A stretch of 64,000 nucleotides of DNA from Bifidobacterium aquikefiri (GTDB lineage Bacteria > Actinomycetota > Actinomycetes > Actinomycetales > Bifidobacteriaceae): the NCBI RefSeq assembly GCF_002259795.1, contig NZ_MWXA01000005.1:434001-498000 (forward strand). Direction: 5' to 3'. Numbering within the stretch: position 1 is the stretch's first letter; each line of letters begins with the position of its first letter. The position numbers were made by a program, and so were the translations under genes. The notes under the pieces were generated by a model. It was not told the origin of the DNA, did no database searches, and saw only the letters and a program-made list of their open reading frames with translations. Positions 1 to 64,000 of this stretch are shown in pieces.

Positions 1-817
1 GCATGTCAAAGCGTCTGCGTGAACCGCGCTTGATATTGCGTGCGGGCTCCATATGAGCTATCTGACGACGCAACTTGGCGATTCGCGTTCTAATTACTCG
101 TCGATCCATTTCTATCTTGGTTTCACCAGGGCCACGCGAACCGATGCCACCGGCCTGACCGGCAGCCTGGCCACCAGCCTGTCTGGAGAGAGACCCACCC
201 CAACCACGCAGTCGCGGAAGCATATATTCAAGCTGGGCAAGTTCAATCTGTGCCTTGCCCTCTCGACTGGTCGCATGTTGCGCGAAGATATCAAGAATGA
301 CTGCCGTTCTGTCGACGACCTTGACCTTCGTTACATCTTCGAGTGCGCGACGCTGTGAAGGATGGAGATCATCGTCAACAATGATCGTGTCGGCCTCGAG
401 TCTTGCCACGAGTCCAGCCAGTTCGTAAGCCTTGCCTGAACCGAGATAGGTTGCCGAATCCGGTTTGGCGCGTTGCTGCAAAACACCATCAAGCACCTGT
501 GCGCCGGCAGTCTGAGCCAGCGCAGCGAGCTCTCTCATGGATTCCTCGGCCTTGCCAAAGCTGGTTTCTGCGCTTGACCATACGCCAGCCAGCACCACAC
601 GCTCGAGACGAACCTTGCGGTATTCAACCTCCGAGACATCTTCAAGCTCGCCAATACCCGTCACGTGGCGGAATTCATTGCGCTGCTCACGCTCCTGCCA
701 CACCTCGGGAAGATCCTCGGCCCCGTGACCGTCATGAAGTACCTCTGAATGACCGGCCAACACATCGCTGGCGCGCTCGTTCACATGCGAATCGGGTATG
801 ACTGGATCGGTTGACAT
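1..817 (-). CDS. hflX: GTPase HflX, N-terminal part (cut by window edge)
   Basis: Ribosome-associated GTPase of the HflX family, which splits stalled or stressed ribosomes. About 272 N-terminal residues are visible. They include the HflX N-domain with the family signature GGIGSRGPGETKIEMDRR near the left edge; the Walker-A G domain lies beyond the window. I chose the ATG at 815-817, whose reading frame stays open to the window edge. The first ~60 residues are acidic and poorly conserved-looking, as often seen in actinobacterial HflX. The next gene upstream diverges. The family call is secure from the signature; the exact start is less sure. Confidence 0.93.
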   Translation of the reverse strand, partial: MSTDPVIPDSHVNERASDVLAGHSEVLHDGHGAEDLPEVWQEREQRNEFRHVTGIGELEDVSEVEYRKVRLERVVLAGVWSSAETSFGKAEESMRELAALAQTAGAQVLDGVLQQRAKPDSATYLGSGKAYELAGLVARLEADTIIVDDDLHPSQRRALEDVTKVKVVDRTAVILDIFAQHATSREGKAQIELAQLEYMLPRLRGWGGSLSRQAGGQAAGQAGGIGSRGPGETKIEMDRRVIRTRIAKLRRQIAHMEPARNIKRGSRRRFDM

Positions 818-1090
818 AGTTACGTTCACAGTCTTCTTCTGTGTTGGATCCTGTTGAGAAAATTGCTTCAATTGCACCTCTGCTGCACATGAATTGCTGG
901 TTCACGATGAAATTATGGTCTGGTTACGCTATGCGGGTAGGATTATGAGCTTGGAAATCCGCGCATCGCCTACCATATTCCTTGTATTATCATCACGAGT
1001 TGCGACATGTTCACTGGCAATGGAATGTTTTCGGGGAAAGATGTCAGACGCATAATGCGTGGTGCAACGAGCAAAGGGCAGGGTAAAGGT

Positions 1091-1891
1091 ATGACTTCAG
1101 AAGAGAATACAGCTAACGGGCAATACTTTTCTGCGCATCCTGAAACGCCCGATGTACGGCGGACGCTCAAGGTGAAGCTGCGCGGACATGAGATGAATGT
1201 GGAGACCTCGCACGGTGTGTTTTCAATGAATCGAGTCGATCTGGGCACATCCGTGCTACTCAGGCATGCCCCTGAAGCACCGAAACATGGCCGTTTTCTC
1301 GATCTCGGTTGCGGTTGGGGTCCAGTTGCTCTCTCCCTTGCACAGGAATCTCCCGATGCTCAGATCGTGGCGGTGGATGTCAATGAACGAGCCGTTGAGC
1401 TCACTTCCCACAATGCACAGTTGAATGGTTTCTCGAACGTGTCGGCATTCACTCCCACGAATATGCCCACTGACATGAGCTTTGATCTGATATGGTCGAA
1501 TCCGCCGATTCGCATAGGTAAAGCCGACCTGCATGCACTGCTGATGCAATATCTTGCACGTTTGAGCGTTGGAGGTGACGCATATCTTGTCGTGCAGAAG
1601 AATCTGGGAGCTGACTCGTTGAGGGCGTGGCTCGACTCCACATTGAATGCGTCGAATGCGGTGGATGTATCCAATGCATCCACCGGGCAGACTGAGGATA
1701 TTCAACCGTGGACCGTCGAAAAGACGGCATCATCGAAGGGCTTTAGAATCCTGCATCTTCACCGCAACGCAGGCGATCATAACCCAACTGGCCATAGCGC
1801 GAATGATGACAAGACTGGCGAAGGCATTGGCAATCCATCCAACTCAGAGCACCAGCATCCAGAAAACAAGACGGAGCGTCTCGCTATATGA
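1091..1891 (+). CDS. RsmC-like class I SAM-dependent methyltransferase
   Basis: 266 residues from the ATG at 1091, chosen because AAAGGGCAGGG-type Shine-Dalgarno sequence lies just upstream; an in-frame ATG at 1007 would add 28 residues of doubtful coding character. The Rossmann motif DLGCGWG is at residues 71-77, the acidic loop AVDVNE around 94-99, and the catalytic NPPI motif at 137-140. NPPI is typical of MTS-family enzymes that methylate exocyclic amines of guanine in rRNA (RsmC/RsmD type). Only a single catalytic domain is present, shorter than E. coli RsmC, so the precise target is not determined. Its stop overlaps the start of the HrpA helicase gene (ATGA), suggesting translational coupling with an RNA-processing partner. 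Confidence 0.85.
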   Translation: MTSEENTANGQYFSAHPETPDVRRTLKVKLRGHEMNVETSHGVFSMNRVDLGTSVLLRHAPEAPKHGRFLDLGCGWGPVALSLAQESPDAQIVAVDVNERAVELTSHNAQLNGFSNVSAFTPTNMPTDMSFDLIWSNPPIRIGKADLHALLMQYLARLSVGGDAYLVVQKNLGADSLRAWLDSTLNASNAVDVSNASTGQTEDIQPWTVEKTASSKGFRILHLHRNAGDHNPTGHSANDDKTGEGIGNPSNSEHQHPENKTERLAI

Positions 1892-4800
1892 GATTTGATT
1901 ATCCACAGGAATTACCGGTCAGCGCCGCTCGGACTGAGATCGAGCAAGCTGTTCGCAAGTCTCAGGTCGTTATCGTTTCCGGCCAAACCGGTTCGGGGAA
2001 GACCACCCAGATTCCCAAGATTCTGTTGCAGATGGGGCGCGGAACTCACGGCCACCAAATCGTTCACACTCAGCCTCGCAGAATTGCTGCAAGAACGGTG
2101 GCCGAACGCATTGCACTCGAGCTCGGTGTCCATCTCGGCGGTGAGGTTGGTTTCCAGGTTCGCTTCACCGACGAGAGTTCACCCAAGACGCGTCTACGAG
2201 TAGTGACGGATGGCATCCTACTTGCACAGATCCAGCGGGATCCGAAACTCAACGCATACGACACCATCATCATTGATGAAGCGCATGAGCGCAGCCTGAA
2301 CATCGATTTTCTGCTCGGATATTTGACCGCTTTACTCCCCCAACGTCACGATCTGAAACTGATCATCACTTCGGCCACCATCGATTCCGAAAAGTTTCAG
2401 AAGCATTTTGCAACGGCACTGCACACGAAGGTTCCCATCATCGAAGTGTCAGGGCGAACATATCCGGTTCAGATTGTCTATGAACCTCTGGATGCACCTC
2501 CTGCCCTGATGAATCATGTCGATGGATTCGCTGGCAATCAACGATTTTCTTCTCCTGTGAATGGCAGCCACTCGAGCGACGATAACGATGAGGCCTTGGA
2601 TATCTCCGAAGGCGTGGCACGGGCGTGCACCGAATTGGTGACACTCTCGGCGCATGATCAGGGTGCTCGGGACATTCTCGTCTTTGCATCTGGCGAACGC
2701 GACATCCATGAGTTCGAAAGTGCACTGAACAAGCATCTCGGATCTCGAACCGCCGACATGCGTCGCCACGATGCCATCGAAATTCTCCCACTCTTTGCAA
2801 GACTCTCTTCCAAGGACCAGCACAAGGTATTCGAGCATCATATTCATCAGCGCATCGTGATTGCCACCAATGTTGCAGAAACCTCGCTAACCGTACCGGG
2901 AATCCGATATGTGGTGGACCCAGGAACCGCTAGAATCAGCCGATATTCAAAATCAGCAAAAGTTCAACGGCTGCCCATTGAAGATATCGCCCAGGCCAGT
3001 GCCAATCAGCGTGCCGGTCGTTGTGGCCGAATCGCCGATGGCATTGCCATACGCCTGTATTCTGCAGAGGATTTCGAGACTCGACCGAAATTCACCGAAC
3101 CGGAGATTCTCAGAACCTCCCTCGGAGCAGTGGTACTTCATATGCTCTCGGTCGGCATTGCGAAAACAGCCAGGGATGTTACCGATTTCGGCTTCATCGA
3201 CCCTCCAGACATACGTGCCGTCTCCGACGGATTCACCGAATTGACTGAATTGAAGGCAATCGCTGCGAACAGGGGTTCGCACAACGATGTTCGACTCACC
3301 TCGATTGGACGTAAACTTGCTCGCATTCCGATTGACATTCGACTGGGCAGAATGGTCATTGAAGCTGCCAAAAATACGCCGAATACCCTGGCAGCGGTAC
3401 TGGTTGTCGTCGCATTTCTCAGCCTTCAGGACCCACGCGAGCGTCCCCAGGAAAAACGTGAGGAGTCTGATCGAATCCATAACAGATACGTCGATCAGAC
3501 CAGCGACTTTCTTACGGCACTGAATATGTGGGACCGCTTCTTCCAAGCTGACGGTGACCCGAGCAACGGTGTCTTGCGGCGGTTGAGCAAGTCCGAGATG
3601 ATGAGCTATATGCGCATGCGTCAGTGGCGCGATCTCTATCGCCAGTTGGCGCAGATGTGCCATGAGCTCAAGTTCAAGGTGGGCGAACCATTGCCATCTT
3701 CGCGACCTGATCTGGCCATTCGCCAGCTTCCCATGAACCAGCAGGCAGCATATAGTCTGACGTGCTCATGGGATGGCGAAGGCATTCATCGAGCCATGCT
3801 CGCCGGTCTGCTTTCGAATATGGGCATGCAGATAATTCGCGAGCCCAAAGCCTCGGATTTCGCAGGTTTGCGTGGCGCTGCCCGCGCTCGAGCCATGAAG
3901 CGTGCTCAGAAAATGTCACATAATGAGTATCAAGGTGCTCGCGGCACCCATTTCGCGCTATTCCCTGCCTCTAGCGTTTCCAAGACCCCTCCAGAATGGG
4001 TGATGGTAACCGATCTGGTCGAGACTTCTCGTCTCTGGGCTCGCAATGCTGCCAAGATTGATCCCGCATGGGCAGAATCTCTCGCAGGCCCTTTGACGCG
4101 CGTAACCTATGCAGAACCGCACTGGGCTGCCTCTCATGGCTCGGCCATTGCCAGTTCCAAGGTTCTGCTGTACGGTCTGCCCATCGTACAGGGCAGGACG
4201 GTGCAGTGGGGTTCTATCAATCCGGTGGAGGCACGGGATTTTCTCATTCGACAGGGATTGGTCGAAGGTGATGTTCAGCAACGATTTTCGTATGACGGAT
4301 TTCTGCAGGCCAACCGTTCGATTCTTGAAGAGGCCGACGATGAAAGCAGCCGCACGCGCAATCCAGGCGAAGCGGTGAATGATGAAGATCTCTATGACTT
4401 CTACGATCAGATGCTGCCAGAGGACATCACATCGGTGGCCGCGCTTGCCCATTGGTGGAAGCATGAGCATGATCAACACCCCCATCTGCTCGATTTCGAT
4501 CCATTGAACATCGATCGTCTGCAAACCTCGACTTCACACAACCTCGATGCCTATCCAGATTGTTGGAGGGGCTCAGCCAGCGATGGCTCGACATTCAGTC
4601 TGCGCTTGAGCTATGTATACAACCCGCAGGCACCCGACGATGGTGTGAGCGTTCATGTCCCGGTGAAATTGCTGTCACGGCTCAGACCTGAGGAATTTAC
4701 GTGGAATGTTCCTGGCTTTCTTGATGATGTCATTCTTTCGACCATAAAGTCCCTGCCGAAGGCACTGCGAGTCCAATTCGTTCCGGCACCGGATACCGCA

Positions 4801-5991
4801 CGTGCGATTCGCAGCTGGATCAATGAGCACTACGCATGTCTTCCTGGTCTCGGCACATCCGTCGATGCAACACAACAAGATGATGGGGATTCAAAACCAG
4901 CTCCAGAATCCGTCACGCTCTGGCCGGAATTTACTCAGGTCTTTACCGAGGCTGCCATCACCATATCGGATGCACAGATTCATCCAAGCATATTCGATGC
5001 AGAACAGAACAAGCGTATGCCTGACTATACAAAAATGACATTCGTGATTGAAGATTCAGCGACACAAAGCTCGAACCATGGTCATCATCGTCACCAGCAG
5101 CGAGTGAAGGTTCTTGGATCTGGAAAATCCTTGATACAGCTGCAGCATCGTTTCGCCGAGCAATCCGAAGCCGCGGCAAAACAGCAGGTGGGCAAGAAGG
5201 CTGCCGAAGCTGCAAGCAAGGGCAAGCCCGTGGAACAGAGCAGACTGCTGCATCAGGCTGGTGCCACCACAACATCGCATTCGCAGATGTTGTGGAAAGC
5301 TACTCTGGCGACACTTCACCTACCATCTGAACGCATTTCGTCTCGATGGCTGGGTGAAGAAGCACTGATGCTTGCTGCAACACCATATCCGAGCACGAAG
5401 GCACTCATACAGGATATGCAGTGGGCAACGGTAAAACGCCTGCTCCCCCATGTTGATGGAATCAACTCCGATCAGGCATTGGCACAGGCAGTCGAAGACG
5501 TGCGTGAAGTCTATGAAGATACGATCTATGCCGTGGCTCATGACGTGATTCGCATCATGAAGCGCTATGCCGAGATCGATAAAGCGATTTCAGGTCCGGC
5601 AGATCTGCCGCTGCTTGCTGTGCTGCAATCGATCCGAGAGCACATGGCAACGCTGGTGTATCAAGGGTTTTTGAAGGACACCCCTGGATGTGAGTTGCCC
5701 CATATCGAGCGCTTCCTGCACGCGGATCTCATTCGCTTGGAAAAGGCAAAGAAAGACAAGTCTCGCGACGTCCGCTGGGCATGGGAAGCCGATGAGGCAA
5801 AGCGAATGGTGGATAGTGCTCGAAGCAAGGCCATGTCTGAACCGGCAGGAAACCGCAGGGATCGTCTGATAGAGGAAGCGGAACAGGCTCGATGGATGCT
5901 CGAGGAATTCTATGTCTCACTCTGGGCTCAGGAGCTCGGCACCTCGCAGCCTGTAAGCATGCAGCGCATACGAAAGTTGGTGCAGGCATGA
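1888..5991 (+). CDS. hrpA: ATP-dependent RNA helicase HrpA (DEAH box)
   Basis: 1367-residue DEAH-box RNA helicase, the usual length for bacterial HrpA (about 1300). Walker A GQTGSGKTT is at residues 32-40, DEAH at 130-133, the SAT motif at 162-164, and the motif VI sequence QRAGRCGR at 374-381. The helicase-associated and OB-fold regions follow, then the long C-terminal DUF3418-type region that distinguishes HrpA from eukaryotic Prp relatives. HrpA has been linked to mRNA processing and ribosome rescue in E. coli. The ATG overlaps the methyltransferase stop by 4 bases. Residues ~1075-1135 are rich in Lys, Ala and Gln and look like a flexible linker. Confidence 0.95.
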   Translation: MRFDYPQELPVSAARTEIEQAVRKSQVVIVSGQTGSGKTTQIPKILLQMGRGTHGHQIVHTQPRRIAARTVAERIALELGVHLGGEVGFQVRFTDESSPKTRLRVVTDGILLAQIQRDPKLNAYDTIIIDEAHERSLNIDFLLGYLTALLPQRHDLKLIITSATIDSEKFQKHFATALHTKVPIIEVSGRTYPVQIVYEPLDAPPALMNHVDGFAGNQRFSSPVNGSHSSDDNDEALDISEGVARACTELVTLSAHDQGARDILVFASGERDIHEFESALNKHLGSRTADMRRHDAIEILPLFARLSSKDQHKVFEHHIHQRIVIATNVAETSLTVPGIRYVVDPGTARISRYSKSAKVQRLPIEDIAQASANQRAGRCGRIADGIAIRLYSAEDFETRPKFTEPEILRTSLGAVVLHMLSVGIAKTARDVTDFGFIDPPDIRAVSDGFTELTELKAIAANRGSHNDVRLTSIGRKLARIPIDIRLGRMVIEAAKNTPNTLAAVLVVVAFLSLQDPRERPQEKREESDRIHNRYVDQTSDFLTALNMWDRFFQADGDPSNGVLRRLSKSEMMSYMRMRQWRDLYRQLAQMCHELKFKVGEPLPSSRPDLAIRQLPMNQQAAYSLTCSWDGEGIHRAMLAGLLSNMGMQIIREPKASDFAGLRGAARARAMKRAQKMSHNEYQGARGTHFALFPASSVSKTPPEWVMVTDLVETSRLWARNAAKIDPAWAESLAGPLTRVTYAEPHWAASHGSAIASSKVLLYGLPIVQGRTVQWGSINPVEARDFLIRQGLVEGDVQQRFSYDGFLQANRSILEEADDESSRTRNPGEAVNDEDLYDFYDQMLPEDITSVAALAHWWKHEHDQHPHLLDFDPLNIDRLQTSTSHNLDAYPDCWRGSASDGSTFSLRLSYVYNPQAPDDGVSVHVPVKLLSRLRPEEFTWNVPGFLDDVILSTIKSLPKALRVQFVPAPDTARAIRSWINEHYACLPGLGTSVDATQQDDGDSKPAPESVTLWPEFTQVFTEAAITISDAQIHPSIFDAEQNKRMPDYTKMTFVIEDSATQSSNHGHHRHQQRVKVLGSGKSLIQLQHRFAEQSEAAAKQQVGKKAAEAASKGKPVEQSRLLHQAGATTTSHSQMLWKATLATLHLPSERISSRWLGEEALMLAATPYPSTKALIQDMQWATVKRLLPHVDGINSDQALAQAVEDVREVYEDTIYAVAHDVIRIMKRYAEIDKAISGPADLPLLAVLQSIREHMATLVYQGFLKDTPGCELPHIERFLHADLIRLEKAKKDKSRDVRWAWEADEAKRMVDSARSKAMSEPAGNRRDRLIEEAEQARWMLEEFYVSLWAQELGTSQPVSMQRIRKLVQA

Positions 5992-6082
5992 TCTCAGACG
6001 CGATCTTCACCTGTTCCATATACCATGAAGCTTTCAAAGTCACCGCTTGTGCCACTACTGTGTACCACTATGATGGTGCGTG

Positions 6083-7009
6083 ATGAAAGTGACTAGACAC
6101 CAATCCCGACGCAAGCATTCCTCACATCGCAGAAAGAGCGGCAGCTTCATTGTCCGCAAATGGCGAAAGCTGTCATTCGGCAGGCGAATCGTGTGGTGCT
6201 CGGGTTCGACGGTTGCGGTTATCCTCGCCATGACTTTGATCATGCTCGGCATTCGCTGGGTACAGTATCGTGCTGCAGTGCAACAGGCACAGCAACGTCA
6301 GGAGCAGTTCAGCACTCGCTATGACTTCAACCCAGGTGAGATTTTCAGTGACGAGGAATTCTTCGATAGTTCATCCATGACGGCCTCATCGGTACAGCGC
6401 TTTCTCAATGCAAGGAACAGTGCATGTCAGGGCAGTTCCTGCCTCAAGAACTATAGGCAGGACACCACCGATATCGCTGCTGATTCGCTATGCAAGGCAT
6501 TCAAGGGTGGCAAGTCACAGTCAGCTGCAACCATCATCGATGGCGTAGCACGCTCATGTGGCATCAATCAGAAAGTTCTGATCACATTGCTTCAGAAGGA
6601 GCAGCAGCTCGTAAGCTCGACCAAGCCCACTGCATGGCAATACAAATCCGCCATGGGTCTCTCCTGCCCAGACGATGCCAGCTGCGATCCGAAATATGCG
6701 GGATTCTTCAAGCAAGTCTATGGCTCGGCCAAACGCTTCAAATACTATCTCGCCCACGCGTCTGAATATTCTTATCACGCAGGCCAGCTGAATTACATAG
6801 CCTTTAGTCCCACAGCATCGTGTGGGGGCACAAAGGTATTCATTGAGAACAAAGCGACCGCGCTGCTCTATATCTATACCCCGTATCAGCCCAATGCCGC
6901 CGCACTCAAAGCCGTGGTTGGCGAAGGCGACTCATGCTCAAGCTACGGCAATCGTAACTTTTCGTACATATACAAGCATTGGTTCCCCGTCACTGCCGCG
7001 AAACGCTAA
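6083..7009 (+). CDS. Membrane-anchored extracytoplasmic protein of unknown function
   Basis: 308 residues from the ATG at 6083; a GTG immediately before it is equally possible. The N-terminus (1-36) is very basic, followed by one hydrophobic segment at ~37-58, which gives a signal-anchor topology with most of the chain outside. The exterior part carries several cysteines arranged in short CxxxxC-like pairs (for example CQGSSC and CPDDASC), which suggests disulfides. The stretch KVLITLLQKEQQLV resembles the helix with a catalytic Glu in lysozyme-like folds. Related actinobacterial proteins are often labelled 'hemagglutinin', apparently without firm evidence. A cell-wall hydrolase-like role is my inference only. 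Confidence 0.7.
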   Translation: MKVTRHQSRRKHSSHRRKSGSFIVRKWRKLSFGRRIVWCSGSTVAVILAMTLIMLGIRWVQYRAAVQQAQQRQEQFSTRYDFNPGEIFSDEEFFDSSSMTASSVQRFLNARNSACQGSSCLKNYRQDTTDIAADSLCKAFKGGKSQSAATIIDGVARSCGINQKVLITLLQKEQQLVSSTKPTAWQYKSAMGLSCPDDASCDPKYAGFFKQVYGSAKRFKYYLAHASEYSYHAGQLNYIAFSPTASCGGTKVFIENKATALLYIYTPYQPNAAALKAVVGEGDSCSSYGNRNFSYIYKHWFPVTAAKR

Positions 7010-7109
7010 GAAGTTGCGGATTCACATCCCACGCAACGATGAAATTGAATGCTGTCGCTCCACATCGGCATGCTGATATGGCGCAATTCGGTATCTTCCC
7101 CGAAATCTC

Positions 7110-7211
7110 GAGTTTTGTTGCCTTTTCTCAGTATGCAGACTCATATTCGTTGGAATATGAGCTGATACAACCAAAAAACGACATGCCTACTGTGGAAAGG
7201 CAACAAAACTC
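7110..7211. repeat. 16-bp inverted repeat with nested hairpin between convergent genes
   Basis: Arms GAGTTTTGTTGCCTTT (7110-7125) and its exact complement (7196-7211) are 70 bases apart. Inside sits a second perfect hairpin, CTCATATTC (7140-7148) / GAATATGAG (7153-7161), with a 4-base loop. It lies between the convergent ends of the membrane protein gene and glnA, so it may act as a bidirectional terminator. The long spacing also fits a miniature mobile element. Confidence 0.6.
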
Positions 7212-7226
7212 GCTCAGTGGATTGGC

Positions 7227-8564
7227 TTAGAGCGTCGGCAAATACTTTTGCAGCTCATATGGGGTGACCTGCAAGCGGTATTCATCCCATTCCTTGCGCT
7301 TGTTGCGTAGGAAATATTCAAACGCATGTTCACCAAGCACATCGGCAACGAATTCGGACTTCTCCATGATCTTCAAGGCCGCATCCAGAGAATCAGGAAG
7401 TGGCTCTATGCCCATGGATTGGCGTTCTACATCCGTGAGCTCCCAGACATCATCGCTGGTCGGTTCGGTAAGCGTCATCTGCCGTTCGATGCCATCAAGT
7501 CCGGCAGCGAGCAAGACGGAGTAAGCCAGATAGGGATTGGTAACGGGATCGAGCGCCCGGAATTCCATGCGAGCAGAATTACCCTTGCCTGGTTTGTACT
7601 GAGGAATTCTCAATAATGCGGAACGGTTGTTATGGCCCCAGCACACATAGCTTGGAGCTTCGTTTCCGCCCCACAGCCGCTTGTACGAGTTGACATATTG
7701 GTCGGTGACCGCAGTGATTTCAGCAGCATGATGCAGAATGCCGGCCGCGAACTGACGCGCAGTCAACGACATATTGAACTCCTGCCCAGCCTCGTAGAAG
7801 GCATTGCCGTCACCTTCAAAAAGACTCAGGTGCGTATGCATACCCGAACCAGGCTGATCCGACAACGGCTTTGGCATGAAGCTGGCATGGATGCCACGTT
7901 CCAGCGATACCTCTTTCACCACCGTTCTGAAGGTCATGATGTTGTCGGCTGTAGTGAGGGCATCGGCATAGCGCAGATCAATCTCGTTTTGGCCTGGTCC
8001 CGCCTCGTGGTGGGAATATTCAACCGAAATACCCATCTGTTCAAGCATGTTCACCGTTGCACGACGGAAATCCATCCCCGGACTGCGTGGAACGTGATCG
8101 AAATAGCCTCCATGATCGATGGGCGTCGGTGCCTTTGACCAGTCTTCCTGCTGCTCAAAGAGATAGAACTCAATCTCAGGGTGCACATAGAAAGTGAATC
8201 CCTTATCCTTGGCCTTCGAAAGCGCTCTCTTCAACACGTGACGCGGGTCACCCAGACTTGGCTCACCATCCGGTGTCAGGATATCGCAAAACATGCGTGC
8301 CGTACCCTGTGGGCCACCTCTCCAAGGCAAAATCTGGAAAGTCGAGGGATCGGGCTTGACGATCATATCGTCTTCCGAGACTCTGGTCATGCCTTCGATG
8401 GCCGAACCATCGAATCCAAGACCCTCTTCGAATGCCGCTTCGAGCTCCGCTGGTGCTATTGCCACGGATTTCAATGTTCCCAATACATCGGTGAACCACA
8501 AACGAATGAAACGTACGTCGCGTTCCTCAACTGTGCGTAACGCGAACTCCTGCTGTTTATCCAT
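7227..8564 (-). CDS. glnA: Glutamine synthetase, type I (GlnA2-like)
   Basis: 445 residues from the ATG at 8564, giving the conserved actinobacterial start MDKQQEF with GGGAG upstream. An ATG 21 bases further out, with AGGAAA upstream, would add 7 residues. The enzyme makes glutamine from glutamate, ammonia and ATP. Visible landmarks are the ammonia/substrate region GFDGSAIEG, the metal-site motif HPEIEFYLF and the ATP-site region NRSALLRIP. The usual NLY adenylylation loop near the C-terminus is not seen (the region reads DVERQSMGIEP), so this is the non-adenylylated GSI-alpha/GlnA2 type. It is the last gene after the his cluster, fitting supply of the glutamine used by HisH. Confidence 0.95.
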   Translation of the reverse strand: MDKQQEFALRTVEERDVRFIRLWFTDVLGTLKSVAIAPAELEAAFEEGLGFDGSAIEGMTRVSEDDMIVKPDPSTFQILPWRGGPQGTARMFCDILTPDGEPSLGDPRHVLKRALSKAKDKGFTFYVHPEIEFYLFEQQEDWSKAPTPIDHGGYFDHVPRSPGMDFRRATVNMLEQMGISVEYSHHEAGPGQNEIDLRYADALTTADNIMTFRTVVKEVSLERGIHASFMPKPLSDQPGSGMHTHLSLFEGDGNAFYEAGQEFNMSLTARQFAAGILHHAAEITAVTDQYVNSYKRLWGGNEAPSYVCWGHNNRSALLRIPQYKPGKGNSARMEFRALDPVTNPYLAYSVLLAAGLDGIERQMTLTEPTSDDVWELTDVERQSMGIEPLPDSLDAALKIMEKSEFVADVLGEHAFEYFLRNKRKEWDEYRLQVTPYELQKYLPTL

Positions 8565-8662
8565 GTCTGCTATGCTCCCATGCATTTATTTCCTAATTAA
8601 TACTAACCTTCGCCGTGCCTAAGAACTCCCTGCCACAACATGCCAATGTGTGTCAGACATTC

Positions 8663-9403
8663 TCAAGTTCGCTGCACGGGCTGTCGCGCAAGCTTCAAAG
8701 CGTCCTCAAGGCTGAAAGCCCCGGAATACAGGGATTTTCCAAGAATCGCAGAATCAACTCCCAACGCCTCCAATGCAGCTACATGCTCAATATCCTCAAG
8801 CGACGAAATACCACCGGATGCCGTGACACTCGCGGATGTACATTCTGCAACTTCACGAAGCAAATCAACGTTGGGTCCGCTCATCATGCCGTCTCGTGAC
8901 ACATCGGTTACCACGTATCGTTCACAACCAACCGAATCAAGGAATGTGATGGTCTCAAACAGATCCCCACCTTCACGCGTCCAACCGCGGGCAGCCAAGG
9001 TGCGACCACGAACGTCAAGGCCAACAGCAACGCAATCGCCATAACGATTGATTGCACCGGCCGTCCAGTCTGGATCTTCCAGTGCAGCGGTGCCAATATT
9101 GACTCGTGAGGCTCCCGCATCAAGCGCCTCGTCGAGACTCTCATCATCGCGGATGCCACCGCTCATCTCGATATGCACCTTTGAACCGAGTTCCTTGGCA
9201 ATGGCCTTCAGCTCACTTCGATTGTTCCCTGTTCCAAAGGCAGCATCCAAATCCACAAGATGAATCCAAGCAGCGCCGGCATCAACCCATGTTCTTGCGG
9301 CATCCAAGGGACTGCCGTAATCGGTCTCTGAGCCCGAAGCACCTTGTCGAAGTCGCACGGCCTTACCGTTTCTCACATCGACTGCTGGAAGAAGAGTCAG
9401 CAT
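8663..9403 (-). CDS. priA: Phosphoribosyl isomerase A (bifunctional HisA/TrpF)
   Basis: (beta-alpha)8-barrel isomerase converting ProFAR to PRFAR in histidine synthesis. In actinobacteria this enzyme also does the TrpF step. Start at the ATG at 9403, because AAAGG lies 9 bases upstream; the ATG three codons earlier lacks a site. Catalytic Asp9 and the Asp130 region are visible, and Arg143 in the WTRE loop matches the residue that lets PriA switch substrates. Two phosphate-binding Gly motifs (SGGIRDD and ASGGISS) are present. It follows hisH with a 46-base gap. Dual activity is inferred from family and taxonomy; no trpF gene is visible nearby. Confidence 0.93.
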
Positions 9404-9449
9404 GAATAACATCCTTTCAACGCATCAAATATATGGCTATGGTAACGTC

Positions 9450-10097
9450 TCATGAGAAATTTGGAAAAGTGGCTATCCAATTCTCAAGCAGCCGTGCTCC
9501 TGCCTGAGCGGATTTTTCGGGATGAAATTGAGTCGCCGATAGCGGACCACGCTCATAGGCGGCAACAAAATTACTTCGCCCATATTCGCAGCGTGTCACC
9601 TTGCCTGGATTCTCACCCAATCCATCCACATCTATATCGTGCGCATCCGAAGCCGCATATGAGTGAACGAAGTAGAAACGTTCATGTTCCACACCGTGAA
9701 GCAATGTCGTGCCTTCAGCCGCCTGAATCGTGTTCCACCCAGTATGAGGAACCACGTCGGCATCAAGCCGTGCAACCGTGCCACCTATGAGCCCAAGACC
9801 TTGTGCATGGGCTCCCCTCTCGACTCCAGACTCGAACATGATCTGTTCTCCGACGCAGACTCCCAGAACGGGTCTGCCATCCGCCAAGCGATCTCTGATG
9901 ACCTGCTCGCCGCCAACATCGCGCAAGCCCTCCAGACATGCCGCCAAAGCTCCTACGCCTGGCACGACGACACCATCGGCATTCATTGCGGCACGGTGAT
10001 TTGACGTCAGAGTCACATCTGCACCGACATTCGCGAGTGCACGAACCATCGAGCGAACATTGCCAAAACCATAATCAAAAACAACGATGGAAGTCAT
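9450..10097 (-). CDS. hisH: Imidazole glycerol phosphate synthase, glutaminase subunit HisH
   Basis: 215-residue class I glutamine amidotransferase. It releases ammonia from glutamine and passes it to HisF to form imidazole glycerol phosphate. The catalytic triad is visible: Cys81 in GVCVGEQ, and His192 and Glu194 in QFHPEKS. AGGAGT lies 4 bases before the ATG. hisF is not in the window. It sits between the acidic unknown protein gene and priA. Confidence 0.96.
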   Translation of the reverse strand: MTSIVVFDYGFGNVRSMVRALANVGADVTLTSNHRAAMNADGVVVPGVGALAACLEGLRDVGGEQVIRDRLADGRPVLGVCVGEQIMFESGVERGAHAQGLGLIGGTVARLDADVVPHTGWNTIQAAEGTTLLHGVEHERFYFVHSYAASDAHDIDVDGLGENPGKVTRCEYGRSNFVAAYERGPLSATQFHPEKSAQAGARLLENWIATFPNFS

Positions 10098-10170
10098 TGG
10101 TACTCCTCACAACGGTAGAAATGAAAGGTCTGCATGGTACTGCAGTACTGTACGCGGTCTGGAAGTGCAG

Positions 10171-11103
10171 TCAGCCGTTTGTCTTGCCTGCAGATGAATC
10201 AGGACCGAGACGCATATGTCGGGCAATGATACCCATCGCCTGATCATGGTCCAAATCATCGGTATTGACGACAGTAATACCGTTATGCTTCAGAGAATCG
10301 ACGCTCACCGTACCAACCATGATGTCCTCAACAAATGATGCACTCGATGCGAAGAGAATGGGAGGAGCAAATTCCTCTCCAGACTTGCCGCGCATCCACA
10401 ATTTGGCTTCGAGCTTGTTGGCTCTATTCACTGCAAGAACGACGGAAAGACCGGAGACGACATCCGTCAAATCCTGAGCTGCATTTTCAGGTCCGTCCGC
10501 CTCGTGCGTGTTCAACACGGCAACGGCACCCTCGGACGAGTCGATGCATCGGGCCGAGATATCGGAGATGCAGCAGAATGCAGCCAACAATTCAGCGGAT
10601 GCGATGCGGGTAATGATCACCGCGACCTTGACTTTGTCACCAATCAAGCCTTCAAGTTCGCTCTGGAAGTCAGCGTCCAAATCAAGATCATCATTGAACG
10701 CTTCGGCCTGGTTGCCGGCGTTCTCAGTTTGGTTCTCCGAAACGCCATCTGCAGCATGCGAAGCAGAGGCATTGCCATCCTCTTCACCGGATGAGTCTGT
10801 AGCCGCAGTATGCCCATTGCGATGGGTTCCAGCCGGATGAATCGTGTTGTCATCACCGAAATTGAAATCACCATCCACCTGTTTGTTGAAATCCTCTTCA
10901 AAACTGGCGAAGGCAGCGTCAATCTCCTCGTCACTCAAGCGATCGGAAGAATCCTTGTCAGAGCCGGCATGCTTCCCGCTCTCGTGGGGTTTCTTCGAAT
11001 TGTCATCATGCATGCCTTGTGCGTTGAGATTTGTCGAGTGCTCCTCATGAGAATCGTGGTCTTCGCAATCCGAGCTGTTTGCATCGGTTGAAGAATCGTT
11101 CAC
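10171..11103 (-). CDS. Acidic protein of unknown function in the his operon
   Basis: 310 residues, starting with GTG at 11101-11103. That codon shares the bases GTGA with the hisB stop, so translation is probably coupled. Residues 1-~145 are extremely rich in Asp, Glu, Ser, Asn and His and look disordered. The remaining half is ordered, beginning around [20 protein letters not shown], with alternating hydrophobic strands and helices. It ends with a strand-turn region ([19 protein letters not shown]). I recognise no catalytic motif. Similar-size ORFs occupy this place in bifidobacterial his clusters, as far as I recall. A regulatory or enzyme-scaffolding role would be a guess. Confidence 0.82.
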
Positions 11104-11699
11104 AACGCTCCCTTCGTGCTTGGAATGCCAGTGACACGCGGATCGGATTCCACCGCAACACGCAATGCTCGAGCCAATGCTTTGAATTCTGCCTCGGCAA
11201 TGTGGTGAGGATCGCGCCCGGCAAGCAATGTCATGTGAAGGCAGATGCCGGCATGCAAGGCGATGGATTCCATGACATGGCGTACCAGCGACCCTGTGAA
11301 ATGTCCACCTATCAGAGCGAACTCAAAACCCTCAGGCTCGCCTGAGCACACGACATATGGTCTTCCAGAAATATCGATGACGGCTCGCGCCAGTGCCTCG
11401 TCAAGAGGAACGGTGACATCGGCAAATCGTCGAATGCCTCGTTTATCTCCGAGAGCCTTCTTGAGAGCCTCGCCGAAGACAATCGCGATGTCCTCGACCG
11501 TATGGTGTACGTCAATATCGGTATCGCCACTGGCCTTGATATCGAGATCAATCAGTGAATGCTTGCCAAGTGCAGTCATCATATGGTTGTAGAAGGGCAC
11601 GCTCGTGTCAACATGGGTCTCACCGGTGCCGTCAAGATTCAAACTCAGCGAAACATTCGATTCGCTCGTGATGCGGGTTATTGATGCTGTGCGATCCAT
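11100..11699 (-). CDS. hisB: Imidazoleglycerol-phosphate dehydratase HisB
   Basis: 199 residues from the ATG at 11699, preceded by AAAGGAG; the longer frame upstream is non-conserved. This is the monofunctional dehydratase, without the phosphatase domain of E. coli HisB. It converts imidazole glycerol phosphate to imidazole acetol phosphate. The two symmetric manganese-binding motifs HHTVEDIA and HHIAEAEF are both present. Its stop overlaps the GTG of the following acidic protein, and a 145-base gap separates it from hisC upstream. Confidence 0.96.
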
Positions 11700-11844
11700 A
11701 TGTTGCTCCTTTATGACAATGCCCTCGCGGATCTGCAGGCAGTTCATGGTTATCGACAGCGCTTCTGGCCCTTGCCGATGGTCTTCGGTGATGCCGATCA
11801 TCAGATGTGCGGGTCTTCCACGTTGTGTTGTATTGCATGGTTGC

Positions 11845-13005
11845 TTACTGTTGCTTATCTATCGTTGCCAGCACTTCGGCAAATGCCGTTCTGAATGTCG
11901 ACATTTCCCTCTCTGTTCCCATGCAGACTCGAAGCCAATGATCAGGGCCAACCACGCGAATCAGTATGCCACGACTGAGCAGTTTATTGAAAACGAGCAT
12001 GCGGTCATCGAATTTTCCAAAAAGCAAGAAGTTTGATTCGGAATCTGCAACTTGGAGATTGCTGCCATGGTATTGCTGGCTTCTCAGCCATGCCGCGGTC
12101 TCTTCTCTGGTCTCACGAAGCTTTGCAACACGTTTCAGCTGAAGATCGGTATGTTCAAAAGCCGCCAGAGCCGCTGCCTGCGTGATGGCACTCAAATGAT
12201 ATGGCATGCGTACGATTCTGAGGCAATCGATGATGCCTGCGTCTGCGGCTAGATAGCCGACTCGAGCACCCGCAAAGGCAAAGGCCTTTGACATGGTTCG
12301 GGAAACGGCAAGATTGTGATGCTCAGGAATCAACGACACGGCGGAAGGGGTGCCCGGATTGCGAAACTCCACATACGCTTCATCGATTATGACCACCGGA
12401 TGAGTGCCTTCTTGAGCTCCTGCAACCTGTGTCTGCTCACATATTGCGAGCAACGTCTTCACATCGCTCAATGGCAGGTTAGTCCCTGTTGGATTATTCG
12501 GACTCGTCAGCAGCACAATTGACGGTCCGATGCTCGTGATGCCTTCGATTGTCTTGTCAAGGTCGATGGTGAAGTCACCTTTGCGGTGAATCACCTTCCA
12601 CGAGGTGAAGGTGTCTCGTGCATATTCCGGATACATGGAATATGTCGGGTCACAGCCAAGAGCAGTGCGGCCTGGTCCACCGAATGCCTGAAAAATCTGC
12701 AGCATGATTTCGTTCGAACCATTCGCACCCCACAGTTGTTCGACACCCAGACGTGTGCCGGATTCATAGGCAAGGTAGTCGCAGAACGCCTGGCGCAGCT
12801 TGATGTGCTCGCGGTCAGGATAACGGTTCAGGTTCTGCGCCACTTCCCTCACTCGACGTGCGATGGTATCTGCCACCTCGTCATCTAGCGGGTAGGGGTT
12901 CTCGTTGACATTGAGACATACGGGAACATCCAACTGAGGGGCGCCGTATGGCTCCTCGCCTATGAGGTCGTTGCGCAGGGGCAATGACGATGGAATTGAA
13001 GTCAT
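11845..13005 (-). CDS. hisC: Histidinol-phosphate aminotransferase HisC
   Basis: 386 residues from the ATG at 13005, which overlaps the hisD stop (ATGA). PLP-dependent class II aminotransferase converting imidazole acetol phosphate to histidinol phosphate. Seen: the [10 protein letters not shown]-terminal motif, SPNNPTG substrate loop, IIDEAYVEF with the PLP-contacting Asp, and [12 protein letters not shown] with the Schiff-base Lys. Position next to hisD settles the assignment over other family members. An unusually long 145-base spacer follows before hisB. Confidence 0.95.
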
Positions 13006-14399
13006 AGCAGACCAGCCTCTCGTTCCTGATCCTTCAAGCTCTGCTTGTCGTAAGGATCGTTGACGAATCGTGTGAGTACGCATTCACCATGGCCCGGCAG
13101 ATCCTCACTCACAGCAAATGTGTTGATCTTGTCGGCAAGAGCCTTTAAACCATCCTCGTCATATTCGATGACCTCGACCGGTTTCATGAAAGTGTGCACA
13201 CCAAGACCGCTAGCAAAGCGAGCGGTTCCTCCTGTCGGCAGCACATGGTTTGAACCGGACATGTAGTCGCCGAGAGGTACAGGTGAGAACGGTCCGCGGA
13301 AGATGGCGCCGGCATTGCGAATGTGGGAAATCGTCGTATCTGGATCAGACGTCTGAATCTCAAGATGCTCGGCGGCATAGGCATTGGCTGCGGCAATGGA
13401 TTGTTCGAGATTATCGGTCAGAATGATTCCCGACTGGGAGCCGCCCAACGAAGTATGAACTCTTTCGCTGTGTTCGGTTCGGGGAACTCTTCTGTTCAGA
13501 CTGTCTTGAACCTTCTGAATCTGAGACTCATCATCGGTGATGAGTACGGATCCTGCCAATTCATCATGCTCTGCCTGCCCGATGAGATCGGCTGCAAGAT
13601 ACTCTGGATTGGCGGTTGCATCTGCAAGAATCGCGATTTCGGTAGGTCCTGCGACTGCATCGATGCCCACGATGCCTGAAACCAGACTCTTTGCAGTGGC
13701 TACGAAGATATTGCCAGGACCCGTGATCTTATCGACTGGATCACAGAGAATGTCGCCATCCTGCTCCTCGCTGCCGGCAGCGCCATAGGCAAACATGGCG
13801 ATTGCCTGCGCACCTCCAACGGCATAGACCTCGTCAACGTCAAGAATGGCGCATGTCGCCATGATCGTCGGATCGGGAAGACCTTCCGCGGACGATTTGG
13901 ATGGCGGTGTCGCGATGGCGAGCGACTCCACTCCCGCTGTCTGTGCGGGCACGACATTCATGATGACCGAACTCGGATATACGGCTTTGCCGCCGGGAAC
14001 GTAGAGACCAACGCGCTCGATGGGGATCCAACGCTCCGAGACACGTGCCCCTTCTGCCAGATCGGTGTGGAAACCACTGGGAACCTGCGAAGTGCTGACT
14101 GCACGACAACGATGCACGGACTCTTCAACGGCCTCACGAACCTTGGGGTCAAGGGCATCCAAGGCCTCTTGCAGACGCTCCTTGGGAACCCTGAGATAAA
14201 CCGGACGCACATGATCGAATCGTTCTTCGTAATCTCTCAATGAGGCAGCACCACGCTTGCGCACATCTTCAAGAATCGGACGAACGAGCTCAGTGGCCTC
14301 ATGTGTGCCCATGGAGGCTCGTGGCATGGTTTTGAGAAGGTCAGCGCGACTCAGATTCTTGCCGCGCAAATCGATTACATGCATTATGTTGTCTGTCAT
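13002..14399 (-). CDS. hisD: Histidinol dehydrogenase HisD
   Basis: Zinc-dependent enzyme performing the last two oxidations to histidine. About 465 residues from the ATG at 14399; an ATG at 14384 (MHVIDLRG) is equally plausible, and neither has a strong Shine-Dalgarno. Seen: the NAD-binding-like GGAQAIAMFAYG, the long Gly-rich KITGPGNIFVATAK signature, AEHDELAGSVL, and a C-terminal H-rich SGSNHVLPTGG block. It is the first gene of the his cluster and overlaps hisC. A short palindrome, GAGAC-aaatc-GTCTC (14441-14455), lies upstream and could be an operator. Confidence 0.95.
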   Translation of the reverse strand: MTDNIMHVIDLRGKNLSRADLLKTMPRASMGTHEATELVRPILEDVRKRGAASLRDYEERFDHVRPVYLRVPKERLQEALDALDPKVREAVEESVHRCRAVSTSQVPSGFHTDLAEGARVSERWIPIERVGLYVPGGKAVYPSSVIMNVVPAQTAGVESLAIATPPSKSSAEGLPDPTIMATCAILDVDEVYAVGGAQAIAMFAYGAAGSEEQDGDILCDPVDKITGPGNIFVATAKSLVSGIVGIDAVAGPTEIAILADATANPEYLAADLIGQAEHDELAGSVLITDDESQIQKVQDSLNRRVPRTEHSERVHTSLGGSQSGIILTDNLEQSIAAANAYAAEHLEIQTSDPDTTISHIRNAGAIFRGPFSPVPLGDYMSGSNHVLPTGGTARFASGLGVHTFMKPVEVIEYDEDGLKALADKINTFAVSEDLPGHGECVLTRFVNDPYDKQSLKDQEREAGLL

Positions 14400-14508
14400 G
14401 ACTTCGATGGTAGATTCCACCGATGACGAGAGCTGAATTTGAGACAAATCGTCTCGAATTTTGAGATTATTTCAATGAACTGATTCAACATTCTCAGTGC
14501 CCTCACTC

Positions 14509-14603
14509 GTTGTGAACTCAGGAAAGTATCAACGCATGAAATACGCTCTCTTCCACCAGCATTAAGCCAGCATTTCGATGTGATACCTGAGCGAGTTCAC
14601 AAT
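14509..14603. repeat. Nested palindrome family, copy A
   Basis: Left arm TTGTGAACTCAGGAAAGTAT begins at ~14510 and an imperfect complement, ATACCTGAGCGAGTTCACAA, ends at ~14602, with ~50 bases between. The outer sequence (TTGTGAAC / GTTCACAA) and the inner GTAT/ATAC match copies B (56818-56927) and C (60702-60802). It lies between metK's 3' end and hisD's start. This is the most diverged of the three copies. Confidence 0.6.
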
Positions 14604-14624
14604 GAGCACTATGGAATGCGTAAA

Positions 14625-15836
14625 TCAGGCGATTGATGCCTTCAATGCATCGACCTTGTCAACGTTTTCCCATGTGAAGTCCGGATCCTCGCGGCCAAAG
14701 TGACCGTATGCGGCAGTCTTCGCATAGATTGGGCGCAACAGATCGAGCTCATCGATGATCGCTGCCGGTCGAAGATCAAATACCTTACGCACAGCATCCT
14801 GAATCTGATCTCTCGAGACACCAATCTCAGTTCCATAGGTCTCCACATTGATGCTTACAGGATCGGCAACACCAATTGCATAGGCAATCTGTACCTCGAC
14901 ACGGTGAGCCAGCCCTGCCGCAACGATATTCTTTGCAACCCAACGCGCGGCATATGCAGCGGAACGATCAACCTTGCTCGGATCCTTGCCTGAGAAGGCA
15001 CCGCCACCGTGATGCGCGGCACCACCATAGGTGTCAACGATGATCTTCCTGCCTGTCAGACCTGCATCTGCAGACGGCCCGCCAAGAATGAAGGAGCCGG
15101 TTGGATTTACGAGCAGTCTGTACCCTTCATGCTCGACCTTGTCGCCGCAGACCTCTGCGAGCACGGGTGTGATGACATGTTCGGCGAGTTGATTGGTCAG
15201 CCAGTCACGGTCCACATCTGGATCATGCTGTGTGGAAATCAGTACGGTGTTCACACGCAGCGGGTTGTCATTTTCATCGTACTCGATGGTGACCTGCGTC
15301 TTGCCATCGGGACGCAAATGAGGAATGATCCCCTGCTTGCGGACCTCAGCCAAGCGATACGCCAGTCGGTGAGCCATATAGATTGGCAGCGGCATCAACA
15401 CATCGGTCTCGTCGGTTGCATAGCCGAACATGACTCCCTGATCGCCCGCCCCTTGTGCCTCATAGCGCTCTTCTCGAGTAGCAGCATTCTCCTGCTCGCG
15501 GCTGAGGCGATCGACACCCTGATTGATTTCTGAACTCTGTTCTCCAAGAGCGACGAGTACGCCACAGGAATCGGCATCCAGACCTATATCAGAGCTTGTG
15601 TATCCGATTTTTCGAAGAACGGAACGAACTTCATGCTGGATATCGGTATAGCCCTTCGATGTCACCTCGCCGAAAACGAAGAACTGACCGGTTGTTGCGG
15701 AAGTTTCCACAGCAACGTGCGAATAGGGATCCTGCGCCAATAGATCGTCCAAAATCTCATCTGATATCTGGTCACAAACCTTGTCAGGATGACCTTCGGT
15801 CACCGATTCCGCAGAAATTAGTTTTCGCTCTGCCAT
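14625..15836 (-). CDS. metK: S-adenosylmethionine synthetase MetK
   Basis: 403 residues, normal family length. It makes SAM from methionine and ATP. The N-terminal signature [17 protein letters not shown] carries the ATP-site His and metal-binding Asp. [12 protein letters not shown] and the Gly-rich [19 protein letters not shown] signature are also present. The ATG at 15836 has AGGGGG 11 bases upstream, embedded in a structured leader that may be a SAM-responsive riboswitch. Confidence 0.97.
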
Positions 15837-15837
15837 T

Positions 15838-15945
15838 ATTCGCGATACCCCCTATGCAAACCATAATTATGAGGAAAGGACCCCTTTCGGAGTCCTCTCC
15901 CCTTGGCAGACAGCAAGTCAGCAAACCTACCGTCTGCATTCGTGC
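15838..15945 (-). promoter_or_regulatory. Structured metK leader, candidate SAM-VI riboswitch
   Basis: On the minus strand two hairpins precede metK. One has stem GCAGAC/GTCTGC (arms 15932-15937 and 15906-15911). The second, GGACTCC-GAAA-GGGGTCC (15878-15895), has a GAAA loop. Then CATAATTATG and the Shine-Dalgarno AGGGGG (15848-15853) lead to the ATG. SAM-VI riboswitches are known upstream of metK in Bifidobacterium and act by hiding the ribosome-binding site. The ACTCC segment here could pair with the Shine-Dalgarno. Matching to the published consensus is from memory, so the class is tentative. Confidence 0.45.
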
Positions 15946-16044
15946 AAACAATACGACAACAACCCTATGCCTTAGGTAGGTCAATTACTAGATGTAAATC
16001 GTATGGATATTGATACAACCAGACATAAGGTTGTGTCTGCAGAA

Positions 16045-16329
16045 TCAGTTGCCCTCGCTCAAATCATCGTCGCCGAGCTTCTCTTCAAGAAGTCCCTCGT
16101 TGATTTCGCGGAAGGCGATGGACAATGGTTTTTCCTGATTCTGATACTCAACCAGGGGACCAACGTTCTGCAGCAGACCTTCATTGAGCTGTGTAAAATA
16201 TGAGTTGATTTGACGTGCACGTTTCGCAGCGAAAATGGAAAGCGCATATTTGGAATCGGCGTGCTGCATGAGTTCGTCGATGGTTGGTTTTGCAAATCCT
16301 GTTGGTGTTGGTTCGGTACCGAGTGCCAT
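16045..16329 (-). CDS. rpoZ: RNA polymerase omega subunit RpoZ
   Basis: 94 residues from the ATG at 16329, with GGAGA 5 bases upstream. Omega helps fold and assemble the beta' subunit. The conserved core is present: [26 protein letters not shown], followed by the [18 protein letters not shown] region. In many actinobacteria rpoZ lies between gmk and metK. Here gmk is further off, across the ilvD gene on the opposite strand. Confidence 0.93.
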
Positions 16330-16450
16330 ATAATCTCCAATACGAATAATGCCGATGAATGCATCAGCCTTGCAATCTTCGCGATTATATCGCATCGATA
16401 CGATTTTGTGAATGGGCTGCTCTGATTTCCAACTTGAATAATCCCACTAT

Positions 16451-16490
16451 TTGACCCTCGCCACTCATTTGCCCAACTATCCCGCTTGAA
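16451..16490 (+). promoter_or_regulatory. Possible leaderless promoter of ilvD
   Basis: TTGACC (16451-16456) and AACTAT (16475-16480) are spaced 18 bases apart. They place the predicted transcription start at about 16488-16490, which is the ATG itself. No Shine-Dalgarno precedes the ATG. Leaderless transcripts are common in actinobacteria. The -10 match is weak (3 of 6). Confidence 0.35.
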
Positions 16491-18358
16491 TGGTCACTAT
16501 GCAAATGAGGTCAGCAAAATTAATGAACGGACGAATGTTCGCCGGGGCTCGCGCCCTCTATCGTGCTGCCGGAGTTTCTGGCAACGATTTTGGCAAACCT
16601 ATCGTCGCGATAGCAAATTCATTCTCCGAATTCGTTCCGGGGCATGTTCATCTGAATCAGGTCGGCCGCTTGGTTTCCCAGGCGGTGAAAGAGGCGGGCG
16701 GCATTCCTCGAGAGTTCAATACCATCGCCGTTGACGATGGCATTGCCATGGGTCATACCGGCATGCTGTATTCACTGCCAAGCCGAGATCTGATTGCCGA
16801 TGCCGTTGAATACTCAGTGAATGCCCATTGCGCCGATGCACTGATTTGCATTTCAAACTGTGACAAGATCACGCCTGGCATGTTGCTTGCGGCCCTGCGG
16901 TTGAACATTCCGACAGTATTTGTCTCTGGAGGCCCCATGGAGGCCGGCACCACCGTCATGCCCGACGGTGAGGTCAAGGAGAACACCGATCTTATCGATG
17001 TAATGTATGCTTCGGCCGATGACAGCATGAACGACGAGGACGTACTTGCACTGGAAAAGTCCGTATGCCCGACCTGTGGTTCTTGCGCTGGCATGTTTAC
17101 AGCGAACTCGATGAATTGCCTGACCGAAGCCATGGGTCTTGCCCTTCCCGGCAACGGAACCACACTCGCTTCGCACACCGCACGGCGTTCACTCTTCACC
17201 AAAGCGGGCAAGGCCATCATCGACATTGCCAAACGCTATTACGATGATGACGATGAATCGGTACTTCCACGCGCAATCGCGACGAAGCATGCCTTTGAAA
17301 ATGCAATGACAATGGATGTTGCCATGGGAGGCTCTTCCAACACCGTTCTGCACATTCTTGCCGCCGCACAGTCCGCTGACGTTGACTTCACCCTCGACGA
17401 TATCGAACGCATATCACACACCGTGCCATGCATCTGTAAGGCTTCGCCTTCCGGCGATTGGGAGATTTCCGATGTTCACCGCGCGGGCGGCATCTGCGGC
17501 ATCCTTGGAGAGCTCGACCGTGGCGGTGTGCTCCACAAAGATACTCATTCCATCGATTATCCAAGCCTTGAAGCGAAGCTCGATGACTGGGACATCATGC
17601 GTCCAAGTTGCCTGGACGAGGCGAAAAAGCTCTACCATGCAGCGCCCGGACATATCCGTTCGCCAAAGCCATGGAACCAGTCCGAGGAATTCCCTGACCT
17701 TGACACAGACCGAATCAATGGTGCCATTCACGACCTTCAACATCCAGCGGTGAATGAGGGCGGTTTGGCCATTCTTCACGGCAACCTTGCTCCCGACGGA
17801 TGCGTGGTGAAAACGGCCGGCGTTCCTAAGGAAATCTGGCACTTCCGTGGCCCTGCTCTGGTCGTCGAATCTCAGGAGGAGGCCGTCAAGGTCATTCTTA
17901 ATGGAACCCTGAAGCCAGGCCAGGCATTGATCATTCGATATGAAGGTCCAAAGGGCGGCCCTGGCATGCAGGAGATGCTCTACCCAACATCCTTCGTGAA
18001 AGGCAAGGGTATAGGCAAGGAGGTGGCTTTGCTCACCGATGGCCGTTACTCGGGAGGCTCCTCAGGATTGTCAATCGGCCATATCGCTCCTGAAGCTGCA
18101 AGCAAAGGGCCGATCGCCCTGATCAAGAACGGCGACATGATCGTCATCGACATTCCCAATCGAACAGTGAATGTCGATCTGAGCGACGAGGAACTTGCAC
18201 AGCGAAAGGCAGAGCTTGAGGCTGGAGATGGCTACGTGGCACACCGCAACCGCCATGTTTCCCTGGCACTCAAGGCATACGCGGCATTCGCGCGTTCGGC
18301 GGACAAGGGTGCCACCCGTGACCCTGACCTTATCAACAAGCTCTCTGGCCTCGCATAA
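16490..18358 (+). CDS. ilvD: Dihydroxy-acid dehydratase IlvD
   Basis: 622 residues. Fe-S enzyme that dehydrates dihydroxy-acids to the keto acids giving valine, isoleucine and, indirectly, leucine. Cluster cysteines are in [10 protein letters not shown] and in [18 protein letters not shown]. The C-terminal [20 protein letters not shown] signature is present. The frame opens at ATG 16490 ([11 protein letters not shown]); ATG 16499 is an alternative. No ribosome-binding site is visible for either, so leaderless translation is possible. The gene stands alone on the plus strand and ends before a strong hairpin. Confidence 0.96.
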
Positions 18359-18396
18359 GGCTGTTTCGACTCGATTCGAGCATCGACAGCACCGTA

Positions 18397-18448
18397 GATA
18401 TGGATATGTCTCCGCGGATCCTACGATTCACGGAGACATATCCATATC
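18397..18448 (+). terminator. 18-bp perfect hairpin after ilvD
   Basis: GATATGGATATGTCTCCG (18397-18414) pairs perfectly with 18431-18448 across a 16-base loop, 38 bases after the ilvD stop. There is no T-run, so termination may be inefficient or factor-aided; mRNA stabilisation is an alternative role. Confidence 0.6.
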
Positions 18449-18494
18449 AGGGTTACATCAGAGTCTATTTCCTTCATCCAAGGCGCTCTTATTG

Positions 18495-18665
18495 CTGTTA
18501 TCTCGAGCAAAGGCGCACACGGTGCCAGATGTGCTCTTCTCCCGTCATCCTATGAATGCTTTTCCTTGTCATCTCGAGCGTAGGCGCAGCCGAAGTCGAG
18601 AGATCCCATCCACAGCGGACACGAGGAGATCCCTCGACTCGCTTCGCTCGCTCGGGATGACAAAA
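18495..18665. repeat. REP-like palindromic repeat cluster
   Basis: A unit TGTCATCTCGAGCG...GTCGAGAGATC (18567-18605) is followed by its inverted counterpart GATCCCTCGACTCGC...GGGATGACA (18628-18661), making a ~95-base imperfect palindrome. A decayed half unit (TTATCTCGAGCAAAGGCGCA) lies just before it. The same family occurs at 48533-48721. Units like GTCATCCCGAGCGAGCG...GTCGAGGGATC are widespread in unrelated bacterial genomes. This fills most of the ilvD-gmk gap. Confidence 0.75.
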
Positions 18666-18735
18666 GATGCAAGGCAACCCAATCAGGACCACAAAAGAAG
18701 CAGGGCCAGCTTCTCGAGGGTCCAGTAACAAGCTC

Positions 18736-19425
18736 TTAGAGATTGTATTCCTTCGCAATCACGTTCCACATGGCGTCGGCGGCGTTCTCAACGGTGTCGT
18801 TGACGATGACGACATCGAATTCACCCTCACTGGCAAGCTCGACTCGTGCAGTGGCAAGGCGCTTCGTGCGCTGCTCTTCGTTTTCAGTGCCACGAGAAGC
18901 AAGGCGGCGAATCAGATCGTCAAAGCTTGGAGGGGCCAAAAATACATATACAACATCAAGATTGAGCTCTTTCGCGCGTTGGCGAACACGATGTGCACCC
19001 TGCAAGTCAATCTCCAGGATCGTTGGAATCCCTTGCTTGAGATGATCGAGCACTGGTTGCAGTGGTGTTCCGTAATGCGCCATGTTATGTACCAGTGCAG
19101 TTTCAAGGAATTCACCCCGTTGCTCCATGGCAGCAAATTCTTCTTCAGAAACAAACCAGTAGTTGATGCCATTACGTTCGCCGGGACGAGAATCACGAGT
19201 CGTCGCAGAAACCGAAACCCATACTTCTGGATGCCTTGATCGAAGTTTTGCCTCAACCGTACCTTTGCCTACAGCGGTCGGACCGGTAAGAACGATGAGT
19301 CGTTGATGACCTTGCTGCGGCTCTTTATGATTCATCACTGCATTGTCTGCAGCGGCTGGAGAACTTGCAGACACTTGTGCAGAAGAATCCTTGGATTGTC
19401 GGATTACGGATTCACTCACCGTCAC
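18736..19425 (-). CDS. gmk: Guanylate kinase
   Basis: 229 residues. Phosphorylates GMP to GDP. The GTG at 19425 is the start, with GGGGAAG 5-6 bases upstream. An unusual ~40-residue Ser/Ala-rich N-terminal extension precedes the P-loop GPTAVGKGT (~47-55). Other conserved parts are SATTRDSRPGE (GMP binding) and the EFLETALVHNMAHYGT region. It follows pyrF by 2 bases, so nucleotide genes form one operon here. Confidence 0.93.
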   Translation of the reverse strand: MTVSESVIRQSKDSSAQVSASSPAAADNAVMNHKEPQQGHQRLIVLTGPTAVGKGTVEAKLRSRHPEVWVSVSATTRDSRPGERNGINYWFVSEEEFAAMEQRGEFLETALVHNMAHYGTPLQPVLDHLKQGIPTILEIDLQGAHRVRQRAKELNLDVVYVFLAPPSFDDLIRRLASRGTENEEQRTKRLATARVELASEGEFDVVIVNDTVENAADAMWNVIAKEYNL

Positions 19426-19427
19426 GA

Positions 19428-20453
19428 CTACTTCCCCTCGTTCATAGATTGAGTTGTTGCTGACGAAGCTGTATGCACATTTGTCTTACTCTTTTTTGCA
19501 GTGACATCGTGTTTCACGGCATCTCCTGCAAAGTTATCACTTGCAGTTTCCTTCGTCGCCTCAGACAAGGCTTGGCGCACATCCAGTGCAATGCTTTCCG
19601 TCGCCTGTGCGAGCTTATCAATCTGAGGTCCATGAGTTGCAATCGAACGGGATACAGTTACCAGAACATTACCTTGTGTGCCGGCAAATACCGTCTTCAG
19701 ATCATGAGCCTCGGCACCCTGCCATCCATATCCTGGTGAAAGAATGGGTCCGGTGAATTTCGATGGATCTACACCACCGGTAGTGATCCACTGGCCAATC
19801 GTTGCTCCGATGATCAGTCCAACAGAGCCCATGCCATCCATGCTCTGATTGAATTTCTGAGCTGTTCCGGCTATGCTGTAGGCCACTGTCTTGCCTTTGT
19901 ACGAACCACTTTGCCTGATCGCAGACTGCAGACTTGTACCCTCACTATTGGATGTGAGCGATGCAATGAACACCCCACGGCCATAACTCAGGGCTTCGTC
20001 GGTGAGATTGTTGAGCGAACGGGCGCCATAGTAGGGAAGCAGGGTTATGGCATCCGCCTTCAGCGGCGCATTTGGCTTGAAATAGGCATCGGCAATGGCT
20101 GAAATAGTAGTCGAAAGCCCGCCGCGAAGGCAATCGACAATCGTAATGATTCCCATCTGACGGGCGGCATAGAGCACCCGCTCAAGCGCGGCATAACCTT
20201 TTGAACCGTATCGTTCGAACATGGGTGTCTGGAATTTCACTGCCGCAGCTCGGCCATGGGCCGCCTGAAGCATGCGCATGGAAAACATCTCGGCACCATC
20301 GGCATCCACCTGATACCCCCACTCACTGAGAATCTTTCGGTGAGGATCTATGCCGACGCAAAGCGGCCCGAATTTTGACATTGAAGTGCTTAATCGCAGA
20401 CCAAAATCTGATCTCTGTGCCTTAATCTCTTCTTCACGGGTCGCCTTTGCCAT
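19428..20453 (-). CDS. pyrF: PyrF homologue (OMP decarboxylase family) with altered active-site motif
   Basis: 341 residues, type-2 PyrF family. The family decarboxylates OMP to UMP. Conserved: GIDPH (~35-39), AVKFQ with the first Lys (Lys73), LLPYYG, and the phosphate-binding SPGYGWQGA. The hallmark DAKRGD segment, which supplies the catalytic Asp-Lys-Asp, reads DCLRGG at 107-112. The catalytic Lys is therefore Leu109 and the second Asp is Gly112. I rechecked this on the nucleotides near 20120-20140. The C-terminal ~60 residues form a Lys/Ala/Thr-rich tail. The gene lies between carB and gmk, fitting pyrimidine synthesis, but activity is in doubt. Confidence 0.85.
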   Translation of the reverse strand: MAKATREEEIKAQRSDFGLRLSTSMSKFGPLCVGIDPHRKILSEWGYQVDADGAEMFSMRMLQAAHGRAAAVKFQTPMFERYGSKGYAALERVLYAARQMGIITIVDCLRGGLSTTISAIADAYFKPNAPLKADAITLLPYYGARSLNNLTDEALSYGRGVFIASLTSNSEGTSLQSAIRQSGSYKGKTVAYSIAGTAQKFNQSMDGMGSVGLIIGATIGQWITTGGVDPSKFTGPILSPGYGWQGAEAHDLKTVFAGTQGNVLVTVSRSIATHGPQIDKLAQATESIALDVRQALSEATKETASDNFAGDAVKHDVTAKKSKTNVHTASSATTQSMNEGK

Positions 20454-20462
20454 CAGATATCC

Positions 20463-23400
20463 TTATCTTTCAAGTTCGTGTATCTGCTCAGCACGTTCCT
20501 GAATACTTTCGATCTGGTAGTCATTCTTCCGTACGGCCTCGATAGCCATCAAAGCGGCAGAAAACTCCGTCATGGTGGTGAAGTGCGGCAAATCCGCTGC
20601 TATTGCCGCAGCTCGAATCGAGTAGCCATCAGATCGTGAACCCTTGGAATTTGGGGTATTGAGAATCATGTTGATGGTTCCGTCTTCTATCAGATCAACG
20701 ACATTCTTCTCGGTGGAATCGCTCACACTGGCTGTTGATTGCGTTGAATCTGGAACAGCGGGCTGGGGTGTGTCGACGCGTGTCCCAAGCTTGGCGACAA
20801 CATGAGCCTGAAGACCATATCTGCGCAAGACCGAAGCGGTTCCCTCCGTTGCGTACAGATTAAAACCAAATTCGTGCAGACGTTGTGCCATCAAAGGCAG
20901 TTGTCTCTTATCGCTGTCGTTGACGGAGAGGAACACGTTGCCACTCGTAACCAGTCCCCCGGCGTATGCTGCCAACTGACTCTTGGCGAATGCATGGGGG
21001 AAGTCTCTATCGAAACCCATGACCTCGCCAGTCGAACGCATCTCTGGCCCAAGGATGATGTCAACCGTACGACCAACCTTGGTTCTGAAGCGCTTGAACG
21101 GAAGCACCGACTCCTTGACTGCAACCGGCTGACCGCGACGAATCATGCCACCGTCACCAACGGGAAGCAGCAGGCCGTTCTTGCGCTGGTCCTCAATGGT
21201 TTCACCCGTCATGATGCGTGCTGCCGCCTTGGCAAGGGCAGTTCCCGTCGCCTTGGAAGCAAACGGAACTGTTCTGGAAGCGCGTGGATTGGCTTCGATG
21301 ACATACAAAGTGTTGGCCATGTATGCATACTGAACATTGATGAGTCCACGAACGCCACAACCCTGGGCAATTGCCAAGGTAGCCTTGCGCAAACGTTCCA
21401 TCTGATCGTCCGAGAGTGTGCTAGGCGGCAGCGTGCAAGCTGCATCACCCGAATGGACACCCGCCTCCTCGACATGTTCCATAATCCCACCGATGTAAAG
21501 ATCCGAACCATCGTAGATGGCATCGACATCAATCTCAATGGCATCCTGCAAGAACTTGTCTATAAGCAAGGGGGAAGGGAGTCTTCCGGACACCACCGTG
21601 TCGGCCTTCGCCTCATCAAGCGCCCTGTTGACGTAAGTCTTGAGCTGTGCATCGTCATAGACGATTTCCATCCCTCTACCACCCAACACGTAGGATGGAC
21701 GCACCAGCACAGGATAACCAATGTTATGTGCAGCCTCCTCTGCCTCTTCGTACGATAACGCTGTGCCGTACCGTGGGGCATTCAATCCTTCGCGCTTGAG
21801 AACCTCACCAAAGAGCTGTCGGTTTTCAGCCAAGTCGATAGCCTCTGGCGAAGTGCCGAGAATCGTCACCCCGGCAGCTTTGAGTCTTGCTGCAAGCGAA
21901 AGAGGTGTCTGTCCACCCAGTTGTACGATGACGCCCTTGATGGGACCCATCTTCTTTTCTGCCGTATAGACTTCGAGAACATCTTCGAAAGTCAATGGCT
22001 CAAAATAGAGGCGATCCGACATGTCGTAATCCGTCGAAACCGTCTCTGGATTGCAGTTGATCATGATCGTGTCGTACTTCTTGCCAAGCTCTTGAACGGC
22101 ATGCACACAGGTGTAGTCGAATTCGATGCCCTGACCGATCCGATTGGGACCGGAACCAAGAATGATTACGGCTTCGCGATCTCTTGGCCTGATCTCGGTC
22201 TCATCGGCATAACATGAATAGTAATACGGAGTAACCGCGTCAAATTCCGCAGCACAGGTGTCAACGGTCTTATATACCGGTCGCAGTCCATAATTCCAGC
22301 GAAGCTCACGAACGGCATTCTCGCCTTCATCTCCGAGCTTTCTCAAATGAGCGATCTGCAAGTCGCTTAAGCCTGATTGCTTGGCCTTCCTGAGCAGTTG
22401 AGCTCCAAGACTTTCAGCCGCCTGAACCTCCATTGCCACATCATTCATTTCCTTGATCTGTTCAAGGAACCAACGGTCAATCTTGGTGGCTGCATAGATC
22501 TGCTCCACACTTGCTCCGCCCCACATGGCGCGCTGCAACTGAAGGTAACGGTGCTCGGTAGGAGTGCTCATATCGTGCAGCAACTGCTGAATCTCGGCCT
22601 GAGACGGCTTGTCGCCGTCCCATGAGAAGTTCATGTGACGCTTGTCAATGGATCGAAGAGCCTTGCCCAGGGATTCGCGGAAGTTTCCTGCCAAAGCCAT
22701 CGCCTCGCCCACCGACTTCATCGAAGTGGTGAGCGTCGTATCGGCATTCGGGAATTTCTCGAAGGTAAAACGAGGAATCTTCGTCACAACATAATCGATG
22801 GTCGGCTCAAAACTCGCCGGAGTTGATTGCGTGATGTCATTTTGAATTTCATCAAGCGTATACCCCAGAGCCAGCTTGGTCGCTATCTTCGCGATGGGGA
22901 AACCGGTTGCCTTTGATGCCAGAGCGGATGAACGCGACACACGTGGGTTCATTTCAATGACGATCAGACGACCGGTCTGTGGTTCTACGGCGAACTGAAT
23001 GTTGCAACCGCCTGTGTCTACACCAACGCCACGAATGATCTTGATACCAACATCACGCATCTTCTGATATTCGCGATCCGTGAGTGTGAGCATGGGCGCC
23101 ACAGTCGTCGAATCGCCGGTGTGCACACCAACAGGATCAACGTTTTCAATCGGGCAGATGACCACGACATTGTCATTCTTGTCTCGCATCAGCTCAAGCT
23201 CGTATTCTTTCCAACCTTCGATGCCTTCCTCAAGAAGGATCTCATGCGTCGGAGAATAATGCATGCCTGCTCCGGCAATGCGATGGAGTTCCTCAACATT
23301 GTGTGCAATGCCGGAACCTAGACCACCCATGGTGAAGCTTGGACGAACCACCAATGGATAGCCAAGATCATCCGCGGCGGCCTCGGCATCTTCCATGCTG

Positions 23401-23849
23401 TGTGCAATCAGCGATCGGGCGGATTCTGCACCCGCCTTTTCGACGACCTTCTTGAAAAGATCTCGGTCTTCACCACGATCGATCGCATCGAGCGAGGCAC
23501 CGATAAGCTCAACGTTATATTTCTTGAGGATCCCAGCCTCTCCGAGCGCCATCGCGGCGTTCAAAGCGGTCTGCCCACCCAACGTCGGCAAGAGTGCATC
23601 AGGTTTTTCCTTGGCAATGATTTTTTCAAGAATGGCTGTATCGATAGGTTCGATATAGGTGGCATCGGCCATTTCAGGATCAGTCATAATCGTTGCAGGA
23701 TTCGAGTTGACCAGAATCACGCGGATTCCCTCTTCGCGCAAAACACGGCATGCCTGCGTTCCTGAATAGTCAAACTCTGCGGCCTGACCAATGACGATTG
23801 GTCCTGAGCCAATGACCATAACCGAATGAATATCGGAACGCTTAGGCAT
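20463..23849 (-). CDS. carB: Carbamoyl-phosphate synthase large subunit
   Basis: 1128 residues from the ATG at 23849, which overlaps the carA end by 8 bases (ATGCCTAA); GGGGAAG precedes it. Makes carbamoyl phosphate for pyrimidines and arginine from ammonia, bicarbonate and two ATP. Two ATP-grasp halves are seen: [17 protein letters not shown] near residue 15 and [17 protein letters not shown] around 570. The repeated VIVLGGQT-type and [18 protein letters not shown] / [18 protein letters not shown] motifs follow. A C-terminal MGS-like allosteric domain follows. It contains a ~30-residue Ser/Thr/Pro insert ([20 protein letters not shown]) that looks disordered. Confidence 0.97.
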
Positions 23850-25104
23850 TGATCTTCCCCTCTGTCTCTTCCTGTTCTTGAGCATGTTGAGAATCCTGAG
23901 ATGATTTCATCAGATTGATGAAACGATCAAACAGGTATGTTGCATCGTGTGGGCCGGCAGATGCCTCCGGATGATATTGAACTGAGAAAGCTGGAATATC
24001 AAGGCATTGCAACCCTTCAACCACGTCGTCGTTCAGCCCGATATGCGATACCTTTACCTTGCCGAAATGCCCATTGTCGAATGGTGATGAAATATCGGTG
24101 CCCAGTGGGGCATCAACTGCAAAACCGTGATTCTGCGAAGTTATCGAAACTTTGTCGGTATTGACATCCTTGACCGGCTGGTTGATGCCTCGATGACCAA
24201 ATTTGAGCTTGTACGTTCCAAATCCAAGCGCGCGCCCTAACAACTGATTACCGAGGCAGATGCCAAAGAATGGGTATCCCCTGTCAAGAACCTCGCGCAG
24301 GAGCGCGACCTCCTTATGAGCTGTGGCCGGATCGCCAGGACCGTTCGAGAAAAAGACACCATCGGGACTCAAAGCTTGCAATTCTTCGAATGTGGTGTGT
24401 TGTGGAAGAATATGCACTTCACATCCACGTTCTGAGAGACGTTGTGGCGTCATGCTCTTGATTCCGAAATCCAATGCCGCGACCTTGAACAGCGGTTTCT
24501 TGCCTGCAAACGCTCCACGAGGAGCAATGATCTTTTCCTGAGCGGTACTGACCTCATCCATAAGATGAGCGCCAGCCATCTGTGGCGTCTCCTCGACGAT
24601 CGTACGCAAGGTTCCCGTGCTTGCAAGCTCACCGTTGCCCTGTTTCAGGGCATTTCCTGAGAAGATCCCTGCACGCATCACACCCGCAGAACGAAGATGT
24701 CGCACTAATTTTCTTGTATCGATTCCACTGATTCCGACGATGCCCTGACTTATCAGATCATCCTGCAAGCTACCAGTTGCTCGCCAGTTACTCACATTCG
24801 GGCTTGGTTCACGGACAACATATCCGGCAACCCATATCTTGGAAGACTCGTTGTCTTCCCCATTGACACCGGTGTTTCCAATATGTGGAAATGTTTGTAT
24901 CAATATTTGGCGGTCATAACTTGGATCGGTTATCGTCTCCTGATACCCTGTCATGCCTGTAGTAAAAACAATCTCGGCAGTTGTCTGCCCTAATGCGCCA
25001 AAAGGCTTGCCCACATACACTTGTCCATCCTCGAGAACGAGGATTGCATCATCTGGGGAAAAGCTCTCAACTGTTGTGGCGTCGGAATCGTACAAGTTTA
25101 CCAA
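23842..25104 (-). CDS. carA: Carbamoyl-phosphate synthase small subunit
   Basis: About 420 residues. Class I glutaminase that feeds ammonia to CarB. The catalytic Cys is in [12 protein letters not shown], with His and Glu in [13 protein letters not shown]. The N-terminal CPSase domain ([12 protein letters not shown]-like, [10 protein letters not shown]) is intact. No ATG fits the N-terminus. TTG at 25104 or 25095 is the likely start, with GGGGG just upstream; the 25095 codon has the better spacing. A short acidic, Gln-rich tail ([15 protein letters not shown]) ends the protein. Confidence 0.94.
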
Positions 25105-25227
25105 ACCCCCTTATACAGCGGATAGTCGTAACTACAGTATCCATCGCCGTGGATAAATTTAGGTTAACTATGTCTTCATCCCAGAATCTGGATACTGGAG
25201 TCCACCTGTTGAAAGAGCAAAAACAAA

Positions 25228-25258
25228 ATCCGTCCATATCGTATGGAAATGGACGGAT
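25228..25258 (-). terminator. Intrinsic terminator after nusB
   Basis: Stem ATCCGTCCAT (25228-25237) / ATGGACGGAT (25249-25258), loop 11 bases. On the minus strand it is followed by TTTTGTTTTTG, a good T-tract. It separates the efp-nusB unit from carA, implying a separate carA promoter in 25105-25227. Confidence 0.8.
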
Positions 25259-25291
25259 CACATCAATCGACTAGCGTGCGAATTCGTACTA

Positions 25292-25957
25292 TCAGACGTT
25301 TTGCCGCGTATCATCATCGCGACTCACTTCTGGTTCTGGCTGAAGAGGTGCGTTCGCTGCACTATCAGACGTCGAAGTTTCGAACGGAACGGACTCAATA
25401 TGCGCCTCTTGCTCAGGAGCAAGTGTGGGATTGTTCTCAGTCTCAAAGCTTTCAGCGGAATCGGACTCTGCTTGCTCAGACTCTGCATTCCCAGAGTCAG
25501 CTTGTTCAGACTCTGCTTGCTCGGATTCTGCTTGCTCGGATTCTGTAATCAGCGTCTGCTCCTTGTCTGCAGAAACGGCGCTGAGCAAGCCATGTATGAA
25601 ACCTGGAGCATCCGAGTCGGAAAAACTTTTTGCAAGAGATAACGCCTCGTCGATTGCAACCCTATCGGGTACGTCAGGATTGAAGACGATTTCCCAGGTA
25701 GCAATTCTCAAGATGTTTCGATCAACGACTGCCATTCTGTTGAGTTTCCATCCTGTGGAATGGGCATCAAGTGCGCCGTCAATCGTGTGAAGATGTTCTG
25801 CCACTCCCCTGACCAGATCAATCGCATAGTCAGGAAGTGGTGTTTGTGCTCCGGGGCGAAGTAATCGCTCAGCCAAAAGGGACAGAACTTCCTGCCCCTT
25901 TTCATCGGCCTCATACAGAGTATTAAGAGCCCTTTTCCGGGCGGTCGATCGTGCCAT
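25292..25957 (-). CDS. nusB: Transcription antitermination factor NusB with repetitive acidic tail
   Basis: 221 residues; the NusB core is ~140. NusB binds boxA RNA with NusE (S10) and keeps rRNA transcription processive. The N-terminus RSTARKRALNTLYEADEKG and the C-terminal core WKLNRMAVVDRNILRIATWE and DRVAIDEALSLAKSFSD are canonical. Residues ~141-221 form an added tail with imperfect repeats of SEQAE (SEQAESEQAESEQAD, then SGNAESEQAESDSAES). It follows efp by 14 bases and ends before an intrinsic terminator. Confidence 0.94.
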   Translation of the reverse strand: MARSTARKRALNTLYEADEKGQEVLSLLAERLLRPGAQTPLPDYAIDLVRGVAEHLHTIDGALDAHSTGWKLNRMAVVDRNILRIATWEIVFNPDVPDRVAIDEALSLAKSFSDSDAPGFIHGLLSAVSADKEQTLITESEQAESEQAESEQADSGNAESEQAESDSAESFETENNPTLAPEQEAHIESVPFETSTSDSAANAPLQPEPEVSRDDDTRQNV

Positions 25958-25971
25958 ATTGAACTATTGCC

Positions 25972-26538
25972 TCAGGAATTTTCACGACCGAGATATGAAC
26001 CATCGCGTGTATCAACCTTGACTCTTTCGCCCTCGTTGATGAACAGTGGAACCTGAATCTCTGCGCCGGTCTCTACAGTCGCTGGCTTGGTACCCGCATT
26101 CGAACGGTTGCCCTGCAGACCCGGTTCTGTGTGCTCAACTTTGAGAATGACCGATGCAGGAAGCTCGACGGAAAGCGGGTTGCCATCGTGGAAACTGATG
26201 ATGCAATCAGTGCCCTCAAGCAGGAAACGCTCCTGGTCTCCGATCAAGGACTCAGGAATGTTGACCTGCTCGTAATTGGTCATATCCATGAATACGAACG
26301 AATCCGCATCGCGGTATGAATATTGCATGGTACGGTTGTCAACCGTTTCGAATTCCATCTTCATACCGGCATTGAATGTCTTGTCGACGATCTTTCCTGA
26401 AAGCACATCTTTGATGGTTGTTCGCACGAAAGCAGGGCCCTTGCCGGGTTTCACGTGCTGGAACTTGGTGACGGTCCACAGTTTGCCGTCCAAGTTCAGA
26501 ACTGAACCATTCTTGATATCGTTTGTAGTTTGTGCCAC
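25972..26538 (-). CDS. efp: Elongation factor P
   Basis: 188 residues. Relieves ribosome stalling at polyproline stretches. GTG at 26538 is chosen because AGGTGA lies 6-7 bases upstream and gives the family start [11 protein letters not shown]; a GTG two codons earlier is too close to that site. The domain I loop [10 protein letters not shown] carries the tip Lys. Domains II and III ([35 protein letters not shown]) are complete. First gene of the efp-nusB unit. Confidence 0.96.
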
Positions 26539-26660
26539 GTTCACTCACCTATTCGTATATATAAAAGCCGCCTAACCCAGCGACAAAAATGCCTAGTCCA
26601 TTATGCCACGGCGTCTAAACACAGAAATGCCGGCATGACTTTCTTCTCTGAATTCGACGA

Positions 26661-26698
26661 AAAATGCAGTAAGCCCGGGAAAATCCCGGGCTTACTGC
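26661..26698 (-). terminator. Intrinsic terminator after tuf
   Basis: Perfect 15-bp stem GCAGTAAGCCCGGGA (26666-26680) / 26684-26698 with an AAA loop, followed on the minus strand by ATTTTTCG. Starts 18 bases after the tuf stop. Confidence 0.92.
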
Positions 26699-26715
26699 TA
26701 GCGAGTAATGAAATA

Positions 26716-27915
26716 TTACTCAACAACCTTGGTGACACGGCCTGAGCCGACTGTGTGTCCACCTTCACGAACTGCGAAGGTCAGACCCTCTTCCATGGCG
26801 ATTGGCTGGATCAGCTCAACCGAGAAGGTTGCGTGATCGCCAGGCTGAACCATTTCGATGCCCTCTGGCAGCGTGATGACGCCAGTGACATCGGTGGTGC
26901 GGAAGTAGAACTGAGGACGGTAGTTGGAGAAGAATGGCGAGTGACGGCCACCCTCATCCTTTGTCAGAACGTAGACTTCGCCTTCGAACTTGTGGTGAGG
27001 TGTAACCGTTCCTGGAGCAGCCACGACCTGGCCACGCTCGACCTGATCGCGGTTGATGCCACGGAGCAGCAGACCGGTGTTGTCGCCAGCCTCGGCCTCG
27101 TCCATCTGCTTGTGGAATGTTTCGATTGAGGTGCAGGTCGTTGCCTGAGTTGGACGAAGGCCAACAATCTCAACGTTGCTGTTGACGGCGAGCTTACCGC
27201 GCTCAACACGACCGGTAACAACGGTTCCACGACCGGAGATGGTGAAGACATCTTCGATTGGCATCAAGAATGGCTTGTCGAGATCGTGAACTGGGGTTGG
27301 AATGTAGTCATCGACTGCATCCATGAGATCCTTGACGGTCTGTGCCCACTTCTCGTGGTCAGGAGCATCGTCATGAAGTGCACCGTAAGCAGAAGTACGG
27401 ATCACTGGGCAATCGCGGTCGAATCCGTTCTCGTCCAGAAGGTCGCGGACCTCTTCTTCAACGAGCTCGATGAGCTCATCATCATCGACCATGTCGCACT
27501 TGTTCAGGGCGACGAGAATCTTCGGAACGCCAACCTGCTTGGCAAGCAGCACATGTTCACGAGTCTGGGCCATTGGACCGTCGGTAGCGGCAACCACGAG
27601 GATTGCACCATCCATCTGAGCGGCACCGGTAATCATGTTCTTGACATAATCAGCGTGGCCTGGGGCATCAACGTGTGCATAGTGACGCTTTGCGGTCTGA
27701 TACTCAATATGAGCAATGTTGATGGTGATACCGCGCTGCTTCTCTTCTGGAGCAGAATCGATTTGGTCGAAATCATACTCAGGATTGAGATCAGGGTATT
27801 CCTCGTGCAGCACCTTGGAGATGGCGGCGGTCAGGGTAGTCTTGCCGTGATCGACGTGGCCAATGGTACCGATGTTAACGTGCGGCTTAGTACGTTCGTA
27901 CTTTTCCTTTGCCAT
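26716..27915 (-). CDS. tuf: Elongation factor Tu
   Basis: 399 residues from the ATG at 27915, with AGGAGG upstream. GTPase delivering aminoacyl-tRNA to the ribosome. GHVDHGKTT (P-loop), DAPGHADYV and NKCD (G motifs) and the three EF-Tu domains are complete. Last gene of the rpsL-rpsG-fusA-tuf unit, ending at a strong terminator. Confidence 0.99.
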
Positions 27916-28022
27916 GTGTTTGTCCTCCTGGACGTCTCGTAGTTTGCCTGTGCGAACCACGCACAAGACACTCGCTACATATTACTGGGTAATTGGTTTA
28001 TTTGCCACTTGGTATCCTCCGC

Positions 28023-28056
28023 CCAGTCAGCGCTCAATGAGTTTAGCGCTGACTGG
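28023..28056 (-). terminator. Hairpin between fusA and tuf
   Basis: Perfect 12-bp stem CCAGTCAGCGCT (28023-28034) / AGCGCTGACTGG (28045-28056), loop 10 bases, in the ~190-base fusA-tuf spacer. No T-run follows on the minus strand. It may be a partial terminator, a processing site, or part of a tuf leader that lets tuf be expressed separately. Confidence 0.5.
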
Positions 28057-28108
28057 AGACAGAGAAAACCTTGGAATTAAAGGTGTGTTGAGCGAAAAAT
28101 GAGCTTTC

Positions 28109-30235
28109 TCACTCGCCACGCTGGGCTTTTATGATTTCCTCTGATACTGCACGAGGCACCTCTGCATATGAATCCATCTGCATGGTGAAGACTGCACGGC
28201 CCTGGGTCTTTGAGCGTAGGTCGCCAATGTATCCGAACATCTCTGACAGTGGAACCTTTGCATCGATGACCTTGACACCTGTGGCGTCGGCCATCGACTG
28301 GATGTTTCCACGACGAGAGTTGAGATCGCCCATGACTTCGCCCATGTATTCCTCAGGTGTACGCACCTCAACAGCCATGATCGGCTCAAGAATGACAGGC
28401 TTTGCCTTGGGAGCAGCTTCCTTGAAGCACATGGAACCAGCGATCTTGAATGCCATTTCCGAAGAATCGACATCGTGGATCTGGCCATCGGTCAATGTCG
28501 CCTTGACATTCACGACCGGGAACCCAGCAAGAATGCCAGATTCCATGGCCTCCTGAACACCTGCATCGACAGAAGGAATGAATTCCTTGGTGATGTGACC
28601 ACCAGTGACCTTGTTCTCGAACTGGTAGGTTTCACCCTCTGTTGGCTCCAAAGGCTCGAAGTTCATGAGGACCTTTGCGAACTGACCCGAACCACCGGTC
28701 TGCTTCTTGTGAGTGTATTCCTGATTCATGACTGCCTTGCGAATGGTCTCGCGGTATGCCACCTGAGGCTTGCCAACGTTGCAATCAACATGGAATTCAC
28801 GGCGCATACGATCGATCAGGATGTCGAGCTGAAGCTCACCCATGCCTGAAATCAGTGTCTGACCGGATTCTTCATCAGTCTTGACCTGGAATGTTGGATC
28901 CTCCTCAGATAGCTTCTGCAGAGCGAGACCCATCTTCTCCTGATCTGCCTTGGTCTTGGGCTCGACCGCAACCTCGATAACAGGGTCTGGGAAGGTCATG
29001 GATTCAAGAGCAATCGGTGACTTTTCGTCGCAGAGCGTGTCCCCAGTGGTGACATTCTTCAGGCCGACGAACGCATAGATATTACCGGCAATGGCCTCGT
29101 CAACGGGATTCTCCTTGTTGGAGTGCATCTGGAACAGCTTGCCGATACGCTCCTTACGATCCTTGGTGGCATCGAGAACGTTGTCTCCCTGTGAAACCTT
29201 GCCCGAGTAGACACGCACATAAATAAGCTTGCCGTAGAAGGGGTGAGTGGCAATCTTGAAGGCAAGAGCGGAGAATGGTTCATCAACGCTTGGCTTGCGG
29301 TCGATTTCCTTCGATTCGTCCCCTGGCTCATAACCCTTGATTGCAGGAACATCCTCTGGTGAAGGAAGATAATCGATAACCGCATCCAACATTGGCTGTA
29401 CACCCTTATCCTTGAATGCAGAACCGCAGAACACTGGGTAGGCTTCCTTGGATACGGTGAGCTGACGCACAGCGCCACGAATCTCATCCTCAGTCAGATC
29501 TCCTGTTTCGAGGTACTTCTCGAGCAGTGTCTCGTCGGTCTCAGCAACGGTATCGAGCAGTTGTTCACGATACTGCTTTGCCTTGTCCTTCAAGTCATCT
29601 GGAATCTCGATGGTGTTGTAATGAGCACCGAGGTCGGCTCCATCTTCCCAGTAGTACGCAACCATGCGAACAAGATCGACAACGCCGCGGAAGTCATTTT
29701 CAGCACCGATAGGAAGCTGCATGACGATTGGCTTTGCACCGAGCTTTTCCTTGATGGTATCCACTGAGTAATAGAAGTTGGCTCCAAGCTTATCCATCTT
29801 GTTGATGAAGCAGATGCGAGGAACGCCATACTTATCGGCCTGACGCCATACGGTCTCAGACTGTGGCTCCACGCCTTCCTTGCCATCGAAGACGGCAACT
29901 GCCCCGTCGAGCACACGAAGTGAACGCTCCACCTCAGCGGTGAAGTCGACGTGTCCTGGAGTATCAATGATGTTGATCTGGAATTTGTCTTTCTCATCAT
30001 GGGTCTGACGATTCCAGAAGCATGTCGTTGCAGCAGAGGTAATGGTGATGCCTCGCTCCTGCTCCTGAGCCATCCAATCCATGGTTGCAGCGCCATCATG
30101 TACCTCACCGATTTTATAGTTCACACCGGTGTAGTACAGAATTCGTTCTGTCGTCGTTGTCTTTCCGGCATCAATATGAGCCATGATGCCGATGTTGCGG
30201 ACCTTTGTCAGGTCGGAGAGCACATCTTGTGCCAT
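28109..30235 (-). CDS. fusA: Elongation factor G
   Basis: 708 residues from the ATG at 30235, with GAGGA upstream. GTPase driving translocation and, with RRF, ribosome recycling. [15 protein letters not shown] (P-loop), [10 protein letters not shown] and NKMDKLG are present. The domain IV tip region ([20 protein letters not shown]) and the C-terminal domain V are complete. It is separated from rpsG by 28 bases. Confidence 0.98.
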
Positions 30236-30263
30236 ATTATCCTCAGCTCTTATTCTTACGCTA

Positions 30264-30734
30264 TTACCAGCGATAGTGAGCAAAGGCCTTGTTTGCCTCT
30301 GCCATCTTGTGGGTATCTTCGCGGCGCTTCACTGAGGCGCCGAGACCGTTGGATGCATCGAGAATCTCGTTGGCGAGACGCTCCGACATGGTCTTCTCAC
30401 GGCGTGCACGACTGAAATCAGTCAGCCAGCGAAGTGAAAGCGTGTTGGCACGTGCAGGCTTGACCTCCACAGGAACCTGGTAGGTTGCTCCACCGACTCG
30501 GCGTGAACGAACCTCGAGGCTTGGACGAATGTTGTCCAGAGCGCGCTTCAACACTGCGACTGGCTCCTGGTCCGTCTTCTCCTTGACTTGCTCAAGTGCC
30601 GTGTACACGATGTCTTCAGCGATGGACTTCTTGCCATCGAGAAGAATCTTATTGATAAGCTGAGCTACAACTGTCGAACCGTAAATCGGATCTGGCAGGA
30701 GCTGGTGCTTCTTAGCTGGTCCTTTGCGTGACAT
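30264..30734 (-). CDS. rpsG: 30S ribosomal protein S7
   Basis: 156 residues from the ATG at 30734, the normal bacterial length. Primary binder of the 16S rRNA 3' major domain. The start [20 protein letters not shown] and the conserved [16 protein letters not shown] are visible. Four bases separate it from rpsL; the longer open frame upstream overlaps rpsL and is not coding. Confidence 0.98.
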
Positions 30735-30738
30735 TCTC

Positions 30739-31110
30739 TTACTTCGCCTTCTTTGCTCCGTACAGGGAACGACCCTGCTTGCGATCCTTGACACCCTGCG
30801 TATCCAATGCACCACGAACGATGTGATAACGAACACCAGGAAGATCCTTCACACGGCCACCGCGCACGAGCACGATGGAGTGTTCCTGAAGGTTGTGTCC
30901 TTCGCCTGGAATGTAAGCGGTGACTTCAATTCCTGAGCTCAGACGAACACGAGCAACCTTACGCAAAGCCGAATTCGGCTTCTTTGGGGTTGTGGTGTAA
31001 ACACGGGTGCACACACCGCGACGCAGTGGGCTTCCCTTCAATGCCAAGGTCTTCGACTTGCGAGGCTTGGCCTTACGTCCCTTACGGACGAGCTGTTCAA
31101 TCGTTGGCAA
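30739..31110 (-). CDS. rpsL: 30S ribosomal protein S12
   Basis: 123 residues using TTG at 31108-31110, which gives exactly the expected S12 start ([12 protein letters not shown]) and length; GGAGAG lies just upstream. Decoding-centre protein. The loop [13 protein letters not shown] and the second loop [12 protein letters not shown] carry the unaltered residues at which streptomycin-resistance changes usually occur. First gene of the str operon. Confidence 0.97.
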
Positions 31111-31417
31111 CTGACTCTCTCCGATTCGATAGTTAATGTTCAGTCTTCGTGAAGCCGCAGCACCGCGACCGCACAATCCTTGAAATCGGAAAGTCAGCCA
31201 CTGTCCACCGGCCCGATGGCCTCGACCTTGAATAAAGCGACTGCGCGTCGCATCACGAAGACGAGGATATCCCACTGCAGTATGTCTGTTACATAAGACA
31301 TGCCAGTGGCACACACAAATTATTAGTGTATCACAGAAATGGAACTGTTGCATGGCAAATGTTGATTAACGCCAGAACCCATGAAACTGCAGAAAAAGCA
31401 ACGCTGCAAGTTGAAGG
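31111..31417. other. Intergenic region upstream of rpsL
   Basis: About 300 bases between the rpsL start and the 3' end of the YihY-family gene. On the minus strand it must hold the str operon promoter. An AT-rich stretch with TACACT and TAATAATTTG around 31320-31335 is the best candidate -10 region, but I see no convincing -35. No gene is supported here. Confidence 0.4.
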
Positions 31418-32428
31418 TCAACTTTCCTTGTCAACCGTTGTCGCCGCTGCCTTCGCTGCTTCTTGGACGGATATGTGGGCTGAGTCTTTTTTATTCTCAT
31501 CCACACCCGTCATCACCGTGGAATCAACCACGCCATTCGATGACCCGACGCGCTCCTTACTCATCGTTTCCGCCAGCAACGATGCACAATACATCAGTAC
31601 CTGTGCAATGAGATTGAACCAGATGAGCACAGCGAGAATTGCTGCAAACGGTGCGAGCAGCGGATTCGACGACGCTCCCCCAACAAGCCGAGTGCCTAGC
31701 ATCTGAATGATGGAAAGGCAGATGGAACCGAAAATGGAGGTTCTGACCACTGCCTTTCGATCACGCAGCTCTGCGACCAGCCAGAATATCACCATAAGCA
31801 GGAGGAAGTTGAACAGCAAGGTCAACAAGAATCCAACGACATCAATCAGGCTGGAAAATCCCCATGCGTCTTGCGGAACTTTCAACACATTGAGGATATT
31901 GCGAATCGCTCCTCCAGAGACCACTGCCGCGACGCTCGAGAGTATGAAGAGCACCATGATCAGAATCACAGCCAATGCATCGAACAGTTTGGAACTGATG
32001 GCATTGCTCTGCTGCTGTCCGGCCTCAACCATGGTTCTGACCGCAGACCTGACGGAGCCAAGCCAACCTATGATCTGCCAGAAAAAGGCAAGAAGCGTGA
32101 ACAGGCCCGTGATGGTGAAGGTCGTAGATATGGAAGAAAGCGTCGTGGCTGAAATGATTTCCTTTCCTGACCCTGATTGAAGACTCGGGACGACGCGCGA
32201 AGCCGTATTCAAGAGTGCCGTTCTCACATTGTCGTCATGAGAAAAGATGAGACCTGCGATGCTGAAGACAGTCCACACACCTGCGAAGAAGGCAAATAGC
32301 AAACCATACGCAAGACCGCCAGCAAGCAGACCACCATTATTTCTGCCATACCTTGCCAAAACCCTGCCAGGCAAGGAACGTTGCCAGATTGCCGTCAATT
32401 TCTCTATCAGTGCCTTCATGCTCCCCAT
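31418..32428 (-). CDS. YihY/BrkB-family inner membrane protein
   Basis: About 336 residues; start at 32428 or 32419, neither with a well-spaced site. Six or so hydrophobic segments are evident, including GGLAYGLLFAFFAGVWTVFSIAGLIF, the TFTITGLFTLLAFFWQIIGWLG region, LFDALAVILIMVLFILSSVAAVVSG and a C-terminal PLLAPFAAILAVLIWFNLIAQ. The pattern matches the YihY/BrkB family, whose function is not firmly known (once mislabelled RNase BN). The C-terminal tail is hydrophilic. It is transcribed away from the DUF4143 gene. Confidence 0.85.
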   Translation of the reverse strand: MGSMKALIEKLTAIWQRSLPGRVLARYGRNNGGLLAGGLAYGLLFAFFAGVWTVFSIAGLIFSHDDNVRTALLNTASRVVPSLQSGSGKEIISATTLSSISTTFTITGLFTLLAFFWQIIGWLGSVRSAVRTMVEAGQQQSNAISSKLFDALAVILIMVLFILSSVAAVVSGGAIRNILNVLKVPQDAWGFSSLIDVVGFLLTLLFNFLLLMVIFWLVAELRDRKAVVRTSIFGSICLSIIQMLGTRLVGGASSNPLLAPFAAILAVLIWFNLIAQVLMYCASLLAETMSKERVGSSNGVVDSTVMTGVDENKKDSAHISVQEAAKAAATTVDKES

Positions 32429-32560
32429 GATTGATGATTCTAATCGAAGATGGCTCAATTGCTTGTCTTTGCGCGCTTCGGGAGAAAAATTTGTGCGATA
32501 TTACCATGCTGGTTACTCGGGGTTTGATTTCTGGAATTATGAGGCGTCAACAGGAGATTT

Positions 32561-32652
32561 ATGCAAATCAGGTAGTAGAGGTCATGCAAATCGGGTAATA
32601 TAGTTTATGTAAATCAAGTAGCAGGAGTCATGCAAATCAGGTAATACCTCAA
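32561..32652. repeat. Four tandem 23-bp repeats upstream of the AAA/DUF4143 gene
   Basis: The 17-base core ATGCAAATCAGGTAATA recurs at 32561, 32584, 32607 and 32630, an exact 23-base period. Each core has at most a few changes and is followed by a variable 6-base spacer (GAGGTC, TAGTTT, GGAGTC, CCTCAA). The array ends 14 bases before the ATG of the ATPase gene. This arrangement resembles iterons or operator arrays, where a protein binds once every ~2 helical turns. Confidence 0.85.
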
Positions 32653-32665
32653 GAAAGGCTGGAAT

Positions 32666-33832
32666 ATGCTGGAAAGATCACTGAAGAATAAACTCGTTTC
32701 CATGCTTAAGGTCTTCCCTATCGTATCTCTCACCGGCCCACGGCAAAGTGGAAAATCAACCTTGCTTCGCAACAGTTTTCCCGAATACAGTTATGTATCC
32801 TTAGAAGACCCAGACTTGAGACAGCTTGCTGAAAATGACCCGCGCTCATTTCTCAAGCAATTCAACTCGAAAGCTATTTTCGATGAAATTCAGCGAACGC
32901 CCGAACTTTTTTCCTACATTCAAGGTGTGGTTGACGAACAGAATGAACCGGGTCAATACTTATTGTCGGGTTCTCAGAATTTCTTGCTACTTAAAGGCAT
33001 CTCACAAAGTTTAGCTGGAAGGGTTTCAATACAGCATCTCTTGCCTTTATCATATGCGGAACTGGCAAACACAGCGTTCGTGCCCCATGATCTTGACGAT
33101 TTCATGTTTTTGGGCGGATATCCAAGATTAGTCGTCAACGACATTGCACCTTCTGATTTCTTTCCCAGCTACATGCGAACATATCTTGAACGTGACGTGC
33201 GTGAGGAACTGGGCGTGAAAAAGATCGATTCCTTCACTCATTTCATTACGGCATGCGCCTTAAGAACAGGAGAAGTGCTCAATGTAGAGAATCTGGCCAA
33301 TGAGTGTGATATATCAGTAAAAACCGCTCGCGATTGGATTTCCATTCTTCATGCGAGTTTCATTATCTTTCTTCTGCAACCATTCCATAAAAATTATGGA
33401 AGGCGTTTGACTAAATCACCGAAAATGTATTTCTATGACACTGGTTTGGCATGCAATCTGATAGGTATCGAACAGAAAAACGATGTGCTCACTCACCACA
33501 AACGTGGCAATCTCTTTGAAAACGCTGTAGTTGTTGAGATTATCAAACAGTACTATTCGCTGGGTAAACGACCACAACTCTATTTTTGGCGAGATAGTAA
33601 CCAGAACGAAATCGACCTTGTCATTGAAAAGGGCGGCAAAGCTCAGTACGCTATCGAGATTAAATCCACGGCAACCTTCAATCCCAATGCATTTTCTACG
33701 CTGAACAAGCTCGGACCTATCATGGGACTTGACAGGTGCCAGCGCATTGTGGCTTATGGAGGCACCCAATCCTATGAGACAAAGCAAGGTCAGGTATTGG
33801 GATTGCCAGACTTGAACAGACTGGTGATATAG
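32666..33832 (+). CDS. AAA ATPase with C-terminal DUF4143 domain
   Basis: 388 residues. Walker A GPRQSGKSTLL (~24-34), Walker B KAIFDEIQRTPEL, sensor region LLSGSQNFLL, then a winged-helix-like middle and a DUF4143 C-terminus. The end holds WRDSNQNEIDLVIE and YAIEIKS, the acidic/ExK spacing of a PD-(D/E)XK nuclease-like fold. Function in the family is unknown; mobile, sporadic distribution is typical. AAAGG precedes the ATG. Codon use is visibly more AT-rich than its neighbours, suggesting acquisition. Four 23-bp repeats sit directly upstream. Its last 43 bases overlap the convergent ABC ATPase gene. Confidence 0.88.
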   Translation: MLERSLKNKLVSMLKVFPIVSLTGPRQSGKSTLLRNSFPEYSYVSLEDPDLRQLAENDPRSFLKQFNSKAIFDEIQRTPELFSYIQGVVDEQNEPGQYLLSGSQNFLLLKGISQSLAGRVSIQHLLPLSYAELANTAFVPHDLDDFMFLGGYPRLVVNDIAPSDFFPSYMRTYLERDVREELGVKKIDSFTHFITACALRTGEVLNVENLANECDISVKTARDWISILHASFIIFLLQPFHKNYGRRLTKSPKMYFYDTGLACNLIGIEQKNDVLTHHKRGNLFENAVVVEIIKQYYSLGKRPQLYFWRDSNQNEIDLVIEKGGKAQYAIEIKSTATFNPNAFSTLNKLGPIMGLDRCQRIVAYGGTQSYETKQGQVLGLPDLNRLVI

Positions 33833-35457
33833 GGATTGCTGTGGTTGTTCATCATCTCCTCTACTGTTCCCGAAACGATGGCTTTGCCTGCGCTCAGCAG
33901 CACGCAACGATCGCATTGGGCTGCTTCGCTCATGTAATGCGTGGTTATCAAAATTCCAACACCTCGATCCGCAGCCTTATGCAGCTCATCCCAGAGTTCC
34001 ATTCTTGCAATGGGATCCACACCTGAAGTAGGTTCATCAAGAATCAAGAGACTCGGATCGTGAGAAGTGGCGATAAGATAAGCGAGCATTCTGCGAATTC
34101 CCAGAGACAGTTTTTGGACCGGTCGCCCTCCAAGAGACTGTGCGAATTCCAGGGCCTTGGTATAAGATAGCCCTCCAGTATCGGTTACTTGATTATTGCC
34201 GCGTTGCAGCTTATGTGAATACATGGATCGTGCAAACTTAAGATTCTGTTCAGCACTCAGTGTCGGATAGAGACCAAGACCTTGCGGCACATATCCAATT
34301 TTTTCTCGGGTGCGCAAGTTCGGACTATCTCCCATGAGGGTTGTCTGACCTTCGTTCGGAGACTCCAAGCCTAAAAGCACACGCATGAGGGTGGTTTTAC
34401 CGGCACCATTGCTACCGATCAGGCCGACTATTTCGCCCGCGTTGACTGAAAGGGAAACGTCGGCGAGAGCGGTTTGCTTGCCAAACCGTTTGGTGACGTC
34501 CTGTGCACTCAACAATTCCCGTCCGCTCTGATTCTGATTGTCAACACGTTGAAGAGCAGATCGAACGATCGCCGTATCCGGCGGGTCAATTGAATGAGAT
34601 TGTTGCTTTCGATTACGGTTCTGCCGTGCTTTGAGTCGTATGATGCAGGCATTTTCTATATCGATTTCCGCAGGATTGTACCCTTCTGGTGTCTCGGCAT
34701 GAGAAGAGGACTTCCACAGATATTGGGTATTCCCACGTCTCCAGCTTTCATCGTCATCATCCAATTCTTCGTTATCTCGATTGTTACCGCATGGTCTGCT
34801 GAAGAGACTCCCTGGCGACTGGCGTGTAATGTCACTCGCGGACCCCTCTGCAACAATCCTCCCTTTATCAAGAAGTATCATGGACGTGCCTCGTGTAGCT
34901 TCCTCCACATATGTCGTTGCGACAACCACTGCTTTCCCATGCTGAGCCTCATTGATAATGAGCTTCCACAACTCATTGCGACTGATGGGATCGACACCCG
35001 TAGTGGGCTCATCGAGCACCAGGAGATCGGGATCATGGAGCGAGGCCATGATGCATCCAAGTTTTTGTCGCATGCCTCCCGATAGATTTCGAGCACTGCG
35101 GTGAAGCGCGCTGTCGAGCTGTGCCTGGGCAACAAGCGAGTGCATGCGCTCATGCAGTTGATTGTTGTTCATCTTGAAAATTGTGCCCACGAAATTCATG
35201 TTGCCCTGCACCGACAGATTCGCCCACGTGCCACTATCCGCAGATTGATATCCAATATTCTGAGAATCTGGCAGGCCGGATATAGTTCCCAAACTTGGCT
35301 TGATTCCTCGTGCAAGCAATTTGAGCAATGTTGATTTTCCGGCACCATCTCCCCCAATGATGACCGTTATTTCACCAGCACGGAAATTGGCCGAGAAATC
35401 AGCTAACGCTTGAACCTCACCATAGTTCACGCTCACATGATGCAACTCGATGTTCAT
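33790..35457 (-). CDS. ABC exporter ATPase, two fused nucleotide-binding domains
   Basis: 555 residues from the ATG at 35457, overlapping the permease stop (ATGA). NBD1: Walker A GGDGAGKSTLL (~35-45), signature LSGGMRQKLG, Walker B LLVLDEPTTGVD. A ~100-residue acidic, Gln/Asn/Arg-rich linker follows. NBD2: Walker A GSNGAGKTTLM, degenerate signature LSLGIRRMLA, Walker B LLILDEPTSGVD. Related to YbhF-type ATPases that pair with two ABC-2 permeases; only one permease gene is present. Probably drug or lipid export under the divergent TetR regulator. Confidence 0.92.
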   Translation of the reverse strand: MNIELHHVSVNYGEVQALADFSANFRAGEITVIIGGDGAGKSTLLKLLARGIKPSLGTISGLPDSQNIGYQSADSGTWANLSVQGNMNFVGTIFKMNNNQLHERMHSLVAQAQLDSALHRSARNLSGGMRQKLGCIMASLHDPDLLVLDEPTTGVDPISRNELWKLIINEAQHGKAVVVATTYVEEATRGTSMILLDKGRIVAEGSASDITRQSPGSLFSRPCGNNRDNEELDDDDESWRRGNTQYLWKSSSHAETPEGYNPAEIDIENACIIRLKARQNRNRKQQSHSIDPPDTAIVRSALQRVDNQNQSGRELLSAQDVTKRFGKQTALADVSLSVNAGEIVGLIGSNGAGKTTLMRVLLGLESPNEGQTTLMGDSPNLRTREKIGYVPQGLGLYPTLSAEQNLKFARSMYSHKLQRGNNQVTDTGGLSYTKALEFAQSLGGRPVQKLSLGIRRMLAYLIATSHDPSLLILDEPTSGVDPIARMELWDELHKAADRGVGILITTHYMSEAAQCDRCVLLSAGKAIVSGTVEEMMNNHSNPYITSLFKSGNPNT

Positions 35458-36749
35458 CGTGCCCCTCCATGTGTGAGAATGAATCGCATACGCATGGTTG
35501 CGAAGCCGAATATGACAACTGCCTCTATGGCCAAAATGACCAATGGCATCCACAAATCTTGGAATGAAGCTCCACGCAACATGACTCCCTGTGAAACCTT
35601 GTTGAACCATGTCAAAGGAAGCACATATCCAATCCAACGAATCACGACTGCCATGGACTTCAGTGGGAAGATAATGCCGCTCAAGAGAATCTGAGGCATG
35701 GTAATCATCAGTGCCATCTGTATTGCTTGCCCGCTTGTTTGCGACAAGGTCGATATCAGTACACCCAATCCGAGCACAACAAAGAGGAACATGAATACGG
35801 CGAGTATGAAAATTCCTACGTTGCCGATAAACGGGACATTGAACAGCCAACGGGCAAGAACTGTAACGATGAGCATGTCAACGATGGCGAGCACAAAATA
35901 CGGCACGATCTTGCCCATGATTATTGATCCAGGTCGTATTGGCATAACGGCCAATTGCTCGAGTGTGCCCGTTTCTCGCTCTCTGACGAGTCCGATACTG
36001 GTGATGACCGTTCCGATCAATGTCAGAATAAGACCGATCAAACCGGGAATCATGACCCAAGACGTGTCGAGATCTGGATTGAACATGACGGTAACGAGAT
36101 TGTCATCCGTCAATGATGGCATGGAGATCGATGGGATACTGATACTCTTTGGCAATGTCGGCGGTGTGGGAACTGCCGGTATCTGACTTTTGCCTTGCGC
36201 TATTGAGCTTGAAAGAGCAACTCGCCATGCTTGAAGTTTCGCGACATAATCCTGCAACTCCTGAGTCCCCTTTGCGGCTTGCTCCTTCAGATTGGATATC
36301 TTGTTTTTCACCTGCGTTATTCGCGTTTGGGCATCCTGTGCAACGAGCTGGAGCACGGTTTTCTTTGCAGCCTGCGCTGTGAACAGTTGAGAGCCATCCA
36401 CATAGACTTTCATGCGTTCCGACAGAGGACTTTTCGAATCTGACTCCGTACTCTGGATAACGACATCGCTTGATTGAGACCTCAGGATTGCCTGTGCATC
36501 GGTTTTCCCTGATTTGGTCGAATCAACGGAAACAATGTCCATATTGTCCCGTGCCGTACTCATGCTTCGGATTGAGCGTGACAAGGATTCAGCCTGAGAG
36601 CCTATTACCGTTACTGAAACCTTTGAAACGGAGAAATTCGCTGCGTATCCAAAAATGATCAGGAGCAAAACAGGCATAACGATAAGCATCGCAAGGGTGC
36701 GTCGGTCTTTCAGCAATTCCTGAAATTCCTTGATGATCAGAGCTCTCAT
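35454..36749 (-). CDS. ABC-2 type permease (YhhJ/YbhS-like)
   Basis: 431 residues, ATG 36749 with GAGGAAAG upstream. One N-terminal membrane helix (AMLIVMPVLLLIIFGYAANF) is followed by a large extracytoplasmic domain (~45-225). That domain has a coiled-coil-like Gln/Lys-rich stretch (VKNKISNLKEQAAKGTQEL) and a Pro-rich piece. Five C-terminal helices follow, with the RERETGTLEQLAVMPIRP motif typical of ABC-2 transporters. Forms an exporter with the fused ATPase downstream. Confidence 0.92.
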   Translation of the reverse strand: MRALIIKEFQELLKDRRTLAMLIVMPVLLLIIFGYAANFSVSKVSVTVIGSQAESLSRSIRSMSTARDNMDIVSVDSTKSGKTDAQAILRSQSSDVVIQSTESDSKSPLSERMKVYVDGSQLFTAQAAKKTVLQLVAQDAQTRITQVKNKISNLKEQAAKGTQELQDYVAKLQAWRVALSSSIAQGKSQIPAVPTPPTLPKSISIPSISMPSLTDDNLVTVMFNPDLDTSWVMIPGLIGLILTLIGTVITSIGLVRERETGTLEQLAVMPIRPGSIIMGKIVPYFVLAIVDMLIVTVLARWLFNVPFIGNVGIFILAVFMFLFVVLGLGVLISTLSQTSGQAIQMALMITMPQILLSGIIFPLKSMAVVIRWIGYVLPLTWFNKVSQGVMLRGASFQDLWMPLVILAIEAVVIFGFATMRMRFILTHGGAR

Positions 36750-36856
36750 AAGTAATCTCTTTCCTCAGTTCTGCGATAATACTGAATCACTCGAACAGCG
36801 TCGCGCGTGCGGCAGTTTGGTCTGCTGCGTCAGCAGGTTATCGCCGACATTCATTA

Positions 36857-36907
36857 ATTCACCGCTTGATGAATATATGATATCATGGAATTCATCACAT
36901 GATGAAT
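36857..36907. promoter_or_regulatory. Pair of TetR-type operator palindromes
   Basis: Perfect palindrome ATTCATCA-CA-TGATGAAT at 36890-36907 and a half-conserved copy ATTCACCG-CT-TGATGAAT at 36857-36874. Their centres are 33 bases apart (about three turns). They lie between the divergent permease and TetR genes, in an AT-rich promoter region. Size and position fit TetR-family operators controlling both directions. Confidence 0.75.
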
Positions 36908-37018
36908 AATTGAATACATTGAATACCTGTGAGTGTCCGGTTTGGTCTCGGATGTCATGGAAACGTCTCAGACCAGACCGGATGAGTCAATACCCATACG
37001 CCATTGGAAAGGAATATA

Positions 37019-37708
37019 ATGTCGAACAACGATCGATGTGATCCAGTCGACAAAGAGTCACGTCGAGGAAGACCTTCCGAGGCCTCATCACAAGACACGG
37101 AGGGCCAGATACTTCAGGCAGCTCGCGTTGAATTTGGACATCGTGGCTATGACGATGCGACAATTCGAATCATCGCGCAGAGAGCAGGGTGCGATCCTAA
37201 GCTGGTCCACTATTACTTCGGTAGTAAGGACATGTTGTTTTCGAAAGTCATCGTCGATATCTACAAGCAACAGAATCTGGGTGGCATTTTGGAAAAGGCC
37301 AAACAAGGAGAACCCTTGGAGATTGCCACCACGTTCGCAGAAGAGTATCTTCGCACTGCGGAGATGCCCGGCATTCACGAGGCGTATGTGGCACTGATTC
37401 GCGGAATCGGCAGCAACGAACACATTCGAACGATCTTTCTGAAGTTCCTACATGAACAGATCATGGCTCTTACATCCACAACCCTCAAATTGGATCATGC
37501 AACACTGAGAACAACGCTCTTCGGCTCACAGTTGCTCGGTTTGGCAAACACGCGATATGTGCTCAAACTGGAACCTCTGGCGAGCATGCCCATTCCACAA
37601 GTGGCACAGCTCATAGGTCCAACCCTGAAACATTATCTCTTTGACGAGCTGGCATTCGAAGAGATAGATCACACAGAGATAGATCAAACAGACGCTGCCG
37701 ATAGATAA
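37019..37708 (+). CDS. TetR/AcrR-family transcriptional regulator
   Basis: 229 residues from the ATG at 37019 (AAAGGA upstream). The helix-turn-helix lies at ~45-72: ATIRIIAQRAGCDPKLVHYYFGSKDMLF. A ~25-residue polar, charged N-terminus precedes it. The C-terminal ligand domain resembles the TetR_C type found beside ABC exporters, and ends with an odd Ile/Asp/His-rich repeat (EEIDHTEIDQTD). Divergent from the ABC-2 export genes, so it most likely represses them and itself. Confidence 0.92.
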   Translation: MSNNDRCDPVDKESRRGRPSEASSQDTEGQILQAARVEFGHRGYDDATIRIIAQRAGCDPKLVHYYFGSKDMLFSKVIVDIYKQQNLGGILEKAKQGEPLEIATTFAEEYLRTAEMPGIHEAYVALIRGIGSNEHIRTIFLKFLHEQIMALTSTTLKLDHATLRTTLFGSQLLGLANTRYVLKLEPLASMPIPQVAQLIGPTLKHYLFDELAFEEIDHTEIDQTDAADR

Positions 37709-37709
37709 A

Positions 37710-38402
37710 CTAAGCCCTGCCGTGAGCTATGAGCCTGAGAAGTGCATTGCCGATAATTTGCGTTAAGAATACAAAGATCAGAATCAGGATCATGGCTACA
37801 AAAGTAACGTCCGTTCTGCCTCGCTGATAGCCTTCCTGAAGTGCCGTCGCACCCAAACCGCCTCCCCCAACGGCGCCCGCCATGGCAGTCAGGCCAATCA
37901 GATTGATGATGGTGAAGTTGACCGAGCGAACGAGTGAGATAAGACCTTCTTTGAGATACACGCGAAAGACGATGGCAAGGTTGCCCAGACCCATTGCCTG
38001 AGCAGCCTCAACGACGCCAGGGTCCACTTCAAGCAAGGCATTCTGTACCTGTCGAGCAAAGAATGGGATCGTACCCACAACAATAGGAACTGTCACAGCA
38101 GTAGTCCCAATGCTGGTCCCCACAATCAGACGGGTAAATGGCATGATAATTGCAAGAAGGATAATGAATGGAATCGATCTGCCAATATTCACAATCTGGT
38201 CAAGTACCCAATACAAGGGAGCGTTGGGACTCAATCCGCGTGAACCTGTAAGCAGCAGAAGGATGCCGATGATGAGTCCAATGACACCAGCAATGATCAT
38301 CGCTGAAACTGTCATCAACACGGTTTCTTCCGTTGCCTGTGTAAAATCCGAGCCCATTTGACTTGCATATGGGAAATAATGTTCCATGAACGAGCCGAAC
38401 AT
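37710..38402 (-). CDS. metI: Methionine ABC transporter permease MetI
   Basis: 230 residues, five to six membrane helices, with the EAA-type loop EAAQAMGLGNLAIVFRVYLKEG that contacts MetN and the following AGAVGGGGLGATALQEGY segment typical of MetI. Starts 2 bases after metN ends. Imports D/L-methionine with MetN and MetQ, suiting its distance from metK. Confidence 0.95.
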   Translation of the reverse strand: MFGSFMEHYFPYASQMGSDFTQATEETVLMTVSAMIIAGVIGLIIGILLLLTGSRGLSPNAPLYWVLDQIVNIGRSIPFIILLAIIMPFTRLIVGTSIGTTAVTVPIVVGTIPFFARQVQNALLEVDPGVVEAAQAMGLGNLAIVFRVYLKEGLISLVRSVNFTIINLIGLTAMAGAVGGGGLGATALQEGYQRGRTDVTFVAMILILIFVFLTQIIGNALLRLIAHGRA

Positions 38403-38404
38403 AG

Positions 38405-39415
38405 TTAGCGCACCACCTTACTCATAGAAATACCATCCTGTTGCAGGTGCTGTTCAACTTCACCCAGCTGATCAGAACTATCAAAAGTCACCAGCATGGT
38501 TCCCAATGGCTTATTTTGAAGATATTCGACATTGGCATAGAGAATATTTGCGGTCAGGCCAAATCGCTTGTAGATATCAATCAGGATGGGCTCTGAAGCA
38601 CGACTGCCAGAAAAGCGAAGTTCGTAGACATCTTCTCCCGCCACATGCTCGAGGATCGTTGTTTCTGCCTGATCGATGTGACCCGCGGTACGGATGAAAT
38701 CCTGCGTTAGGGGTTTCTGAGGATTGCTGAAAATATCGGCAACCTCGCCACGCTCGATGATTTTGCCCTCTTCCATAACAGCCACGTGATCGCAGATCTC
38801 TTTGACAACCTGCATTTCATGAGTGATGATCACAATCGTGATGCCAAGCCTGTCATTGATTTCCTTTAACAGCTGCAGCACTGCAATGGTCGTCTTGGGA
38901 TCAAGTGCACTTGTTGCCTCGTCACACAAAAGAATCTTCGGATCAGTGGCAAGGGCCCTGGCAATTGCCACCCGCTGCTTCTGACCACCCGAGAGCTGGT
39001 ATGGATATGCATCCTTCTTCTCCAGGATGCCGACAAGATCAAGCAACTTTTCGATTCGTTGCCTGCGCTCGACCTTGGATATGCCAGAACCCTTAAGAGG
39101 AAAATCGACATTGTCGAAAATGGTTCGTGATTCCATCAGATTGAAATGCTGAAAAATCATTCCAATGTTTCTACGCTCCTTTCGCAGCGCACGCTCCGAC
39201 AACGCTATCAAATCTGTGCCATTGACGATTACCGACCCACTTGTCGGCTTCTGCAGGAGATTCATGACACGAACCAACGTCGATTTTCCTGCACCGGAAA
39301 ACCCTACGATGCCATACATGCTGCCGTCATCTACCGCCAAGGATACGTGATTCACGGCAGTGACTACATGCCCCTTCTGCGGGAATTTCACCACAATGTC
39401 ATTTAACTCGATCAT
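38405..39415 (-). CDS. metN: Methionine ABC transporter ATPase MetN
   Basis: 336 residues. Walker A GFSGAGKSTLVR (~38-49), signature LSGGQKQRVAIARAL, Walker B ILLCDEATSALDP. A C-terminal ~75-residue NIL/ACT-like domain follows, the site where methionine inhibits transport in E. coli MetN. Operon order is metQ, hairpin, metN, metI. Confidence 0.95.
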   Translation of the reverse strand: MIELNDIVVKFPQKGHVVTAVNHVSLAVDDGSMYGIVGFSGAGKSTLVRVMNLLQKPTSGSVIVNGTDLIALSERALRKERRNIGMIFQHFNLMESRTIFDNVDFPLKGSGISKVERRQRIEKLLDLVGILEKKDAYPYQLSGGQKQRVAIARALATDPKILLCDEATSALDPKTTIAVLQLLKEINDRLGITIVIITHEMQVVKEICDHVAVMEEGKIIERGEVADIFSNPQKPLTQDFIRTAGHIDQAETTILEHVAGEDVYELRFSGSRASEPILIDIYKRFGLTANILYANVEYLQNKPLGTMLVTFDSSDQLGEVEQHLQQDGISMSKVVR

Positions 39416-39433
39416 AGAGTCCCATTCGCTTAA

Positions 39434-39463
39434 GAGCGCAGACCATGTGCATGGTCTGCGCTC
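39434..39463 (-). terminator. Hairpin between metQ and metN
   Basis: GAGCGCAGACCATG (39434-39447) pairs with CATGGTCTGCGCTC (39450-39463). At least 11 bp can stack around an 8-base loop. There is no T-run after it. Likely attenuates read-through or protects the metQ message, giving more binding protein than transporter, as in many ABC importer operons. Confidence 0.6.
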
Positions 39464-39507
39464 GAATCAAAGATTTCGTTCCACATACGAAGTATTCGAT
39501 ACCATTC

Positions 39508-39545
39508 AATCAGTAATGTGCAAATCAATCAGTAATATGCAAAGA
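39508..39545. repeat. Two tandem 19-bp repeats after metQ
   Basis: AATCAGTAATGTGCAAATC (39508-39526) and AATCAGTAATATGCAAAGA (39527-39545) are direct neighbours. In rotated register they read TGCAAATCA....GTAATA, resembling the core of the 23-bp array at 32561. They sit just downstream of the metQ stop. Confidence 0.55.
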
Positions 39546-39558
39546 TCGATGAAGCAGC

Positions 39559-40371
39559 TCACCAAGCGGGAATATCGTTGGTTTCCTTGATCATCTTCGC
39601 GACGGCATCTGTCTGATACGCCTTCACAATCTTCTTGAAATCTGCCTTGTTCTTGTCTTCCTTGCGCACCGCAATCACATTCTTGTAGATGCTGCTCACC
39701 TTGGAGATGTGATCGGTATCGATATATATTGCAGACTTCTCAGGAGTGGTATGCAGCTGATCAGTTACATAGTTGGTGTTGATCGTTGCCGCTGTCACAT
39801 CCTGCAATGCTGGTGCAATTTGGTCAGCCTGCAACTGTTCGATCTTGACCTTCTTGATGTACTTCTCGATGTCCTTCGTGGTTGGCGAATCCGGAGCATC
39901 GGCCTTCAGCTTGATGACTCCGATTGCATCGAGCAGCTGCAATGCACGGCCGCCGTTGGTAACATCGTTTGGGATGGCGATGGTATCGCCATCCTTCAAA
40001 TCCTTGTAGTTTTTGATCTTGTCTGAATACAGACCAAATGGGGAAATGATGGTGTATCCGATGTAGGTCAGATCTGCCTTGTTCTCTGTATTGAAGTTAT
40101 TCAGAAATGCAATGTGCTGGAAGCTGTTCAGATCCAAGCTGCCGTCAACGAGTGCTGGATTCTCTTCGGTGTATCCAGAGAAGAGTTTTACATCGATGGT
40201 AATTCCCTCCTTGGCGACCTGCTTGCCAACATATTCCCAAATTTCCTTCTGCTGATCACTCGCTACCCCAACGACATACTTATGATCGCTCGATGCTGAG
40301 GCAGAACCACACGCTGCCAGTCCAAAGCTTGCAGCGATTGCGACGATTGCTGCGATGATTTTCTTCTTCAC
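39559..40371 (-). CDS. metQ: Methionine-binding lipoprotein MetQ
   Basis: About 270 residues. Signal peptide KKKIIAAIVAIAASFGLAAC ends in a lipobox with the modified Cys. GTG at 40371 is preferred because it gives a proper signal peptide and GGGAG is close; GTG at 40386 is an alternative. The NlpA/MetQ fold is shown by VGVASDQQKEIWEYVGKQ, GSLDLNSFQHIAFL and IAIPNDVTNGGRALQLL. A small hairpin (CCCTCAT/ATGAGGG, 40467-40494) lies upstream and could be regulatory. Confidence 0.94.
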   Translation of the reverse strand: MKKKIIAAIVAIAASFGLAACGSASASSDHKYVVGVASDQQKEIWEYVGKQVAKEGITIDVKLFSGYTEENPALVDGSLDLNSFQHIAFLNNFNTENKADLTYIGYTIISPFGLYSDKIKNYKDLKDGDTIAIPNDVTNGGRALQLLDAIGVIKLKADAPDSPTTKDIEKYIKKVKIEQLQADQIAPALQDVTAATINTNYVTDQLHTTPEKSAIYIDTDHISKVSSIYKNVIAVRKEDKNKADFKKIVKAYQTDAVAKMIKETNDIPAW

Positions 40372-40577
40372 GTCTCCCACTTTCACGGCAACTTTCGCTG
40401 CCTTCGCTCCCTGTAACGATTGGTTAACTCGGTTATCGTACCGAGGAACGAACGGAAAACACACCACCCTCATTCATGGAAATATTTATGAGGGAGCCTA
40501 AATTCTATTGATAACGGTGGTAAAACCCCTTATTTCGCAACGATCTGAGAAATGTGACGAAAAACACACAGAAAAAA

Positions 40578-41597
40578 TCAATCCAGTCTGCGATCGTCTT
40601 CCGCATGTTTGGGAAGCACTATCGGCATTGTTCGTGAACTTTCCACGCTAAATGGTGCAAGTTTCTCGAAGTTGCCCCGAATGACATCGCACGAGTCGGC
40701 AAAACCTTGCTTCTCTACATCGTTCATGTCGATTTCCAAGACTTCTTCAACTCCATCCTTGCCGATGATGCAAGGAACGGAAGCAAACAGTCCTTTCTGA
40801 CCATATGCGCCGTTCAGCTGGACAGAAGCGGCGAGCACCACCTTTTCATCATGCACAATCGCTCTCACAATTCTCGTTGCCGCGTTGGCAATTGCGTATT
40901 CAGTGCGTTGCTTACCGTGGTATGCAATATAGCCACCCTTGCGTGCGAGAGATTCAGCTTCAGCACCATCCATGGCAAAACGAGGATTGTCTGAGAGTTC
41001 ATTCAACAGTTTTCCTGCAATGCTCACGCTCGACCACGCTGCAATCTGAGAATTTCCATGCTCTCCCACCATGTAGGCCTGAATCGATTCAGGAGCGAGC
41101 TGCGTTTTGAGAGCGATGACCGTTCGAAGTCGCGCGGAATCCAGACATGTGCCAGTACCCATGACATGCGAGGATGGAAGTCCTGAGAGTCTGAATATTT
41201 CCCTGGCAACCACGTCGCATGGATTTGTCACATTCACGTAGTATCCCGTGAATCCCGCAGCCGCAATCCGACCAGCGAAAAGTCTCGCATCGTCAACCGA
41301 CTTGAACAGCTCACCGGTTCGACTGATTGCTGAAAGCGTGACTTGCCCCGAAGCATTGATGATCACATCGCATTGCGCGAGTTTTTCGTAATCGGTATGG
41401 CAGTTGGTGATCACTGCACGGTGAGGCGCAAAGACTGTGGAATCATTGAGATCCTGGACTTCCGCCCTGAGTTTGTCTTCATTCTCGTCACAGACAAGAA
41501 TTTCATCTGCTATGCCCTGCAGAATCAAACTGTTTGCCGCATGCGGACCCACGTGCCCCATGCCGATGATACCGATTGATACCGGATGATATCCCAT
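40578..41597 (-). CDS. L-2-hydroxyisocaproate dehydrogenase-like 2-hydroxyacid dehydrogenase
   Basis: 339 residues, LDH/MDH superfamily, ATG 41597 with AGGAGGGG. NAD-binding GIIGMGHVG (~9-17), the substrate Arg region GTGTCLDSARLR, and the catalytic His in GEHGNSQIAAWSS are visible. The ARKGGYIAYHGKQRTEYAIANAATRI stretch resembles HicDH more than classic lactate dehydrogenase, so branched or aromatic 2-keto acids are the likelier substrates. It follows a ketopantoate-reductase-like gene by 71 bases. The specific substrate is not proved. Confidence 0.85.
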   Translation of the reverse strand: MGYHPVSIGIIGMGHVGPHAANSLILQGIADEILVCDENEDKLRAEVQDLNDSTVFAPHRAVITNCHTDYEKLAQCDVIINASGQVTLSAISRTGELFKSVDDARLFAGRIAAAGFTGYYVNVTNPCDVVAREIFRLSGLPSSHVMGTGTCLDSARLRTVIALKTQLAPESIQAYMVGEHGNSQIAAWSSVSIAGKLLNELSDNPRFAMDGAEAESLARKGGYIAYHGKQRTEYAIANAATRIVRAIVHDEKVVLAASVQLNGAYGQKGLFASVPCIIGKDGVEEVLEIDMNDVEKQGFADSCDVIRGNFEKLAPFSVESSRTMPIVLPKHAEDDRRLD

Positions 41598-41668
41598 TGT
41601 TGCCCCTCCTATGTGACTTGGCGGCTACGTGGCCTGTCTGTCAGCACTGCCGTTCTATGACTTGCTTT

Positions 41669-42640
41669 TCAGCTGTGTTTGAATTCTGGATGGTGTATGG
41701 AAAATGCCAGTTCTGCAAGATGCAGTTCTTGGGTAACGAACTCATGAAGTGTGCATTCATAGCCATTCTCGCGGCCAATTGTTGCTATATATCCGTTGAT
41801 GAAATCCACTTCGGTCGAACGTCCCTTGGTCAGGTCCTGATACATCGAAGGATAATGTAATGGGTGAGCGACACCAGCTGTGTGACATATCGTCTCCACT
41901 TCGGATTCACGCGTACCCAATAGTTTCAATCCTGCCTTTTCAGCAGCCGTATAGGCTTCATCGACGAGTTTCTCTGTCATCCACCGAGCACCTGGATGAC
42001 GCATGAATTCTCCGAATCTGATCTGATACATCGTGCATAACGTGTTCAGCACAGAGTTGAACACGATCTTCGCCATGCACATGCCCATGAAGTTGCTGAC
42101 AATTGTTGGATTCAGTGTCGCCTGAGTAAAATCTTCAAAGATCTCATGTTCGACATCGGTTACCTGCTCACCATAGCCACACATGTTCATGGCCTTGGCG
42201 TTGGCTCCTCCAGTGAAATTCACGTCACCGGGACCGTACACTTCTGCACCGATCAGCGCAGTGCCGCCATAGATCCGAGAAGTGTCAAAATATTGTGCAA
42301 ACTTCTCGAAATGGCCATAGCCATTCATGGCAGAGAATATCACCTGATGGTCCTTGAAAAGATGAGCACAGCGCGGGAGCACATCATCAAGCTGCATCTG
42401 CTTAAGGAAAACAATCCATACGTCTGGATCGCCGTCATACTCCTCTGGGTAGTAGACGTGTATCGGTACAAGATGTCGATTCTCCTCATCCTGTGAAACA
42501 TAGACTCCACCCTGCTTGCGAATTTGCTCGACGTTGTCGTCCCAGGTATCGATGAAATCAACCTGTTTACCCGCGAATTCCTGAAGAAGAACGCCATACT
42601 GCGTTCCCATGCCACCAGTACCAATAACTCCGTATCGCAT
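41669..42640 (-). CDS. Ketopantoate reductase-like oxidoreductase (ApbA/PanE family)
   Basis: 323 residues from the ATG at 42640 (AAAGG upstream); the longer frame is non-coding. N-terminal NADP-binding GTGGMGTQYGVLLQE, a helical C-terminal half with the catalytic-type KIVFNSVLNTLCTMYQ (Lys and Asn), and the STEVDFINGYIATIGRENG motif of the family. The family reduces ketopantoate to pantoate, but many paralogues act on other 2-keto acids. Pairing with the HicDH-like gene suggests a keto-acid reduction role rather than CoA synthesis. Confidence 0.82.
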   Translation of the reverse strand: MRYGVIGTGGMGTQYGVLLQEFAGKQVDFIDTWDDNVEQIRKQGGVYVSQDEENRHLVPIHVYYPEEYDGDPDVWIVFLKQMQLDDVLPRCAHLFKDHQVIFSAMNGYGHFEKFAQYFDTSRIYGGTALIGAEVYGPGDVNFTGGANAKAMNMCGYGEQVTDVEHEIFEDFTQATLNPTIVSNFMGMCMAKIVFNSVLNTLCTMYQIRFGEFMRHPGARWMTEKLVDEAYTAAEKAGLKLLGTRESEVETICHTAGVAHPLHYPSMYQDLTKGRSTEVDFINGYIATIGRENGYECTLHEFVTQELHLAELAFSIHHPEFKHS

Positions 42641-42863
42641 CTGTCCAACGCCTTTCAAATAATCCAACTGCAACGATTCACACCCAACAATGTTCTCTTC
42701 ATGTATGCTTCGCGAAAAGAGCAAGTTGCCTTCCTCGTGCATTCCATACCGAACGACATTGCAATACCGCGATAATACCGCTGAGTTATGAGTTGTGCGA
42801 ACGGTTTCCAACTCTCAACTTTGGTAAACGTGAGGCTTCGGCGTGGTCATCGGAGAATTAGTG

Positions 42864-42869
42864 TATAGT
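42864..42869 (+). promoter_or_regulatory. Candidate -10 element for tRNA-His
   Basis: TATAGT lies 41 bases before the tRNA, with an adjoining TG upstream. No convincing -35 is seen. Confidence 0.4.
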
Positions 42870-42909
42870 ATTCATCTGTTGTGCGTTACGGTATCCGTGC
42901 GTTACACAT

Positions 42910-42986
42910 GGTGGATATAGCTCAGCAGGTAGAGCATCTGATTGTGGTTCAGAAGGTCGCGCGTTCGAACCGCGTTATCCACCCCA
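42910..42986 (+). tRNA. tRNA-His (GTG anticodon)
   Basis: Acceptor GTGGATA (42911-42917) pairs with TATCCAC (42976-42982), and CCA is encoded (42984-42986). The anticodon loop TTGTGGT holds GTG, and the T-loop TTCGAAC is canonical. An encoded G at 42910 (position -1) can pair with C73 at 42983, the identity feature of bacterial tRNA-His. Confidence 0.97.
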
Positions 42987-42992
42987 TTCGAT

Positions 42993-43027
42993 AATCCTCG
43001 CAATCAAAACGATTGCGAGGATTTTTC
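42993..43027 (+). terminator. Intrinsic terminator after tRNA-His
   Basis: Perfect 13-bp stem AATCCTCGCAATC (42993-43005) / GATTGCGAGGATT (43011-43023), loop AAAAC, followed by TTTTC. Confidence 0.93.
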
Positions 43028-43150
43028 AATAATCATTCATGAGCGCCGCACTTCGCCCGCTGGCTCATGTCATCATTCGAATGACGATGCCTTCTACAGG
43101 TCACCATTGCATTCACAGCCGCAGCGCATCAGCAGTTCCACGATCGCCGA

Positions 43151-43888
43151 TTAGAATTCGTAATGAATCATATCTTGAAATTCTTCTACCAACTCCTTGT
43201 TCTTCTCATCTCCTCCCTCAAGATTGGCTGAATAGAACACTGGCACCTTGCTTGCAGCTTGTTGAGAAATCATTCTGCTTGCCTCGACAACGATGGTGTC
43301 AAGTATCGCTGCACCGATGACCGTTGACGTTGGTCCGACCCTTTGCTCGGTGCCAGGTACATCGCATGCGGCATCGCCGATATCTCCGTGATTATCAATC
43401 ACAATATCGGCAAGTTCAAACAGCCGCTTTCCCGAGCTATGTCTGCTGGATACCGATCGCGAATAGGCAAGATTGGTCAGTGCAATGATCTTCACTCCCT
43501 TCGACTTGGCGGCCAAAGCCATGTCGATGATGATTGGGTTACGTCCAGACACGGAATGAAGAATGAGAATATCGCCATGACGGAAGGCAACCGTTGATGC
43601 GATTGCCGTTCCATACCCCTCAAGCCGTTCCATAGTGCTGGTAAAGGTTATCGGCTTTCGATCCAGCATTACCTCTCGTGCAAAAATTGCATTGATAGTG
43701 ATCATGCCACCTGCTCGATAATACATTTCCTCCGATAGGATTCCAGCATGGCTGGCACCGAAGATATAGATCGATGACTTCTCCACATTCGCATCTACAA
43801 TGGCCCGGATTGCCTTCCTGATATTCTCATGTTCCTCATCATTGACCGTCGTGATCAGGTCACGGATTTTTTGAAAATATTGAAACAT
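43151..43888 (-). CDS. SIS-domain sugar-phosphate-binding protein (UPF0309-like)
   Basis: 245 residues with a SIS fold: YIFGASHAGILSEEMYYRAGG (phosphosugar loop), DILILHSVSGRNPIIIDMA and GVKIIALTNLAYS. It lacks a DNA-binding domain, so it is an isomerase or binding protein and not an RpiR regulator. Last gene of the PTS operon, its start touching the EIIC stop. It probably acts on the phosphorylated product of the transporter. The substrate is unknown; SIS proteins of this type often handle amino-sugar or ketose phosphates. Confidence 0.85.
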   Translation of the reverse strand: MFQYFQKIRDLITTVNDEEHENIRKAIRAIVDANVEKSSIYIFGASHAGILSEEMYYRAGGMITINAIFAREVMLDRKPITFTSTMERLEGYGTAIASTVAFRHGDILILHSVSGRNPIIIDMALAAKSKGVKIIALTNLAYSRSVSSRHSSGKRLFELADIVIDNHGDIGDAACDVPGTEQRVGPTSTVIGAAILDTIVVEASRMISQQAASKVPVFYSANLEGGDEKNKELVEEFQDMIHYEF

Positions 43889-45159
43889 TAGAAGATTCCA
43901 ATCAGATTACCGACCCATTTTCCAATCATTCCCCACAGCGATAGGTCGTTGCCTCCAAAGATGAGAATCCAGTTCCGTATGGTTCCACCCATCATCAGTG
44001 CCGAAAAACCTACCAGTACGATCATTGCCACCGAAGCTACCATTGTTCCCACAACCGCACCTCGGATACCACCCTGACCTTCTCCGACGATTGCAGCGCC
44101 ACCGCATTCGAAGAAGCTGGTGATGACCATCGGCACAAGAATGATTCCGAACACATTCGTCACATTGCAAATCAACACAAGAATCGTCGACGTCACAAAG
44201 GCGGATATAAATCCGATGATGACCGCATTCGGCTTGTAATTGAAAAGAACGGGCACATCGAACGCCGGTTTCGCACCTGGAACAAGCTTTTCAGAGATTC
44301 CTTGGAATGCGGGAACAATCTGATTCACGAGCATTCTGACACCATAGAGCAGAATCAACAGGCCACCACCAAAGGTCAGACCCGCGTTGAGAGCAACCAT
44401 GAAGAGATTGCCACCTTTGGGCACAAGTGCCGGAGCGACGAGACCTACGATAAGGTCTACAAGGAACATCACCATACCGCCGCTGATTGATATTTCTCTA
44501 AAGAATGACAGTCCCTTCGGAACCTTGATATCCTCAGTCGAATGTTTCTTGTTGCCTATCAGCTTTGCTACAGAACCCGAAATCAGTGAAAGAATGGTGG
44601 TCGGATGGCCGATGAGGAAGGAATCATCCTCGGTCGCCGCCCAAACGTACTTACGCATGACCCAGGGTGCAATGGAGAAGTACACGGCCGAAAGTATGGC
44701 ACTCACCACAATGAGCACTGGACCCTGTAGCCCTCCCTCGACTCCGCCTGCCACAATTACGAATGGTACCCACCACAGCATATGTCCTGTGAGGAATATC
44801 GTCTTCACGGGCGTGAATCGAGCAATGAATATGTGGATGATCAAGGCAAGAAACATTGCAATGCCGACCGTTCCGCCATAGTGTGAAGTGAATGTGACGT
44901 CGGAGAGACCTTCGGAGACACCAACTCCCATTTTCGTCTGAACAGCGGTGTTGATTGCCGCAACCACGCCAGTCAGCATGTTGACGCCTTCAGTAAGGAT
45001 GACCATGCCGAATGCAGCAGAGATACTGCCCTTGATGATGTCGGCAATCGACTTCCTCTGTACGATCAGGCCCACCATTGCAATCAATCCCAGAAGAATG
45101 GGAGGATCCTGAAGTATGTTGTTGGAAATGAAATCCAGTATGTTGGTGAAGACGCTCAT
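43888..45159 (-). CDS. PTS EIIC, ascorbate (UlaA/SgaT) family
   Basis: 423 residues, about ten to eleven hydrophobic segments. Family-like features are the N-terminal ILLGLIAMVGLIVQRKS, GHMLWWVPFVIVAGGVEGG and ITSFFECGGAAIVGEGQGGIRG. Ascorbate/galactitol-superfamily EIIC proteins work without the glucose-type loop. Overlaps EIIB by 4 bases. No ulaD/E/F/G ascorbate genes are nearby, so the sugar is probably not ascorbate or is processed elsewhere. Confidence 0.9.
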   Translation of the reverse strand: MSVFTNILDFISNNILQDPPILLGLIAMVGLIVQRKSIADIIKGSISAAFGMVILTEGVNMLTGVVAAINTAVQTKMGVGVSEGLSDVTFTSHYGGTVGIAMFLALIIHIFIARFTPVKTIFLTGHMLWWVPFVIVAGGVEGGLQGPVLIVVSAILSAVYFSIAPWVMRKYVWAATEDDSFLIGHPTTILSLISGSVAKLIGNKKHSTEDIKVPKGLSFFREISISGGMVMFLVDLIVGLVAPALVPKGGNLFMVALNAGLTFGGGLLILLYGVRMLVNQIVPAFQGISEKLVPGAKPAFDVPVLFNYKPNAVIIGFISAFVTSTILVLICNVTNVFGIILVPMVITSFFECGGAAIVGEGQGGIRGAVVGTMVASVAMIVLVGFSALMMGGTIRNWILIFGGNDLSLWGMIGKWVGNLIGIF

Positions 45160-45446
45160 CGTTCACTACCCTCCCTTGCCTGTAGGAATGTCACCAGTGC
45201 CTGTTTCACTTCTGATGCATCCATGTATCTTTTGATTGCTATAACCGGTTTGTTGGTAGACGATTCGAGATCGGGCTTCAGCTCTGCACTCGTGAAATAA
45301 GCATCAGCGTCCTCGGCCTTTGCTGAAGCGATATCGGTATTTTCCGTCTCCGCCTCAATGCCAAGTTCCTTGATAACCTTGTCCAGAGTCATTTTCAAAA
45401 CCATGGAGCTTCCAACCCCAAATCCACACACTGCTAGGAATTTCAT
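45156..45446 (-). CDS. PTS EIIB, ascorbate-family
   Basis: 96 residues. The phospho-cysteine loop AVCGFGVGSSM (Cys7) is intact. Rossmann-like lactose/ascorbate EIIB fold. Overlaps EIIA and EIIC genes by 4 bases on either side. Transfers phosphate from EIIA to the incoming sugar. Confidence 0.92.
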   Translation of the reverse strand: MKFLAVCGFGVGSSMVLKMTLDKVIKELGIEAETENTDIASAKAEDADAYFTSAELKPDLESSTNKPVIAIKRYMDASEVKQALVTFLQAREGSER

Positions 45447-45886
45447 GCCACTGCCTCTTTCTGTTTGAATAATGCGAGAATTTCGTTTTTGTTTCCGTTC
45501 AAAATCGTTTCGTATGCCTTCCTGTCCATGAAAATGGATGTCACCTGTTGAAGGCTCTTGAGGTGGCTGGAATTGTCAACGGCTGCCATGATCAGGAAAA
45601 TCTTCACCTGCTTGCCTTCAAGATCAATGGGATTTCTCGAGACAAGCAGACTCATTCCCATGCTGTTCACCCCCTCTCCAGGTCGGGCATGCATCAGTGC
45701 GAAATAGTCTGAGAGAACCATGTACGGGCCATTGCTCTGCACATTTTCAATCATTTTGTTCACATAGAGCTGCGTGATTGCTTTCGACGCAAGTAATGGT
45801 TCACTGGCCTGCTGCAGTGCAGACTGCCATGTATCCGCATCGTCAATGACATTGATATTTGAAGAATCGAAAAGCCTGTCAGTCAT
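45443..45886 (-). CDS. PTS EIIA, fructose/ascorbate type
   Basis: About 147 residues from the ATG at 45886 (GGAG upstream), overlapping the regulator stop by 8 bases. The phospho-histidine lies in YFALMHARPGEGV (His66), the canonical PTS_EIIA_2 motif. Accepts phosphate from HPr. A TTG three codons earlier is a weaker start. Confidence 0.92.
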   Translation of the reverse strand: MTDRLFDSSNINVIDDADTWQSALQQASEPLLASKAITQLYVNKMIENVQSNGPYMVLSDYFALMHARPGEGVNSMGMSLLVSRNPIDLEGKQVKIFLIMAAVDNSSHLKSLQQVTSIFMDRKAYETILNGNKNEILALFKQKEAVA

Positions 45887-47537
45887 GTGAACCAATCTCC
45901 ATCATCGTTGAAATGAACCAATCCTTGTTATTAATTCCGTTCATAATCACATTCATGAACGGTTCGATAGATTTTCTATCCTCTTTTTTGATCATCAGCA
46001 GGGCAATCACATCTGCACGATTGTTCATCCAATCGATTGCCTTATCGAGAATGGCAACCCCAATGCAGCTATGTGCGACAAGGGATGGATCCCCGTGAGA
46101 AATCACAAATCCATTGTCCAGATACGTGGATTGAACTGTGTCACGCTGAAACACAGTCTGTCGGAACATATTTCTCTGCTCGATATCCGGCCACTCGTTC
46201 ACACTCATCAGAGCATCGATAATTTCGGCTCGACTTCTTGCATTGCAAAACAGGACATGGCCTTTTGCGAGAAATGGAATGCTTCGAACATGAGAAAAGT
46301 CAAGTTCCTGCTCAGAGCTATCCATGGAGACATCAATGTATCTGTTCATGATTGTCTTCATGTCGCGGGTCGTGATCATAGGAGAGATGTTCGCGACGGG
46401 CACTGGCTGTTCAGGAAGTCGCACGGTGGAAATGATGAGTGCAACATCCGATAGGTCCTGACGTATCAAGTCGACTTGTGACACGACTTCGATCAGTGAA
46501 ACCTCTGGAAGTATTCGATGCATTTTTGCTGAGACGAGTGAACTCGTACCGATTCCGTTTGGACAGACGAACAGCACACGTTTGGCGCTCTTCGTTCGTT
46601 CGACCGCTGCTTGAAAATGAATGGTCAGGAAACCGACTTCATCGTCTGAAATGGCAATATGATTGTCATTGCCAAAATCACTGAACGCATACCAAACGGT
46701 TCCATATAGCTGTGGATAGTTTTTTTGTATCTCATCCAGCAGCGGATTGATTACCGTGGTATCCGCTTGGAGTCGCAAGAACATCTGGTACAGGTGCACA
46801 GTCAGATCGGCATGTAGCCGCGTATCCTGCGTCAGATCAGTGTTCAATCCATCGCTGACCGTGGAGATCAGCGACTTGACCTTGCTCTTGAAGGAAGCAG
46901 GGATCTGGAGGTCCTTCATGAAGAATTTGAATCCGTTGCCAATCACGATATAGGAAAGATAGCGCAATTCATCAGGGGTGAATGAATATACTCCAGCATC
47001 TTCGACCCCTTTGATCAACTCGTAAACCAAAGGATATTTATCAAACTGGAAGAGTATTTTACCCAGCTGGTTTCCCTTGGCATCGGCGATATGATGCCCC
47101 AGCAAACCTCTATACACGACTATGGCAGTAGAAATCACGATGTCATCGATGTAATATTCCGGCACTTCCAGCTGCCAGACACGGACCTGCTTCTGAAAAA
47201 TCTTCTGCACACTGTGAAGAGGAGAAGGATCGATGAATAGCTTCAGGATTGGTGAACCCTCATCACCCACTCGCAAGAGATCGGTGACGATGCGTTTGAT
47301 CACCTTTTGCCTGACGACTTCACCCCCGCCGATGAACGTCCCAGAATTATCGAATCCCAGGGAAACGTTATCCTTGGCTAACAGTGACTTTATGAACTCA
47401 ACATCATGGGCAATGCTGCTCCTCGATATAAAGTAATCATTGGAAAGACGCTGATAACTGAGGTGCTCACCGTCAACGAGTCTCGCAAGAATGTAATATT
47501 TTCGATCCTTGCTCGTCGGAATTTCCTGTGCGTTCAC
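45879..47537 (-). CDS. PRD-containing transcriptional regulator (BglG/MtlR type)
   Basis: 552 residues from the GTG at 47537, with GGGGGTG 5 bases upstream. Domains in order: N-terminal HTH (~10-60; RLSNDYFISRSSIAHDVEFI), two PRDs (~150-370), an EIIB-like domain with FVCPNGIGTSS, and a C-terminal EIIA-like domain with VISHGDP. This makes it a DNA-binding PRD activator whose activity is set by PTS phosphorylation, and not an RNA-binding antiterminator. Encoded first in the PTS operon, so probably autoregulating through the palindrome just upstream. Confidence 0.92.
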   Translation of the reverse strand: MNAQEIPTSKDRKYYILARLVDGEHLSYQRLSNDYFISRSSIAHDVEFIKSLLAKDNVSLGFDNSGTFIGGGEVVRQKVIKRIVTDLLRVGDEGSPILKLFIDPSPLHSVQKIFQKQVRVWQLEVPEYYIDDIVISTAIVVYRGLLGHHIADAKGNQLGKILFQFDKYPLVYELIKGVEDAGVYSFTPDELRYLSYIVIGNGFKFFMKDLQIPASFKSKVKSLISTVSDGLNTDLTQDTRLHADLTVHLYQMFLRLQADTTVINPLLDEIQKNYPQLYGTVWYAFSDFGNDNHIAISDDEVGFLTIHFQAAVERTKSAKRVLFVCPNGIGTSSLVSAKMHRILPEVSLIEVVSQVDLIRQDLSDVALIISTVRLPEQPVPVANISPMITTRDMKTIMNRYIDVSMDSSEQELDFSHVRSIPFLAKGHVLFCNARSRAEIIDALMSVNEWPDIEQRNMFRQTVFQRDTVQSTYLDNGFVISHGDPSLVAHSCIGVAILDKAIDWMNNRADVIALLMIKKEDRKSIEPFMNVIMNGINNKDWFISTMMEIGSHD

Positions 47538-47550
47538 ACTATCACCCCCA

Positions 47551-47586
47551 TCATGTAATCCATTACTGTATTCGAGGATTACATGA
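47551..47586 (-). promoter_or_regulatory. Perfect palindrome upstream of the PTS operon
   Basis: TCATGTAATCC (47551-47561) and GGATTACATGA (47576-47586) flank a 14-base centre, 14 bases before the regulator's GTG. Arm spacing of 25 bases fits a dimeric regulator site. An RNA hairpin in the leader is the alternative. Confidence 0.6.
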
Positions 47587-47758
47587 CTGAGAAGAACAAA
47601 TAGCGACGAGGAATTGCCTTCAAAATTGAGAACAGCGTTACACGTATTTAACAAGGTTTTGGAATATAATTATAAGATTGTGCCTCAACGGTTTCCCGTT
47701 GCCTGCGTATACGAGCGATGCTCTGGCGTAAAGGGGATTCCTGCAATACCATTGACAC

Positions 47759-48415
47759 ATGTGCGGACGATTCGCTATGGATTACGTGATTGATGAATTG
47801 GCTGATTTCTACAGGGCAATACCGACGGGGACGGTTCCTGAACGGTCTTGGAACATCAAGCCAACGAACGCCATTGCCACGATTCTCGATGGCAAGGACG
47901 AAGTTCGCCATCTTGCCTCTTCGCATTGGAGTCTGATTCCTCCATGGTCAAGAACTTCGACACTGAACTTCCCGACCTTCAACGCCCGCATTGAATCTGT
48001 CCTGGAGAAACGCACATACCAACATGCAGCCCAATTCCAACGCTGCATCATTCCGGCATCCGGCTATTACGAGTGGCGCAACCACAAGGATCCGTTCTAT
48101 TTCTCACTACATGACGAGACTCCCCTATCCATCGCTGGACTATATAGCTGGTGGCGTGCCACGCCAAACGATCCCTGGAATCTTACGAGCACCATTGTGA
48201 CAAGAGAGGCCACAGAAAATGTTGCATCGATACATAATCGCATGCCTGTGTTCATCACTCCCGATATACAGGATGAATGGCTCGACCCGAAAGGCACTGC
48301 ACAGGATATTCTTCCCGCTGCGCAATCACACAGTGAAGAGTTGGCCATGAATCTTCAATTCTGGCAGGTAAAGCCGCTCAAAGATGATGGACCGGCACTG
48401 ATCAGCAAACTGTGA
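47759..48415 (+). CDS. yedK: HMCES/YedK-type abasic-site processing protein
   Basis: 218 residues. SRAP-domain protein that crosslinks through Cys2 to abasic sites in single-stranded DNA, shielding forks. Cys2 in MCGRF, NARIESV, SGYYEW (catalytic Glu region) and IHNRMPVF (His) are all present. Initiator Met is removed to expose Cys2 in the family. Divergent from the PTS operon, sharing no obvious function. Confidence 0.94.
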   Translation: MCGRFAMDYVIDELADFYRAIPTGTVPERSWNIKPTNAIATILDGKDEVRHLASSHWSLIPPWSRTSTLNFPTFNARIESVLEKRTYQHAAQFQRCIIPASGYYEWRNHKDPFYFSLHDETPLSIAGLYSWWRATPNDPWNLTSTIVTREATENVASIHNRMPVFITPDIQDEWLDPKGTAQDILPAAQSHSEELAMNLQFWQVKPLKDDGPALISKL

Positions 48416-48931
48416 CCTTCCACTGTTCGAGTTTTGTCACCATTCGGGTTATAGGGACTGAAGTGTGGATTTTTGGTCTTCGCTGGTGTGCTGGCGTGTA
48501 ATTCGTTCCAATTGATGCCATGCTCCGCTCCCGTCATTCCGAGCGAGCGAAGCAGGTCGGCCGTATGAACTTGTCAAAGCTGTATGCATCATCGTCAGAG
48601 TCGGCCGTATGAACAATAACACCATTGTCATCCCGAGCGAGCGGAGCGAGTCGAGGGATCTTGGCTGTTGATGCTCGCAAGGATGAGATCTCTCGACTCG
48701 CTGCGCTCGCTCGAGATGACAAAAGAGGCGGATTCGCTCGAGATGACAAGGGAGGTGGGGAGGGTGGGGATGACAAGGGAGGTGGGGAGGGTGTACTTTG
48801 TAAGTCGCTTTTTGAGCAAATCCAGGCAAAAAGCGACTTACAAAGTACACCCTCCAGAAACCATATAGCCAGACTTTCCGGCTCAATGCTTCAACGATCG
48901 TGAGGCATATTACCGAGAAGCGGAAACTCGA
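48416..48931. repeat. Repeat-filled spacer: REP-like units, tandem G-rich unit, 29-bp hairpin
   Basis: REP-like units of the 18.5-kb family: one partial at ~48533, one at 48626-48660 and an inverted copy at 48685-48721. The phrase GTCGGCCGTATGAAC appears twice (~48557, ~48600). A 25-base GATGACAAGGGAGG...GGGTG unit is repeated at 48742 and 48769. The region ends in a 29-bp hairpin, listed separately. No gene is supported here. Confidence 0.8.
48786..48855 (-). terminator. Perfect 29-bp hairpin at the end of the adhesin gene
   Basis: 48786-48814 is exactly complementary to 48827-48855, with a 12-base loop. The arm includes GGAGGGTGTACTTTG and an inner CGCTTTTTG. It lies 77 bases past the adhesin stop and 370 bases after yedK, so it could terminate both. 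The stem is far longer than typical terminators. Confidence 0.75.
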
Positions 48932-51900
48932 CTATTGACGTTTTCGAAGTCTGAAAATGGCAAGAGAAGCCCCAAAACTCAATGTTGTTAGTATCACAAG
49001 CGTCTGGATTGACGAACCGGTTCTTGCCAACGCGCTTTTCCCGGAGCTGTCAGCATCGGCTGGAGGATCGTTCCCTGCGGACGGGTTTTCCGGTTGAGCC
49101 GGTTCAGTTGGTTTCCCAGGCTTGTCAGGATTCTCAGGTTTCTCAGGATTTGGCGGTATTGGTTCATCGAGGAAGGTAACACTGCCGATATTCTCGGTTC
49201 CAGCATTTTCTGCCGTCACGATAACCGCAGTCGAAACAGGATTGTCAGGTAGCACATAACCAATCGGAGCTTTTCTCTCAATGAAAAGATAGTGGCCAAA
49301 ATCGTTCACCTGGATGGAGCAGTATCCATCCGTGCCGCTGATGCAAGAGTTCACAAGCAGATCGATTCCGCTATCAAACGCACCGTTGGCATTTACGTCC
49401 CGAACAAGATCGAACTCCGCTCCACGTAATGGCTTTTTCGTATCAGAAGCGAGCTTGAGCACTCTCAACGAACTTGACAATGGAACATCACTCACCACTG
49501 CTGGAATCAATGTCGAGGCAGCGCCACCCGCACTCGCCTCATCGACATGGACGGTTGTAACCACCCCCTCTCGCAAGGCATAGCCTTGAGGCGCCTGAGC
49601 CTCAATCCAGAAGAAGGTTCCAAACGTTGAAACAGCCACAGAGCATTGTCCAGATGGATTATTCGCCGTCACCTCGGTGGTGCAATCCCCGATTGACGTA
49701 TCTTGCGATGCATCCTGCTCAGAGTTATAAACACCATCACCATTGTCATGCACAAGCATGAATCGAGCTCCAGAAAGTGCGCCACCTCTGAATGCATCAA
49801 TCTTATGAATGAAGAGTTTGGAGACAAGCGGCTCATTGGTGAAGGAAACCTCCACTCGAGGTTCTTCATCGTGAGTCAGAATAACCGTTTGCACAGTGTC
49901 GGTTGAAAGAGAATACCCAGTTGGAGCCGTGCGTTCCCTCACGAAATACGTGGTGCCATCCATACTGGCTGGCAAGTCACCAATCGCACACGTTCCCAGC
50001 AACTCGCCTTCCATATTGCTCGTTGTGCACGATGTGATGAACGCATCAGTGTCCTCGCCCAATTCTTTATCTTCATCTGAATCTGCATACAGATCGAAGA
50101 TTGCACCGCCAAGTGGCGTCGGCCACTCCTGATCATTATCAGTCTTGAGTATGGTTATTTGCCCGGGATTGCGTGGATTGCTGAATGGCATGGCGGACAT
50201 TTCAGTTCCTGCGTTCTCAGGAACGATGTTGACCAGCACTGAAGTTCTGTCTTCTTGCAGTTCGTGACCCGCGGGGGCTTGCGTTTCTTCCCAGAAATAT
50301 GAGCCGAAGACAAGATTATCTACCGTGCACATGCCTTGCTCATCACTTACGCACGAACCGGCAAGCACATCACCTCCTGTGTGTACACTCCCTGGCTGAG
50401 CATTCGGATTGGATGCTTTGTACAGGTCAAATGCCGCGCCGGAAAGTGGCATGCCAGATTCCGCATCGACCTTCTTTAATTGCAGATTCGTGAGTTTCGG
50501 TGCATCGGCAAAGACAACAGGGTTCACCGAACCGTCATATCCTGGCAAATCTATCCGAATAACAGCACTGATCGAATCCGCAGGCAGTTCGTACCCAATT
50601 GGAGCGGTGACTTCCTTCCAGAAGTAATACCCAACCTGTAGGTCACTCACGCTGCACGTTCCATGCTGGGCGCTGGTTGTTGCGCAACCGCCTGCAAGCG
50701 TGACATCGTCGGCATCATACACGAGGGAATCGCTATTGCTCCGATACAATTCGAACACTGCGCCAGCGAGCGGCAGCGACGTATTCTTGGCAATCTTCTT
50801 GACAGCCAAGGAACTGGGTTTCGGCAAATCACCAAGCTGATAGGTAATCGCAGTGGTTATCGGCACTCCTGCTGCATCAAAACCTGAATCAACCAAATTG
50901 ATAGGGGCGCTGACCGGATTTTCGGGAAGCAGGTATCCCGTTGGAGCTTGACGCTCCACAACGAAGTAGGTTCCTGCTCCCAACTGCTTGAACGAGCAGG
51001 AGGCATCAGAGCCGGCAGTCGTGCAACTCGAGAGCCTGTGATCGATACCGGCATCAAAGGCATTGTTGGCATTGCCATCCTGATACAAATCGACAACAGC
51101 ACCTGTCAGCGGCTTATCCGTGTCAAGAGAACCAGAACCGGTGCGGGCATACTTGACAACCGTTATTTTCCCGGTCGGTCGAGGGTCTGAGAACTCATAG
51201 ATTTCGAAATCGGTGCCCGCATTCGATGGGCCTATGACCACCGTTGAAGAAGTCGTGTCTTTCGCAATCGCATACCCTTGAGGAGCCTTGGTTTCAACCC
51301 AGTAATACGAACCGAAGGGCAGGTTGGCAATGGTGCAGACGCCGGAAGCGTCAGTGTCACACTTGCCAATCTCGGCATCGGTGTTGTTCGGTGCATCCCC
51401 GGGCTGTTGCGACCCCTCTGCCAAACGGTACAAGGCAAAGGTTGCACCTGAAAGCCCCTGTGAGGTGTCACTGGCAAGCTTTCGAATGGACAGAGCCGAT
51501 CTCGTCTGGCTGTCGCTGAACGTGACCGCTTTGTTTGCCGAACCTGGAGTGTCAACGACAACAGCCTCGCTCACCGCAGGGTTGGGCAACTGGTATCCAG
51601 CTGGAGCTTCCGTCTCCTTCCATACATAGCTGCCAAAATCAACGACGGTGAGCGAGCAGCTTCCATACTTTTCGGGATCACTTGCATCATCGGACGTGGT
51701 GCATGCTCCGACTGGCTCTGAAGCACCATCGCCATCAAGATTATCTGTGTTGTAGAGCTCAAACGTGGCTCCGCCAAGCGCACTGCCCGTATCGGCATCA
51801 ATCTTCTTGATACTGAGCTGACTGGGCTCAGGTTCATTGCCGAGCTCAAGAACTTCGGTTGGTGTGTCGTCAGCAAGGGTTATCGGTCCCCACATCCGGT

Positions 51901-54900
51901 CGCTGAGCTTGGAAGGCAGGATGTAGCCTTGCGGCGCGTCGGTTTCTTGAACAAAATACGTACGTACACGGCCCGGAGCATCCGATGTGTTCAGATCGGT
52001 GAACGAGCATGTACCAAAACCATCAGGGTCATCGGTATGTACGCTGGGTGTTGTGCAGGTGCTCAGGAGATTGTCAGTGTCATCCAAGGTACCCGAAGCA
52101 TCCGAATCTTCAAATATTGCAAAGGTTGCTCCTGCGAGCGCGTCTGCGGTCAAGGTTCCATCGTCATGCATTCGGAATTTTTGGACCGTTATCTTGCCCG
52201 GATTCCGCGGATTCTTGAAGGTAAACGCGTCAATTGCAGTTCCTGCATTCTCGGCATCGACGGATATCAAATCAGAGGTGGTATGCCGCGGAATCTCATA
52301 TCCATCAGGCGCGATCTGCTCCGCCCAATAGTATCTGCCGAAGGGCAACTGACCTACGGTGCATGTGCCGTCGCTGCCTGTGACGCAGGTGTCAAGAAGT
52401 GTGTCGTTGCCACTTGCATTCGCCACATCAGGCACATCTTCAGCACCATCTGCCAAACGGTACAGAGCGAACTGAGCACCTTCCAGGGGTTGCGACGCAG
52501 TATCGTTTGAAACCTTCTTTATGGTGAGATCACTCCACTTCTGGAAATCGGAAGCGGTCGTAATACTCAGCTGCATGGCCTGACCGGCATTGTCCTTGGT
52601 AACGTTCAAAGGTGTGACGCTGCCGCATTTTCCTGGAATCAGACTCTCATTGGGGAAAGCGCAGGAATTGAATTCATATCCAGTTGGAGGTGCCGCTTCC
52701 TTCCAGTAATACTGTCCCAAGGCCGGCGCGTCCACAGAGCATGTACCCAGGGTTGCCTCTTCAGTGGATGTGGTACATGTGCCGACATTGACATCGTCGC
52801 CATCACCTGTACCATCCGGGTCAACGTCGCCTACGACACGATACAGGGAATATGCGGCTCCTCCGACCCGTGTCAAATCGTCAATAGAGATCTTTACTAT
52901 TTTCAGCGCTGTTGGAACAGGTGCATTGGCAACTTCGGCCGTTGGTTCAGTCGGTTCGCCATTCCTGTTATCAAGTGTTATTGAATTGAATTCAGAACAG
53001 TCATCCGCCGATTCTTCAAACTGAAAACCCGCAGGCGCAATGCATTCACGATACACATATGTTTCAGGAATCAAATCCGAGATGGAGCACTCTCCTTGCG
53101 CATTGGTCGAGCAACTGCCACGCAGTTTCGTCGGGCTGTCATCTTCACCGGCACTCCACAGCTCAAAGCTGGCACCTTCCAGCACTATCGAATGATCTGA
53201 TGAGTCATCTGGATTCGCAGCATATTTGAGGAAGTTCACTTGCCCCGGGTTGCGAGGGTTGGTGAACTGCAACGGTGTGATGGCTGTGCCGGCGTTGGTG
53301 GCCGTGATGTGTATCGCAGTTGAAGTCAAGTCTCCGTCCGGCCCGGTCTCACCTTCTGGAACACCTGATTCGGCCCAGTAATAGCTGCCTAGATCCTTGA
53401 CTGTTATGGTGCAACGACCGAGTTCATCTGCTCCGCTGGAAGTCGTGCAGTCTCCAACACGTTCATCATCGGGGCTTGGCGTATCGCCAATAGGAGCGCT
53501 CTCATCCGCCTGTTTATAGAGCTCAAAAGTGTATCCTCCAGAAGCCTTGAAACTGTCGTCGTCTTGCTTCACCAGTTTTTCGACAGTCAGGTCCGTGGAT
53601 TTGGGTTTGTTCTTCACAACGATGGTCTTGCTGATCGAAAAGCCGAAGGTGATTTCGTTGTCGACCCATGTTCCATCAGTCACCGGATTCCATCCTGGCG
53701 GCGGATTTGAGTCAATTCCGGGGAATATGCCAAATCGTGCATACCCGGAATCCACGGTGAAGGTGGCAGCGTTAACATCGGCGGAAACATATTTCCCTGC
53801 AGCGGACTCAACCCAGCTTGTTGATGAATGTTGAGGTGCGGTGCATGCAGACGTCTGCTTTGCACCGCTGACAACCTCGACACATATGTCCTGTGAATAG
53901 TCGTAGGCCAAATCCTGAGCCGACTTGCCTGTCACATCAGACTGCTGTGACCATTGTTCGTATGCAAATTCCGGCACATTCGGGGCAATCTGCCCGTCCA
54001 CAAGCTGATAGAGTCTCCCAGTGATATTGTCTAAGTTTGGCAGACCATCGATTTCGGTCATTACATCGTTCTGACCTCGACCTACGATAGGTGCCTTGAT
54101 TCTGTTCACACCCAGCTCGACGGAGATCAGATTGTCTGGATCATACGTCTGTTCGGTATATGCGTCACCTGCTGCAGGGTTATTCGCCGCTGTGTCGACT
54201 GTTCCAGCATCAGCAAAATAGCCGCCCTGCGAATACAGTATCGCCACCGGATAGGGGTCGGGTTCATATCCAACAATTGGCGAGGTTTCACGCAGATAAT
54301 AGTCTCCGTACGCATATGTATCGAGCAGCACGTCGTTCACGCTGAAGCTTGCATTGCCGTCACTATCAGTGAAGACCTCATCGGTAAGCGTCTTTTGGGA
54401 ACCGCACGCGCTCACCGGCTGTGCATCCGAAGCACACTCCTTATCGGTGAAGATGGTAAAACCGACGTTTTGCAAGGGGTTGCCATTCCCATCAACCTTG
54501 CGAACCTTGATGATTTCCGGTGTGTTCGGCACAATGATGTCCGAGACGCGCTGGCGGCTGAACGAATTGTAATTCAGCAGAATCTTGTCTTCACCTGTGC
54601 CCAGATCAAGATAATAGAGCACATCGAAGTTGAGCTCGGTACGATTCGGAATATTGTAATCGGTGATGAGTCCTGGCAGATCAGTCGTTCCCACTCGATA
54701 GCTCGAGCCATACACTTCAAAGTCATATACCTTGGCACTCGATAGATCGGTGTTGAGCAGCACACCGTTGGCATCGGTGGTGACTGCGGCATACTGGCTG
54801 GTGGCAATGTCGGTCGTGGGCAGAATCTCCCTCCACCCCACAGTGCTGGAGCCATTCATCAGATGATAACCAGCCTGCTGCCAGGAGCCAGGCGCGCTGA

Positions 54901-56695
54901 CATCGCTCACCTGAACGGCAGCCGATGGGAAATCGACATTATGGTCTAGTGGCGATCGCACCACCATTGCCTTTAAGCCACCTCCGGCAGCAACGGCTTG
55001 TCTGACATCATCCAAGGAGAATGACGTCTGTGTTGCATCGGCACATGTTCCTGACGTATTTTCGTTATATCCGGCAGAATCACTTTCACCAGGGCACCAC
55101 CGATACACGGTCGAATTCACCGGGCTTGCCCACGAGTCGAAGCTTGTCTCAACTCCTGTCTCATAGTAATTCATCACATTCAGTGTGCCCATACCTGGCA
55201 CAATCGTGCCATCCTGTTGATGAATCGGAATGAATTGCAGATGAATGTCATTGAGCAACAGACCATAGCCGGGTGGAGACTTGGTCTCTTTGAGCACAAA
55301 GTAGTCGGTGCCATAACCGCCGAAATTCAGCTGAGCACCGGTGTCATCGTCAACAAAGGTAATCGCCCCATCTTTATCCGTTGAAAACGTGCCAATCGGA
55401 GTGAGACCCTCGATGTTGTATGCATCATCAGTGTTATAGAGCTCAAAAGTGGCTTCCTGACCCGCCTGAGTGGAAATTGGAGTGCCGGCGATGTCGGTCT
55501 TCTGCAGATGTGCCGCAGGCATGAAGTTCAGATTGGTAGTAATTTCCAGATTTGATTGATAGTTGCCTCGTTCAAGATAGAACAGCGAGAAATGGTGGCG
55601 AGTGCCATCGACGAAGGTGCCACCCTGCCACCCTGACGGTGGTGTAATCCCAGCAGCAGCGTATTGTTTCTGCAAGGTTGACGAGGTGATGACTTGTCCC
55701 GTCGCACCTTTCACAGTAACGGCACCGGTCTTGAAGTTCACCGATCCGCTTGCCGGAGCATGCGAGCCACCCAAATCAAGCACCAACGCTCCATCAATGA
55801 ATACCCACATGTCATCATCGCCAGAGAAGTCAAAGACCATGTCATCGCTTGTTCCACTGGATGAACCAATAACGCCACCCAAGGGTTGCGTGAAAGTCGA
55901 AAGCATGCCGAGTCCAAAATAGTGGTTGATAGAAGCATCGGTAACGGAGATTGAATTGGCTTCCCCATTGGTAAATACTTGATCTGCGGTATTGAAGGGG
56001 AAGAATTGCCCAACATTCGAACCTGTCTGCACGGCGGGCTTGTTATACACATCGAATTGGTTGGTGGTGAAATTATACGAGGCGAAGTTTTCCTTTGAAT
56101 CATATTTGAGGTAGCTGCCATCAGACTTGAACAGATTGGCACCGGTAACCTCATAATTTGCCCGACCCTCATGCGCAACCGCAGGATTGAACAGATAATC
56201 AAGAGAGCCTTGACCGTAGCTCGCCAATGTGGGAAAACTATCGGAAAGTGCAGGAAGCACACTGCCCTGATACACCGAATTCCCGGCAGAGAGATTCATT
56301 GCATTCGAACCGTAGGAGCTAAGATTGCAGCCCGAAGGCGGCCATTTCAAGTCCTTGGCAAACTTCAATCCTTCGCCCTGCACCCCACCACTGTTCAGGC
56401 TGGCAGGACCGTTGATTCCCGACGTAAGAAATGTTTTCCATGCGGCACAAGTCGAGGCGGGCGCATTGTCTGGAGAACTTTGCTCGTCAACCCAGTAATC
56501 GAAGAGTTGCATTGAGGTCGATGGCATCATGACCGTTTCGATCTTCTCCAACTGACCTGCTGCCGAAGATTCTTGGCTGGGGAACACCAGCATTGATGCC
56601 GCGAATACCAGTGTCAGGCACGCAGCACCGAATGTTTGCAGACGAGATCGTTGAACGTTCGGATTAATAACGGCTAGGATTCCCTGATCTCGCAT
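48932..56695 (-). CDS. Giant LPxTG-type adhesin: fibro-slime domain plus about 15 Cna-B repeats
   Basis: 2587 residues from the ATG at 56695 (AAAGGGAG upstream); earlier ATGs lack a site. N-terminal signal peptide (AACLTLVFAASMLVF, then SSAAG). A fibro-slime/PA14-like region (~240-400; VFDFSGDDDMWVFIDG) follows. About 15 SpaA/Cna-B modules then recur, each opening like LSIKKIDADTG and containing L.GA.F.LY, then a YYW.E...P.GY end. Such domains form internal Lys-Asn isopeptide bonds. The C-terminus has a Pro-rich spacer, LARTG (~2556-2560), a hydrophobic helix and RLRKRQ, for sortase anchoring. No sortase gene is in the window. Likely a surface stalk for host or matrix binding. Confidence 0.95.
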   Translation of the reverse strand: MRDQGILAVINPNVQRSRLQTFGAACLTLVFAASMLVFPSQESSAAGQLEKIETVMMPSTSMQLFDYWVDEQSSPDNAPASTCAAWKTFLTSGINGPASLNSGGVQGEGLKFAKDLKWPPSGCNLSSYGSNAMNLSAGNSVYQGSVLPALSDSFPTLASYGQGSLDYLFNPAVAHEGRANYEVTGANLFKSDGSYLKYDSKENFASYNFTTNQFDVYNKPAVQTGSNVGQFFPFNTADQVFTNGEANSISVTDASINHYFGLGMLSTFTQPLGGVIGSSSGTSDDMVFDFSGDDDMWVFIDGALVLDLGGSHAPASGSVNFKTGAVTVKGATGQVITSSTLQKQYAAAGITPPSGWQGGTFVDGTRHHFSLFYLERGNYQSNLEITTNLNFMPAAHLQKTDIAGTPISTQAGQEATFELYNTDDAYNIEGLTPIGTFSTDKDGAITFVDDDTGAQLNFGGYGTDYFVLKETKSPPGYGLLLNDIHLQFIPIHQQDGTIVPGMGTLNVMNYYETGVETSFDSWASPVNSTVYRWCPGESDSAGYNENTSGTCADATQTSFSLDDVRQAVAAGGGLKAMVVRSPLDHNVDFPSAAVQVSDVSAPGSWQQAGYHLMNGSSTVGWREILPTTDIATSQYAAVTTDANGVLLNTDLSSAKVYDFEVYGSSYRVGTTDLPGLITDYNIPNRTELNFDVLYYLDLGTGEDKILLNYNSFSRQRVSDIIVPNTPEIIKVRKVDGNGNPLQNVGFTIFTDKECASDAQPVSACGSQKTLTDEVFTDSDGNASFSVNDVLLDTYAYGDYYLRETSPIVGYEPDPYPVAILYSQGGYFADAGTVDTAANNPAAGDAYTEQTYDPDNLISVELGVNRIKAPIVGRGQNDVMTEIDGLPNLDNITGRLYQLVDGQIAPNVPEFAYEQWSQQSDVTGKSAQDLAYDYSQDICVEVVSGAKQTSACTAPQHSSTSWVESAAGKYVSADVNAATFTVDSGYARFGIFPGIDSNPPPGWNPVTDGTWVDNEITFGFSISKTIVVKNKPKSTDLTVEKLVKQDDDSFKASGGYTFELYKQADESAPIGDTPSPDDERVGDCTTSSGADELGRCTITVKDLGSYYWAESGVPEGETGPDGDLTSTAIHITATNAGTAITPLQFTNPRNPGQVNFLKYAANPDDSSDHSIVLEGASFELWSAGEDDSPTKLRGSCSTNAQGECSISDLIPETYVYRECIAPAGFQFEESADDCSEFNSITLDNRNGEPTEPTAEVANAPVPTALKIVKISIDDLTRVGGAAYSLYRVVGDVDPDGTGDGDDVNVGTCTTSTEEATLGTCSVDAPALGQYYWKEAAPPTGYEFNSCAFPNESLIPGKCGSVTPLNVTKDNAGQAMQLSITTASDFQKWSDLTIKKVSNDTASQPLEGAQFALYRLADGAEDVPDVANASGNDTLLDTCVTGSDGTCTVGQLPFGRYYWAEQIAPDGYEIPRHTTSDLISVDAENAGTAIDAFTFKNPRNPGKITVQKFRMHDDGTLTADALAGATFAIFEDSDASGTLDDTDNLLSTCTTPSVHTDDPDGFGTCSFTDLNTSDAPGRVRTYFVQETDAPQGYILPSKLSDRMWGPITLADDTPTEVLELGNEPEPSQLSIKKIDADTGSALGGATFELYNTDNLDGDGASEPVGACTTSDDASDPEKYGSCSLTVVDFGSYVWKETEAPAGYQLPNPAVSEAVVVDTPGSANKAVTFSDSQTRSALSIRKLASDTSQGLSGATFALYRLAEGSQQPGDAPNNTDAEIGKCDTDASGVCTIANLPFGSYYWVETKAPQGYAIAKDTTSSTVVIGPSNAGTDFEIYEFSDPRPTGKITVVKYARTGSGSLDTDKPLTGAVVDLYQDGNANNAFDAGIDHRLSSCTTAGSDASCSFKQLGAGTYFVVERQAPTGYLLPENPVSAPINLVDSGFDAAGVPITTAITYQLGDLPKPSSLAVKKIAKNTSLPLAGAVFELYRSNSDSLVYDADDVTLAGGCATTSAQHGTCSVSDLQVGYYFWKEVTAPIGYELPADSISAVIRIDLPGYDGSVNPVVFADAPKLTNLQLKKVDAESGMPLSGAAFDLYKASNPNAQPGSVHTGGDVLAGSCVSDEQGMCTVDNLVFGSYFWEETQAPAGHELQEDRTSVLVNIVPENAGTEMSAMPFSNPRNPGQITILKTDNDQEWPTPLGGAIFDLYADSDEDKELGEDTDAFITSCTTSNMEGELLGTCAIGDLPASMDGTTYFVRERTAPTGYSLSTDTVQTVILTHDEEPRVEVSFTNEPLVSKLFIHKIDAFRGGALSGARFMLVHDNGDGVYNSEQDASQDTSIGDCTTEVTANNPSGQCSVAVSTFGTFFWIEAQAPQGYALREGVVTTVHVDEASAGGAASTLIPAVVSDVPLSSSLRVLKLASDTKKPLRGAEFDLVRDVNANGAFDSGIDLLVNSCISGTDGYCSIQVNDFGHYLFIERKAPIGYVLPDNPVSTAVIVTAENAGTENIGSVTFLDEPIPPNPEKPENPDKPGKPTEPAQPENPSAGNDPPADADSSGKSALARTGSSIQTLVILTTLSFGASLAIFRLRKRQ

Positions 56696-56817
56696 AGCAT
56701 CTCCCTTTAACTCCAATGCGTGCCGATATATGGCTTTCATATTGCGAAAACTCACGACACTTGAGTAAGAGAATATTATACATGCAGTAAATGTTCAGTT
56801 CGTTGGCGTATCGAATT

Positions 56818-56927
56818 TCATTGTGAACTTCACAAAGTATCCAAGCTGTTTATCGACCTAAATCAGAACAATTTACGTCGAATTTAGCCCCTTCCCAAGT
56901 CTCTATACTTTGAGAAGTTCACAATGA
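56818..56927. repeat. Nested palindrome family, copy B
   Basis: Arms 56818-56840 and 56905-56927 (sequence TTGTGAACTTC-CAAAGTAT type) match at 22 of 23 positions. The centre holds a second inverted pair (CTAAAT.../...ATTTAG). It lies between the adhesin promoter and the aminotransferase 3' end. Confidence 0.75.
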
Positions 56928-56962
56928 ACGGCGCTGTATTCAAAAAACGCGTCATGAAGCAT

Positions 56963-58219
56963 TCAATGCCGCTGTTGCATGGCAGCGCTGATTCTTCTCG
57001 TGGCTTCAGCGAGCTCAGATTCAGGCTTCAAAAGACTCAGACGCACAAAGCCGGCACCCGTTGGGCCAAAGTCCGAACCTGCCAAGACGGCGATTCCTGC
57101 TGTATGAAGCAACCATGTTGTAAAGTCACGGTCATTTTCACCTTGCGGAACTCTCATCCAGGCAAAGAGACCCCCGTGAGATTCACAGAGATGCAGCCCA
57201 GCTTTTGCGAGCCCTGCCTTCAAGGTTTCAAAACGCTTCCTGTATCGTGCAGCGAGAACACGGACTGAAGCCTGATCGCTGTTGAGAGCAGCGGCTCCCG
57301 CATCCAAAACCGTAGAGGTGACAAGCAGCGTGGTCTGCAGATTCAAGCATTTGATGGCATCCATGAGTACTGGATTCCCTGCGATGAAACCGCCACGCCA
57401 CCCTGCAACCATGTACATCTTCGACAGGGAGCATAGCTCCACGGAAACATCCATTGCACCCGGCGTTTCAAGCAGACTGATGGGAGCCTTTTCATCAAAA
57501 CCGATGCCCGCATAGGCAAAATCATGCATGATGATGAAGTGATAGCGTTTAGCGAGCGCGACCGCTTTCGCAAAGAATTCCGGGTTGGCGACGGCACCGG
57601 TGGGGTTATTGGGATAATTGAGAATCAGCAACTTGGTTTGGCTCCATACGGATTCATCCACAGCATCAAGATCTGGAAGAAAGTCATGTTCCTCATCGGT
57701 TGGAATTGCGTGCAAACGGCCTTGTGCAACAGCTGTCGAACCCTCATATTGCGGATAATACGGGCCTGGAACCACAACAAGGTCGCCAGGATTGATCAGG
57801 GTAAGAATAACAAGCCCAATCCCAACCGAAGCGCCACTGACCGCGAGCAGTTGAGTTTTCGAATCGAGATCAATGCCATGTTCGCGTTGGTACCACGATG
57901 CCGCCGCCTGCAAGAATGCCGGCTTGCCATTGAACGCCGTGTAACGAAAATCTTCCGGGTCATGCGTCGCGCGGATGGCCTCATCGACCATAAACTCTGG
58001 CGGCTGCCCATCTGGGTTGCCCTTGCTCAAATCGATGACATCTTCACCGTTCGCAACCGCTCGAGCGACTCGGGCATCGCCCATGGCAAAGGGATTGCCA
58101 GGAATATGCTGGGCTCGCATGGCGATCATGCTGTCGAGCTTGAAATCGCCGTCCGATGGATCCTGCGCCACCTGTTCTGCGTTCACCATGTGTTCCATAT
58201 TCAATGCTGCCTCACTCAT
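56963..58219 (-). CDS. PLP-dependent aminotransferase, class I
   Basis: 418 residues from the ATG at 58219; the frame can be extended to a TTG at 58225, and AAGGG lies upstream. Fold-type I: SGASVGIGLVILTLINPGD, LLILNYPNNPTGAVA (substrate loop), MHDFAYAG (PLP Asp) and SLSKMYMVAGWRGGF (Schiff-base Lys). The sequence resembles LL-diaminopimelate/alanine-type aminotransferases (DapL/AlaT/AspC group); the substrate cannot be set from sequence alone. An SDR gene lies upstream on the same strand. Confidence 0.88.
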   Translation of the reverse strand: MSEAALNMEHMVNAEQVAQDPSDGDFKLDSMIAMRAQHIPGNPFAMGDARVARAVANGEDVIDLSKGNPDGQPPEFMVDEAIRATHDPEDFRYTAFNGKPAFLQAAASWYQREHGIDLDSKTQLLAVSGASVGIGLVILTLINPGDLVVVPGPYYPQYEGSTAVAQGRLHAIPTDEEHDFLPDLDAVDESVWSQTKLLILNYPNNPTGAVANPEFFAKAVALAKRYHFIIMHDFAYAGIGFDEKAPISLLETPGAMDVSVELCSLSKMYMVAGWRGGFIAGNPVLMDAIKCLNLQTTLLVTSTVLDAGAAALNSDQASVRVLAARYRKRFETLKAGLAKAGLHLCESHGGLFAWMRVPQGENDRDFTTWLLHTAGIAVLAGSDFGPTGAGFVRLSLLKPESELAEATRRISAAMQQRH

Positions 58220-58269
58220 GAGCAATCGCCCTTACCTCAAAAATAGCTTGAATCCGTTCGTCTTCGTGA

Positions 58270-59295
58270 TTATTCACGTTGTTGTGTCTCTCGTTTGCCA
58301 ACAAAATGTGTCATGGCATTGTTCGCGTGCATGACTTCAAGCAGACGGTCCGCTAACGAGACAGGCATGGCATTGAACACGGTGGCGAGCTCGCCAATCT
58401 TGGGGATGAACAGCCGTTCCTTGCCCTTTGCAATGGCATTGACAATCGAGTGGGCCACAGTTTCAGTGCTGAGCATGTGCATCGCCTGGCGGAGCAGACC
58501 AGCTTCCACGCCCGAAAACATGCCTGTGTCGATATAATAGGGGCAGACCAGCAACGTCTTGACTGAAGCGTGCTCATGCTTCAATTCCGCTCTCAGCGCA
58601 TTGGTGAAGCCAACTGCTGCGCATTTGCTTGCTGAATAATCCGTTTGGCCTGCAACGGAAACGAAACCCGCGATTGAGGCGACATTGACAATATATGCTC
58701 TGCGATGCTTCTCAAGTTCGTTGAGGAAAGCCTTCGTCACCCAGAACATCGCCATGCCATTGACACCAAAGGTCTGACGAACGCTTCTATCATCCAGTTC
58801 CTTGAAGGGTTTGCCGCTGATGATGCCTGCGTTATTGATCACCACATTGACCCCACCCAATGCGGCGATTGTTCGCTTCGCTGTGCGGTTCACCGCAGGA
58901 GCCTGAGAAACATCGACTCTGAAAGGGAATGCTATCGGATGATTCGCCGTGCCATATTGCTCATTGAGCTTATCGGCTACTTCCTGAATGTTGGTCTTGT
59001 GCCATCCCCATAGGGCGACTCTGCCACCCTCGGCCGCAATCTCCTCTGCCATGCACCGTCCGATGCCGGAACCAGCTCCGGTGATGACGACACGAGCACC
59101 GACAAAACGACGGTCAGAGCGACGTCCCCGCGCTACGACATTCCTTTGTCTGTCAAACTTTTCACCGAGTGCCATCGAGTTGAGAAGCCTTCTTGAACAC
59201 GCTTCAAACGAATCGGCATGTTGCTGCCCAAGGCCTTGAACCATCCCGTTCAAGGCACTGCCGATGCTTTCCACAAACGATTTTGCTTCAATCAT
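58270..59295 (-). CDS. Short-chain dehydrogenase/reductase
   Basis: 341 residues. NAD(P)-binding TGAGSGIGRCMAEE (~72-85), NNAG, and the catalytic YSASKCAAVG (Tyr-x-x-x-Lys) are all present. A ~65-residue N-terminal extension and a ~60-residue C-terminal helix-rich region (ERLFIPKIGELATVFNAMP) resemble the membrane-associated 'retinol dehydrogenase-like' SDR group. The substrate is unknown. It precedes the aminotransferase gene by 50 bases on the same strand, so they may be co-transcribed. Confidence 0.88.
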   Translation of the reverse strand: MIEAKSFVESIGSALNGMVQGLGQQHADSFEACSRRLLNSMALGEKFDRQRNVVARGRRSDRRFVGARVVITGAGSGIGRCMAEEIAAEGGRVALWGWHKTNIQEVADKLNEQYGTANHPIAFPFRVDVSQAPAVNRTAKRTIAALGGVNVVINNAGIISGKPFKELDDRSVRQTFGVNGMAMFWVTKAFLNELEKHRRAYIVNVASIAGFVSVAGQTDYSASKCAAVGFTNALRAELKHEHASVKTLLVCPYYIDTGMFSGVEAGLLRQAMHMLSTETVAHSIVNAIAKGKERLFIPKIGELATVFNAMPVSLADRLLEVMHANNAMTHFVGKRETQQRE

Positions 59296-59372
59296 GCCCC
59301 CATGCTAGTTGAAGCAGTCGATGATCGTGTGAATTACGGCAGAAAATAGACCCTCACGGGCATAATGACAGC

Positions 59373-60668
59373 ATGAGCGATATCACTCACCATCTTCCCC
59401 TTTTGAAAGCAGCTCAGATCGTGAACAATCATGCACTTGGTTCTCCATTAGGCACACAGCGTACAAAAATTCTCATGCTCGGTTCAGGCGAGCTGGGCAA
59501 GGAGATTGCAATCGAACTCATGCGCCTGGGAGCTTGGGTATGTGCCGCGGACAGCTATGAGGGAGCACCTGCAGCTCAAATTGCACATGAGGCGCGTGTG
59601 CTTGACATGGCCAATCCCGATCAGCTCGATGCACTCATTGACGAGATTCAGCCCGATATCATCATTCCAGAGGTGGAGGCCATCGCCACGCAGGAACTAC
59701 GCAAGGCCGTCGACGCGGGAATTCAGGTCACGCCGAGCTCACAGATTGCGGCAATCTGTATGGATCGTGAGCGACTTCGCGTTCTGGCGCATGAAACATT
59801 GGGATTGCCAACGACTCCCTACCGTTTCGCCGGCAGTCTTGACGAACTGGTCGCTGGAGCGCAGGCCGTTGGATTCCCCTGCGTTATCAAACCAATTATG
59901 AGCTCCTCGGGACATGGGCAGTCGGTTGCGCATACCCCTGATGATTTAGAATCCTCATGGACTGAGGCTCAGCATGGTCGTCGCGCAGCCGATGATGACG
60001 AGGTTTCGCGTGTCATTGTCGAAGCATTTGCACCCTTGGAATCAGAACTTACAGTACTTACCGTCAGCTCTTCGGCTGGAGTCGTAACGTGTCAGGCGAT
60101 AGGCCAGCGTCAGGAAGATGGCGATTATCGTGAATCATGGCAACCAGTAGGCCTTGATCAGGAAGTGCTCGATAGGGCACATGACTTGGCTGTCCAAATA
60201 GTGGATGGTTTGGTGGACATCTCACATCAGCACAATGAACCAGGATGGGGAGTGTTCGGCGTTGAACTGTTCGTTCTCAAGGATGGATCCTTGTTGTTCA
60301 ACGAAGTCTCCCCACGTCCACACGATACTGGCATGGTCACGATTATGTCACAGCGTTTGAGTGAATTTGCGCTTCATGCCCGTGCCGTACTGGGCATCCC
60401 CGTATCTCAATCCGACACTCGACTCACCATCCCAGAAGGCACAACTGCAGCGAGCCGTGCAATTGTGGTTCACGGCAACGCAGAAGTCGTGTTTTCCGGA
60501 GTTGAGCATGCCCTTTCGACTGAAGACACTGATCTGAGACTTTTCGGCAAACCCAACGTGCATGGTCATAGAAGAATGGGCGTAGCACTTTCCACCGCTC
60601 CCACGGTTGCCGAAGCGAGGGAAAAGACACAGAACATCCTCGAAAGCCTCCACATCACCCTGCTTTGA
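59373..60668 (+). CDS. purT: Formate-dependent GAR transformylase PurT
   Basis: 431 residues. ATP-grasp enzyme that formylates GAR using free formate, bypassing folate-dependent PurN. N-terminal LMLGSGELGKEIAIELMRLG, the PSSQIAAICMDRERLR block, the central PIMSSSGHGQSV loop and the FNEVSPRPHDTGMVT motif are all PurT hallmarks. Formate is abundant in bifidobacterial metabolism (pyruvate formate-lyase), which suits this enzyme. Divergent from the SDR gene and followed by purC and purL. Confidence 0.96.
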   Translation: MSDITHHLPLLKAAQIVNNHALGSPLGTQRTKILMLGSGELGKEIAIELMRLGAWVCAADSYEGAPAAQIAHEARVLDMANPDQLDALIDEIQPDIIIPEVEAIATQELRKAVDAGIQVTPSSQIAAICMDRERLRVLAHETLGLPTTPYRFAGSLDELVAGAQAVGFPCVIKPIMSSSGHGQSVAHTPDDLESSWTEAQHGRRAADDDEVSRVIVEAFAPLESELTVLTVSSSAGVVTCQAIGQRQEDGDYRESWQPVGLDQEVLDRAHDLAVQIVDGLVDISHQHNEPGWGVFGVELFVLKDGSLLFNEVSPRPHDTGMVTIMSQRLSEFALHARAVLGIPVSQSDTRLTIPEGTTAASRAIVVHGNAEVVFSGVEHALSTEDTDLRLFGKPNVHGHRRMGVALSTAPTVAEAREKTQNILESLHITLL

Positions 60669-60701
60669 AAGGAATGATGAGCATCAAGAACATATCAATT
60701 G

Positions 60702-60802
60702 TTCATTGTGAACTTCTCGAAGTATAAGCGCCCAAAAACGAAGAAATTTCGATGAAATTCAGCTGTTTTTTTCGTTCTGTACTTCGAGAAGTTCACAATG
60801 AA
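60702..60802. repeat. Nested palindrome family, copy C
   Basis: Arms 60702-60725 and 60779-60802 match at 23 of 24 positions (core TTGTGAACTTCTCGAAGTA). Inside, AACGAA.../...TTCGTT form a second inverted pair around GAAATTTCGATGAAATTC. It occupies most of the purT-purC gap. Confidence 0.8.
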
Positions 60803-60913
60803 AGAAAGAATTTATGTCACCTTCTTGTAGCACGTCATTGATAGTCTTTGCTTTGTTCATTCACCATTCATGTACTCCGAATATCCGATCACGCAGCATC
60901 AGAAAGGCTAGCA

Positions 60914-61696
60914 ATGGAGAAAAGGGAGTTGCTTTACGAAGGTAAAGCCAAGAAACTATATGCAACCGAGGACCCAGATATTCTGTGGGTTGAATATATG
61001 AATCAGGCAACGGCCGGTAACGGAGCCAAAAAGGAACAGATCGCCGGTAAAGGCCAGCTGAACAATACCATCACGTCGCTGATTTTCAAGCTCCTGCGGA
61101 AAAAAGGCATCGCAAGCCATTTTGTAAAACGTTTGTCGAACACCGATCAGCTTGTGCGCAAGATGTCCATGTTCCCCCTCGAAATCGTTATGCGTAATGT
61201 CGCTGCCGGCTCCTTCGCCAAGCGTTACGGCATCAAGGAGGGCACGGAGCTCTCCACTCCAGTGCTTGAATTCTTCTATAAAAGTGATCCGCTGAATGAT
61301 CCGTTCATCAACAACGACGACATCCTCTCCCTTCAGCTTGCAAATTGGGAACAGTTGGAAATCATTTCTGCCAAGGCCCGAGAAATCAATCAGGCGCTGC
61401 GCTCCATGTTCACGGCCATTGACGTAAAGCTCGTTGACTTCAAGATTGAAATGGGAACGACCAGTGACGGCATGATTCTTCTTGCCGATGAGATCACTCC
61501 CGATACCTGCCGCCTGTGGGACACGAGAAATGCTGGAGTTGCCAACGAAAAGTCAGAAGGCGTTTCAATTGAGCATCTCGACAAAGACATCTTCCGCAGA
61601 GACTTGGGAAGCATCATTCCTGCATACGAAGAGATTCTCGATAGACTCACAACACTTGATGAGTCGCAAAGTCAATCTGACATTGCAGAAGACTGA
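60914..61696 (+). CDS. purC: SAICAR synthetase PurC
   Basis: 260 residues from the ATG at 60914 (AAAGG 7 bases upstream). Ligates aspartate to [21 protein letters not shown] (ATP loop), [28 protein letters not shown] and [14 protein letters not shown] motifs are intact. Between purT and purL in purine order. Confidence 0.97.
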
Positions 61697-61727
61697 TTCA
61701 AAACCATGCATTGAATATGTGAGGGAG

Positions 61728-61756
61728 CGGTGAGGCTGCATTACGGTGCTTCACCG
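61728..61756 (+). terminator. Weak hairpin after purC
   Basis: CGGTGAGGC (61728-61736) / GCTTCACCG (61748-61756), 9 bp with one G-U pair, no clear T-run. Probably at most a partial attenuator before purL. Confidence 0.3.
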
Positions 61757-61866
61757 TTCCTACTTGTTTGGAAGCAATTCTTCATCACACATTATTAACC
61801 ACTGAACAATAGCTGTAGGAATAACTTCCGTGGCTCTGCCCGGAATGGTCATGAGAGGAATTTACC

Positions 61867-64000
61867 TTGGTCTTTCGCGTGTATGTCGAAAAAAGTTCGG
61901 GGTTCGATGTTGAGGCTCAGCATCTTGCACATGAGTTGACATCCATTTTGGGTATTTCTGGATTGCGCAGTCTGCGCGTCATCAATCGGTACGATGTTGA
62001 GGGAATCTCCAGGAAACTATTTGATACCTGCGTACCAACAGTATTCAGTGAGCCACAGAGCGACACCGTCACCTATGAACTGCCTGTGCTGCCAATCTCC
62101 ACAACCTTTGCGGTTGAATACCTTCCCGGTCAGTTCGATCAACGCGCGGAGTCCGCCAGCGAATGCATCCAGCTGATCAGTCAGGGCGAGCGACCAACAG
62201 TTCGTCCGGCAACCATCTACGCTCTCGATGGCGATCTGACAGCCTCTGACATCGAAGCAGTAAAATCATATGTCATCAACCCGGTCGAGGCTCGTGAAGC
62301 ATCGCTGGCGGAACGTGATTCCTTAGATCTGCATCTTGCTCAGCCATCGAAGGTCGAGATCCTCGCTGGATTCAGAGAGCTCGACGAGGCTGGTCTGCTC
62401 GATATGATCGCCAATCGCGATCTGGCCATGGATGTGGACGATCTTGCGTTCTGCCAAGACTATTTCCGCGAGGAAAAGCGCGACCCGAGCATCACCGAGA
62501 TCAAGGTTATCGATACCTATTGGTCCGACCATTGCCGTCATACGACATTCGGCACTGAGCTCAAGTCCGTCACCATCGACGATGCAACAGTACAGGCGGC
62601 ATTCAAGCGTTATCAGTCGATGAGGCACGAACTTGGCCGCGACGAGAAGCCGCGCTGCCTGATGGATATGGCGACGATTGGTGCCAAATATCTCAAATCC
62701 AAGGGAATCCTCAAGAATCTTGACGAATCCGAAGAAATCAATGCCTGCACTGTCAAGACCAAGGTCGATGTTGACGGTGAACAGCAGGATTGGCTCTTCC
62801 TCTTCAAGAACGAAACTCACAATCATCCAACGGAAATAGAACCATTCGGTGGCGCGGCAACCTGCATCGGCGGAGCGATCCGTGACCCGCTTTCCGGTAG
62901 AAGCTATGTGTATCAGGCGATGCGGCTCACCGGTGCCGCTGATCCGCGGACACCAGTGAGCCAAACGTTGCAGGGTAAGCTTCCCCAACGCAAGATCGTT
63001 ACGACCGCCGCTGAAGGATATTCGTCCTATGGCAACCAGATTGGACTGGCAACCGGTCAGGTCCACGAAATCTACCATCCAGGTTATGTCGCCAAGCGCA
63101 TGGAGGTCGGTGCCGTGGTGGGTGCCACTCCTGCGAACCATGTTCGCCGCGAAACCCCGACTCCTGGTGACAGCATCATTTTGCTCGGCGGTCGAACAGG
63201 ACGCGATGGCATAGGCGGGGCCACGGGCGCTTCCAAGTCTCAAAATGCCGAAAGCCTTGAGGATTGTGGCGCAGAGGTGCAGAAGGGAAACCCCATCGTT
63301 GAGCGCAAACTGCAACGGCTGTTCCGTCGAGGAGACGCGGCCAAACTGATCAAGCGTTGCAACGATTTCGGTGCCGGTGGTGTCTCCGTTGCCACCGGAG
63401 AGCTGGCTGACGGCTTGTTGATTAACCTCGATGCCGTCAAGAAGAAATATGAGGGATTAAATGGCACGGAACTCGCCATTTCCGAAAGCCAGGAACGTAT
63501 GGCCGTGGCCCTTGACTCCAATGACGTCGACGAATTCATGGGATATGTCCGTGAAGAGAATCTGGAGGCAACCGTCGTTGCACAGGTGACCGAAGAGAAG
63601 CGCCTTCGTATGGTGTGGAAAGGCGATACCATCGTTGATATCAGTCGCAAATTCCTCGCCTCAAACGGTGCGCCCAAACAGGCCGACGTGCACGTCGAAC
63701 ATCCATCGGAGTATCAGACTGCGTGGAATGGCAGGAATCTGGAGGAGCGTCTGCACGCACTTGTCACCGATCTGAATGTGTGCTCGAACAATGGTCTTTC
63801 CGAACGCTTTGACAGCACTATCGGTGCCTCGACTGTACTGATGCCTTTTGGTGGTCGCAGGCAGCTCACCACCAGTATGGCAATGGTTGCAAAATTCCCA
63901 GTAGCCGGCGAAACAACGACAGTCAGTGGCATGGCTTGGGGCTTTAACCCATATATCACCGAGAAGAATCAATACACCGGCGCATATCTGGCAGTGATTG
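61867..64000 (+). CDS. purL: Phosphoribosylformylglycinamidine synthase PurL (cut by right edge)
   Basis: Visible ~711 residues of the long PurL form (PurS-like N-terminus plus FGAM synthase domain). TTG at 61867 is the start, with AGAGGAA upstream, giving MVFRVYVEK. Seen: the PurS-like VYVEKSSGFDVEA region, HCRHTTFG, the ATP/FGAR loop FKNETHNHPTEIEPFGGAATCIGG, SYGNQIGLATG, GGRTGRDGIGGATGAS and FGAGGVSVATGELADG. The C-terminal glutaminase domain would lie beyond the window. Confidence 0.96.
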   Translation, partial: MVFRVYVEKSSGFDVEAQHLAHELTSILGISGLRSLRVINRYDVEGISRKLFDTCVPTVFSEPQSDTVTYELPVLPISTTFAVEYLPGQFDQRAESASECIQLISQGERPTVRPATIYALDGDLTASDIEAVKSYVINPVEAREASLAERDSLDLHLAQPSKVEILAGFRELDEAGLLDMIANRDLAMDVDDLAFCQDYFREEKRDPSITEIKVIDTYWSDHCRHTTFGTELKSVTIDDATVQAAFKRYQSMRHELGRDEKPRCLMDMATIGAKYLKSKGILKNLDESEEINACTVKTKVDVDGEQQDWLFLFKNETHNHPTEIEPFGGAATCIGGAIRDPLSGRSYVYQAMRLTGAADPRTPVSQTLQGKLPQRKIVTTAAEGYSSYGNQIGLATGQVHEIYHPGYVAKRMEVGAVVGATPANHVRRETPTPGDSIILLGGRTGRDGIGGATGASKSQNAESLEDCGAEVQKGNPIVERKLQRLFRRGDAAKLIKRCNDFGAGGVSVATGELADGLLINLDAVKKKYEGLNGTELAISESQERMAVALDSNDVDEFMGYVREENLEATVVAQVTEEKRLRMVWKGDTIVDISRKFLASNGAPKQADVHVEHPSEYQTAWNGRNLEERLHALVTDLNVCSNNGLSERFDSTIGASTVLMPFGGRRQLTTSMAMVAKFPVAGETTTVSGMAWGFNPYITEKNQYTGAYLAVI

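Follow-up and report, generated by a model that had tools for sequence, protein, structure and literature searches.

The pyrF-like gene and its neighbourhood

The window, that is the whole stretch of 64,000 nucleotides of Bifidobacterium aquikefiri DNA that was analysed, carries on its minus strand an open reading frame of 341 amino acids (19428..20453), which encodes a homologue of OMP decarboxylase (PyrF) that has lost the catalytic lysine and the second aspartate of the D-x-K-x-x-D segment. This protein and its counterparts with the same loss are called PyrF-like here, and homologues with the full motif are called complete PyrF. Nine bases before the gene ends carB, for the large subunit of carbamoyl phosphate synthetase (20463..23885, minus strand), preceded by carA for the small subunit (23842..25104, minus strand); both names are presumptive ones, given on the basis of the sequences. 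On the other side the guanylate kinase gene gmk (18736..19425, minus strand) has its start codon 2 bases past the stop codon of the pyrF-like gene, and it is the only guanylate kinase gene of the genome over the curated cut-off. No RNA element was found between 18000 and 28000 at Rfam gathering scores. A previous reading of the DNA, made from the sequence only, had placed the gene within a pyrimidine operon, which is appropriate for the upstream side, where carA and carB precede it, but incomplete for the downstream side, since its fusion partner in some relatives, guanylate kinase, belongs to purine metabolism.

The homology of the window protein to the OMP decarboxylase barrel is evident from its scores against Pfam OMPdecase PF00215 (59.6 bits, cut-off 27) and NCBIfam TIGR02127 pyrF_sub2 (204.7 bits, equivalog cut-off 110.6). 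By sequence, the closest solved structure is 3v75, an OMP decarboxylase which we take to be the Streptomyces enzyme, with D-A-K-R-G-D at the columns of the catalytic segment. In the window protein this segment reads I-V-D107-C-L109-R-G-G112-L-S-T-T, and the altered motif, D107-C-L-R-G-G112, occupies positions 20118..20135 of the minus strand, with the codon CTT for Leu109 at 20127-20129 and GGG for Gly112 at 20118-20120. The replacement of Lys and Asp by Leu109 and Gly112 in a DCLRGG segment, as the sequence-only reading had it, is therefore exact, both in the open reading frame and in the codons.

Loss of the catalytic residues across the family

The window protein was searched against 189 genomes of the family Bifidobacteriaceae and all of the 123 strong homologues were fetched. 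Repeat loci of one gene (e.g. L001 and L153) and weak matches below 100 bits were dropped before counting; the weak matches that were checked were complete PyrF. The PyrF-like set comprises 119 of the 123, while the other 4, which possess the complete motif, were counted apart. PyrF-like proteins occur in 6 of the 27 genomes of the window's genus, in 95 of the 112 genomes of the large genus g5 and in 18 genomes of five other genera. Neither the catalytic Lys nor the second Asp is present in any of the 119, whereas Gly112 is invariant (119/119). Position 109 is variable (L 97, G 12, M 7, V 2, S 1) and position 110 is occupied by H (85), R (30) or Q (4). Aligning bifidobacterial homologues at the motif, a check that had been suggested beforehand, thus extends the loss to the whole set, and a sequencing error at the motif can be ruled out because the same change recurs in 119 of 119 copies. 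Among the best 80 of 173 named relatives, which include Bifidobacterium, Gardnerella and Galliscardovia species and B. psychraerophilum, Gly stands for the second Asp and Lys is missing in all 80.

The four homologues counted apart (L061-L064) come from four draft genomes of one genus of the family, g4. They share 39 to 42% identity with the window protein, have a complete DxKRGD motif and are of the actinobacterial PyrF type; neither carB nor gmk was found in the surrounding DNA examined, and no PyrF-like protein was seen in these four genomes. The D-x-K-x-x-D motif is also that of other enzymes of the suprafamily, hexulose-phosphate synthase and KGPDC, and the residues lost from the PyrF-like proteins are part of this shared motif.

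A complete PyrF in the same genomes

About 70 kb away on the same contig there is another OMP decarboxylase homologue, with the motif GDIKRGDIGST (locus L152, 3351-4442, minus strand). It stands in a row of open reading frames that presumably correspond to pyrB (end), pyrI, pyrC, pyrF, pyrK, pyrD and pyrE, the names other than pyrF being given from the look of the sequences. The second canonical pyrF, which the sequence-only reading had proposed to look for, therefore exists in a separate pyr cluster, and the idea of a genome relying on the altered gene for want of a complete one was rejected.

Across the family, a DNA pattern for the complete motif was found in 161 of 189 genomes. A second PyrF homologue accompanies the PyrF-like protein in 117 of 119 genomes, the two others being drafts that are 74% and 78% complete. 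Its Lys and second Asp were seen in 116 of the 119, in 114 by the DNA pattern and in addition in G084 and G152; in G172 the motif is cut by the end of a contig. As would be expected of a pseudoenzyme, the PyrF-like protein thus coexists with a homologue that is complete by sequence. The complete bifidobacterial PyrF matches its own family in split stretches and forms a very long branch with respect to other actinobacterial PyrF.

A predicted binding pocket, apparently kept but remodelled

Apart from the two lost groups, most of the predicted active site is present. Among the 119 PyrF-like proteins, D107 is kept in 119, K73 and N169 in 118 each, and D36, Q245 and R269 in 117 each. Lys73 (20235..20237, minus strand) is presumably the counterpart of the other active-site Lys of OMP decarboxylase. 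Gln245 of the SPGYGWQG stretch (19719..19721, minus strand) would lie, judging from OMP decarboxylase structures, in the phosphate-side loop, and Arg269 (19647..19649, minus strand) is the predicted phosphate-binding Arg. We take the Asp of GIDPH, the Gln of PGxGxQG and the Arg of VSR to be the ribose and phosphate contacts, and these predicted contacts (Asp36, Gln245 and Arg269) are the ones kept in 117 of 119. The persistence of Lys73, of GIDPH and of SPGYGWQG, which had been noticed in the single sequence, is thereby confirmed in nearly all of the 119.

Among the 117 regular members, i.e. excluding the divergent L065 and L066, there is no variation at D36, K73, D107, T116, N169, Q245 and R269, and P240 is found in 116. 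For these eight predicted pocket positions, which were chosen from what is known of OMP decarboxylases, invariance is thus found in 7 of 8, compared with 87 of 282 core columns overall (hypergeometric P 0.0013). Other columns differ consistently between the PyrF-like proteins and the PyrF of the order: P74 has become F, L142 Y, L164 A, A/G/C165 S, V/I242 Y and A244 W. Since several of the shifted columns presumably adjoin the pyrimidine and the phosphate loop, as placed from OMP decarboxylase structures, the pocket looks kept but remodelled, and with F74, Y142, S165, Y242 and W244 in it the ligand may therefore differ.

We also looked for residues that could stand in for the lost groups. No new invariant Lys or His was found in the 117 regular members. 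Two arginines are new in the PyrF-like proteins, namely Arg39, just after GIDPH (114 of 119, plus 2 Lys), and Arg180 (117 of 119). These could in principle supply a substituted charge, for which they are the best candidates, and they weigh against certainty that the protein is dead. Replacement of the lost Lys by another basic residue is nevertheless unlikely, given the lack of a new invariant Lys or His, even with Arg39 and Arg180 nearly fixed.

Selection on the PyrF-like protein

Close pairs of PyrF-like genes show strong purifying selection: among 24 hand-picked pairs, of which 3 were saturated, dN/dS ranges from 0 to 0.092 in the 21 with finite dS (2 of these have dS above 2). The two copies were compared over 15 genomes, in pairs that share genomes and are hence not independent. 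In 98 of 105 pairs the PyrF-like protein is the better conserved of the two (mean identity 0.726 versus 0.626 for complete PyrF), with the reservation that its rows were trimmed to the part aligning with the window protein, which favours it somewhat. Its conservation is close to that of guanylate kinase (0.726 versus 0.713) and below that of the C-terminal part of CarB (0.762 versus 0.848, 66 pairs). From the dN/dS values and the conservation above that of complete PyrF it follows that selection acts on the PyrF-like protein, so that loss of the catalytic residues and purifying selection, the combination that marks a pseudoenzyme, are found together.

Adjacency and fusion to guanylate kinase

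In all 119 genomes gmk lies downstream of the pyrF-like gene on the same strand. Where the two are not fused (96 cases), the distance from the stop codon to the kinase domain is at most 292 bases in 95 and 866 in the remaining one. In the other 23 of 119 a single open frame spans both genes, the linkers measuring 9 to 147 amino acids, and the fused form was also found in 20 of the best 80 of 173 named relatives; examples are B. goeldii, B. jacchi, B. reuteri, B. callitrichos, B. biavatii and B. aerophilum. All four fused proteins tried exceed the curated cut-offs of both TIGR02127 and TIGR03263. The frame is kept across linkers of very different length, which argues that the fusion is real as a predicted protein. 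On the tree all 23 fusions belong to a single fork of 26 rows, where a quick method counts two changes, so the fusion would have arisen in one or two events.

Origin of the gene and its losses

The position of the gene is older than the family. Nineteen other families of the order were sampled with 24 PyrF loci, all of which have the complete motif and, on the same strand, an upstream carB. In 22 of them gmk follows downstream on that strand, and the stretch examined at the other two contains no gmk; no pyrF-gmk fusion was found at the 24 loci, including these two without gmk in view. Judged from these gene orders, the carB-pyrF-gmk slot held by the PyrF-like gene is the ancestral actinobacterial arrangement, and for this reason adjacency alone is no proof of a new partnership.

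At three of the order loci (L249, L252 and L282), a gene for mIHF, the actinobacterial IHF (NF041260), is placed between pyrF and gmk; of six loci looked at, these three were scored, and all three are over the NF041260 cut-off. Within the family, mIHF is over the cut-off in 1 of 189 genomes, and loss of its gene may have brought pyrF and gmk closer together. In the consulted part of a study on Mycobacterium tuberculosis the mIHF gene is found upstream of gmk, and the title of that paper terms mIHF essential (PMC6155035).

A tree of 82 proteins, midpoint-rooted and with long branches flagged, places the 37 PyrF-like rows sampled from the 119 in one clade (support 100/99), grouped with the enzymes of the order and of g4, while 17 rows of complete bifidobacterial PyrF are split from this group by a long, fully supported branch. 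Two possibilities had been left by the sequence-only reading, a compensated site or a diverged paralogue with a new role. The second is favoured by the complete pyrF elsewhere, by the loss fixed throughout the family and by the lack of a new invariant Lys or His; however, the word paralogue does not apply, because from the grouping in the tree and the carB-pyrF-gmk position the PyrF-like protein is the old gene that lost residues, and not a side copy. The simplest story would be that an ancestor gained a distant PyrF and that the old gene then lost catalysis.

To see how far the PyrF-like form extends, an even sample of the order (149 genomes, 138 of them outside the family) was considered. 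Compared per genome, TIGR02127 matches were found in 132 of these 138 and the DNA pattern of the complete motif in 131; G216, positive for the first and negative for the second, reads DAKRGD. In a set of 396 genomes from the phylum, the strongest matches beyond the family reach 222 bits at 39 to 43% identity, the level of an ordinary PyrF. In the order and phylum samples, the phylum matches being mostly judged by score and not by motif, no PyrF-like protein was seen outside the family.

Within the window's genus, 21 genomes are devoid of the PyrF-like protein and all of them retain gmk; in 19 of the 21 carB precedes the kinase domain by 167 to 275 bases, and no PyrF-like sequence was found at the gmk loci of the 21. 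The kinase gene can evidently be kept without the PyrF-like protein, which is dispensable in some lineages. Two other members are strongly divergent, L065 (G163), with DTSRGG, and L066 (G120), with DCLQGG; they account for most of the exceptions among pocket residues, sit on long branches and are still open frames between carB and gmk. Their pockets are degenerate, with GIHPD or QINPH, a broken PGxGxQG loop and Arg269 replaced.

A probable pseudoenzyme and its possible role

Taken together, these data suggest that many bifidobacteria and relatives have put an enzyme that no longer works to another use. It is very probable that the PyrF-like protein is not an OMP decarboxylase, and we consider it rather likely that it keeps a nucleotide-binding role; that its partner is guanylate kinase has about an even chance. 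The reading that we prefer joins these elements, with a probability of roughly 0.45 on sequence grounds: an inherited PyrF would have lost catalysis and would now serve as a nucleotide-binding, non-catalytic partner of guanylate kinase. A vertically inherited actinobacterial OMP decarboxylase would have turned into a pseudoenzyme at the base of the Bifidobacteriaceae or close to it, its catalysis being lost after the activity had come to be provided by a second, distant PyrF encoded in the pyr operon. The protein would be unable to decarboxylate OMP and would still bind a nucleotide in the remodelled pocket, probably UMP, OMP or another pyrimidine 5'-monophosphate, or else a related ligand. 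As a sensing or stabilising subunit of guanylate kinase, it could tie the formation of GDP and GTP to the state of the pyrimidine pool. More specifically, and only tentatively, the dead OMP decarboxylase may be a nucleotide-sensing regulatory domain of guanylate kinase in the Bifidobacteriaceae, which would connect the pyrimidine pathway directly, by allostery, to the supply of purine nucleotides.

Other explanations have to be weighed against this one. The PyrF-like protein could be a purely structural pseudoenzyme, a ligand-free dimeric barrel that stabilises, oligomerises or localises guanylate kinase (or carbamoyl phosphate synthetase). The fusions in 23 of 119 and the constant gmk neighbour would suit this explanation, as would L065 and L066, which keep the gene while losing pocket residues; however, the invariance of seven of eight pocket positions in 117 of 117 proteins seems to go beyond the needs of a scaffold, and we regard a purely structural role as unlikely. 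We are similarly doubtful that the protein is an active enzyme of the suprafamily which catalyses a different reaction using Lys73, Asp107 and the remodelled pocket. Both residues are kept, and residues such as R39, Y47, Q63, F74, A164, S165, R180, Q181, G183 and T189 are fixed or nearly so in the PyrF-like proteins and not in the PyrF of the order, but position 109 varies freely and position 110 is H, R or Q, so that no new side chain has been fixed there, nor has a new invariant Lys or His appeared; moreover, all the suprafamily enzymes known to us use D-x-K-x-x-D.

Much less probable is a weak or back-up OMP decarboxylase, whose missing groups would come from other residues or from a mixed dimer with the complete PyrF. 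It is true that the NCBIfam equivalog cut-off is passed, that the rest of the pocket is kept and that Arg is nearly invariant at the new positions 39 and 180. However, both lost groups act directly in catalysis in the OMP decarboxylases that have been studied, neither was regained in any of the 119 genes, and nearly all of these genomes also carry a complete PyrF. Since each site of an OMP decarboxylase dimer takes its second Asp from the partner chain, a mixed dimer of PyrF-like protein and PyrF would be without any complete site. Lastly, a decaying relic, kept because its removal would disturb translation of gmk downstream, is hardly credible. That 19 genomes of the window's genus have carB and gmk without the gene between them, and that L065 and L066 sit on long branches, could be read in this way, but the low dN/dS and the conservation above that of complete PyrF largely refute decay, and the clean losses show that gmk can be retained without the gene. 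The preferred reading, a nucleotide-binding partner of guanylate kinase, would, if its regulatory form is true, provide a direct link between pyrimidine and purine supply that is testable in the natural fusion proteins.

Comparison with known systems and consequences for annotation

With PyrF of subfamily 2 (TIGR02127, 3v75) the window protein shares homology over the whole barrel (198 bits with a single sequence, 228 with a profile), and with the PyrF of other Actinomycetales the PyrF-like proteins share the carB-pyrF-gmk slot and the residues D36, K73, D107, Q245 and R269. They differ from 3v75-type PyrF in that all 119 lack the catalytic Lys and second Asp and that a complete PyrF is encoded elsewhere in the genome. 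A comparable situation is that of the inactive dihydroorotase homologue that holds aspartate transcarbamoylase together in Pseudomonas and others. By analogy, in both cases a pyrimidine enzyme would have lost catalysis, with an active copy elsewhere, and become associated with an enzyme of nucleotide metabolism; however, the enzyme and the partner are different, the fusion partner here being the purine enzyme guanylate kinase. An OMP decarboxylase domain within a two-domain fusion is also known from the fusions with orotate phosphoribosyltransferase (NF004034; 3qw4, 'UMP synthase'). Both domains of those fusions act, in consecutive steps, whereas the PyrF-like domain looks dead and its partner belongs to purine metabolism; the window protein scores 28.6 bits against the NF004034 cut-off of 656.

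In the open-licence full-text literature we found no description of the PyrF-like pseudoenzyme or of a pyrF-gmk fusion, nor, in the open-licence full text searched, of any pseudoenzyme in the OMP decarboxylase family. The portion consulted of a paper on Bifidobacterium mentions one PyrF (PMC12459721).

Two general reasons make the case of interest. OMP decarboxylase is the textbook case of extreme catalysis, and a pseudoenzyme form conserved across a family would show what its fold does without catalysis. Bifidobacteria, moreover, are well studied gut bacteria. As for annotation, all 17 PyrF-like proteins scored against TIGR02127, degenerate ones included, pass the equivalog cut-off of 110.6 (121 to 205 bits), and therefore automatic annotation gives a probably inactive protein the name OMP decarboxylase. 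The name assigned by that rule is probably wrong, and metabolic models may count two OMP decarboxylases where one exists.
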